A stretch of DNA of 35,608 bases from Butyrivibrio sp. Lineage in GTDB: Bacteria > Bacillota > Clostridia > Lachnospirales > Lachnospiraceae. A program made the translations under genes and the position numbers. Positions 1 through 35,608 of the stretch are shown in pieces. The stretch is taken from positions 1 to 35,608 of the forward strand of contig JAAVHB010000041.1 of assembly GCA_014799955.1 (NCBI GenBank), given 5' to 3'. How positions within the stretch are numbered: the first letter of the stretch is position 1; every line of letters starts with the position of its first letter. The notes under the pieces were generated by a model that was given only the letters and a program-made list of their open reading frames with translations, was not told where the DNA came from and searched no databases.

Positions 1-1
1 C

Positions 2-379
2 AAATGCATAGACAACGAGCTCCTGATGTTTTTTTTTTGCTTTAAAAAAAGATACCGCGAAATTTCGCTCAACGAGCCGATAGGTACTGACAAAGAGGGC
101 AACGAAATAAGCATTATCGACGTCATGGAGAGCGGCGAGAGCGATTTCCTTGACAGCTATATTTTAAAATGCGATTTGCAGGTACTCCACAGGGCGGTGG
201 AGGAGGCTCTTACGGAGCGGGAGAAAAAAATAATAATCAGGCGGTTCGGGCTTTATAACTGCCGGGAGACCACCCAGCGGGAGCTTGCCAAGGATATGAA
301 CATAAGCCGCAGCTATGTCAGCCGTATCGAAAAGAAGGCAATCGAAAAGCTGCGCGATTATTACGACAAAAATATATAA
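2..379 (+). CDS. sigK: Sporulation sigma factor SigK-type, C-terminal part (5' end outside window)
   Basis: The reading frame is open from base 2, so this is the 3' part of a longer gene with about 125 visible residues. It opens with CIDNELLM, typical of the end of sigma region 2, followed by a linker containing DKEGNEIS, which resembles SigK more than SigE. Region 4 ends in a helix-turn-helix (TQRELAKDMNISRSYVSRIE) that would contact the -35 element. The family directs late mother-cell transcription during sporulation. A run of ten T at 29-38 encodes MFFFCF where relatives usually have a residue pattern like MHLRxL. The frame and spacing are kept, so the protein is probably intact. The ATG at 26 is internal, not the start. 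Whether an intervening element interrupts the 5' part cannot be seen. Confidence 0.85.
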   Translation, partial: KCIDNELLMFFFCFKKRYREISLNEPIGTDKEGNEISIIDVMESGESDFLDSYILKCDLQVLHRAVEEALTEREKKIIIRRFGLYNCRETTQRELAKDMNISRSYVSRIEKKAIEKLRDYYDKNI

Positions 380-383
380 CTTG

Positions 384-412
384 TTGAAAAAGCTATACAA
401 TGCTGATATACT
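384..412 (+). promoter_or_regulatory. Sigma-A-type promoter candidate for the glycosyltransferase
   Basis: TTGAAA (384-389) is separated by 17 bp from TATACT (407-412), directly after the sigK stop. A small hairpin (AGCCAA/TTGGCT, 420-437) follows in the leader, and a Shine-Dalgarno-like ACGGAG lies at 458-463, before the ATG at 473. Called from the consensus match only. Confidence 0.5.
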
Positions 413-472
413 GTTGCTTAGCCAAGGGGATTTGGCTGGTGTAAGATTTGATTATTTACGGAGTATTATGAT

Positions 473-1246
473 ATGGCGGTTAAAACACTGTCGGTAATTA
501 TACCGACCTTTAACGAAGCGGACAATATAAAAAAGCTTCTTGATGAAATTGATGCGGCGCTGCAAAAGGTGCCCTATGAAATAATTTTTGTGGACGACAG
601 CACGGATTCCACTCCCGAACTTCTTGCCGATATTGCGCGGCTTGACAGGCGGGTAAGATTTGAGCACAGGGAAAATAAAAGCGGACTTGCGACGGCGGTG
701 CTGCGCGGATTTGAGCTTGCGTCGGGAGATTATATCGCGGTTATGGACGCGGATTTGCAGCATCCGCCGATAGCGCTTCGGTATATGTAATGCGCTATGC
801 GAAGGGGCGCCGACATATGTATTCCCAGCAGGTTTATTCCGGGCGGGAGCGACGGCGGACTTGATTTTTACAGAAAATTCGTATCGGGCACCGCAAGATA
901 CATAGGCAAAATTTTTCTTCGCTGTATCCGGCGGATTTCGGACCCCACAAGCGGGCTTTTCATGTTCAGGCGCAGTATCCTCAATGACGCGTATTTGCGT
1001 CCAATCGGCTGGAAAATACTGATTGAGGTGCTTGCGATGTGCGATTACTCCAAGGTTACGGAGGTTCCGTATACCTTTTGCAGCCGCAACGCAGGAGAGT
1101 CCAAGCTTTCAAAAAAAGTGACGCTCGAATATTTACGGCAGATTTTTAATCTGATACCCAGAGCAAAACGGAACCGCGCAAACGTCGTCAAATGGTCTCC
1201 GGCGCGCCTTGAGCTGGAATTGCGGGAATTAAATTCACGTCTTTAG
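473..1246 (+). pseudogene. GT2 polyprenol-phosphate glycosyltransferase, interrupted by an in-frame TAA
   Basis: This is a GT-A family 2 glycosyltransferase of the dolichol/polyprenyl-phosphate mannose synthase type, which transfers a sugar from a nucleotide donor to a lipid phosphate carrier at the membrane. The N-terminus shows IIPTFNEADNI, VDDSTDSTPELL and the catalytic DADLQHPP. The C-terminal half has SRF, GWKILIEVL and the family sequence VPYTFCSRNAGESKLS. One TAA at 788-790 breaks the frame shortly after HPP. Both halves are in the same frame, and the HPP to GAD distance equals that of intact relatives when the stop counts as one residue. This is therefore a nonsense change, not a frameshift. 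An ATG at 797 lacks a ribosome binding site. Readthrough or a sequencing error remain possible. The next genes are LCP envelope proteins, suggesting a cell-surface polymer role. Confidence 0.8.
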
Positions 1247-1299
1247 ATTAGAATAAATACCGGAAGTTTTTTAATATACATGAAAGGCTTTGACATATA

Positions 1300-2670
1300 A
1301 TGAGCAGTCAGAAGAAAAAAAAGAAGAATCACAACAGGAATAACAAAAGACCGGAGCAAAGGCGGACGGAGCCTGCTAAGGTGAATAATACGGAGAAAGA
1401 GGAGCCGGAACCTGAAAAGGAAGTAAAGCCGGAGGAGAAAGTGCCGGAACCTGAAAAGGAAGTAATTCCGGAAGAGAAGGAACCGGAGCCCGAAAAGGAA
1501 GTAATTCCGGAAGAAAAAGAGCCGGAGCCCGAAAAAGAGGACAAGGGCGAAAATAATGAATCTGAAAACGGTAAGAAGCTTAAGGGCGCGAAAAAGGCTG
1601 TGCTTATAATCGCGGTTGTGCTTTTTGTAGTTCTTTTGCTGCTTATGTCGGCTTATTTTATAATCAGGGAGTATGTAAACAGAAGATTCCTTGACCAGAT
1701 TAATTATGAATCGACCAATGAAAGCTTTTCCATAAATGAGAATATTCCAACCGAAACCCAGTCCGAGGGCGAGACAATCAGACCGGAGGATAATCTTGAC
1801 GAAGTGCAGAAGAGTCTTATACAGGCCGACGCGAAAACCTTTTTCCTCAACGGAGAATCGGCGGAGTCAAATTATGTTACCAATATACTTTTGATTGGCT
1901 CCGATGTGAGACCGGGAAAGGAATGGAACGGCAATTCGGACGCGATGATTCTTGTTTCGATAAATAACAAGACCAAAAAGGTGGTTATGACCAGCTTTAT
2001 GCGCGATATGTATGTGTATATACCGATTGTGGATACCTGCGCAAAGCTGAATTCCGCGCATGCGTACGGCGGAAGCGAGCTGCTTTGCCAGACGATAACT
2101 GGTGCGTTCAAGATAAAGATTGACAGGTATGTACGTGTGGATTTCTACGGACTTATGGATATAATCGACGCGGCCGGAGGCGTGGACATGTATGTAACGC
2201 CAGAGGAACTTCCGGTACTCAATCAGTATATTACCGATATGTGCAAAGAAAGCGGCACGGGAATGATTCCCGACGGATACTATCTTAACGAGGCGGGGAA
2301 TGTTCATCTTAGCGGAATGCAGGCGGTGGCATATGCGAGAATACGTTATGTAGGGAACAGCGATTTTGAGAGGACAAACAGGCAGCGGAAGGTGCTGACC
2401 GAGCTTATAAATAACTGCAAGAAGATGAGCCTGTCGCAGATTACGGGGCTTGCGGATGTGGCGCTGCCCAGAATATCCACGAATATGAGCCAGAACGAGA
2501 TATGGGATATTATAAACAATTCGATAAAATATATGGGTTATGAGGTGGTGACTCAGAGAGTACCGTTTGACGGTGCCTTTACCTCGGAATATATAAATTA
2601 TCAGCAGGTGATTGTTCCCGATTATGTGAAAAATGTTGAAATGATGATAGACGGTATTTACGGAGAGTAA
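1300..2670 (+). CDS. LytR-CpsA-Psr (LCP) family protein with N-terminal Glu/Pro repeat
   Basis: LCP proteins transfer undecaprenyl-linked anionic glycopolymers such as teichoic acid or capsule to peptidoglycan outside the membrane. Residues 1-28 are a basic cytoplasmic start, and 29-80 are a Glu/Pro/Lys repeat (PEPEKEVIPEEKE type, 13 residues). Residues about 100-122 are one transmembrane helix, and the LCP domain runs from about 194 to 380. It begins NILLIGSDVRPG and contains SDAMILVSINN, TSFMRDMYVYIP and the Arg-rich FERTNRQRKVL, which matches the lipid-phosphate-binding arginines of the family. Length is 456 aa, long because of the repeat. It shares architecture with the LCP gene at 3622 and is probably co-transcribed with the nucleotidyltransferase 21 nt downstream. 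The exact polymer cannot be told from the sequence. Confidence 0.9.
   Translation: MSSQKKKKKNHNRNNKRPEQRRTEPAKVNNTEKEEPEPEKEVKPEEKVPEPEKEVIPEEKEPEPEKEVIPEEKEPEPEKEDKGENNESENGKKLKGAKKAVLIIAVVLFVVLLLLMSAYFIIREYVNRRFLDQINYESTNESFSINENIPTETQSEGETIRPEDNLDEVQKSLIQADAKTFFLNGESAESNYVTNILLIGSDVRPGKEWNGNSDAMILVSINNKTKKVVMTSFMRDMYVYIPIVDTCAKLNSAHAYGGSELLCQTITGAFKIKIDRYVRVDFYGLMDIIDAAGGVDMYVTPEELPVLNQYITDMCKESGTGMIPDGYYLNEAGNVHLSGMQAVAYARIRYVGNSDFERTNRQRKVLTELINNCKKMSLSQITGLADVALPRISTNMSQNEIWDIINNSIKYMGYEVVTQRVPFDGAFTSEYINYQQVIVPDYVKNVEMMIDGIYGE
1405..1541 (+). repeat. 39-bp in-frame tandem repeat (about 3.5 copies) in the LCP gene
   Basis: Units start at 1405, 1444, 1483 and 1522 (the last partial), each beginning CCGGA. 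Each encodes a 13-residue PEPEKEVxPEEKx unit of the cytoplasmic acidic/proline segment. Copies two and three are nearly identical, which suggests recent expansion and possible length variation between strains. Confidence 0.9.
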
Positions 2671-2691
2671 TAAAAGCGAGGAGGTTTTTAA

Positions 2692-3603
2692 ATGAATACG
2701 GCATTGGTGATTATGGCTGCGGGAATCGGCAGCCGTTTCGGAGGCGGGATAAAACAGCTTGAAAAAATGGGGCCCGAGGGTGAAATCATAATGGATTATT
2801 CCATATATGACGCAAAGCGCGCGGGCTTTAACAAGATTGTTTTCATAATCAGAAAAGACATAGAAAAGGATTTCTTGGAAATTGTCGGCAACAGGATTTC
2901 AAGGGTGATGGACGTTGAGTATGTGTATCAGCAGCTTGATAATATCCCTAACGGAGTGCGCGCCGCGGAGGGAAGGACGAAGCCGTGGGGAACGGGACAC
3001 GCTGTGCTGATGTGCAAGGACGTAGTGAAGGAGCCTTTCGCCGTGATAAACGCGGACGATTTTTACGGGGCGGAGTCCTTCAGGATAATTCATGACGAAC
3101 TTGCCAATCCCACACATTCGGGACGCAGGTATAATTTCTGTATGGCGGGCTTCAAGCTTGGCAATACCCTGAGCGAAAACGGAACGGTTACGAGAGGAAT
3201 CTGCGTTGAGGAAGGCGGAATTCTCAAATCCGTTTACGAAACCTCGGGAATAGAGTATGCCGGCGGGACACTTAAGTATGACAAGGGGGACTGTCCCGTA
3301 AAGGCGACGCTTGACAGCAAAGTCTCAATGAATATGTGGGGACTGACTCCGCAGTTTTTTGATGAGCTCGAGCCGAGATTTGAGGACTTTTTAAAGGGGC
3401 TGGCAGAGGACGATGTGAAATCGGAATTTTTGCTTCCAAAGGTTGTCGATGAGCTTATCAGTGAGGGGATTGCCGAGGTAAAGGTGCTTGAAACGGACGG
3501 CAAATGGTTCGGCGTGACATACAAGGAGGATAAGCCGTCGGTTGTAAATTCGATTAAAAAGCTTATTGAGAAAGGAATATATCCGGAAAATCTTTGGGGA
3601 TAA
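2692..3603 (+). CDS. Sugar-phosphate nucleotidyltransferase family protein
   Basis: This is a 303-aa NTP_transferase fold enzyme, which would couple a sugar (or choline-like) phosphate to a nucleotide. The N-terminus holds the nucleotide-binding loop (MAAGIGSRFGGGIKQLEKMG, residues 8-27). GTGHAVLMCKD and INADDFYG follow, the latter with the metal-binding aspartates. The Shine-Dalgarno GAGGAGG lies just before the ATG at 2692. It lies between two LCP genes, so an activated precursor for a surface glycopolymer is the likely product. Family members are often annotated only as nucleotidyltransferase, and the substrate cannot be assigned from the sequence. It differs from GalU enough that I give no gene symbol. 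Confidence 0.85.
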   Translation: MNTALVIMAAGIGSRFGGGIKQLEKMGPEGEIIMDYSIYDAKRAGFNKIVFIIRKDIEKDFLEIVGNRISRVMDVEYVYQQLDNIPNGVRAAEGRTKPWGTGHAVLMCKDVVKEPFAVINADDFYGAESFRIIHDELANPTHSGRRYNFCMAGFKLGNTLSENGTVTRGICVEEGGILKSVYETSGIEYAGGTLKYDKGDCPVKATLDSKVSMNMWGLTPQFFDELEPRFEDFLKGLAEDDVKSEFLLPKVVDELISEGIAEVKVLETDGKWFGVTYKEDKPSVVNSIKKLIEKGIYPENLWG

Positions 3604-3621
3604 AATGAGGGGAAACGCAGG

Positions 3622-4761
3622 ATGAAAAAAGGTAAGAACAAAAAAAAGAAAATGAAGGCGGGAGCCAGGGCGGCAATAATCGGAGGCTCCATAGTCGGTT
3701 TCATTCTGGTTGCGGCGGTGGCGATTGTATGTGTACTCATACATTTTATTAATAAAATGAATTATGTTCCGTTGGTTGAGGACTATACGATACGTTCACA
3801 GACCGTTCCGCATATAGAGGATGTTACCAATCCCATGGTTGTGGAAGAAACAAGCAAGGATTCGTCGCAGGAGGAGCTTGACGAGTATCAGAGTCTTGCC
3901 GAGGCCGCCTTGGAAAATGTAAAGGGAGAATACGAGGAGCTGGGGGAAATATACAATATTCTTCTGATTGGCTCCGATACAAGAGAGCAATACGATGCCG
4001 GTCGCTCCGACACAATGATACTTATTTCAATAAACCGACAGCAGAAGCGCATTGTCGCGACATCATTTCTGAGGGACTTATATGTTAAACTTCCGCAGAG
4101 AGGATACGATAAGATAAACGCGGCGTACGCATGGGGCGGTGTGGAAATGCTGCTTGAAACGCTCGAGTATAATTTTTCGCTGCACATAGATAAATATATT
4201 TCCGTTGATTTCCTGTCCTTTGTCAAGGTGGTTGACATACTTGGAGGAATTGACGTCGATGTTCAGGAGGACGAGCTTTTTTGGTGCAACCAGTACATAC
4301 ATGCCAGCAATCTGCTGCTCGGAGAGCCGGAGCATTCGGACTATCTTGAAAAGGCGGACGGCTCGTTCCAGCATTTAAGCGGCAAGCAGGCTCTGGCGTA
4401 TTCGCGTTTCAGATATGTCGGCAACGGAGATTTTACGAGAACGGAAAGACAGCGCAAGGTCATAAACATTATTTTTGACAAGATGAAAAAAGTCAGCGCG
4501 GGAACGCTTATTGAGCTGCTTGATTCGATTCTGCCGATGGTTACCACAAACATTCCCACGGGAGAGTTTCTGGAGTTGATTGCGATACTTCCGGAAATGT
4601 CAAAATACGATATATTCTCGTGGAGCGTTCCGGACGACAGCTATAAATTTCTCACGATTGACGGCGTATCCAGTATAGGAATTGATTTCAATCATTACAT
4701 AGATAAAATATATAAGTATATGTACGCGGATATTGACGAGCTTCAGAAAATGACACAGTAA
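3622..4761 (+). CDS. LytR-CpsA-Psr (LCP) family protein
   Basis: This is a second LCP protein of 379 aa: a short, very basic cytoplasmic N-terminus (residues 1-17), one transmembrane helix (about 18-42), a linker, and an extracellular LCP domain from about residue 112. It carries YNILLIGSDTRE, RSDTMILISINRQQK, SFLRDLYVKLP and FTRTERQRKVI, the same landmarks as the upstream LCP gene without its acidic repeat. The start follows 18 nt after the nucleotidyltransferase stop with a GGGGAAACGCAGG leader. The transcript ends at a hairpin terminator at 4771. Together with the nucleotidyltransferase and the broken GT2 it forms a small envelope-polymer assembly cluster. Confidence 0.9.
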   Translation: MKKGKNKKKKMKAGARAAIIGGSIVGFILVAAVAIVCVLIHFINKMNYVPLVEDYTIRSQTVPHIEDVTNPMVVEETSKDSSQEELDEYQSLAEAALENVKGEYEELGEIYNILLIGSDTREQYDAGRSDTMILISINRQQKRIVATSFLRDLYVKLPQRGYDKINAAYAWGGVEMLLETLEYNFSLHIDKYISVDFLSFVKVVDILGGIDVDVQEDELFWCNQYIHASNLLLGEPEHSDYLEKADGSFQHLSGKQALAYSRFRYVGNGDFTRTERQRKVINIIFDKMKKVSAGTLIELLDSILPMVTTNIPTGEFLELIAILPEMSKYDIFSWSVPDDSYKFLTIDGVSSIGIDFNHYIDKIYKYMYADIDELQKMTQ

Positions 4762-4770
4762 TTTTTTTGC

Positions 4771-4798
4771 AAAAGAGAATGACAGCATTCTCTTTTTT
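4771..4798 (+). terminator. Intrinsic terminator of the LCP cluster
   Basis: An 11-bp perfect stem (AAAAGAGAATG at 4771-4781, CATTCTCTTTT at 4786-4796) with a 4-nt loop ends in a short T run. It starts 9 nt after the LCP stop codon. Confidence 0.8.
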
Positions 4799-4842
4799 GC
4801 ATATATTATAATAAGCGCTTAAAAAGACGGGCGGGAACAGCT

Positions 4843-5100
4843 TTGAGAATATGTGAGCTTCGCGATAAGGAGGTAATCAACTCCTGCGACTGTAAAATCC
4901 TCGGATTTGTTGTCGATGTGGATATTGATATGTATACCGGAAAGATTGTTGCGATAATCGTGCCGGGGCCATCCAAAATATTCAGCTTTTTCGGCAGGGA
5001 AAACGAGTATGTGATTCCCTATGAGTGCATCTGCAAGGTGGGGCCTGACGTAATCCTTGTCAATGTGTGCGAGGAAAAGGTTCTGTGCAAGCTTCAATGA
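4843..5100 (+). CDS. YlmC/YmxH family sporulation protein (PRC-barrel)
   Basis: A small 85-aa protein starting at TTG (4843); no ATG fits the frame. It has the typical start MRICELRDKEVIN, then a GxIVAIIVPGPSK segment and EYVIPYECICKVGPDVILV. This matches the PRC-barrel-like YlmC/YmxH family found in endospore formers. Its biochemical role is not established. It is consistent with the upstream SigK-type gene in suggesting a spore former. It stands alone between a terminator and the esterase promoter, so it is probably monocistronic. Confidence 0.8.
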   Translation: MRICELRDKEVINSCDCKILGFVVDVDIDMYTGKIVAIIVPGPSKIFSFFGRENEYVIPYECICKVGPDVILVNVCEEKVLCKLQ

Positions 5101-5157
5101 TATTTTTCATAAAATTACACTTTCTTTATGGATAGTACATAACCTCGATGACAGTAC

Positions 5158-5186
5158 TTGATTTAAAAACGGAAGTTTTATATAAT
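5158..5186 (+). promoter_or_regulatory. Promoter of the esterase gene
   Basis: TTGATT (5158-5163), a 17-bp spacer and a perfect TATAAT (5181-5186). Transcription would start near 5193, giving a leader of about 190 nt that contains both tandem-repeat arrays. Confidence 0.7.
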
Positions 5187-5215
5187 TTATACTGTAGAAA
5201 ATACCGTTGGTAATA

Positions 5216-5263
5216 CGGCACAAAGAGGAAAGTCCCGTTCGGCGCAAAGAGGAAAGTCCCGTT
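5216..5263 (+). repeat. 24-bp direct repeat, two copies, in the esterase leader
   Basis: Two near-identical 24-bp units (5216-5239 and 5240-5263), each running from CGGC through AAAGAGGAAAGTCCCGTT and differing by one base. The second copy feeds into the wider leader element at 5255-5375. Confidence 0.9.
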
Positions 5264-5375
5264 CGGCGCACAGCACCTCGCGGGAATGCTGGCACCTCGC
5301 GGGAATGCTGGCGCCTCGCGGGAATGCTGGCACCTTGCGGGAATGCTGGCGCCTCGCGGGAACGTTAAAGGAGAA
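5255..5375 (+). repeat. Dispersed 5' leader element, expanded copy (other copy at 20705-20748, minus strand)
   Basis: It begins with AGTCCCGTTCGGC and ends with GCCTCGCGGGAACG then TTAAAGGAGAA, which is the ribosome binding region of the esterase. The same two blocks in the same order precede the buk start codon on the minus strand, joined there by only 6 nt. In this copy the middle has expanded into the 19-bp tandem array. The shared part includes the Shine-Dalgarno sequence, so it is a leader element and not a gene remnant. Confidence 0.75.
5273..5366 (+). repeat. 19-bp tandem repeat, five copies, in the esterase leader
   Basis: Units of GCACCTCGCGGGAATGCTG start at 5273, 5292, 5311, 5330 and 5349 (the last is 18 nt and diverges at its end). 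Variants are A/G at position 3 and C/T at position 7. The array ends 14 nt before the esterase ATG. There are no unique spacers, so it is not a CRISPR. Confidence 0.95.
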
Positions 5376-5380
5376 AGAAC

Positions 5381-6424
5381 ATGAAAAAATACCGAAAAGC
5401 GTTTTTGATTTCAGCCGCTGCGCTTGCGTTTGTTTCTTTAACCGCCTGCGCTTCAAAGACAAGCGAAGAGACAGGAACGCCGGAAAGCGCGGCGCCGACT
5501 TTGAGTGTGACAGAATCCGCGTCCGCGGACGTTACAGAGACTCTGCCGGAGGAAACTTCAAAGGAGAATAACGAGGAGCTTTCATATATGGAAAAATACG
5601 CCGATATAATCGAAAAGGAGCTGCCGGAGGAAATTGAAAAGAAGCGGGACGGAGTGAACTATCCGGAATTCAAAAAGTATCGATATTACTCGACGACCGC
5701 CGAAAGAGATACCAATGTAAACGTACTTCTTCCTTCGGATTATTCCGAGGATAAGGAATATCCGGTACTCTATATCCTTCACGGCTATTATGACAATGAG
5801 GACTGGATGGCAAGACCGATAGTGAGTATAAGCACTATGCTGTCAAATCTCTGCGCCGACGGAAAGGCAAAGGAGATGATAGTCGTTGTTCCGTATATTT
5901 ATTGCAGTAAGGAAATGCCGTACTGTACGGGAATGGACTTAACAAATTCGCTTAATTACGATAATTTTATCAATGACCTTACAACCGATTTGATGCCGTT
6001 TATAGAGAGTAATTTTTCCGTTGCTAAAGGCAGGGAAAATACGGCTATAACAGGTTTTTCGATGGGAGGCAGAGAGTCGCTTTTTATCGGATTTTCGCAT
6101 CCAGAGCTGTTCGGGTATATCGGAGCGGTTTGTCCGGCGCCGGGTCTTACTCCGGTAGCAAATTCTCCCATGCATCCCGGACAGATGGAGGAATCTGAGC
6201 TTACTTTTTCCGACAATTCTCCGTATATGCTGCTTATAAGCGCGGCAGAAAACGACGGTGTTGTCGGTTCGTTCCCGGCTTCCTATCATAATATGCTTAA
6301 TGCAAACAAAACGGAGCATCTTTGGCATACGACTTCGCGCGGCGGACATGACCACAGCAGCGTAAAGCCTCATTTATATAATTTCTTAAGAGTCATTTTT
6401 CAAAACACAGCCGAAGCGGAGTGA
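5381..6424 (+). CDS. Secreted lipoprotein esterase, alpha/beta-hydrolase (CE1/esterase D-like)
   Basis: A 347-aa protein with a lipoprotein signal peptide: basic start, hydrophobic core and the lipobox LTAC, giving a lipid-anchored Cys near residue 23. A Ser/Thr/Glu-rich linker precedes an alpha/beta-hydrolase domain of the putative-esterase family that includes feruloyl and acetylxylan esterases. Visible features are YPVLYILHGYYDN (oxyanion region), the nucleophile elbow GFSMGG, and a C-terminal HDHSSVKPHLYNFL segment that probably supplies the catalytic His. It would act outside the membrane on ester-linked substituents of plant polysaccharide, but the substrate is inference. The ATG at 5381 follows AAAGGAGAAAG. 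Its leader is unusual (promoter at 5158, tandem repeats, dispersed element). Confidence 0.85.
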   Translation: MKKYRKAFLISAAALAFVSLTACASKTSEETGTPESAAPTLSVTESASADVTETLPEETSKENNEELSYMEKYADIIEKELPEEIEKKRDGVNYPEFKKYRYYSTTAERDTNVNVLLPSDYSEDKEYPVLYILHGYYDNEDWMARPIVSISTMLSNLCADGKAKEMIVVVPYIYCSKEMPYCTGMDLTNSLNYDNFINDLTTDLMPFIESNFSVAKGRENTAITGFSMGGRESLFIGFSHPELFGYIGAVCPAPGLTPVANSPMHPGQMEESELTFSDNSPYMLLISAAENDGVVGSFPASYHNMLNANKTEHLWHTTSRGGHDHSSVKPHLYNFLRVIFQNTAEAE

Positions 6425-6434
6425 ATACCCCGCA

Positions 6435-6484
6435 GCAGTCGCCAAATGTCTGCAAGCAGCCACTTGGCTCGTTGCTCGCGGGAA
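6435..6484 (+). repeat. 50-bp dispersed 3' hairpin repeat, copy 1
   Basis: It starts 10 nt after the esterase stop and is 45/50 identical to 19473-19522; all five differences are transitions. The core GCCAAATG-n-CTG-CAAG-CAG-n-CACTTGGC folds into a long imperfect hairpin. The tail is CGCGGGAA, a motif also found in the 5' leader element. No coding sense was found. Confidence 0.85.
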
Positions 6485-6527
6485 TAAATCGGCTGCACAT
6501 AACCGAAACGCACTGACCGGGTATTGA

Positions 6528-6556
6528 TTGTCAATATCCGGTTATGTTATTATACG
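6528..6556 (+). promoter_or_regulatory. Promoter candidate for the deoB operon
   Basis: TTGTCA (6528-6533), a 17-bp spacer and TATACG (6551-6556), about 58 bp before the deoB start. Moderate consensus match. Confidence 0.45.
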
Positions 6557-6613
6557 GATATGAAGTTATTTCGGGACGGGTTGACAGCCCGGCTAAAGGA
6601 ACAGGGGGATTCT

Positions 6614-7792
6614 ATGGCACGAGTGATATGGATTGTTCTTGACAGCGTCGGAATGGGCGCGCTGCCGGACGCGGAGAGATTCGGAGACGTGGGCGCGAAT
6701 ACTATTGCGCATACATGGGAGTATAACGGCGGACTTAACATTCCCAATATGTTAAGGCTCGGTCTTGGCAATATTGACGGAATGACGGCGCTGCCCGTTA
6801 CGGAGAACCCAATCGGGGCGTACGCGAGGGCGGGAGAGCGCTCTGACGGCAAGGATACGACGGTGGGACATTGGGAGATGACGGGAGTGATTTCCGAAAA
6901 GGCTTTCCCCACTTACCCCGACGGCTTTCCGAAGGAAATAATAGACGCCTTTATTGAGCGGACATGTGTTCCCGGAGTGCTCGGAAACTGCGTCGCGTCG
7001 GGTACGGAAATAATAAAGCGGTTTGGAGCGGAGAATGAGCGCACGGGAATGCCGATAGTATATACCTCTGCGGACAGTGTTTTTCAGATTGCGGTAAATG
7101 TTGAAAAATATCCGCTTGAACGGCTTTACGGGATGTGCGGGGCGGCGCGCGAAATACTCCGCGGAGAGCATGAGGTCGCGAGGGTCATCGCAAGACCATT
7201 TATCGGACAGGACGGGAATTATACAAGGACGGCGGACAGACGGGATTACGCGGTACTGCCTCCGGAGTATAATCTTTTGAACAGGCTTAAGGAGCAGGGC
7301 TTTGACGTGGCTGCCGTCGGCAAGATAGAAGATATTTTCGCAGGTTCGGGAATCACCGAGGCGGTTCACACGAAATCGAATATGCACGGCGTTGACGAGA
7401 CCTTAAGTCTTATGAAGGAGGATATAAACGGGATTATATTTACCAATCTGGTGGAGTTTGACTCCTCGTGGGGACACAGAAGGGACGCGGCGGGCTACGG
7501 AAATGGTCTTGAAGAGTTTGACGCGAGACTGCCCGAGATTATGGGGGCAATGAAGCCCGACGATATTCTCATAATCAATGCCGACCACGGCTGTGACCCT
7601 ACCTTTAAGGGAACCGACCATACGAGGGAATATGTTCCGGTGCTTGTGTACGGTCAGCCTATCGTTCCGGGAAGCTTCGGAACAAGGAACTCCTTTGCGG
7701 ATATAGGGCAGAGCATCGCCGAATATATCGGAGCTAAGCCTATCGCAAACGGAGAAAGCTTTATGGGGATTATCGGGAGGAAAAGCCTATGA
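6614..7792 (+). CDS. deoB: Phosphopentomutase
   Basis: A 392-aa enzyme interconverting (deoxy)ribose 1-phosphate and 5-phosphate in the cytoplasm, which links nucleoside breakdown to the pentose phosphate pathway. I take the ATG at 6614, not upstream in-frame codons: AGGGGG lies just before it, and the protein then begins ARVIWIVLDSVGMGALPD, the normal family start with the first metal-binding Asp. The phosphorylated Thr lies in KDTTVGHWEM, and the other metal ligands in NADHGCDPTFKGTDHTRE. Length matches the family. It overlaps pdp by 4 nt (ATGA), so the two are translationally coupled: the phosphorylase releases deoxyribose 1-phosphate and this enzyme converts it. Confidence 0.95.
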   Translation: MARVIWIVLDSVGMGALPDAERFGDVGANTIAHTWEYNGGLNIPNMLRLGLGNIDGMTALPVTENPIGAYARAGERSDGKDTTVGHWEMTGVISEKAFPTYPDGFPKEIIDAFIERTCVPGVLGNCVASGTEIIKRFGAENERTGMPIVYTSADSVFQIAVNVEKYPLERLYGMCGAAREILRGEHEVARVIARPFIGQDGNYTRTADRRDYAVLPPEYNLLNRLKEQGFDVAAVGKIEDIFAGSGITEAVHTKSNMHGVDETLSLMKEDINGIIFTNLVEFDSSWGHRRDAAGYGNGLEEFDARLPEIMGAMKPDDILIINADHGCDPTFKGTDHTREYVPVLVYGQPIVPGSFGTRNSFADIGQSIAEYIGAKPIANGESFMGIIGRKSL

Positions 7793-9105
7793 GAATGTAC
7801 GATATAATAGCAAAAAAAAGAGACGGAGGCACCCTGAGCCGCGAGGAAATCAATTTTTTTGTAAGCGGGTATACTGCAGGTGAAATTCCCGATTATCAGG
7901 CTTCCGCTCTTACAATGGCAATATTCTGGCGGGGGATGACGGAGCGGGAAACCGCGGAGCTTACCTTGGCTATGGCGCACAGCGGCGACATACTGGATTT
8001 GTCGCCGATAAGCGGTGTGAAGGTCGATAAGCACAGCACCGGAGGAGTGGGGGATAAGACCTCGCTCGTCCTCGGACCGATGGTGGCGGCTCTCGGAGTG
8101 CCGGTCGCCAAAATGTCGGGCAGGGGGCTCGGACATACGGGCGGAACAATAGACAAGCTTGAAAGCTTTCCGGGATTCGAGACGGGAATTTCCGAACGGG
8201 AATTTTATGCCAATGTAAACAGAATCGGAATCGCCATAGCAGGTCAGACCGGAAACCTTGCGCCCGCCGACAAAAAGCTTTACGCGTTGAGGGATGTTAC
8301 AGCCACTGTCGAGAGCATTCCGCTTATTGCCGCCAGCATTATGAGCAAAAAAATCGCCGCGGGAGCCGATGTAATCGTTCTTGACGTAAAAACGGGCAGC
8401 GGGGCGTTCATGAAAACAGAGGAGCAGGCGCTTTTGCTTGCCCGTGAGATGGTCCGTATCGGAACGAATGTCGGACGGAAAACAACGGCGGTCGTAAGCA
8501 ATATGGACGAGCCGCTCGGATACGCGGTCGGCAATTCCTTAGAGGTAATTGAAGCAATAAATACCTTGGACGGGCACGGACCGGAGGATTTATTGGAGCT
8601 TTGCCTTGAACTCGGCTCCCATATGGTTGTAGGAGCGGGAGCGGCAGAAAACGCCAAAGAGGCAAAAAAAGAGCTTTTGCGGGTTATTGATGATAAATCG
8701 GCTCTCCGTAAGCTTGCAGAGCTTGTGGAGGCGCAGAAAGGCGACGGACGGGCGGTTTACGACACGGCTCTTTTGCCGGCGTCGTCGATTGTCAGGACGG
8801 TTGAAGCCAAGGAGGACGGATACGTTGAGGGCATTGCCTGCGATACTGTGGGGCTCTGCTCAATGGTGCTTGGCGGAGGCCGTGAAACCAAGGAAAGCGT
8901 AATTGATTTGAGCGTCGGAATCGTGCTGAACAAAAAGACATGCGATTACGCGGCAAAGGGCGATACGCTCGCAACCTTTTACGCAAATGATGCGGCAAAG
9001 CTTGAGGACGCGCTTTCGCGCTTTGAGGGCGCGTACCGTATAGGCGAAAATCCCGTGCGGAAGCAGAAACTGATAAGGCATATAATTACGGAGGAATTGC
9101 CGTGA
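7789..9105 (+). CDS. pdp: Pyrimidine-nucleoside (thymidine) phosphorylase
   Basis: A 438-aa homodimeric cytoplasmic enzyme splitting thymidine, deoxyuridine or uridine with phosphate into base and (deoxy)ribose 1-phosphate. Diagnostic stretches are KVDKHSTGGVGDKTS (phosphate binding), the family signature SGRGLGHTGGTIDKLES and KKIAAGADVIVLDVKTG. Length is that of the class II nucleoside phosphorylases. The choice between pdp and deoA is not certain from the sequence, but Bacillota enzymes with this pattern are usually the broader-specificity Pdp. It sits between deoB (4-nt overlap) and a GH44 gene whose ATG shares one base with the TGA of this gene. Confidence 0.93.
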   Translation: MRMYDIIAKKRDGGTLSREEINFFVSGYTAGEIPDYQASALTMAIFWRGMTERETAELTLAMAHSGDILDLSPISGVKVDKHSTGGVGDKTSLVLGPMVAALGVPVAKMSGRGLGHTGGTIDKLESFPGFETGISEREFYANVNRIGIAIAGQTGNLAPADKKLYALRDVTATVESIPLIAASIMSKKIAAGADVIVLDVKTGSGAFMKTEEQALLLAREMVRIGTNVGRKTTAVVSNMDEPLGYAVGNSLEVIEAINTLDGHGPEDLLELCLELGSHMVVGAGAAENAKEAKKELLRVIDDKSALRKLAELVEAQKGDGRAVYDTALLPASSIVRTVEAKEDGYVEGIACDTVGLCSMVLGGGRETKESVIDLSVGIVLNKKTCDYAAKGDTLATFYANDAAKLEDALSRFEGAYRIGENPVRKQKLIRHIITEELP

Positions 9106-10901
9106 TGAAAATAAGAGGAATTGCTGCGGTTTGCGCGGCGGCGTTAATATGTGTTTCAATGAATACGGTAATCTTTGCCGAGCCGCAGAATGCGACTGCG
9201 GCAGTCGTAACTCCGTCAGAGGGACATAAGCCGATTTCTCCTTACATATACGGCGTAAACAGCGGAGTGAACTTAAGAGGCGTTGCGGCAAAGTCGTTCC
9301 GGTTGGGAGGAAACAGGCTGACGGCTTATAACTGGGAAAACAATATGTCAAACGCCGGCTCAGACTGGTATAATTCCTCGGATTTGTATCTCGTTCAGAA
9401 TGCGGAGGAGCAGTTTAAGAATGTACCGGGCGGCGCCGCTCTTAACGCGGTTTACGAGGCGGGACAGGGAAATATTCCCTATACGCTGATTACCTTGCAG
9501 ATGGCGGGCTATGTTTCCTCCGACAAAAACGGTTCGGCAGGCGAGGAGGACACCGCTCCATCGGAATATTGGAATAAGGTGGTAAACCGTAAGGACGGAG
9601 AGCTTTCGCTTGAGCCGGATAAGGAGGACGGCGTCGTCTATATGGACGAATACCTGAATTATCTTATATCAAAGCTCGGCAAATCGGACAGCGAAACGGG
9701 AATAAAGGCATACGCGCTTGACAATGAGCCGAGCCTTTGGCGGTATACGCACAGTCTTGTGCATGGGGAGGCGCTTACCTGCGAGGAGTTAATACAAAAA
9801 TCCGTTGACCTTGCTTCGGTTGTAAAAGAAGCCGACAGCGGGGCGGAGGTTTTCGGACCGTCTCTTTTCGGCTATTCGGCGTTTGATTCACTTGCAGGCG
9901 CGCCCGACTGGCAGCAGCTTAAAAAGGATAACGGATACCGCTGGTTTATCGACTGCTATCTTGACGGGATGCGTAAGGCTGAGGAGGAAAACGGTACAAG
10001 ACTGCTTGACGTTCTGGATATTCATTTCTATACCGAGGCGAAGGGAGCCTGCGGCGAGCGCTCCTGCCGCCATTACGACAACGACGGATGCATAAAGGCC
10101 CGCCTTGACAGCGTGCGTTCGCTCTATGACGTGGACTACCGTGAGGATAGCTGGATTACCGATACGGGCGCGGAATTTTTTCCGCTGCTCCCTAATCTTG
10201 AGCAATCAATTGACAAATATTATCCCGGTACCAAAATAGCATTTACCGAGTATGATTTCGGAGGCGGCGATCATATTTCCGGCGCCGTTGCCGAGGCGGA
10301 TATGCTAGGTATTTTTGCCGAGCATGGGGTGTATTTTGCTTCAATATGGTCCTTTGACAAAAATATGTATCGGCTCGGCGCAATCAATATGTTCACAAAT
10401 TACGACGGCGTCGGAAGCGGCTTCGGCGATACGCTCGTAAAGAGTGAATATGACAGCGGCGACATTTCGGTATATTCATCTATAGACGGAGAGGATGAGG
10501 GAAAGGTAAAAATCATAATAACCAACCGCTCGATCCATGATGAAACTCCCGTGGAAATTGTGCTTTCCTCCGACAAAAAATACTCCGACGCCGAGGTTTA
10601 CTCGCTGTACGGCGATTCTCCAGTAATACGAAGACTTGACGGCGTGGAAGATATTTCGGATAACGGGTTTTCTTATACGCTGCCGGCGCTCTCGGTTACG
10701 GAGTTTGTGGTTAATATAAATGAGGATTTACGGGAAACCGAGGGGAATCCTGCGGAAACAGGCAATGCCCCGGAGCAGACACAGGACGGGCAGAATACGT
10801 CAAAGGACGGTCCGGCACGCTATATCGTACCTATTGCGGCGGCAGGGTCGGCGCTTATTCTTACTGCGGTGTTAATCGTGCTTATCAGACGCAGACGCTG
10901 A
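9105..10901 (+). CDS. Membrane-anchored glycoside hydrolase family 44 protein (endoglucanase/xyloglucanase-like)
   Basis: A 598-aa extracellular enzyme with a signal peptide ending near VIFAEP. GH44 landmarks are ISPYIYGVN, FRLGGNRLTAYNWENN, ALDNEPSLW (acid/base Glu) and FTEYDFGGG (nucleophile Glu). GH44 enzymes hydrolyse beta-1,4-glucans and xyloglucan. After a beta-rich segment there is a Glu/Thr/Gln-rich spacer, then a C-terminal hydrophobic helix followed by RRRR. No LPxTG motif is present, so it is probably held in the membrane by its own tail. The start is ATG at 9105, or GTG at 9102; GGAGGA at 9090-9095 suits either. It is translationally coupled to pdp, which is an odd partnership for a glycanase. 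No carbohydrate-binding module or dockerin was seen. Confidence 0.87.
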   Translation: MKIRGIAAVCAAALICVSMNTVIFAEPQNATAAVVTPSEGHKPISPYIYGVNSGVNLRGVAAKSFRLGGNRLTAYNWENNMSNAGSDWYNSSDLYLVQNAEEQFKNVPGGAALNAVYEAGQGNIPYTLITLQMAGYVSSDKNGSAGEEDTAPSEYWNKVVNRKDGELSLEPDKEDGVVYMDEYLNYLISKLGKSDSETGIKAYALDNEPSLWRYTHSLVHGEALTCEELIQKSVDLASVVKEADSGAEVFGPSLFGYSAFDSLAGAPDWQQLKKDNGYRWFIDCYLDGMRKAEEENGTRLLDVLDIHFYTEAKGACGERSCRHYDNDGCIKARLDSVRSLYDVDYREDSWITDTGAEFFPLLPNLEQSIDKYYPGTKIAFTEYDFGGGDHISGAVAEADMLGIFAEHGVYFASIWSFDKNMYRLGAINMFTNYDGVGSGFGDTLVKSEYDSGDISVYSSIDGEDEGKVKIIITNRSIHDETPVEIVLSSDKKYSDAEVYSLYGDSPVIRRLDGVEDISDNGFSYTLPALSVTEFVVNINEDLRETEGNPAETGNAPEQTQDGQNTSKDGPARYIVPIAAAGSALILTAVLIVLIRRRR

Positions 10902-10947
10902 AAGCAATGAGGTACAGAATTATGAACGGCAAAAAGGAGAATGATAT

Positions 10948-11709
10948 ATGATAACCGAAAGCTTTGACGGCAAATCGGATGCTATAATCAACCCGCATCG
11001 GAAGGAGAACGCCCCGGAGGTTGATGCGTGTATCGTCACGTTTTCGCATCTGATTGAAAAATTTGTTCTTGAAAATTATGACTGTGTTCAGATAGGAAAG
11101 CTGGAATCCGTTACGGGGGCTACTCCGGTTTACCGGCTTGATTATAACGGCAAAAAATTCGCTTTTTACAAAACCTGTGTGGGCGCTCCCGCGTGCGTAG
11201 GTACGGTAGAGGATACTCTTTCCGAGATAAAAACGGACAAGTACATAGTTTTCGGAGGCTGCGGCTGCTTGGATAAGGAGATTACGCACGGAAAGGTTAT
11301 GGTACCGGACTTCGCATACCGTGATGAGGGAACCTCGTATCATTATGCTCCGGCTTCGGACTATATTCAGATTAAGAACGCCGATAAGGTTGCCGGATTT
11401 ATGGAGGAAAACGGAATTCCGTGCGTTAAAGGAAAAACATGGACTACCGATGCGTTTTACAGGGAAACCGTAAATAATTTTAAGAAGCGCAAGGAGGACG
11501 GCTGCATATCGGTGGAGATGGAGTGCGCGGCGCTTCAGGCTGTGTGCGATTTCAGAAATCTGGAGCTGTATGTCTTTTTTACAAGCGGGGATTTACTGGA
11601 CGCGCCCGAATGGGATGCAAGGCATAAGGCGGGTGAAACCGAGGGTACGCAGCATGACGTCGGACATTTTGATATAGCGTTAGGACTTGCGGATTATGTT
11701 ACGGAGTGA
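10948..11709 (+). CDS. Nucleoside phosphorylase (PNP/UDP family, uridine phosphorylase-like)
   Basis: A 253-aa member of the trimeric/hexameric nucleoside phosphorylase family, cleaving the N-glycosidic bond of a nucleoside with phosphate. The C-terminal half has CISVEMECAALQAV, the ribose-binding Met-Glu signature of the family, and the central sheet has YIVFGGCGCLDKEI. The Shine-Dalgarno AAAAAGGAGAA precedes the ATG at 10948. It lies 46 nt after the GH44 gene and just before a sirtuin, in the same direction as deoB-pdp, giving a nucleoside salvage neighbourhood. Base specificity (uridine, purine or other) cannot be decided. The sequence is somewhat divergent from textbook Udp or DeoD. Confidence 0.82.
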   Translation: MITESFDGKSDAIINPHRKENAPEVDACIVTFSHLIEKFVLENYDCVQIGKLESVTGATPVYRLDYNGKKFAFYKTCVGAPACVGTVEDTLSEIKTDKYIVFGGCGCLDKEITHGKVMVPDFAYRDEGTSYHYAPASDYIQIKNADKVAGFMEENGIPCVKGKTWTTDAFYRETVNNFKKRKEDGCISVEMECAALQAVCDFRNLELYVFFTSGDLLDAPEWDARHKAGETEGTQHDVGHFDIALGLADYVTE

Positions 11710-11773
11710 AAAAAGAAATGTCTTTTGATTACAAAAAAGAGTATAAGGCATCTGGTAAGAAGGAGATGATTTT

Positions 11774-12490
11774 TTGGATACGTTGAAAAAATGGATTGAA
11801 GAGAGCGAAAACATAGTTTTTTTCGGAGGCGCAGGCGTCAGTACGGAGAGCGGAATTCCGGATTTCAGAAGCGTTGACGGGCTGTACAGTCAGAAATACG
11901 ATTATCCGCCCGAAACTATTTTGAGCCACAGCTTTTTTATGAGAAGGACGGAGGAATTTTACAGATTTTACAGGGATAAGATGCTTTACGAGGGCGCGAA
12001 GCCCAACAAAGCCCACCTTGCGCTTGCCAAGCTTGAGCGGGACGGGAAGTGCCGCGCGGTCATAACGCAGAATATCGACGGGCTTCATCAGGCGGCGGGA
12101 AGCAAAGAGGTGCTTGAGCTTCACGGCAGCGTGCTGCGGAATTACTGCATGAGCTGCAAAAAGGCTTACGGTTTGTCCGCCGTAAAAAACAGCGACGGAG
12201 TGCCCAAATGCGCCTGCGGCGGCACGGTAAAGCCAGACGTTGTGCTTTATGAGGAGGGGCTTGACGGCAGCACGCTTCAGAAGGCGGTGCGTTATATTTC
12301 CGAGGCTGAAATGTTAATCGTCGCGGGAACTTCGCTGACAGTCTATCCGGCGGCGGGGCTGATTGATTATTACAGGGGAAATAAGCTTGTACTGATAAAC
12401 AAATCCGCCACGGCGAGGGACGGAGTGGCGGATTTGGTGATAAACGCGGCGGTGGGCGAAACGCTCGGATATTTGCTTGAGGAAGAATGA
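11774..12490 (+). CDS. cobB: NAD-dependent protein deacylase, sirtuin (Sir2/CobB)
   Basis: A 238-aa sirtuin removing acyl groups from lysines at the cost of NAD, releasing nicotinamide and O-acyl-ADP-ribose. The start is TTG at 11774, nine nt after AAGGAG; an ATG at 11766 runs into a stop. NAD-binding motifs are GGAGVSTESGIPDFRS, TQNIDGLHQAAG and the catalytic His in ELHGSV. A four-Cys zinc module follows (CMSCKK, CACGG), then VAGTSLTVYPAAGL. It converges with the sigma-LRR gene, with only 6 nt between the stops. The neighbouring nucleoside phosphorylase suggests a loose link to nucleotide or NAD turnover, but that is only context. Confidence 0.93.
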   Translation: MDTLKKWIEESENIVFFGGAGVSTESGIPDFRSVDGLYSQKYDYPPETILSHSFFMRRTEEFYRFYRDKMLYEGAKPNKAHLALAKLERDGKCRAVITQNIDGLHQAAGSKEVLELHGSVLRNYCMSCKKAYGLSAVKNSDGVPKCACGGTVKPDVVLYEEGLDGSTLQKAVRYISEAEMLIVAGTSLTVYPAAGLIDYYRGNKLVLINKSATARDGVADLVINAAVGETLGYLLEEE

Positions 12491-12496
12491 TTTATA

Positions 12497-14359
12497 TTAC
12501 GGAGCGATGTCCGCTAAAAAGTCGTCGATATGCCCGTAATCGTAGGTTTTATTTCTGTATGTGATTTTAATATTTTCACAGCCTTGGAAAGCGCTTTCCG
12601 AAACGTATGATACTCCGTCGGGAAGCGTTATCTCCGAAAGGCTGATACAATCCATAAACGCCTCGTCGTCTATTTCCTGGAGCGTGTCGGGCAGCGTGAT
12701 GCTTTTTAAGTCAGCGCAGCCGCAGAAGGCGTCGTCGTATATTTCATCAACGCCGTCGGGAATAACGATGCTTTCCAGACTTGTACAGTTTATGAAGGTG
12801 CCTATTCCGATATCCGTAAGGCTTCCGCCTGCGAAGGTTACATCCTTAAGGCTTGTGCAATTTTCAAAGGTACGTTCCATAATTAACACATTCTCCGGAA
12901 TGAAAATGCTTTCCAGACTTGTGCAGCCGCAGAAGGTTTCGTACAGAGTTTCCGCGCTTTCGGGAAGAGTGATTTGGGTAAGGCTGACGCATTCGCAGAA
13001 CGTATAGTCAAAGTCGCGCTCGCCTTCGGGGAGATTAACGCTCTCAAGGCTTGGGCAGTCTTCAAACATATCCATACCGATACTGACAACGCTGTCGGGA
13101 AGACGGACGGTTTTCAGTTCGGGCAGATACGCGAAAAGAGAGGAACCCAATGAAGTTATACCGTCGGATAGGTTGATTTCTATGATATCGTTGGATTTGT
13201 CGAACTCGTAGAAAACAAAGTAGCCGTCCTCACCGTGCCCCATTTCCAACACGGGTTTCCCGTCAATTTCGGACGGGACAGTCAGATATTGATCGCTGCC
13301 GGTATATTTTGTTATCTTTATTCCGCCTTCAATTTCCACATACTCATAATCCCCGGGAACGGGTATCGGTCTGTTGTCCGGAAATGTCTCAGAAGGCGAG
13401 AAAACCGCAGTCGGACCGTCAGTGCCCGCCGGGCTGTCGCTTCCTGCCGGATTGACAGTGCCTGCCATACTGTCTGTGTCCGTCGGTTTCTGTGCCGTAA
13501 AACCGGGCGTGCCGCTTTCGGCGGGGCGCTTGCCGGAGTTGTTTGCTATGATTACTCCCGCGGTAACTCCGCCTCCCACAATTGCCGCAGCGCACACTCC
13601 CGCGATGATTTTTGCTTTAAGTGAATTTAACATTGCCTTTCCTCCTGTTTTGGCGGCTGCCGCCGCAGATTTGGAGGGAACCTTTAAAGAATCGGGAGGG
13701 GTTTTTGTTATAACAGACAAATGGGGCACCGAAATGTTTTCCGCTTCAAGCCTCAGTAACTGCGTCAGGAATGCAATCGGAACGAGAGAGTGCAGCTTGT
13801 CGCGGTTTTTTTCTTCATACCGCGTAACTTCTTCTTTGATTTTAAGACGCGCGGTTTTCAGGCGGTAGAGTACGGTTTTTTCGTGACAGTCCATAAGCGC
13901 GGAAATCTCGGCGGCGGTCATCTCATCAAAATAGTACAGGATAATTGTTCGGTACTGTTCCTCGGAGAGCGAGTTTTTTAGGATGTTCATAATGAGCCTG
14001 CGCTTTGCCGTATCCGTGACGTATTCCTCGGGAAGGAATTTGTCGTCGGGGATATTTTCCAGAATTTCCTCGCTGTTTTCTTCCGATGCTTTGTTTGCCG
14101 TACTGTTTATGTAGTTTTTACATTTGTTGGCGGCGATTTTATTCAGCCATCGCCGGATGGCGGCGGGCTCTTCAAGCGTGTTAAGCTTCTCAAATGCCGT
14201 AAGATATGTGTCCTGCATAATGTCCTTGGCGTTTTCTTCGTTCTTAAGAAGACTGACGCAGGTATACCATACGCCGTTTTTGGTCCGCTCATAAAGGCTG
14301 TCAAACGCCTTTCGGTCGCCGCTTGCCGCTCTTTTGACAAGTTCGGTGATATCGTTCAT
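12497..14359 (-). CDS. ECF-like sigma factor fused by one membrane helix to an extracellular BspA-type leucine-rich repeat domain
   Basis: A single 620-aa frame. Residues about 8-75 are sigma-70 region 2 (NAKDIMQDTYLTAFEKL, IRRWLNKIAANKC). Residues about 125-178 are region 4 with a helix-turn-helix (MTAAEISALMDCHEKTVLYR). Residues 179-248 are a linker and 249-272 one membrane helix preceded by KAK, which predicts an inside-to-outside orientation. Residues 273-335 are a Pro/Thr/Ser/Gly-rich spacer, and about 340-600 are BspA-type (LRR_5) repeats of the form AFxGCxSLxSIxLPxxV. The start ATG follows GGAGGAAAA. It is the last gene of a minus-strand run after the hydrogenase and MFS genes. The layout suggests a membrane-tethered sigma factor, perhaps released by proteolysis when the surface domain binds a ligand; that mechanism is inference. 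No separate anti-sigma gene is adjacent. Confidence 0.88.
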   Translation of the reverse strand: MNDITELVKRAASGDRKAFDSLYERTKNGVWYTCVSLLKNEENAKDIMQDTYLTAFEKLNTLEEPAAIRRWLNKIAANKCKNYINSTANKASEENSEEILENIPDDKFLPEEYVTDTAKRRLIMNILKNSLSEEQYRTIILYYFDEMTAAEISALMDCHEKTVLYRLKTARLKIKEEVTRYEEKNRDKLHSLVPIAFLTQLLRLEAENISVPHLSVITKTPPDSLKVPSKSAAAAAKTGGKAMLNSLKAKIIAGVCAAAIVGGGVTAGVIIANNSGKRPAESGTPGFTAQKPTDTDSMAGTVNPAGSDSPAGTDGPTAVFSPSETFPDNRPIPVPGDYEYVEIEGGIKITKYTGSDQYLTVPSEIDGKPVLEMGHGEDGYFVFYEFDKSNDIIEINLSDGITSLGSSLFAYLPELKTVRLPDSVVSIGMDMFEDCPSLESVNLPEGERDFDYTFCECVSLTQITLPESAETLYETFCGCTSLESIFIPENVLIMERTFENCTSLKDVTFAGGSLTDIGIGTFINCTSLESIVIPDGVDEIYDDAFCGCADLKSITLPDTLQEIDDEAFMDCISLSEITLPDGVSYVSESAFQGCENIKITYRNKTYDYGHIDDFLADIAP

Positions 14360-14439
14360 TGTTTTCCTCCGGATTGCTTTGATTTTAATTCCCTATTTAT
14401 ATGACAAAACGGAATGGGAAAAAGGATAAAAAACAGAAA

Positions 14440-15642
14440 TTATTTATCGTGTCTCATGATTTTTTGAGGGGCGAGTTTTCTTTGAAATAATACCGAAAGC
14501 AGCATTACAGCAGGGAATACGGTTCCGGCGAGCAGCCCGATTTGCAGATTGTCGCCGAAGCGGCCCGAAACAAAGCCCGCGAGTGTAGGACCGCTCATAC
14601 AGCCGATGTCTCCGGCGAGCGCGAGAAGAGCGAACATTGCCGTGCCGCCGCGTTTCAGCGAGGCGGCGGCGTTACTGAAGGTTCCGGGCCACATTATACC
14701 GACAGAAAGTCCGGTCAGGGCGCACCCCAAAAGTCCGAATACGGGATGGGGCGCTATGAAAATAAGAAGATACGAAAATACGCACAGCACGGAGGAAAAC
14801 AACATAAAGCGGTTCAGGTTTATTCGCTCGCCGAATTTGCCGTAGAAGGTGCGGGAAATCCCCATGAGAACGGCGAAAAGCATGGGTCCCATAAGGTCGC
14901 CCGCCGCCTTTGACACGCCGAGCCCTTTTTCCGCGAGTGTGGATGCCCACTGGCTGACCGTAAGCTCGCTTGCTCCCGCGCAGACCATCATAAGCATCAG
15001 AAGCCAGAAGTGAGCGGATTTGAAAAGCTCCTTCATGCTCATGCCTTTTTCGTTCCCGGAATTAAGCGTATTTATCGGCACACGGGTGAAAACAAAGCCG
15101 TTGATAACCGGAAGAGTTGCCCATATAAGGCTTATAATTCTCCAGCAGGATATGCCGAAGATTTTGAAAAACAGCGTCGAAATAAGAACCACGGCAACCT
15201 GTCCCCAGCAGTAGAAGGAGTGCAGCATACTCATGGTTTTTTCTTTGTTTTCGGTGGGACACGCCTCGACTATGGGGCTTACAAGCACCTCAAGAAGACC
15301 GCCGCCGACAGCGTAAAGAACTACGGATATTATAAGTCCCGCAAACGGACTTGAGAGCGTATCCGGCAGAAATGACATAAAAATAAGCCCCAGTGCCGAA
15401 CAGCCGTGAGCAGCCAGCATGGAGGCGCGGTAGCCTATTTTGTCCACAAAAAACGCGGACAGCAAATCCACGGATAGCTGTACGCCGAAATTAACCGTAA
15501 TGAGGACGGTTATCTGCGACAGGGGAATATTGTAGGTGCTGTGAAAGGTTAAAAATAAAAGAGGGGCAAGGTTATTTATAACTGCCTGCACCACATATCC
15601 CGTGAGGCAGGCAGTTACAGTCTTTCTGTAATTGTTTCGCAT
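14440..15642 (-). CDS. Major facilitator superfamily (MFS) transporter
   Basis: A 400-aa protein with about twelve hydrophobic helices and the MFS pattern between helices 2 and 3 (FFVDKIGYRASMLAAHG). A second loop carries YGKFGERINLNRFM. It is similar in general shape to sugar-type permeases (fucose permease-like), but the substrate cannot be assigned. It starts 7 nt after the hydrogenase stop, so it is probably co-transcribed from the hydrogenase promoter at 17138-17166, and the sigma-LRR gene follows 80 nt further on. Confidence 0.85.
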   Translation of the reverse strand: MRNNYRKTVTACLTGYVVQAVINNLAPLLFLTFHSTYNIPLSQITVLITVNFGVQLSVDLLSAFFVDKIGYRASMLAAHGCSALGLIFMSFLPDTLSSPFAGLIISVVLYAVGGGLLEVLVSPIVEACPTENKEKTMSMLHSFYCWGQVAVVLISTLFFKIFGISCWRIISLIWATLPVINGFVFTRVPINTLNSGNEKGMSMKELFKSAHFWLLMLMMVCAGASELTVSQWASTLAEKGLGVSKAAGDLMGPMLFAVLMGISRTFYGKFGERINLNRFMLFSSVLCVFSYLLIFIAPHPVFGLLGCALTGLSVGIMWPGTFSNAAASLKRGGTAMFALLALAGDIGCMSGPTLAGFVSGRFGDNLQIGLLAGTVFPAVMLLSVLFQRKLAPQKIMRHDK

Positions 15643-15649
15643 ATAAAAA

Positions 15650-17095
15650 TTACCTGTGGTGCTCGAAAGCTCCCATATCTATTTTCTGAAGATTCTCCAG
15701 AATGGTGCGGCAGTCGGCGCAGCCGATAAGGGCGTCGCGGTCTTTTTTTGCCGAATTCTGAGACGTGAACGAGCTAGGTCCGCCTACGCAGCCGCCCTCG
15801 CATGCCATTCCCTCAATGAAGTCCTCGGGAAGCTTTCCGACCTTCATAAGCAGCATTGCCTTTTTGCAGTCTGCGGCGCCGTTTGCGCGGTAAACCTTGG
15901 CGTCAATTTCGTTTCCGGTTTCCTTAAGATACTGGAGAACGGACTCGGTAACTCCGCCCGAATTGCCGTAGCGTTTGCCGAATACCGATGCCTCCTGATA
16001 GGTGTTTTCGGTGGGATTAAGCTGTACGTCCTTTGCCTTCATTATCGCGCGGATTTCGCTGAATGTGAGAACCGCGTCGGCGTTGCCCTCGATTTTCTGG
16101 TCGCGCACCTCGGATTTCTTGGCGATGCAGGGACCGATGAAAACGGTGTACGCACCGGGTACCTTTGCCTTAACCATTCTTGATACCATGCACATCGGGG
16201 ATACCGTTGTGGAGATACGGTCCGCCATATCGGGGAAATGCTTGCGTATCATATTGACAAATCCGGGGCAGCAGGAGGTTGTTTTTTTCTCGCCCGCCTT
16301 GTAAGCCTCGGCCCATTCCTCAGCCTCGCTCATGGTGGTCATATCGCCTCCCATTCCGACCTCGAACATATCGGTGAAGCCGACCTCCTTCATAGCTTTT
16401 TTCCAGCTCGCCATGGTTATGTCGGCGCCGAACTGTCCTTCCGAAGCGGGCGCCAACATAGCGTATACGGGTCTGCCGGATTTGATTGCTTTAATTACGT
16501 CTACGATGTAGGTTCTTGAGCCGATGGCGCCGAAGGGGCAGCTGTGTATGCACTGTCCGCAGCGTATGCACTTGCCCTCGTCGATTACGGAAATTCCGTT
16601 CTCGTCGTATGTAATCGCGTCAACGGGACAGCTGAATTTGCAGGGACGTTTAAGATGGGCGATTGCGTTGTAGGGGCACGATTTTGCGCACTGGCCGCAC
16701 TCCTTGCATTTGGTCGCGTCTATTTTGGAATGCTTCTCGCCGATGGAGATGGCGCCGAAGTGACATGCGTTTATACATGCCTTGCCGAGACAGTTCTGGC
16801 AGTTGTCGGTAACGATGTAGCTGGAAATGGGACAGTCCTCGCATGCGGAGCTTATGACCTGAACGATATTGCCGTCGTCAACTGCTCCCGGAGCCTTGTT
16901 TTCGGCAAGGCGTACGCGCTGGCGGATTATTTCCCTTTCTTTATATATGCAGCAGCGGAACTGCGGCTTTGGACCCCGGATAAGGTCAAACGGGATATTG
17001 TCCCTTTTTTCTTCAAGCTCTCCGGCAAAGGCAAGTTTGGCAACCTCATACAGAACGTCGTGTTTGATTTTTATCATGTTCTCATCAGCAAACAT
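15650..17095 (-). CDS. [FeFe] hydrogenase, group B (monomeric, ferredoxin-linked type)
   Basis: About 481 aa. It has an N-terminal cysteine-rich part with several [4Fe-4S] motifs (CKECGQCAKSCPYNAI, CIRCGQCIHSCPFGAI and further Cys clusters) and a C-terminal H-cluster domain with TSCCPGF, SPMCMVSRM, GPCIAKKSE and EGMACEGGCVGGP. These H-cluster motifs differ from group A enzymes and fit the group B family. It would reduce protons with ferredoxin electrons during fermentation, or sense or oxidise H2. I take the ATG at 17095 because GGAGGA (minus strand, 17108-17103) lies 7 nt before it; the upstream in-frame ATG at 17110 overlaps that ribosome binding site. A strong promoter lies at 17138-17166. 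The H-cluster maturases HydE, HydF and HydG are not in this window. Confidence 0.9.
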   Translation of the reverse strand: MFADENMIKIKHDVLYEVAKLAFAGELEEKRDNIPFDLIRGPKPQFRCCIYKEREIIRQRVRLAENKAPGAVDDGNIVQVISSACEDCPISSYIVTDNCQNCLGKACINACHFGAISIGEKHSKIDATKCKECGQCAKSCPYNAIAHLKRPCKFSCPVDAITYDENGISVIDEGKCIRCGQCIHSCPFGAIGSRTYIVDVIKAIKSGRPVYAMLAPASEGQFGADITMASWKKAMKEVGFTDMFEVGMGGDMTTMSEAEEWAEAYKAGEKKTTSCCPGFVNMIRKHFPDMADRISTTVSPMCMVSRMVKAKVPGAYTVFIGPCIAKKSEVRDQKIEGNADAVLTFSEIRAIMKAKDVQLNPTENTYQEASVFGKRYGNSGGVTESVLQYLKETGNEIDAKVYRANGAADCKKAMLLMKVGKLPEDFIEGMACEGGCVGGPSSFTSQNSAKKDRDALIGCADCRTILENLQKIDMGAFEHHR

Positions 17096-17137
17096 CTCAA
17101 ATTCCTCCATCAGTAGAATACTTTAAATTCGTTTTTA

Positions 17138-17166
17138 ATTTTACTGTATAGACCTGTTCTTGTCAA
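17138..17166 (-). promoter_or_regulatory. Promoter of the hydrogenase-MFS-sigma-LRR run
   Basis: On the minus strand TTGACA (17166-17161), a 17-bp spacer and TAAAAT (17143-17138): a perfect -35 and a 5/6 -10. Confidence 0.75.
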
Positions 17167-17244
17167 TGAATTAACAATCCATTTTTAGGATAAAAAAGAA
17201 ATTTCGGAATAATTTTCCTTTAAAAGAAAATTACCGGATTTGTG

Positions 17245-17273
17245 TTGTATTAAGGATAAATTTGTATTATAAT
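17245..17273 (+). promoter_or_regulatory. Promoter of the PAS-GGDEF-EAL gene
   Basis: TTGTAT (17245-17250), a 17-bp spacer and a perfect TATAAT (17268-17273). It is divergent from the hydrogenase promoter. Confidence 0.7.
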
Positions 17274-17321
17274 TTGTTATAAGGGAAAAGTTTTTTTCGC
17301 AGGCTTCAAGGAGGGTGAAAT

Positions 17322-19409
17322 ATGGCGTCAGAAGGTCAGGATATTTTAAAAAGCAGCATATATGAAGCGCTTTCTGAGGCGTCCGACAATGTCTACATAT
17401 ATGTTACGGACATGGCCACCGGAATCGCAAGATGGTCGCTCGGTGCGGTCAGGTATTTTGATTTGCCGGGAGAGTATATGGAAGAGCCGGGAATGCTTTG
17501 GAGTGCGAAAATTCATCCCGACGACAGGGAAGTGTACCTTAAAGACATCGGTAAGGTTTTTTCGGGTGAAACGAATCATCATTCCTGCCAGTACCGGGCT
17601 ATGAACCGCTACGGCAAATATGTCTGGCTGGAATGCAAGGGAACGATGATTTATGACGCGGACGGCAATATGGAGATATTCGCGGGCATGATGACAAGAC
17701 TTGACTGCCAGAGTACGTACGACAATCTCACCGGAATCCTGACCAAAAACGAGTTTTATACATATGATTTCACTGCGGAAAACGGAGTGGTGATGCTGTT
17801 TGGCATAGACGATTTCCGCAAGCTTATAAATTCCTACGGGTACGGCTACGGAGACGAGGTGCTTGTCGAGTTTGCGAGAAAGCTTGAGGGCTGCTGCGAA
17901 AACGGGCAGAAGGTCATACGTTTCAACGGCGACGAGTTCATGCTTATTTTGCCCGGCGACGGCAGGGAGAGAGCGGTGCGCGTGTTTGACAAGCTTAAGG
18001 AGGAGATATGCGTACTGCACATGAGGGACGGCAAGACTATCAATCTGTCCATTTCGGCTGGAGCGGACTGCTATCCGATTCCCGACGGCGACAGGAACGA
18101 GCTTATCAACAGGCTTGAGCTGGCGATGGATTATGTCAAGCGCGTGAACAAGGGAAGTCTGGCTTTTTACAGCGGCGAGATAGAGGCAAAGCAGGTACGC
18201 AGGATTACGTTAAAGAACGAGCTTAAGAAAAGCATTGCCAATAATTTTGAGGGATTTGAGCTGTACTATCAGCCGTGGATTGACGCAAGCGGCACAAGCA
18301 TACGCGGCTGCGAGGCGCTTCTTCGCTGGAGCAACGACAAAATAAAGAACGCCGGACCGGTGGAATTTATTCCTATTCTTGAGGAGGACGACGGAATCAT
18401 CAAGGTGGGCCGCTGGGTAATGAAGCAGGCGATGAAGCAGCAGAGAGAGTGGCAGGACAGATTCGGAGATTTTAAGGTAAGCTTCAATGTTTCGTACCGC
18501 CAGTTCCTTGAGGTCGGATATGTTGAGGAGGTGGCGCAGACTGCAAGGGAATACAATGTAGCGCCGTCCAATATAGTTATAGAGCTTACGGAAAGCTGCG
18601 ATGTCGAAACGCCCGAGAGTCTCGCGTTTATATTCGGAAAGCTGCGTGAGTACGGTTTTCAGATTGCGCTTGATGACTTCGGCACGGGATATTCTTCAAT
18701 GGAGCTTCTTAAAAAGCTGCCAGCGGACGAAATCAAAATTGAGCACAGCTTTGTAAGGGAGCTGGAGCGTACCGGACATGAGGTGGATTTTGCGATTATT
18801 GAAGCCATAATGCTTTTATGCAGGCGTATGCACTGCGGAGTAGTTGTGGAGGGCGTTGAGAATCAGACCGTGGACGAGATTGTGCGCGGAATGGGCGCGA
18901 CCTACCTTCAGGGCTATTATTATTCAAAGCCTATTTGCAAGGAGGAGTTTGAAAAAATACTTGTAAGCAACGCCGAAGCGTCGGACGGGAATCCCGTCGC
19001 TGCATCGGATGTTACGGAAGCGGAATGCAGTTTTGATATTGATAAAATGATTATCAACTCCTTAACCGAGTCGTATCTGTCCGTGCATGTGCTGAATATC
19101 AGTGATGATACATACCGTGAATACCGCGCCATACCCGAAATACACAGGCTGCTTGGCTATACCGGAAGGATTACCGGAAGCTTTGAAAAGGCAATGCTTG
19201 CTTTCGCCGAGAGCGAGAGTATGACGCCATTGCTGGAATTTATAAGGGTTGATACCATGAAGGAGAGGCTGAAGGACAGGGAGCCGATTATCTGTGAGTT
19301 TAAGAGTAAGCTTGCGGGAGCCTGCAGGATTGGCTGTATTCCGGTCAAATACAATGCCGAAGGCGCGCCCGAGTATGTTATGTTTGCGATACAGAAAAAC
19401 CGGAATTGA
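17322..19409 (+). CDS. PAS-GGDEF-EAL cyclic-di-GMP protein, probable phosphodiesterase
   Basis: 695 aa with no membrane helix, so cytoplasmic. Residues about 20-125 are a PAS_3-type sensor (IHPDDREVYL, YRAMNRYGKYVWLECKG). About 130-285 are a GGDEF domain whose signature is RFNGDEF (first Gly replaced by Asn), so cyclase activity is doubtful. About 295-545 are an EAL domain with the full catalytic set: EALLRW (331), ELTES, DDFGTGYSS (451), IKIE, VVEGVE and QGYYYSKP. About 565-695 are a C-terminal region (LLGYTGRITGSFEKAM) that may be a second PAS-like sensor. The likely role is hydrolysis of c-di-GMP, gated by PAS and possibly by GTP binding at the degenerate GGDEF. It starts at the ATG after AAGGAGGG. 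Two hairpins and a terminator follow. Confidence 0.92.
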   Translation: MASEGQDILKSSIYEALSEASDNVYIYVTDMATGIARWSLGAVRYFDLPGEYMEEPGMLWSAKIHPDDREVYLKDIGKVFSGETNHHSCQYRAMNRYGKYVWLECKGTMIYDADGNMEIFAGMMTRLDCQSTYDNLTGILTKNEFYTYDFTAENGVVMLFGIDDFRKLINSYGYGYGDEVLVEFARKLEGCCENGQKVIRFNGDEFMLILPGDGRERAVRVFDKLKEEICVLHMRDGKTINLSISAGADCYPIPDGDRNELINRLELAMDYVKRVNKGSLAFYSGEIEAKQVRRITLKNELKKSIANNFEGFELYYQPWIDASGTSIRGCEALLRWSNDKIKNAGPVEFIPILEEDDGIIKVGRWVMKQAMKQQREWQDRFGDFKVSFNVSYRQFLEVGYVEEVAQTAREYNVAPSNIVIELTESCDVETPESLAFIFGKLREYGFQIALDDFGTGYSSMELLKKLPADEIKIEHSFVRELERTGHEVDFAIIEAIMLLCRRMHCGVVVEGVENQTVDEIVRGMGATYLQGYYYSKPICKEEFEKILVSNAEASDGNPVAASDVTEAECSFDIDKMIINSLTESYLSVHVLNISDDTYREYRAIPEIHRLLGYTGRITGSFEKAMLAFAESESMTPLLEFIRVDTMKERLKDREPIICEFKSKLAGACRIGCIPVKYNAEGAPEYVMFAIQKNRN

Positions 19410-19429
19410 AATATATGACAAGAGTAATA

Positions 19430-19465
19430 GTCAAATACCCCTCAGCAAGCTGCGGGGTATTTGAC
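19430..19465 (+). repeat. Perfect 12-bp inverted repeat downstream of the EAL gene
   Basis: GTCAAATACCCC (19430-19441) pairs exactly with GGGGTATTTGAC (19454-19465) around a 12-nt loop. It has no T tract, so it looks more like an mRNA 3' stem-loop than a terminator. Confidence 0.85.
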
Positions 19466-19472
19466 TCTCGCG

Positions 19473-19522
19473 GCAGTCGCCAAATGCCTGCAAGCAGTCA
19501 CTTGGCCCGTTGCCCGCGGAAA
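19473..19522 (+). repeat. 50-bp dispersed 3' hairpin repeat, copy 2
   Basis: It is 45/50 identical to 6435-6484 and in the same orientation relative to the upstream gene. The hairpin core is GCCAAATGCCTG-CAAG-CAGTCACTTGGC. The paired T/C mismatch of copy 1 is present as C/T here. Confidence 0.85.
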
Positions 19523-19525
19523 CTA

Positions 19526-19564
19526 AAACCGCACCCTCGTTAAGAGCGGTGCGGTTTGTTTTTT
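19526..19564 (+). terminator. Intrinsic terminator between the EAL gene and buk
   Basis: AAACCGCACC (19526-19535) pairs with GGTGCGGTTT (19548-19557), followed by GTTTTTT. It serves the plus-strand EAL gene and may also stop the converging buk transcript. Confidence 0.85.
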
Positions 19565-19631
19565 ATGCACAGGTCGCGCGGCGGGTATGAGAAGATAAAT
19601 CTTCACTACTCGATTCGGATAATGTGTCGGC

Positions 19632-20699
19632 TTAATAAACGCCGGGCTTTTCCTCGCCCCTCATAACGCGTAAGCCGCCCTGCGCGAGCGCGAGAAGCTC
19701 GTCCTCGCCGGGATATACGGTAAAGGGCGCAATCCATTCGCAGTGCTCCTTAAGTCCGTTTACGACAGCCTCGTCGTAGGCGATTCCGCCGGTGGCGATT
19801 ATGCGGTCAACCTTGCCGTTCAAAACAGCCGCCATGGAGCCGATGTCCTTTGCAAGCTGGAAGATAAAAGCGGTGCGGATTTCCTTTGCTTTTTCGTCTC
19901 CTTCGTCAACCAGCTTTTCAACGTCGCGCATATCGTTGGTGCCGATGTATGCGTTAAATCCGCCGTTGCCGACGATTTTCTTATAAACCTCTTTTTCGGT
20001 GTAATCCCCGGAAAAGCACATTTTGATAAGCGCTCCGGGAGGAACGGCACCGGCTCTTTCGGGAGAGAAGGCTCCGTCGCCGTCAAGCGCGTTGAAAACG
20101 TCGATTACCTTGCCGTTTTTGTGCGCGCCGACAGACACGCCGCCGCCCATATGTACAACTATGAGATTAAGTGAATCGTAGGGCTTGTTTATCTCGTTGG
20201 CATAGCGTCTTGCTACTGCCTTCTGGTTGAGCGCGTGGAAAATACTGATTCTCGGGAGCTCGGGAACACCCGAATATCTTGCGGGAGCCTCAAGCTCGTC
20301 CACGGTAACGGGGTCGCAAATATATGAGGGTACGCCGATTGAATCGCCGATTTCCTTTGCGAGGATTCCGCCGAGATTGGATGCGTGCTGTCCCTGAACG
20401 CCGATTTCAAGGTCGTGCAGAAGCTCGCCCTCAACCGCGTATGTTCCGCTCGGAATGGGCTTTAAAAGACCGCCCCTTCCCACGATTACGTCAAGCGTCT
20501 TTATATCGAAATTCTAAAAAACAAAAAAGGATATTATTATATCCTTGCGGAAATCCTTCTGCGCAAGAATGCTGTCGTACCTTGCGATTTCCTCAGTGGA
20601 ATGACGGAGCGTTTCGTCAAAAAGCAGGGTTTCGTCCTCGAAAACGCCGATTTTGGTTGAGGTCGAACCGGGATTGATAATTAAACTTCTGATAGGCAT
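19632..20699 (-). pseudogene. buk: Butyrate kinase, interrupted by an in-frame TAG
   Basis: Butyrate kinase makes ATP and butyrate from butyryl phosphate, the last step of the ptb-buk pathway. The N-terminal 61 codons begin [20 protein letters not shown] and include TLRHSTEEI, up to FRKDIII. A TAG (minus strand, 20516-20514) then stops the frame. The rest ([69 protein letters not shown]) is full-length and in the same frame. The stretch from FRK to VGRGG has the same number of codons as in intact relatives, so no bases were gained or lost. A GTG at 20483 has no ribosome binding site. The disrupted stretch also forms a terminator-like hairpin. The gene is probably dead unless the stop is read through or is a sequence error; butyrate would then need a butyryl-CoA:acetate CoA-transferase, not seen here. 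Confidence 0.85.
20516..20546 (-). terminator. Terminator-like hairpin inside buk
   Basis: On the minus strand AAGGATAT and ATATCCTT form a perfect 8-bp stem with a 4-nt loop, followed by TTTTTTGTTTTTT. It sits exactly at the premature stop. It has the layout of an intrinsic terminator, although the stem is weak and A/T rich. Confidence 0.5.
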
Positions 20700-20704
20700 A
20701 TTTG

Positions 20705-20748
20705 TTCTCCTTTAACATTCCCGCGAGGCAGCTATGCCGAACGGGACT
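20705..20748 (-). repeat. Dispersed 5' leader element, compact copy before buk
   Basis: Read on the minus strand it holds AGTCCCGTTCGGC, six nt, then GCCTCGCGGGAATG and TTAAAGGAGAA. It lies in the ptb-buk gap and provides the buk ribosome binding site. The expanded copy is at 5255-5375. Confidence 0.75.
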
Positions 20749-20763
20749 CTCATTATTTATAAA

Positions 20764-21681
20764 TTAACGGTTCTTAAGGCTCTCGGCAACAACCGCGCCC
20801 AGAGCGATGGAATTGATTTTGACCTCAACGCTGTCTGAGCGGGAGGTGAGTATTACAGGAGCCTTGGTTCCGGTAATGAGATTGCCGTTTTCAAGCTTGC
20901 AGTAATGAACCATAGCCTTGTAGGTGATGTTTCCGGCGTGAATATCGGGGAAGAGAAGCACGTCCGCATCTCCGACAATTTTGCGTCCGGTTGCGCCCTT
21001 GTGAGCGGCTGCCTCGGGGCAGGTGGCAAGATCCATCGAAAGAGGACCGTCAACGATACAGCCCGTAATTTCTCCCGCCTCGTTCATCCTTGTAAGCTCG
21101 GCGGCGTCCACTGTCGCGGGCATCTTGGGATTGACTACCTCTACGGCTGCGAGCGGAGCAACCTTGGGATTCGTAACGCCGCAGGCCTCGCAGATTTCCA
21201 CGGTGTTGTTTATGATATTTATCTTGTCCTCAAGAGTGGGATAGGGAATGAATGCAACGTCGGTCAAAAAGAGCAGGCGGTCGATTCCCTCAACGTCAAA
21301 GACGCAGACATGGGAGAGCGGTCTGCCTGTGCGAAGTCCGACCTCCTTGTCAAGTACGCTTTTAAGGAAGCCCTTTGTATCGATAAGCCCCTTCATATAC
21401 ATATCGGCTTTGCCCTCGTGTACAAGCTTAACTGCCGCGAGCGCCGCCTCTGTGGTATCTTTTACGTCGATTACCTCGTAATCCTCAAGCTTCATTCCGA
21501 TTGAGTCGGCGATTTCTTTGATCTTGTCCGCGTCTCCTACAAGAATCGAGTCCGCGATTCCCTGCTCCTTGGCAAGCTTTACAGCCTCAAGCACGTTCTC
21601 GTCCTGAGCAACCGCAACGGAAACCTTTTTCTTGCTGCAGGTTTTGGCCTGTTCCAAAATTTCATTAAAATTCTTAGCCAT
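20764..21681 (-). CDS. ptb: Phosphate butyryltransferase
   Basis: A 305-aa phosphotransacylase-family enzyme converting butyryl-CoA and phosphate to butyryl phosphate and CoA. Family signs include VSVAVAQDENVLEAV, a VLVGDADKI-like segment, MKGLIDTKGFLKSVLDKE, GPLSMDLA and DVLLFPDIHAGN. The C-terminus ends normally and no disruption was seen, in contrast to buk downstream. The ATG at 21681 follows GAAGGAGATT. A promoter at 21789-21817 gives a leader of about 100 nt. The distinction from acetate phosphotransacetylase rests on length, the VLDKEVGLR and GPLSMD patterns, and the buk partner. Confidence 0.9.
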   Translation of the reverse strand: MAKNFNEILEQAKTCSKKKVSVAVAQDENVLEAVKLAKEQGIADSILVGDADKIKEIADSIGMKLEDYEVIDVKDTTEAALAAVKLVHEGKADMYMKGLIDTKGFLKSVLDKEVGLRTGRPLSHVCVFDVEGIDRLLFLTDVAFIPYPTLEDKINIINNTVEICEACGVTNPKVAPLAAVEVVNPKMPATVDAAELTRMNEAGEITGCIVDGPLSMDLATCPEAAAHKGATGRKIVGDADVLLFPDIHAGNITYKAMVHYCKLENGNLITGTKAPVILTSRSDSVEVKINSIALGAVVAESLKNR

Positions 21682-21788
21682 TTTTAATCTCCTTCACTTA
21701 TTACTGCGCTGATTTTTGGCGCATGATGGTATCCCCGAAGAGGGTTTATATTTCCGCGCATTTTTCTGCCGAAAATCCGTTACCTAAG

Positions 21789-21817
21789 ATAATATCACTT
21801 TGGCGGATAAAGGTCAA
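21789..21817 (-). promoter_or_regulatory. Promoter of the ptb-buk operon
   Basis: On the minus strand TTGACC (21817-21812), 17 bp, TATTAT (21794-21789). It is arranged back-to-back with the zinc-operon promoter. Confidence 0.7.
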
Positions 21818-21838
21818 GATGTCCGTCCTGTGCGGAGC

Positions 21839-21867
21839 TTGACAGTTCTATCGCTGTGTGTTAATAT
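21839..21867 (+). promoter_or_regulatory. Promoter of the zur-znu operon
   Basis: A perfect TTGACA (21839-21844), a 17-bp spacer and TAATAT (21862-21867), 58 bp before the regulator ATG. Confidence 0.65.
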
Positions 21868-21871
21868 AAAT

Positions 21872-21905
21872 TTGCAAATAAATTGCAAAAGCTAACAGTT
21901 TGCAA
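21872..21905 (+). promoter_or_regulatory. Candidate Zur operator: three TTGCAA boxes
   Basis: The self-palindromic hexamer TTGCAA occurs at 21872, 21883 and 21900, just after the -10 element and over the expected start site. This is where a repressor encoded by the first gene would bind. It does not match the Bacillus Zur box, so assignment to the regulator is inference. Confidence 0.45.
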
Positions 21906-21924
21906 TTTTGAAGGGCGGATTATA

Positions 21925-22335
21925 ATGGCAAAATCTTATTCGACAGTCAGTCACACCAAAATTATGAAGTTTCTCACCGAAAACATGGATAAAACGGTTA
22001 CGGTGGGCGATATAGAGGAGTATCTTAAGGAGCAGGGGCTTGAGGTGAATGTTTCAACGATTTACCGTTTCCTCAACAAGCTCAACGACAGCGGCGAACT
22101 GATGAAATACGCGGCGGGTAAGGGCGAAATGTCCTTGTTTCAGTATATCGGCGGCGGACGCCCGCAAAGCTGTCTGGAGCATCTTCATCTGCACTGCGTG
22201 GAATGCGGCAGGATAATACATCTTGAGTGTTCTTTTATGCGGGAAATATCGGAGCATATCATGGAGCATCACGGCTTTGCGCTTAAATGCGAATCCTCGG
22301 TGCTTTACGGGATATGTAACGAGTGCAGGAGGTGA
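21925..22335 (+). CDS. zur: Fur-family regulator, probably Zur
   Basis: 136 aa from the ATG at 21925, which follows AAGGGCGG; an upstream TTG at 21883 lies in the probable operator and is rejected. The N-terminal winged helix contains VSTIYRFLNKLNDSGELMKY, the usual Fur recognition region. The C-terminal half has His-rich metal sites (HLHLHCVECG, EHIMEHHGF) and two CxxC pairs (CVEC, CNEC) that normally hold structural zinc. It is followed within 10 nt by a zinc ABC transporter, which is why I favour a zinc sensor over iron or peroxide sensing. Confidence 0.87.
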   Translation: MAKSYSTVSHTKIMKFLTENMDKTVTVGDIEEYLKEQGLEVNVSTIYRFLNKLNDSGELMKYAAGKGEMSLFQYIGGGRPQSCLEHLHLHCVECGRIIHLECSFMREISEHIMEHHGFALKCESSVLYGICNECRR

Positions 22336-22343
22336 TTTTGCAT

Positions 22344-23321
22344 ATGAAAAAAATTACCGTTTTAGTGCTTGCGGCGCTCGCGGCGGTTTTGGCGCTTGCA
22401 GGCTGCGCAGGCGCGCCGGAGGTATCGGACGGGGACGGGAGGCTTTGCGTGGTTTCCACTATTTTTGCCCCGTATGATTTTGTCAGGCAGATTGCGGGGG
22501 AGCGGGTGGAAAACTCGATGCTTTTAAAGCCCGGTACGGACGCTCATTCCTACGAGCCGACGCCGCAGGATATAATCAGACTGCAAAAATGCGATTTGTT
22601 CATATACGTCGGAGGCGAAAACGACGCGTGGGTTGAGGATATACTTTCGTCGATGGACACGTCTTCAATGAGGACAATCAAGCTTCTGGACTGTGTTGAA
22701 GAAAGATACGAGGAGGAGTTTGTCGAGGGAATGGACGGTGGGCACTCTCATGAGCAAGACAGTGACAGTGACGGACATGAGCCGGAGAATGCGGAGTGGG
22801 ACGAGCATGTGTGGACCTCCCCGGTGAATGCGGCTCTTATCTGCGAGGAGATAGCGGAAACGCTTACGAGCCTTGACAGTGCCAATGCCGATGCGTACAG
22901 GAGCAATACGGAAAAATATGTCGGCGAGCTTAAGGAACTTGACGCGGATTTTCGCCTTGTCACTAAAGGGACGGCAGGCGATACGCTGGTGTTCGGCGAC
23001 AGATTTCCTCTGCGGTATTTTGTCGAGGAATACGGGTTGAAATATTATGCTGCTTTTCCGGGCTGCGCGTCGGAAACCGAGGCGAGCGCGGCGACGGTGG
23101 CTTTTTTGATAGACGAGGTTAAGCGGGATAAAATCCCGATTGTTTTCAAGATTGAGCTCAGCAATGAAAACATGGCGAGAACCGTTGCGGAGGAATCGGG
23201 TGCGAGGGTGGAAACCTTTTACACCGGGCACAATCTGTCAAGGGACGATTTTGAAAACGGCGAAACTTATGTCACGCTCATGCGGAGAAATATGGAATTG
23301 CTTAAGGAGGCGCTTGGCTGA
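22344..23321 (+). CDS. znuA: Zinc ABC transporter substrate-binding lipoprotein
   Basis: 325 aa. A lipoprotein signal (ALAAVLALAGCAG) anchors it outside the membrane. It is a cluster A-I metal-binding protein: YDFVRQIAGER, the metal His in GTDAHSYEPTPQDI, a disordered His/Asp loop (GGHSHEQDSDSDGHEPE) typical of zinc-specific members, DEHVWTSPVNAA with the second His, and a late PIVFKIELSN segment. The ATG at 22344 lies 11 nt after AGGAGG; a TTG six nt upstream is possible. It captures zinc and hands it to ZnuB and ZnuC, encoded directly downstream. The His loop argues for zinc over manganese. Confidence 0.9.
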   Translation: MKKITVLVLAALAAVLALAGCAGAPEVSDGDGRLCVVSTIFAPYDFVRQIAGERVENSMLLKPGTDAHSYEPTPQDIIRLQKCDLFIYVGGENDAWVEDILSSMDTSSMRTIKLLDCVEERYEEEFVEGMDGGHSHEQDSDSDGHEPENAEWDEHVWTSPVNAALICEEIAETLTSLDSANADAYRSNTEKYVGELKELDADFRLVTKGTAGDTLVFGDRFPLRYFVEEYGLKYYAAFPGCASETEASAATVAFLIDEVKRDKIPIVFKIELSNENMARTVAEESGARVETFYTGHNLSRDDFENGETYVTLMRRNMELLKEALG

Positions 23322-24040
23322 TGGCACTTTTGGAATGCAGGAACGTAAGCCTCGGATACGAGGGAAAAACAATACTTTCCGATATAAATTTTGAGCTTAA
23401 CGGCGGGGAATATCTGTGCGTGGTCGGTGAGAACGGCGCGGGCAAAAGCACACTGATAAAGGGGCTTTTACGTCTCAAAAAGCCGATGTCCGGAGAGATA
23501 GTCACGGGGGACGGTCTGCGCCCTAAGGAAATCGGGTATCTTCCGCAGCAGACGGAGGCACAGAAGGATTTTCCCGCGAGCGTGGCTGAGGTGGTGCTTT
23601 CGGGCAGGCTTAATTCGCTCGGAGCAAGACCGTTTTACAACAGGGCGGACAAGGTGGACGCCCACGATAAAATGCGCCTTATGGGAATAGACGGGATGCA
23701 GAACAAATGCTATCACGATTTGTCGGGAGGACAGCAGCAGCGGGTTCTTCTGGCAAGGGCTCTGTGCGCAACGCGCAAAATGCTGATTCTTGACGAGCCT
23801 GTGTCGGGGCTTGACCCCATTGTAACGGCGGAGCTTTACGAGTTGATTGCCAAAATCAACACAAAGCTCGGAATTACGGTAATAATGGTATCCCATGATA
23901 TTGAGGCGGCAGTCAGGTATTCGAGCCATATTCTTCATCTGTCGCACAGACAGGTTTTTTTCGGCACGACAAAGGATTACCTTTCCACAAAGGAGGGCAG
24001 ACGCTTTGTTGCCGGGGAGGGAGATGAAAAAAATGCTTGA
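23321..24040 (+). CDS. znuC: Zinc ABC transporter ATP-binding protein
   Basis: A 239-aa cytoplasmic ATPase with Walker A GENGAGKSTL, a Q-loop in YLPQQTEAQ, the signature LSGGQQQRVLLARAL, Walker B MLILDEP and the switch His in VSHDIEAAV. The ATG shares one base with the znuA TGA, and the 3' end overlaps znuB by 17 nt, so the three genes are tightly coupled. Length and sequence are normal for the family. Confidence 0.93.
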   Translation: MALLECRNVSLGYEGKTILSDINFELNGGEYLCVVGENGAGKSTLIKGLLRLKKPMSGEIVTGDGLRPKEIGYLPQQTEAQKDFPASVAEVVLSGRLNSLGARPFYNRADKVDAHDKMRLMGIDGMQNKCYHDLSGGQQQRVLLARALCATRKMLILDEPVSGLDPIVTAELYELIAKINTKLGITVIMVSHDIEAAVRYSSHILHLSHRQVFFGTTKDYLSTKEGRRFVAGEGDEKNA

Positions 24041-24875
24041 GCTTTTGCGTGATATGTTTCATTATGAGTTTATGACCAGGGCGCTTACGGTCGGAATTCT
24101 GGTGTCCTTATGCGCCTCTCTTCTCGGCGTGAGCATGGTTTTAAAAAGATACTCCATGATAGGCGACGGGCTTTCACACGTCGGTTTCGCGGCGATGGCG
24201 GGAGCCGCCGCGTGCGGGATTGCGCCGCTTTGGGCGGCGATTCCGGTCTGCATCGTCTCGGCAATTCTGATGCTCAAAATCAGTGAGAGGAGCAGGCTTA
24301 AGGGCGATGCCTCTACGGCAATCGTGTGCAGCGGCGCGCTCGCAATCGGCGTTATGGTTATATCGCTTTCGTCGGGAATGAATACGGACGTCAACAATTA
24401 TATGTTCGGAAGTATTCTTTCCTTAAGCGCTCAGGACGCCCTGATAAGCCGTGTGCTTTCGGCAGTCGTGATAATCGTTTTTATGATATTTTACAACAGG
24501 ATTTTTGCGGTGACCTTTGACGAAACATTTGCGAGAGCGACGGGCGCGAGAGCCGGAGCTTACAATACGGTTCTGGCTGTACTCACCGCCGTTACGGTGG
24601 TAATCGGAATGCGTATGATGGGCGCGCTCCTCATATCGAGCCTTGTTATTTTTCCGAGCCTGTCAGCAATGCGCGTATGTAAAAGATACCGCAGCGTCAT
24701 CATATGCTCGGTGATTATTTCCGTGCTCTGCTTTATCGCGGGCATAACACTGTCCTTTGCCAAATCCACACCCGCTGGCGCGAGCGTTGTTTGCGCAAAT
24801 CTTGCGGTGTTCGCGTTGTTTGCGGTGTTCGGGGCGGTGAAAAAGAAGATAAAAATTAAGGAGAAAGTACAATGA
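24024..24875 (+). CDS. znuB: Zinc ABC transporter membrane permease
   Basis: 283 aa with about eight hydrophobic helices in the ABC-3 family. SMIGDGLSHVGFAAMAGA near the N-terminus is the typical loop, and later segments include FDETFARATGARAGAYN and MRMMGALLISSLVIFPS. The start at 24024 follows GGGGAGGG closely; an ATG at 24033 is the alternative. It overlaps znuC by 17 nt and the PfkB-NUDIX gene by 4 nt. Confidence 0.92.
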   Translation: MKKMLELLRDMFHYEFMTRALTVGILVSLCASLLGVSMVLKRYSMIGDGLSHVGFAAMAGAAACGIAPLWAAIPVCIVSAILMLKISERSRLKGDASTAIVCSGALAIGVMVISLSSGMNTDVNNYMFGSILSLSAQDALISRVLSAVVIIVFMIFYNRIFAVTFDETFARATGARAGAYNTVLAVLTAVTVVIGMRMMGALLISSLVIFPSLSAMRVCKRYRSVIICSVIISVLCFIAGITLSFAKSTPAGASVVCANLAVFALFAVFGAVKKKIKIKEKVQ

Positions 24876-26218
24876 ACGGATTTGACATTTACTGCTACGG
24901 AATGATAGTTGTTTCTCACAGCTTTTTGCTGTCAGGAGAATTTTTAAAGCCCGACGAATACTCGGAGCTTGCCGCCGCCTACCGTTTTCCGGGCGGCGAG
25001 ACGGGAACCTGCGCAACGGTGCTGGCTTCGCTCGGAGCGGACGTAAAAATTGACGGCACTCATATCGGAGGCGCTTCGGAGAGCTTTGTAAGGGAATTTT
25101 ATGAAGGAAAGACGGTGCGCCTTGATTCGCTGTGCTTTGACAGGGACTTTGAGGGGCTTGAGGATTATGTTGTAGTGCACGGCGATACAAGAACGCCGAT
25201 GGGGCGATTCGGCGCTTTTTTTGCGAATGCGTGGAAGACCGGAGTAAGGCATTGGAACAAGCCGAAGGAGGCGGACATAGCCGCCTGTAAGGTCGCCGCG
25301 ATAGATTCGTTCTTTTGGGACGATTCCGATTCGGCTGCCGAATACTGCATAAAGCTGGGGAAGCCCTATGTCACAATCGACTGCAAATACGACAGCTTCA
25401 TACATAAGCACGCTGCCGTTTCCGTTATTTCGGGAGAGAGCATTCAGAACAATTATCCGGAAAAAACAAGGGATGAGCTATTTGAATTATACCGTGACGG
25501 CAGCGACGAGCTTACAATAATCACGAACGGGGGCGGGGAACTCATATACGGCAGAAGGGGAGAAAAAATGCGCCGCTTCACACCGTACAAGGTTAAGGCG
25601 GCGGGAACGCTGGGCGCGGGCGATACCTTCAAGGCGGGCTGTGCTTACGCGCTGCTTAAAAATATGCCTGACGAGGAGCTTGTAAGCTTTGCAAGCGCGT
25701 GCGCGGCAACGGCGATTTCGCGATATCCGCTTCAGCTTGACCCGCCGAGGCTTGGCGAGGTAAAGGCGCTTATCGAAAGTCAGAAAACAAAGGTGAATTT
25801 CTATGACAGCGTGGACGATTCGCTCCTGAAATTTGCGGTAATCATTTCGAAGCACGACGGAAAATATGTTTTCTGCAAGCACAAGGAACGTTCAACCTTG
25901 GAGGTTCCGGGAGGACACAGGGAGGCGGGCGAGGCAATTCTTGAAACCGCCAAAAGAGAGCTTTACGAGGAAACGGGCGCAGTTGATTTTGATTTGAAGC
26001 AAATCTGCGTATACTCGGTTATTGCAAAGGGGAATTTTGACGGGCAGGAAACCTTCGGAATGCTTTGTTTTGCCGATATAAAGGAATTTGAGCCGGAACT
26101 GCACAGTGAGATAGAAAGGATTGTTATAACGGAGGAATTGCCGGAGAGATGGACATATCCGGACATACAGCCGAGGCTTATGGAGGAGGCGGCGAGAAGG
26201 GGATTTATTGAGAGGTAA
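24872..26218 (+). CDS. PfkB-family carbohydrate kinase fused to a NUDIX hydrolase
   Basis: 448 aa in one frame. Residues 1 to about 310 are a ribokinase/PfkB fold: YRFPGGETGTCATVLASLGA near the start and the C-terminal signature GTLGAGDTFKAG with the catalytic Asp. Residues about 318-448 are a NUDIX domain with a complete Nudix box: G, then E, then RELYEETGA (from 349 to about 371). The kinase would phosphorylate a sugar or nucleoside, and the NUDIX part would hydrolyse a nucleoside diphosphate-linked compound. A shared pathway, for instance nucleotide repair or salvage, is plausible, but no substrate can be named. It is the last gene of the zinc operon (ATGA overlap with znuB), a surprising place for it. 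Confidence 0.87.
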   Translation: MNGFDIYCYGMIVVSHSFLLSGEFLKPDEYSELAAAYRFPGGETGTCATVLASLGADVKIDGTHIGGASESFVREFYEGKTVRLDSLCFDRDFEGLEDYVVVHGDTRTPMGRFGAFFANAWKTGVRHWNKPKEADIAACKVAAIDSFFWDDSDSAAEYCIKLGKPYVTIDCKYDSFIHKHAAVSVISGESIQNNYPEKTRDELFELYRDGSDELTIITNGGGELIYGRRGEKMRRFTPYKVKAAGTLGAGDTFKAGCAYALLKNMPDEELVSFASACAATAISRYPLQLDPPRLGEVKALIESQKTKVNFYDSVDDSLLKFAVIISKHDGKYVFCKHKERSTLEVPGGHREAGEAILETAKRELYEETGAVDFDLKQICVYSVIAKGNFDGQETFGMLCFADIKEFEPELHSEIERIVITEELPERWTYPDIQPRLMEEAARRGFIER

Positions 26219-26240
26219 TAAACATAAGGATGGTTAAGCA

Positions 26241-26270
26241 AAAGAGCGCTCCGGTGAAGGGGCGCTCTTT
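26241..26270. terminator. Bidirectional terminator between the PfkB-NUDIX and fic genes
   Basis: AAAGAGCGC (26241-26249) pairs with GCGCTCTTT (26262-26270). It lies between converging genes; the T run is short on both sides. Confidence 0.6.
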
Positions 26271-26278
26271 CAATATGA

Positions 26279-27037
26279 TTATTGTTCTTTAGTTTCGGAA
26301 CGCTGTATCTGCTTTTTCCAGGTTTTTGCCGTCTGTTCTTGCAGGAAGCGGATTAGTTCTTCAAGAGACTGCCGACTGTCCCATGCCTCCAAAGCTGCGT
26401 AATAATCCTTGCGGTCTTCTTCATGTATAATGACAGGCGGGTGCTTATGCAAAAGAAGAATATAATTCATAATCAGACGCCCCGCGCGCCCGTTCCCGTC
26501 GGCAAAGGGGTGAATATTTTCAAATTTTGCGTGAAAATATGCGGCGGCAATTAAAACCTTTTCGTCCGGAACATCGTTTATTTCATCAAGAAGCTCGGAT
26601 ATTTCCTCCTGAACATCTTCCGGAGCGGCGCCGATTTCGTTTATTCCGGTTACATAATCATGCTTTTTATATTCGCCGGGACGCTCGCCAAGCCGCCATC
26701 GGCGGATATCGTAAGTGTTATTTGTCAGGAGCTTCTGAAATTCTTTGACAAGAGCCTCGTTAATCGGGCGCTTCTTGTCAAATGCCGAAAGCAGAAGCTC
26801 GTTGGCTTCTTTTGCGTTGCGGATTTCAAAAAGAGTCCGTAAATCTCCGGTATATGATGTCACGCCGTCGTGTTCAAAAATTTCTCTTGTGTCATTGTAG
26901 GTTATGCTGTCGTTTTCAAGCTTGCCTGAGTGATAGGCAAACGCAATGCTGTGTCCATTCAACGCTTCCGCAAGCTCGGCGTCGGTTGATATTTTTTTCT
27001 GCTGCCAAAGCGTAACGGCTTTTTCATAATCGGTCAT
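26279..27037 (-). CDS. Fic-domain protein, class II (self-inhibited)
   Basis: 252 aa. The Fic motif is complete: HPFADGNGRAGR from His176, with the phosphate-binding GNGR and catalytic His. Such enzymes usually transfer AMP to a protein side chain. Near the N-terminus SGKLEN (37-42) matches the inhibitory (S/T)xxxE(G/N) motif on a helix preceding the Fic core, which defines class II; the Glu would block ATP binding until relieved. No separate antitoxin gene was found, as expected for class II. The target is unknown. A -10 element lies at 27100-27105. It sits at the boundary to the A+T-rich regulatory region. Confidence 0.9.
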   Translation of the reverse strand: MTDYEKAVTLWQQKKISTDAELAEALNGHSIAFAYHSGKLENDSITYNDTREIFEHDGVTSYTGDLRTLFEIRNAKEANELLLSAFDKKRPINEALVKEFQKLLTNNTYDIRRWRLGERPGEYKKHDYVTGINEIGAAPEDVQEEISELLDEINDVPDEKVLIAAAYFHAKFENIHPFADGNGRAGRLIMNYILLLHKHPPVIIHEEDRKDYYAALEAWDSRQSLEELIRFLQEQTAKTWKKQIQRSETKEQ

Positions 27038-27099
27038 AGCATTCTCCTTTTGCTATAGGTTCATGTGATATTGCGGAAAAATGATAAGAGTATGCGCTT

Positions 27100-27105
27100 A
27101 TTATA
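27100..27105 (-). promoter_or_regulatory. -10 element candidate for fic
   Basis: TATAAT on the minus strand, about 63 bp upstream of the fic start. No clear -35 partner was found. Confidence 0.35.
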
Positions 27106-27348
27106 GCATATTTTTGTTGTGTGTGGCGGCAGAATTTATTGTGATTCGTAAAATCTTAGATATGATGCCACTTCATGTGTAGGCAGGAGAGGATTACGCG
27201 ATTATTTTATTCTCATGTTGCAAGCGGAGACGGCACATGTGTTTGATTTATAGTAACGTCGATTATCGGAGTATTTGCAGCAGGAAGTATAATATTAGCA
27301 AATAAATTTAAAATTGTTAGGGAACATTAAAAAAATTTGAATAATTTG

Positions 27349-27376
27349 TTGTATTTTATGTGCGATATGGTATAAT
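27349..27376 (+). promoter_or_regulatory. Promoter of the LytTR regulator-split kinase operon
   Basis: TTGTAT (27349-27354), 16 bp, then an extended -10 TGGTATAAT (27368-27376). It supports starting the regulator at the ATG at 27459 and not at codons nearer 27360. Confidence 0.6.
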
Positions 27377-27458
27377 AAATCATATTTTAAATATACTTAT
27401 TGGGGCAATAAACAGTGGCATATGTAAATTAATAAAACATATAAAAAGGCATGAGAAG

Positions 27459-28172
27459 ATGAATATTGCAATTTGTGATGATGACATCAATGCGCTTAAA
27501 ATATTAAAGCGTTTAATCGAAAAGAGAAGTGATATTTCCGCGGCAGATTATTACAACAGGATAGAACAGTTCTGGGATGCGGCGGTATATGAACGAAATT
27601 ATGATGTCGTACTGATGGATATTGATTGGAACGGAAGTCAGATGGGTATCGAGTTTGCCAACAGACTTCTTAAAGAAAACATAAACACTCAGATTATTTA
27701 TGTCACTGGGTATAACGACAAATTTGCGCAGGAGATTTTTCTTACTCCGGCAAATCTGTGTGGGTATCTGGTTAAACCTGTTGAGAAAAAAATGTTGAAC
27801 GCTATGTTAGGACTGGCTTTGGAGGCGATAAATAAAACTCATATTCAAAAGCTTGTTATAAGAAGACGGGACGGGATTTATGCAATTCCGTATTCCGATA
27901 TTTTATGGCTGTCAAGCGAGTTGCACAAAGTAATTGTTCATTGCAGGGAGGTACAATACAGCTATAACGGAACTTTGAATGAATTAAAGGAGGTTCTTCC
28001 GGAAAACTTTGCGGAGTGTCACAAATCATTTTGGATAAACATGAATTTTATTAAGCATATTAATAAAACGGAACTTGAACTGCTTAACGGAGCAAGTATT
28101 CCTGTAAGCCGGTCGAAGTACCATGTTTTTATGGAAAATTATATGCAGTATATAGGGCGGATAATTAAATAA
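27459..28172 (+). CDS. LytTR-family response regulator (canonical receiver)
   Basis: 237 aa. Residues 1-120 are a receiver domain with the acidic pocket CDDD (6-9), the phosphoacceptor Asp54 in VVLMDIDWNG, and Lys in YLVKPVE. Residues about 140-237 are a LytTR DNA-binding domain (VIRRRDGIYAIPYSDILWLS, CHKSFWINMNFIKHI, IPVSRSKYHVF). This is the AgrA/VirR type, which binds pairs of 9-bp direct repeats. The ATG at 27459 is chosen because the in-frame codons upstream overlap the promoter. It is the first gene of an apparent five-gene operon and would receive phosphate from the kinase system encoded downstream. Confidence 0.9.
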   Translation: MNIAICDDDINALKILKRLIEKRSDISAADYYNRIEQFWDAAVYERNYDVVLMDIDWNGSQMGIEFANRLLKENINTQIIYVTGYNDKFAQEIFLTPANLCGYLVKPVEKKMLNAMLGLALEAINKTHIQKLVIRRRDGIYAIPYSDILWLSSELHKVIVHCREVQYSYNGTLNELKEVLPENFAECHKSFWINMNFIKHINKTELELLNGASIPVSRSKYHVFMENYMQYIGRIIK

Positions 28173-28191
28173 ACAAAAGAGGTAAAGAGGA

Positions 28192-29478
28192 ATGTTTGAA
28201 ACATTGGAATACATATTGGTTGCGACAAAGTCATTGTGCATTATCGCGATGATATCTATTGGATTAACTGGTAGATGGAAGAGATTGACAAGCCGTCTCA
28301 TTTCCGCGTTTGGTGCAGTAATAATGCTGACTGTTTTATATTTATTTCTTCATAAATTGTGCGGAATCGGATATCGATTTTCATGTGTTGCGGCATTCTC
28401 AGTTTTGACAGTATTATACGGAATTTTATGTTTTGAAGATGATATAAAGCAAAGGCTTATATTTTTGTTGATGGTCATTTTGTTGAGCACTGCTTGTACA
28501 TATGTGAGTAACGCAGTATTTTTTATTTACTCAGGTCATAGCGATTTTTTACAAAATACCGAAAGTGTGTTAGGCGAGATTGCTGTGATAGCGACTGAAA
28601 TCAATAAACAGCTTATTGTAATCGGAAGCTTTGTTATTCTGTGGAACAGGCTTTACAGACATCAAAAAACTGTAAAATATATTGCCGTTTATCTGATTTT
28701 TCCGATGAGCCAGTTTGTAACCTTGTTTTTCCTGAACGGAGAGAAGGCGTACAGGCATCTTTTCGGAAATGCGGTAAGTGTCATCGGTGTGCTGATTGGT
28801 TATATAGCCGATATTGTTTTGTATTATATGCTTTTAAACCAGGAGCATAAAAAAGAATTAAAAAACAGACTTGAGGAAACAAAGAGGGTACAGGAAATTG
28901 AAAAAGCTCATTTTGACGCCGTTGAGGCAGGTAGATTGGAAATAGAAAGGCTGAGCCGTGATTTTGACAGGCAGCTGACGGAAATTATAGACAATATTGA
29001 GAACGGTAAAAAGGAGAAAGCGGATATTATGTTCAATCAGTTGAAAATGGATGTGTCCGCTACCAGGGAATGCCAGTATTGCTCCAACGCGGTGGTGAAC
29101 GCCGTTCTTACAGACAAGGAAAAGCAGGCAAGACTTAATTCTATTAATATGGATATAAATTTGACGGTAAGGCAGGAGATTTCGATATCGGCGATGCATC
29201 TGTGCAGCGTTTTTTCAAATCTGCTGGATAACGCAATCCACGCGACAGCCGTTTATGATGGGGAAAGGACTATACATATAAACGCCGGATATGCCGGAGA
29301 CTATTTTTTTGTAAATGTTGAGAACAAGTGCACCAAGCCCGCCGGAAAATCCGTTCGCAAAGGGCATGGCTACGGGCTGAAAATACTTGACGATATAGCA
29401 AGACAGTATGACGGAAAGTTTAATCACAGTTGGCAGGAGGAAATTTACACGGCGCGTATCATGCTTACGGTATACTGA
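28192..29478 (+). CDS. GHKL sensor histidine kinase with intact ATPase domain but no phosphoacceptor His (Arg256)
   Basis: 428 aa. Six or seven hydrophobic helices fill residues 8-216, then a coiled coil (about 218-250) and a dimerisation-type helix. The H-box reads LSRDFDRQL (254-262), where the AgrC/HPK10 family has LRHDYxNxL, so Arg256 (codon CGT, 28957-28959) replaces the phosphorylated His. The next His upstream (240) is not in H-box position. The ATPase domain is complete: CSNAVVNAVLTDKEKQA, N-box FSNLLDNAIHA (342-352) and G-box GHGYGLKILDDIA (391-403). It could bind ATP but could not autophosphorylate in the normal way. It lies 19 nt after the regulator and 11 nt before the first acceptor-like protein. 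It may be a catalytic chain acting on partners, or a pseudokinase. Confidence 0.88.
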   Translation: MFETLEYILVATKSLCIIAMISIGLTGRWKRLTSRLISAFGAVIMLTVLYLFLHKLCGIGYRFSCVAAFSVLTVLYGILCFEDDIKQRLIFLLMVILLSTACTYVSNAVFFIYSGHSDFLQNTESVLGEIAVIATEINKQLIVIGSFVILWNRLYRHQKTVKYIAVYLIFPMSQFVTLFFLNGEKAYRHLFGNAVSVIGVLIGYIADIVLYYMLLNQEHKKELKNRLEETKRVQEIEKAHFDAVEAGRLEIERLSRDFDRQLTEIIDNIENGKKEKADIMFNQLKMDVSATRECQYCSNAVVNAVLTDKEKQARLNSINMDINLTVRQEISISAMHLCSVFSNLLDNAIHATAVYDGERTIHINAGYAGDYFFVNVENKCTKPAGKSVRKGHGYGLKILDDIARQYDGKFNHSWQEEIYTARIMLTVY

Positions 29479-29489
29479 GGGAGGTAAAA

Positions 29490-30365
29490 ATGTATTTCTG
29501 GCTGTATTATGCGGTATGGATATTGCAGGCATATGTTCTTGCACTTTATGTGGATAGTGTGCTTACTTTGAGGATAAGAATAAACAAATATCTTGCGGCT
29601 TTTTTATGCACTGTGTTTTATATGATTACATCATATTTTAAACTGAGGACGTCAGGTACTGATATGCACCCCGGATATCATCTTGCCAATGTTGCGGGTA
29701 TACTTGGAATTATTTATTATATTGTGCTCATGCATAGGGACCGTATGAGGAATAAAATAATATGCATTGTTATGTATTACGCATTAATGTTTTTGTCAGC
29801 CTCAGTGATGTCTTTATTGATTTATGAAAAGGACAGCAGCTTTATTGTAGATTTTGACAGTATTATTGATTGGGAAAAGTTCGCGGTTACGAATATGGCT
29901 TCCGTGGTATTTATTATATTTGGTACGATTTTATACAATTTTTACATAAACAAAAGATTGATAAAAAAAATAAACTTCGGAATGTGTATTCTGGCTGTAA
30001 GCCAGATTATAACGCTGAAATTTCTATGGTCGGCGGAGTTTATAGAGAATTATATGGCGGTCAACATTATAAGCATGGTGGGATTATTTATCGGATATTT
30101 GTCGGATATATTGCTTTTTTTCATTATTGAGAGCGAAAGTGAGCAGGAAAATTTACAGCGTGAGATACGGACTGTCAGGCAGGCAATGGAGCTTGAGAGC
30201 ATCCGATACGAGGTTCTTTGCGAAAAACGACAGGAGCTTGCGAAGCTGCGTCATGATTACAATAATCAGCTTGTTGTTGTGCAGCTTCTGTTAGATGGCG
30301 GTAACGAGAAGGAGGCACAAGATATAATAAGCGGTCTTAGAAGTCTGGTGAACACAGGAAAATAG
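29490..30365 (+). CDS. Membrane sensor with His-containing H-box but no ATPase domain (acceptor-like half kinase, copy 1)
   Basis: 291 aa from the ATG at 29490, which follows GAGGGAGG. Five to six hydrophobic helices occupy residues 1-213, then a coiled coil. At the C-terminus is ELAKLRHDYNNQLVVVQLLL, a perfect HPK10/SpoOB-type H-box with His255. After the turn (DGGNEKEA) and second helix the protein ends at residue 291, before the segment where the ATPase domain would begin. It is clearly paralogous to the protein at 30644: both begin MYFW, share SYFKL and VDFDS, and end at the same place. Truncation of both at the same point argues for a real architecture, not decay. It may be phosphorylated by the upstream kinase or act as a phosphotransferase like Spo0B. 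Confidence 0.85.
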   Translation: MYFWLYYAVWILQAYVLALYVDSVLTLRIRINKYLAAFLCTVFYMITSYFKLRTSGTDMHPGYHLANVAGILGIIYYIVLMHRDRMRNKIICIVMYYALMFLSASVMSLLIYEKDSSFIVDFDSIIDWEKFAVTNMASVVFIIFGTILYNFYINKRLIKKINFGMCILAVSQIITLKFLWSAEFIENYMAVNIISMVGLFIGYLSDILLFFIIESESEQENLQREIRTVRQAMELESIRYEVLCEKRQELAKLRHDYNNQLVVVQLLLDGGNEKEAQDIISGLRSLVNTGK

Positions 30366-30380
30366 GTGAGGTTTAAAATA

Positions 30381-30644
30381 ATGGTTGATAATATCGTGAT
30401 AATTGGCGCAGTCGCCCTTATAATCGGGGTAGTTCTGCTTGTCATACTTGAAATTTCGGTGAACAGAAGGAAACTGTTATATGCTTTGCCGGCTATGGTT
30501 GGTACGATATTGATTTTTGTCGGGCTGTATCTTACGGATGCTCCGTCGTGGAGAAATATAGCTATAGGCGCTTTTGCCATAGGTACGCTTGGAGTGCTTG
30601 TCAGCGTATTCCTGCTGATATTTTTTTCAAGGAGGAGTAGATAA
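30381..30644 (+). CDS. Small membrane protein of unknown function
   Basis: 87 aa from the ATG at 30381 with AGGTGAGG upstream; an in-frame GTG at 30366 is the alternative. Three hydrophobic helices (VIIGAVALIIGVVLLVILE, a middle one around ALPAMVGTILIFVGLYL, and GTLGVLVSVFLLIFF) are separated by short charged loops, and the C-terminus is FSRRSR. I do not recognise the family. It lies 15 nt after the first acceptor-like sensor, and its TAA shares a base with the ATG of the second. It is therefore translationally coupled inside the operon and may be an accessory or signal-related subunit. Confidence 0.7.
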   Translation: MVDNIVIIGAVALIIGVVLLVILEISVNRRKLLYALPAMVGTILIFVGLYLTDAPSWRNIAIGAFAIGTLGVLVSVFLLIFFSRRSR

Positions 30645-31525
30645 TGTATTTTTGGCAGTGCTATGCGGTTTGGATGCTGCAGGCATATATGATAGGAGCG
30701 TCTATTGAAATGCTGCTTACTCCGCGCATAAAAAGGAATAAATGGCTTTGCGCGCTTTTTTTTGCGTCAGTATATGCGATACCCTCGTATTTTAAACTGG
30801 CAACCACGGGAACGGATAATCAGATTTTGTATCAGATTTCAAATATGGTCGGTTTCTTTTGGGCTCCTGTTTATATATTCTTTGGGTATAGAGACAAAGC
30901 TAAAGAAAAACTGCTGTGCTTTGCTGTAATGTTGATTAGCATGTTTATTACCTATTGGCTGTTCACACAAATAATTAAATTGAATAATATCGGAAATTTT
31001 TTTGTCGATTTTGACAGTGCCGTTTATTTCAGGGAATTTCTGATTGTAAACGGTTTCCAGACTGTTACGCTGTTTTTTTTCGCGTTTTTGGTTAAGGCTT
31101 ATATTAATAAAGATAGTATAAAAAAGCACAGTCTGCGATTGAGTCTTTTTGCGTTAAGCCAGCTTATTGTTTTGTATTTTTTAACATCCCTAAGTTCACT
31201 GCCGGATTACCCGTATGTAAATATGACCAGTTCATACGGTGTTTTCGGCGGATATATGGCAGATTTAATACTTATTTTTATAATGGACAGGCAGAGTGAG
31301 CAGGAGACGGTACGCCGTGAGCTGCGAATGCTGCAAAAAAAGATGGAGCTGGATAAGATTCAATATGAAGCATTGCAGCTAAGGCGTCAGGAGCTTGCAA
31401 AGCTGCGACACGATTATAATAATCAGCTGATTGTGGTACAATTGCTGCTGGAAAGCGGAAACGAAAGAGAGGCGTATGAAATATCTTTCGGACTGAAAAA
31501 ACATCTGGAAAATAGTACGTTATAA
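30644..31525 (+). CDS. Membrane sensor with His-containing H-box but no ATPase domain (acceptor-like half kinase, copy 2)
   Basis: 293 aa. The start ATG (30644) follows AAGGAGGAG and overlaps the previous stop by one base. It has the same layout as the 29490 protein: hydrophobic helices to about residue 215, a coiled coil, then ELAKLRHDYNNQLIVVQLLL with His256 (codon CAC, 31409-31411), a turn (ESGNEREA) and a final helix ending at residue 293. No N-box, G-box or other ATPase motif is present, and a terminator begins immediately after the stop, so no ATPase domain follows. The membrane part differs from copy 1 far more than the H-box does, which suggests the two sense different inputs or form a heteromer. 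Confidence 0.85.
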   Translation: MYFWQCYAVWMLQAYMIGASIEMLLTPRIKRNKWLCALFFASVYAIPSYFKLATTGTDNQILYQISNMVGFFWAPVYIFFGYRDKAKEKLLCFAVMLISMFITYWLFTQIIKLNNIGNFFVDFDSAVYFREFLIVNGFQTVTLFFFAFLVKAYINKDSIKKHSLRLSLFALSQLIVLYFLTSLSSLPDYPYVNMTSSYGVFGGYMADLILIFIMDRQSEQETVRRELRMLQKKMELDKIQYEALQLRRQELAKLRHDYNNQLIVVQLLLESGNEREAYEISFGLKKHLENSTL

Positions 31526-31560
31526 AACCCCACTCCATTGAGGGTGGGTTTTTTGTCTTT
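31524..31560 (+). terminator. Intrinsic terminator of the split-kinase operon
   Basis: An AAAACCCCACTC left arm pairs with GAGGGTGGGTTTT (one bulge) and is followed by TTTTTGTCTTTTT-like sequence. It separates the five-gene operon from the second regulator. Confidence 0.8.
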
Positions 31561-31666
31561 TTATTTCATAAAATACAAATTCTGCTGTTAATTCTGCAAA
31601 TTCTGCGTATAAAACCAACTATGGAAAATATGATGATATTATATTCGCAAATAATTCGGAATGATA

Positions 31667-31694
31667 TTTCGTGTCGAAAAAGCACCGTTTTGTG
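31667..31694 (+). promoter_or_regulatory. Candidate LytTR binding site, upstream of the second regulator
   Basis: TTTCGTG (31667-31673) and TTTTGTG (31688-31694) are direct repeats offset by 21 bp, two helical turns. The context ATTTCGTG-12 nt-CGTTTTGTGA is repeated with identical spacing before the secretion ATPase gene. A further TTTGTGA lies at 31707. Confidence 0.6.
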
Positions 31695-31767
31695 AATGCT
31701 TTTGCATTTGTGAAAAGAAATATGCTTCAATTTGTTTAATGACTATGAATTATTACAAGAGATATCA

Positions 31768-32466
31768 ATGAAGATTTTAGTATGTGACAGTGACAGAGAG
31801 TTTTGTGAATCATTTATCAACAAAATATATTCGTATGGCGGCGAAGACATTGTGAAGCCTTTTAATAACGCCTTTGCACTGGTCACATATATATGTGATG
31901 TGGCGAGGGGAGATGTGGATGTCCTTTACATTAACATTAGGCTGGGTACGGACAGCGGGGTAGAGGTCGCTTCTGACTTACAGTGTCTATATCCCAGTCT
32001 TAAAGTTATCTTTATGTCGGAGCAAAATGATTGCGCGGATTTGATATTCGCTGCCAACCCAAGCTTTTTTATTTTAAAGTATGGCGATGAAGTCTGGATG
32101 GAGGAAGCCTACAGGAGAGTGACGCTTTTGGTAAATGAGGATTTACACAGAATGCTGACAGTCAGATATAAGGGTAATGTTATTAAAATTCCGTTTAACA
32201 AAATATATTATATGGAGAATTCGGGTCATAAAATTATTTTTTATACGGAAGATTCAAGCTATGAGAGTATTTTGAACATGAATTCATTGCTTAAACTTTT
32301 GCCGGCACAATTTATACAATGCCACAGAAGCTATGTTGTGAATATAGATAAAATTAAGATGATGAATGCTGATAGACTTGAGCTTATGAACATGGCAGAG
32401 ATACCGTTATCGAAAACATATTACAGAAATGTGAAAGCGGTTCTTTATTCAGAGGGCATTTTATGA
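31768..32466 (+). CDS. LytTR-family regulator with atypical receiver (Asn56 replaces phosphoacceptor Asp)
   Basis: 232 aa from the ATG at 31768; an in-frame TTG at 31732 is less likely. The receiver keeps the acidic pair (CDSD) but has Asn56 (codon AAC, 31933-31935) in DVLYINIRLG where Asp is required, and KYG instead of KP. It is thus unlikely to be phosphorylated. Residues about 130-232 are a full LytTR domain (LTVRYKGNVIKIPFNKIYYME, CHRSYVVNIDKIKMM, IPLSKTYYRNV). It lies between the split-kinase operon and the type VII ATPase, 130 nt from the latter, with a shared candidate site in front of both. It probably regulates its own gene and the secretion locus by a phosphorylation-independent route. 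Confidence 0.87.
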   Translation: MKILVCDSDREFCESFINKIYSYGGEDIVKPFNNAFALVTYICDVARGDVDVLYINIRLGTDSGVEVASDLQCLYPSLKVIFMSEQNDCADLIFAANPSFFILKYGDEVWMEEAYRRVTLLVNEDLHRMLTVRYKGNVIKIPFNKIYYMENSGHKIIFYTEDSSYESILNMNSLLKLLPAQFIQCHRSYVVNIDKIKMMNADRLELMNMAEIPLSKTYYRNVKAVLYSEGIL

Positions 32467-32477
32467 ATGTGAAAGCA

Positions 32478-32505
32478 TTTCGTGAACTGAAAAGGTCGTT
32501 TTGTG
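32478..32505 (+). promoter_or_regulatory. Candidate LytTR binding site, upstream of the type VII secretion ATPase
   Basis: TTTCGTG (32478-32484) and TTTTGTG (32499-32505), again offset by 21 bp and embedded in ATTTCGTG-12 nt-CGTTTTGTGA. It lies about 90 bp before the start codon, a typical position for an activator site. Confidence 0.6.
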
Positions 32506-32595
32506 ACGATTGCTGCAATTTTATGATTTAAAGTGATTTAATTTACATAAGAAATAAATGCATACAAAAGACAAAGAAAAGGAATATGTGGTTGA

Positions 32596-35500
32596 ATGAT
32601 AATTACACTTTTTCAAATGGGAAAACTATACAGTATAAGACTTCCTGAAAACATAAAGGGTCGTTATTGGATTATTAATCATGATGCAGGAATTATTCAG
32701 GATAAGAAAATTGCAGATATAGAAGCTGTTGACTGTAAATGGGTAATAAAAAGCGACAGAAAATTTAAAGTAATGAATTCTGAAACAGGGAGCGTTGTAA
32801 AATCGGTTACTTTATATGAAAGAAGACTTTATCCGGTGCAGATTGGCAAAAACAGCACCGATAGAAGCTGTATTTTCACCGAACCGTTTACTAAAGACAG
32901 AAGCTCGTTTGCCAAATATTATATTAATAATTCTATAAGAAATTGCAGCTTAAATATAGGGAAAGAATCGACAAATGACATTGTATTTGATGATAAATAT
33001 GTATCATCATCTCATGCACTGTTGTCGTACAGCAAAAATAAGTGGCATATAAGGGATACGGGAAGCAGCAATGGGACATACGTAAATAACAGACTTATAA
33101 CAAAAGATACGGAGCTTTCAGTTGGAGATATTGTATTTATAATGGGATTTAAACTTGTAATAGGAGGGGACTTTATAGCTGTTAATAATCCTGATGGCAG
33201 AGTTTCGGTATGCACTGATATCTTAAAGCCGTACAATATGCCGCACAAGGAATCCGATATAGACCATGATGAAGCTAAACATAGATATTATTACCGTTCT
33301 CCTGCGTTCAGGAGAGAGATAGAGCCCCTTAAATTGTCTGTTGATATGCCTACACAGGAGCAGGCTCTTTCAGGAACGCCTCTGATTCTTACTATAGGAC
33401 CGGCACTGATAATGGGCTGTGCATCTCTTTCGACAGGGCTGATGACAGCTATGAATACATTACGGGGAGGCGGAAGCTTTATCAGTACGCTTCCTACTCT
33501 GATTACGTCAGTTACCATGCTGAGCGGAATGGTGATGTTTCCCGCTATAGTAAGGCAGCGGGATAAGAGAGCGATATGCGACGCCGAAAAAGAACGGCAG
33601 GACAGGTATATGAAATATCTTGATAATATCAGATATGAAATATCAAAAGCCTCGCTTAAGCAGCGTGAGATATTGAATGAAAATTACAGAGAAATTTTGC
33701 CGCTTGTAAAAACGGAAGATTTTTGGGAGAGAAAGCTTTGGAGCAGAATAATAGGACAATTGGATTTTCTTACGATAAGAGTTGGAAACGGAAATGTTCC
33801 GCTTTTGGCAGAACTGAAATTTCCTGACAGCAGATTCAGCATAGATGATGATGTTATGAGGGATAAGCTTACGGAACTAAAGGAAGAAGAAAAGATTCTT
33901 GAAAGTGTGCCTGTGACATATTCTCTTATTGAGCATAGGGTAAGCGGAATAGTTGGCGACAGAGCGCATGTGGCCGGGCTTCTTAATAATATCATAATAC
34001 AGCTTGCCGCGCTTCACAGCTATGATGAAATTAAAATTGTCTTCATCTGTGATGAAAGTGAGATGCCGTATTTTAATTATATAAGATGGATTCCTCATAT
34101 GTGGAATGACGACAGGAATGTGAGATATATCGCAACAACACCTGATGAGGTCAGAGAGCTTTCAATACATCTGAAGAAGATTTTAAATCATGCGGCAGAA
34201 GCGGAAGGTAAAGCAGCGCCTAAAGTATATTATGTAGTTATTGCAGTCAGCAAGGAACTGACCGAACAGTGCAGCGCAATATCCGAAATATTGGCATTAA
34301 ACGAAAATAAAGGCTTTTGTGTAATAACGGCTTATGATGAATTAAAGAATCTTCCTAAGGAATGTTCAATGGTAACCAGTCTGAGCGACGGGCAGGGAAT
34401 GATGTACAACAGAAATTCATTGTCAGGGGATCGGATTAATTTTGTTCAGGATTATACGGATTATAAGCAGAGTGAGAGTGTAGTTATGAAGCTGGCGGGA
34501 TATGAGCTTGACCTGCAAAAGGGTAAGTATGCTCTTCCGGAAATGCTTACTTTTCTTGATATGTTTAATGTGGGAAAGATAGAGCATTTGAATATCGCCA
34601 ACCGATGGAGAGAAAACAATCCGGTAAAGTCGTTACAGACGCCTGTCGGAGTAAATACGGACGGCAAAACCTTTTATCTTGATCTGCATGAAAAGGCTCA
34701 CGGACCGCATGGACTTGTAGCAGGTATGACCGGATCCGGAAAAAGTGAATTTATAATAACCTATATACTTTCTCTTGCGGTCAATTTTCATCCGAATGAG
34801 GTCTCATTTTTGCTGATAGACTATAAGGGCGGCGGACTTGTCAAAACCTTTGACAATAATAATTACAAACTTCCGCATCTTGTGGGGACAATAACAAATT
34901 TGGACGGTGCGGCTATAAATCGTTCTCTTATGTCTATTCAAAGTGAACTTAAAAGGCGTCAGGATATTTTTAACGAAGCGAAGATTATATCCAACTCAGA
35001 ATCAATGGATATTTATAAATATCAGAAGCTGTATAGGCGCGGAATACTTACGGAGCCGGTTCCTCATCTTCTGATAATATCAGATGAGTTTGCAGAGCTT
35101 AAAACACAGCAGCCCGAATTTATGGCGCAGCTCATCAGTACGGCTAGAATTGGCCGAAGTCTTGGCGTGCATCTTATACTTGCTACGCAGAAACCGAGCG
35201 GAGTGGTCAACGACCAGATATGGGCGAATTCAAAATTTAAGGTATGTCTTAAGGTTCAGGATAAAGCGGACAGTATGGATATGCTCAAGAGACCGGATGC
35301 GGCTGAGATAAGCGAAACGGGAAGGTTTTTCTTACAGGTGGGATATAATGAGCTGTTTGAAAAGGGGCAGTCTGCATGGTGCGGCGCACAGTATGAGCCG
35401 ACTGATACCGTGTCCGAGGAGAACGGTATATCCGTAAGAATGCTGGACAACCTCGGAAATACACTTGAGGAAGGCAGAGTAAAGAAAAAGGTTGAGGAGG

Positions 35501-35608
35501 GAGAGTATGGCGCACAAGTTGCGGAGATCATCAAATATATTACAGAACTCGCAGAAGAAGAAAATGCGTATGCAAAGCCGCTGTGGCTGCCTACTATACC
35601 GGAAATTA
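32596..35608 (+). CDS. essC: Type VIIb secretion ATPase EssC/YukB (FHA-FtsK/SpoIIIE), 3' end outside window
   Basis: Open from the ATG at 32596 to the window end, about 1004 codons. Residues 1-100 are a beta-rich domain without a clear FHA signature. About 105-190 are an FHA domain with IGKESTNDIVF, SSSHA and GSSNGTYVNN, which binds phosphothreonine. About 258-318 hold two membrane helices. About 640 onward is the first FtsK/SpoIIIE ATPase: Walker A AGMTGSGKSEF (near 710), LLIDYKGGG, Walker B HLLIISDEFAEL, then LGVHLILATQKPSGVVNDQI. This order is diagnostic for EssC, the motor that exports WXG100 and LXG proteins in Bacillota. Later ATPase modules lie outside. The start has AAAAGGA 12 nt upstream. 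EsxA, EssB and effectors would be expected downstream. Confidence 0.93.
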   Translation, partial: MIITLFQMGKLYSIRLPENIKGRYWIINHDAGIIQDKKIADIEAVDCKWVIKSDRKFKVMNSETGSVVKSVTLYERRLYPVQIGKNSTDRSCIFTEPFTKDRSSFAKYYINNSIRNCSLNIGKESTNDIVFDDKYVSSSHALLSYSKNKWHIRDTGSSNGTYVNNRLITKDTELSVGDIVFIMGFKLVIGGDFIAVNNPDGRVSVCTDILKPYNMPHKESDIDHDEAKHRYYYRSPAFRREIEPLKLSVDMPTQEQALSGTPLILTIGPALIMGCASLSTGLMTAMNTLRGGGSFISTLPTLITSVTMLSGMVMFPAIVRQRDKRAICDAEKERQDRYMKYLDNIRYEISKASLKQREILNENYREILPLVKTEDFWERKLWSRIIGQLDFLTIRVGNGNVPLLAELKFPDSRFSIDDDVMRDKLTELKEEEKILESVPVTYSLIEHRVSGIVGDRAHVAGLLNNIIIQLAALHSYDEIKIVFICDESEMPYFNYIRWIPHMWNDDRNVRYIATTPDEVRELSIHLKKILNHAAEAEGKAAPKVYYVVIAVSKELTEQCSAISEILALNENKGFCVITAYDELKNLPKECSMVTSLSDGQGMMYNRNSLSGDRINFVQDYTDYKQSESVVMKLAGYELDLQKGKYALPEMLTFLDMFNVGKIEHLNIANRWRENNPVKSLQTPVGVNTDGKTFYLDLHEKAHGPHGLVAGMTGSGKSEFIITYILSLAVNFHPNEVSFLLIDYKGGGLVKTFDNNNYKLPHLVGTITNLDGAAINRSLMSIQSELKRRQDIFNEAKIISNSESMDIYKYQKLYRRGILTEPVPHLLIISDEFAELKTQQPEFMAQLISTARIGRSLGVHLILATQKPSGVVNDQIWANSKFKVCLKVQDKADSMDMLKRPDAAEISETGRFFLQVGYNELFEKGQSAWCGAQYEPTDTVSEENGISVRMLDNLGNTLEEGRVKKKVEEGEYGAQVAEIIKYITELAEEENAYAKPLWLPTIPEI

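Follow-up and report, generated by a model that had tools for sequence, protein, structure and literature searches.

Gene organization of the locus

We analyzed a 35,608-nt stretch of DNA from Butyrivibrio sp. (GenBank assembly GCA_014799955.1, contig JAAVHB010000041.1, positions 1 to 35,608, forward strand), hereafter called the window. All features described below lie on the forward strand. The operon under study opens with RR1 (27459..28172), a LytTR response regulator (Pfam LytTR, 3.3e-21; Response_reg, 4.3e-13) that carries the phospho-acceptor Asp54 in the motif VVLMDI. It is followed by a GHKL kinase chain of 428 aa (28192..29478), which comprises a membrane domain, a degenerate DHp hairpin lacking the His, and an intact ATPase domain. 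Partner A (29490..30365) is a membrane protein of 291 aa that carries a C-terminal H-box hairpin, RHDYNNQL, and no ATPase domain, and its paralogue, partner C (30644..31525; 293 aa), has the same motif and likewise no ATPase domain. Between the two partners lies a small membrane protein of 92 aa that starts from GTG (30366..30644). It has no Pfam or NCBIfam match above the cut-off, and its counterpart of 87 aa in a congener (G003), a likeness judged by eye, is located 3' of the partners. The gaps between these ORFs are 19, 11 and 0 nt in order, followed by a 1-nt overlap, so that the tight operon proposed in a preliminary description is borne out by the spacing; its start, however, is not the kinase but the regulator gene directly upstream, at 27459. 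The predicted operon end is marked by a terminator-like hairpin with a T run 3' of it (31529..31548; consensus match only), although the region contains five such sites against 3.7 expected in shuffled sequences.

Downstream of the operon, RR2 (31768..32466) encodes a second LytTR regulator (LytTR, 1.2e-20), in which Asn replaces the phospho-acceptor Asp (VLYINI), as it also does in G003, and whose Response_reg score of 26 bits lies below the cut-off of 30.2. A direct repeat, TTTYGTG-N14-TTTTGTG, with a 21-nt period precedes RR2 (31667..31694), and a second copy (32478..32505) precedes essC; both are exact pattern matches, and the repeat is a predicted LytTR operator. Given that the pattern was written from these two sites, which are its only exact matches genome-wide, the informative facts are that the whole genome holds no further exact or one-mismatch site and that the repeat before RR2 is kept in G003. 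When two mismatches were allowed, 12 more sites appeared, about as many as the total for the reversed control (10). The essC gene (32596..35608), which encodes a T7SSb ATPase, runs off the window end and is the only T7SSb gene within the window. Its score against TIGR03928 (746.4 bits) is under the cut-off of 778.4 because only part of the gene is present, and the full-length EssC of G003 exceeds it (1014.7 bits). In G003 the T7SSb neighbourhood contains EssC together with YukD and two WXG100 proteins, the latter three being above the Pfam cut-offs.

Complementary loss of domains in the kinase and partner chains

The ATPase domain of the kinase is complete, as had been proposed: it matches HATPase_c_5 above the Pfam cut-off (7.1e-14) and contains the N-box NLLDNA and the G-box GHGYG. 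The alignment places R256 at the H-box column, so that the H-box His is found only in the partners and not in the chain that carries the ATPase domain. In an AlphaFold2 model of the kinase (pLDDT 85.2, pTM 0.59), the DHp helices span residues 194-270 and 274-291 and the ATPase domain about 300-426. A Foldseek search returned AgrC as the nearest PDB fold; the whole kinase aligned to AgrC chain 6e52 with an rmsd of 11.3 Å, and only the ATPase part superposed well (4bxi, 2.4 Å). The same chain, 6e52, was the best PDB match of both the kinase and the partner profiles, in complementary parts: the kinase matched the ATPase region (122-225; 1.5e-5) and the partners, weakly, the hairpin (18-69; 0.0054). 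The likeness to AgrC rests on these profile and fold matches; we take the kinase to be of the HPK10 family.

The missing His is not a strain-specific mutation, as the seven nearest kinase clusters (P0005-P0011) all lack it, with R, L, R, N, R, C and C at this column, and the same genes occur in G003. There they lie on two contigs, with the kinase on one and the H-box genes on the other; the start of a partner beside the kinase is readable for only 98 aa, without its H-box.

Partners A and C share 44% identity, and their phospho-acceptor candidates are H255 and H256, respectively. In agreement with the preliminary description, both ORFs end after the phosphotransfer hairpin and before any ATPase domain. 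A hidden ATPase remnant was rejected by a six-frame search of positions 30201-31800, in which only the two H-box segments scored (50.3 and 43.3 bits; everything else at most 0.3). Truncation in a single strain was also rejected, since the partner clusters P0001 and P0003 stop at the same length as the window partners and the genes are present in G003. Every one of the 11 aligned partners has both the His and the Asn at +4. Against Pfam SPOB_a the two partners scored 16.3 and 14.2 bits (0.0077 and 0.034), below the cut-off of 28.1, and so do not classify as Spo0B. All partners scanned fell below the Pfam and NCBIfam cut-offs, and two homologues are named hypothetical proteins; such partners thus evade annotation.

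Recurrence of the pairing and its coupling with His loss

A search of genome neighbourhoods for H-box-altered GHKL kinases beside ATPase-less partners, as suggested in the preliminary description, found the complementary pairing at at least 16 loci in about 15 genera, with one to four partners each (four at the G293 locus, beside one kinase); the total is a lower bound because the matches came from limited or evenly drawn samples. At these loci the catalytic ATPase and the phospho-acceptor His are encoded by separate adjacent genes, one locus being spread over two contigs and one kinase retaining a His although its HDxxN motif is lost. At split loci, R, A, S, Q, N or I takes the place of the lost His. 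In the G342 and G131 pairs the ATPase frame is broken after the N-box or, in G131, has no G-box.

We then compared kinases with and without the His. An adjacent ATPase-less H-box gene accompanied 10 of 10 complete His-less kinases and 1 of 43 His-bearing kinases (53 kinases, all ORFs; p=5.6e-10), in counts that include related genomes and two kinases sharing one partner. When overlapping ORFs were filtered out, which in L138 and L143 (also L037 and L038) hides kinases that a longer antisense ORF overlaps, the outcome was the same (10/10 versus 1/41; p=8.6e-10). The 30 best-ranked loci alone gave 9/10 versus 1/23 (p=2.5e-6), and the single His-less miss was cut by a contig end. Seven kinases were left out as cut; in three of them, L051, L125 and L129, the hairpin cannot be read and no partner is visible. 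The complementary defects are confirmed, hold across species and recur at other loci, and a statistical link joins loss of the His to the presence of an ATPase-less H-box gene alongside, as phosphorylation between chains predicts. Two of the outcomes that the preliminary description named as refuting did not occur: an intact His is not the rule in this clade, and truncation of the partners is not confined to this strain.

Starting instead from the partners gives a count that we use only as a description, because it selects on the partner. Among the matches listed, 18 genomes had one in an open frame of less than 340 aa (the G342 partner frame, at 371 aa, exceeds this limit), and 17 of them were fetched (all but G184). 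A His-less kinase neighbour was present in 12 of the 17 (G000, G439, G270, G293, G297, G290, G317, G230, G158, G152, G197 and G131). As for the other five, G385 has a His-bearing neighbour on contig C49, and its other short match, on C32, also fits the kinase profile; G437 has no kinase in about 4.5 kb on each side; the G017 match is itself a short His-bearing kinase; G427 has a broken copy; and the G372 match meets a contig end. A partner-type gene in G935 likewise has no kinase nearby (11 kb), and at L035, as in G385, partner-type genes adjoin an intact His-bearing kinase.

Conservation and origin of the His-less chains

The homologue set (n=120) included 51 His-less and 64 His-bearing sequences, as well as four with a His at the column but without the following acid; one of these four, P0084, is the kinase of split locus L036. 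Mean entropy of the H-box was 2.02 bits in the His-less set and 0.52 in the His-bearing set, whereas that of the N-box was 0.37 versus 0.67 and that of the G-box 1.01 versus 1.56. Conservation of the N- and G-boxes in the His-less chains thus equals or exceeds that in their His-bearing relatives, and both N-box Asn residues are present in 120/120 homologues. DHp columns 40, 44 and 48 are nonpolar or aromatic in all 51 His-less sequences, and columns 42, 43 and 46 vary.

The tree (106 rows, 145 columns) leaves many forks open. An AU test rejected a single His-less clade (p=0.00017) on an 84-row subset, from which 22 His-bearing rows, long or outside the core, had been removed after the first tree was seen, and in which fusions and L036 were counted as His-less. 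Parsimony gave 11 changes of the His state, although the starred branches alone force only one.

Both halves are also found joined in one chain of 589 aa, in a conserved fusion family. The relatives of the L111 fusion (eight full-length and one shorter) are 54-93% identical; RHDFNN is kept in 10 of 10 rows of the alignment, and the second hairpin, as judged by eye, lacks the His. In a structure model of the fusion, spans 211..589 and 214..587 aligned with the single kinase chains 6e95 and 8a52, but its pTM of 0.47 is too low for conclusions, also on the pairing of the hairpins.

Proposed mechanism and alternative explanations

Given that the ATPase and the phospho-accepting His lie on different chains, phosphorylation by ATP would have to take place in trans, and the chains are predicted to function only in combination. 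We consider it probable that the operon encodes a split AgrC/HPK10-type kinase, in which the ATPase chain would phosphorylate the partner His and so feed Asp54 of the LytTR regulator. As predicted from sequence, the His-less chain and an H-box partner would most likely form a heterodimer, and phosphate would pass from the partner His to RR1, which may act on the adjoining T7SS genes directly or via RR2. For the HDxxN motif of the partners we predict a role in phosphotransfer as well as in RR1 dephosphorylation, and the two partners would allow a choice between two heterodimers that differ in their sensor domains and have the catalytic chain in common.

The conservation of the ATPase motifs also bears on another explanation, in which the His-less protein would be a modulator of the pseudokinase type and the partners would be Spo0B-like stand-alone phosphotransferases or response regulator phosphatases that are phosphorylated by other kinases. 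The partners do resemble SPOB_a, at scores below the cut-off, and keep HDxxN, and in G437 and G935 partner-type genes occur with no kinase close by. However, relaxed N- and G-boxes would be expected of a pseudokinase, so that their conservation counts against this explanation, as does the tie between His loss and partner presence, and we regard it as unlikely. It seems very unlikely that the partners are dominant-negative or titrating paralogues of full-length kinases, with the His-less chain using another residue or phosphorylating RR1 directly. Such titration would fit L035 and G385, where a full kinase lies beside a truncated H-box paralogue, and H241, upstream in the same helix, is a candidate for the other residue; however, H241 is the His of an HY pair in many His-bearing kinases too and is absent from P0010 and P0011, and no single replacement residue is conserved at the H column. 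Broken copies in G427, G342, G131 and one G152 partner would be in line with decay of unrelated degenerate genes maintained by hitchhiking, but the kinase ORF is intact in a congener at 61% identity, and the spread over genera, the fusions and the ATPase motifs make this highly improbable.

Returning to the split kinase, we lean towards the broader proposal that it represents a general class of membrane two-component sensors that has not been described before, with one ATPase chain and one to four exchangeable sensor-acceptor chains. This class would have arisen more than once from AgrC/HPK10 by duplication and reciprocal loss, its halves being fused in one lineage as a single-chain heterodimer, and in Butyrivibrio-like gut bacteria it would govern type VII secretion through Asp- and Asn-bearing LytTR regulators with a common operator. 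The same combination of chains recurs in many related gut bacteria, so that sensors assembled from interchangeable halves may be widespread. Such a kinase would show a sensor swapping its inputs while one catalytic chain stays, and the split loci offer naturally occurring pairs in which the dimer specificity of kinases can be studied. In theory, ultrasensitive, bistable switching can result when kinase and phosphatase functions are split (PMC3591291), and this would become testable if ordinary membrane sensor kinases are naturally split on a wide scale.

Comparison with known systems

The preliminary description had pointed to CheA3/CheA4 of Rhodobacter as a known case of split kinase functions. 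This precedent holds, as the ATPase and the phospho-His are described in Rhodobacter sphaeroides as residing on separate proteins that are active only together (PMC3591291). It is not the only split described, since Hik36/Hik43 (PilL-N/PilL-C) of Synechocystis is presented as a split histidine kinase with two-hybrid support; this, too, is a split CheA homologue, in a type IV pilus context (PMC7656254). CheA3/CheA4 have the CheA domain set (P1, P3, P4, P5) and act in chemotaxis, whereas the chains here are DHp-type membrane chains: among the Pfam and NCBIfam matches listed at E<=1, the window has none to the CheA-type P1 (Hpt), P3 or P5 (CheW-like) domains, and only the HATPase domain is common to both systems. 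The split histidine kinases found among the literature matches listed are CheA-type. The titles and abstract openings of these matches, drawn from a collection with a minority of the subscription journals, describe neither a split HPK10/AgrC-type kinase nor a T7SSb locus with a LytTR system.

The system resembles AgrC/HPK10 (GHKL, HATPase_c_5) in its ATPase type, its polytopic membrane chain, the LytTR regulator, here RR1 5' of the kinase, and AgrC as the best PDB match; AgrC, however, is one chain, whereas here the hairpin His and the ATPase are encoded by different genes. Spo0B and ChpT also have a His hairpin without a working ATPase, but they keep the ATPase-like fold, before which the window partners end, and have a response regulator as their phosphate donor. 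In laboratory complementation of CheA and NtrB, His-less and ATPase-dead mutant subunits can phosphorylate in trans, and mutant subunits of AgrC can complement each other likewise. Those are engineered mutants, whereas the division of His and ATPase between chains described here is a natural, fixed state.

Organization of the operon and conservation in close relatives

The plus-strand operon runs in the order RR1 (a LytTR regulator with Asp54, 27459-28172), kinase (28192-29478), partner A (29490-30365), small membrane protein and partner C (30644-31525), in a host genome of 2.78 Mb that is 96% complete. A divergent Fic gene lies upstream, and downstream come, in order, a terminator-like hairpin, a second LytTR regulator, RR2 (31768-32466), and essC (32596-35608). 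In the kinase the GHKL ATPase domain is complete (HATPase_c_5, 7.1e-14), but the H-box residue is Arg256. RHDYNNQL stands in both partners, at H255 in A and H256 in C, and the two chains stop 36-37 residues further, where an ATPase domain would start; scanning 30201-31800 in six frames uncovered no remnant of one. These readings agree with the preliminary description, which had paired a kinase with a whole ATPase but Arg for the H-box His with partners ending before such a domain. We also observed, elsewhere in the window, a PfkB-family sugar kinase fused to a NUDIX domain (24872-26218, plus strand), for which the congener G003 has a similar ORF upstream of its Fic gene, and ECF sigma factor regions (Sigma70_r2, r4_2) fused to a BspA-type leucine-rich repeat region (LRR_5; 12497-14359, minus strand), with a hydrophobic segment between the two parts by eye.

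The preliminary description had considered that His might be the norm at position 256 and its loss peculiar to this strain. Such a strain-specific mutation is ruled out, as the seven nearest kinase clusters all lack the His (R in P0005, P0007 and P0009, L in P0006, N in P0008, C in P0010 and P0011). Nor was the partner ATPase lost in this strain alone, since the homologues P0001 (98% identity) and P0003 (39%) have the same ends, both at 293 aa; the remaining two partner hits are P0002 (165 aa, without an H-box) and P0004 (without its start). In G003, one contig carries Fic, RR, a His-less kinase and a partner of which only the first 98 aa are readable near the contig end, and another carries partner, partner, small membrane protein, RR2, EssC, YukD and two WXG100 proteins; we infer the gene order across the two. 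A second LytTR regulator with a kinase start resembling the His-less cluster P0008, paralogous to the window operon, was also seen (G000:C54 1-998, locus L031); its contig ends before the hairpin.

Recurrence of split loci and coupling of His loss to partner genes

Following a first pass over 116 relatives, we searched 397 genomes of the family with the His-less-kinase and partner profiles, and then 392 order and 391 class genomes, the three sets overlapping; one named-genome scan was added. Other such neighbourhoods do exist: an N-box kinase without HDxxN is paired with ATPase-less H-box genes at at least 16 loci, spread over 14 genera plus L036. The residue at the His column is R in the window (two partners), G003 (at least two, on two contigs), G293 (four tandem H-box partners, then one Arg-H-box kinase; L104 5321-10386) and G772 (one; another family, with a low-complexity insert in the ATPase). 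It is Q in G297, G317 and G158:C1 (two partners each), G152 (two, one broken) and both tandem His-less kinases of G288:C72 (one 148-aa H-box partner; L119 101-3244). N occurs in G290 and G230 (one partner each), A in G439 and S in G270 (two each), and I in G692 (one). The hairpin is unaligned in G197 (one partner), and L036 has the His, but HQ for HD and no Asn (one partner). From these gene arrangements, the four acceptors of G293 would be served by one catalytic chain; the kinase-to-partner ratio is reversed in G288. Outside the 16 are the pairs of G342 and G131, where the ATPase frame is broken after the N-box or the G-box is missing. We also noted a flagellin-like N-terminus (by eye) that reads in frame into a GHKL ATPase domain in G197 (L136 4339-5631), either a chimeric gene or a misassembly, and two tandem ATPase-less H-box proteins behind a LytTR-type regulator that reads in two frames in G935 (L188 4531-6441), where the 11 kb examined has no called kinase.

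Next, coupling was counted with one HMM and one rule over 60 loci, 30 and 10 chosen by tool from the family and order searches and 20 hand-picked from hit lists. With all ORFs admitted, these gave 60 distinct ATPase-bearing kinases, of which seven, cut by the locus end, were dropped. An adjacent ATPase-less H-box gene accompanied 10/10 His-less versus 1/43 His-bearing complete kinases, the latter class including the fusion protein described below (Fisher p=5.6e-10), although relatedness among the genomes and one partner common to two kinases mean that the events are not fully independent. The sole His-bearing exception is G385. Filtering out overlapping ORFs gave 10/10 versus 1/41 (p=8.6e-10), and the 30 family-search loci, with cut genes kept, gave 9/10 versus 1/23 (p=2.5e-6), the single miss being L051, whose contig ends within the hairpin.

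Selection pattern and fold

Among 120 kinase homologues, the His column holds HD in 64, His without a following acid in four and another residue in 51 (eight long, 43 shorter than 310 aa), with one unaligned; none of the 120 lacks either N-box Asn. The H-box has a mean entropy of 2.02 bits in the 51 His-less homologues versus 0.52 in the 64 with HD; the corresponding values are 0.37 versus 0.67 for the N-box and 1.01 versus 1.56 for the G-box. Hairpin columns 40, 44 and 48 are nonpolar or aromatic in 51/51 His-less homologues, and columns 42 (His), 43 (Asp) and 46 (Asn) vary freely. Therefore, His-less kinases have kept catalytic motifs and helix packing positions and lost the phosphotransfer surface. 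The partners show the reverse pattern, with His and Asn+4 invariant in 11/11.

The AlphaFold2 model of the window kinase (56-row alignment; pLDDT 85.2, pTM 0.59) has a long hairpin at 194-291 and the ATPase at 300-426. Foldseek gave the AgrC kinase module as the best PDB match, and the ATPase part and AgrC 4bxi superpose at 2.4 Å. In profile comparisons, the kinase set, which consists mainly of His+ relatives, aligns with positions 122-225 of AgrC chain 6e52 (1.5e-5), and the partner profile aligns weakly with 18-69 of that chain (0.0054). Kinase and partner thus look like two pieces of one AgrC.

Fusion protein, INTERMEDIATES and origins

The G158:C3 fusion (589 aa) comprises a membrane domain, an RHDFNNQL hairpin, two more membrane helices, a second, His-less hairpin and an ATPase. 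Its nine close relatives in a database search are all but one full length and are 54-93% identical; RHDFNN is kept in 10/10 rows, and the second hairpin lacks His by eye. The AlphaFold model of the fusion (pTM 0.47) is too uncertain to show hairpin pairing. In L035, which adjoins an EssC gene (TIGR03928, 1067.9 bits), and in G385, the kinase is intact and His+, and a truncated H-box paralogue comes after it; such an arrangement is plausible as an intermediate. The ATPase-domain tree requires 10-11 changes of state, weakly supported, and the AU test rejected a single His-less clade (p=0.00017), which makes several origins of the His-less state likely.

RR2 and the type VII secretion genes

RR2 has Asn56 at the phospho-acceptor Asp site in the window and in G003 (L030 11895-12596) alike, and is a conserved pseudo-receiver next to essC. 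Because Asn replaces Asp, it is probably phosphorylation-independent. Direct repeats of 21-nt period, typical of LytTR operators, precede RR2 (31667-31694) and essC (32478-32505), so control of RR2 and the T7SS genes is predicted. These two are the only exact pattern matches in the whole genome; G003 has both, one with a first-arm mismatch by eye, and the region before RR1 yielded none.

Proposed mechanism and comparison with known systems

The halves of this kinase are separated, complementary, conserved and coupled. We propose that the kinase would pair with A or C as a heterodimer, that the gamma-phosphate of its ATP would pass to His255/256 of the partner and then to Asp54 of RR1, and that, with the kinase off, dephosphorylation would proceed via HDxxN.

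The hairpins of the six partners scanned fall under the Pfam hairpin cut-off. By term search, neither LytTR nor histidine kinase occurs in the main text of a T7SS survey (PMC11217815). As the preliminary description had supposed, no split HPK10/AgrC kinase is among the literature matches listed, and the literature searchable here yielded no account of the family, membrane form, partner number or repeated origin. The splitting principle is already known. PMC3591291 counts 1556/42417 HisKA proteins without a HATPase domain, and thus foresaw splits of other kinases. Among the literature matches, the split kinases found are CheA-type, namely CheA3/CheA4 (PMC3591291) and Hik36/Hik43 (PMC7656254), whereas the split here is of HPK10/AgrC type and in membrane form.
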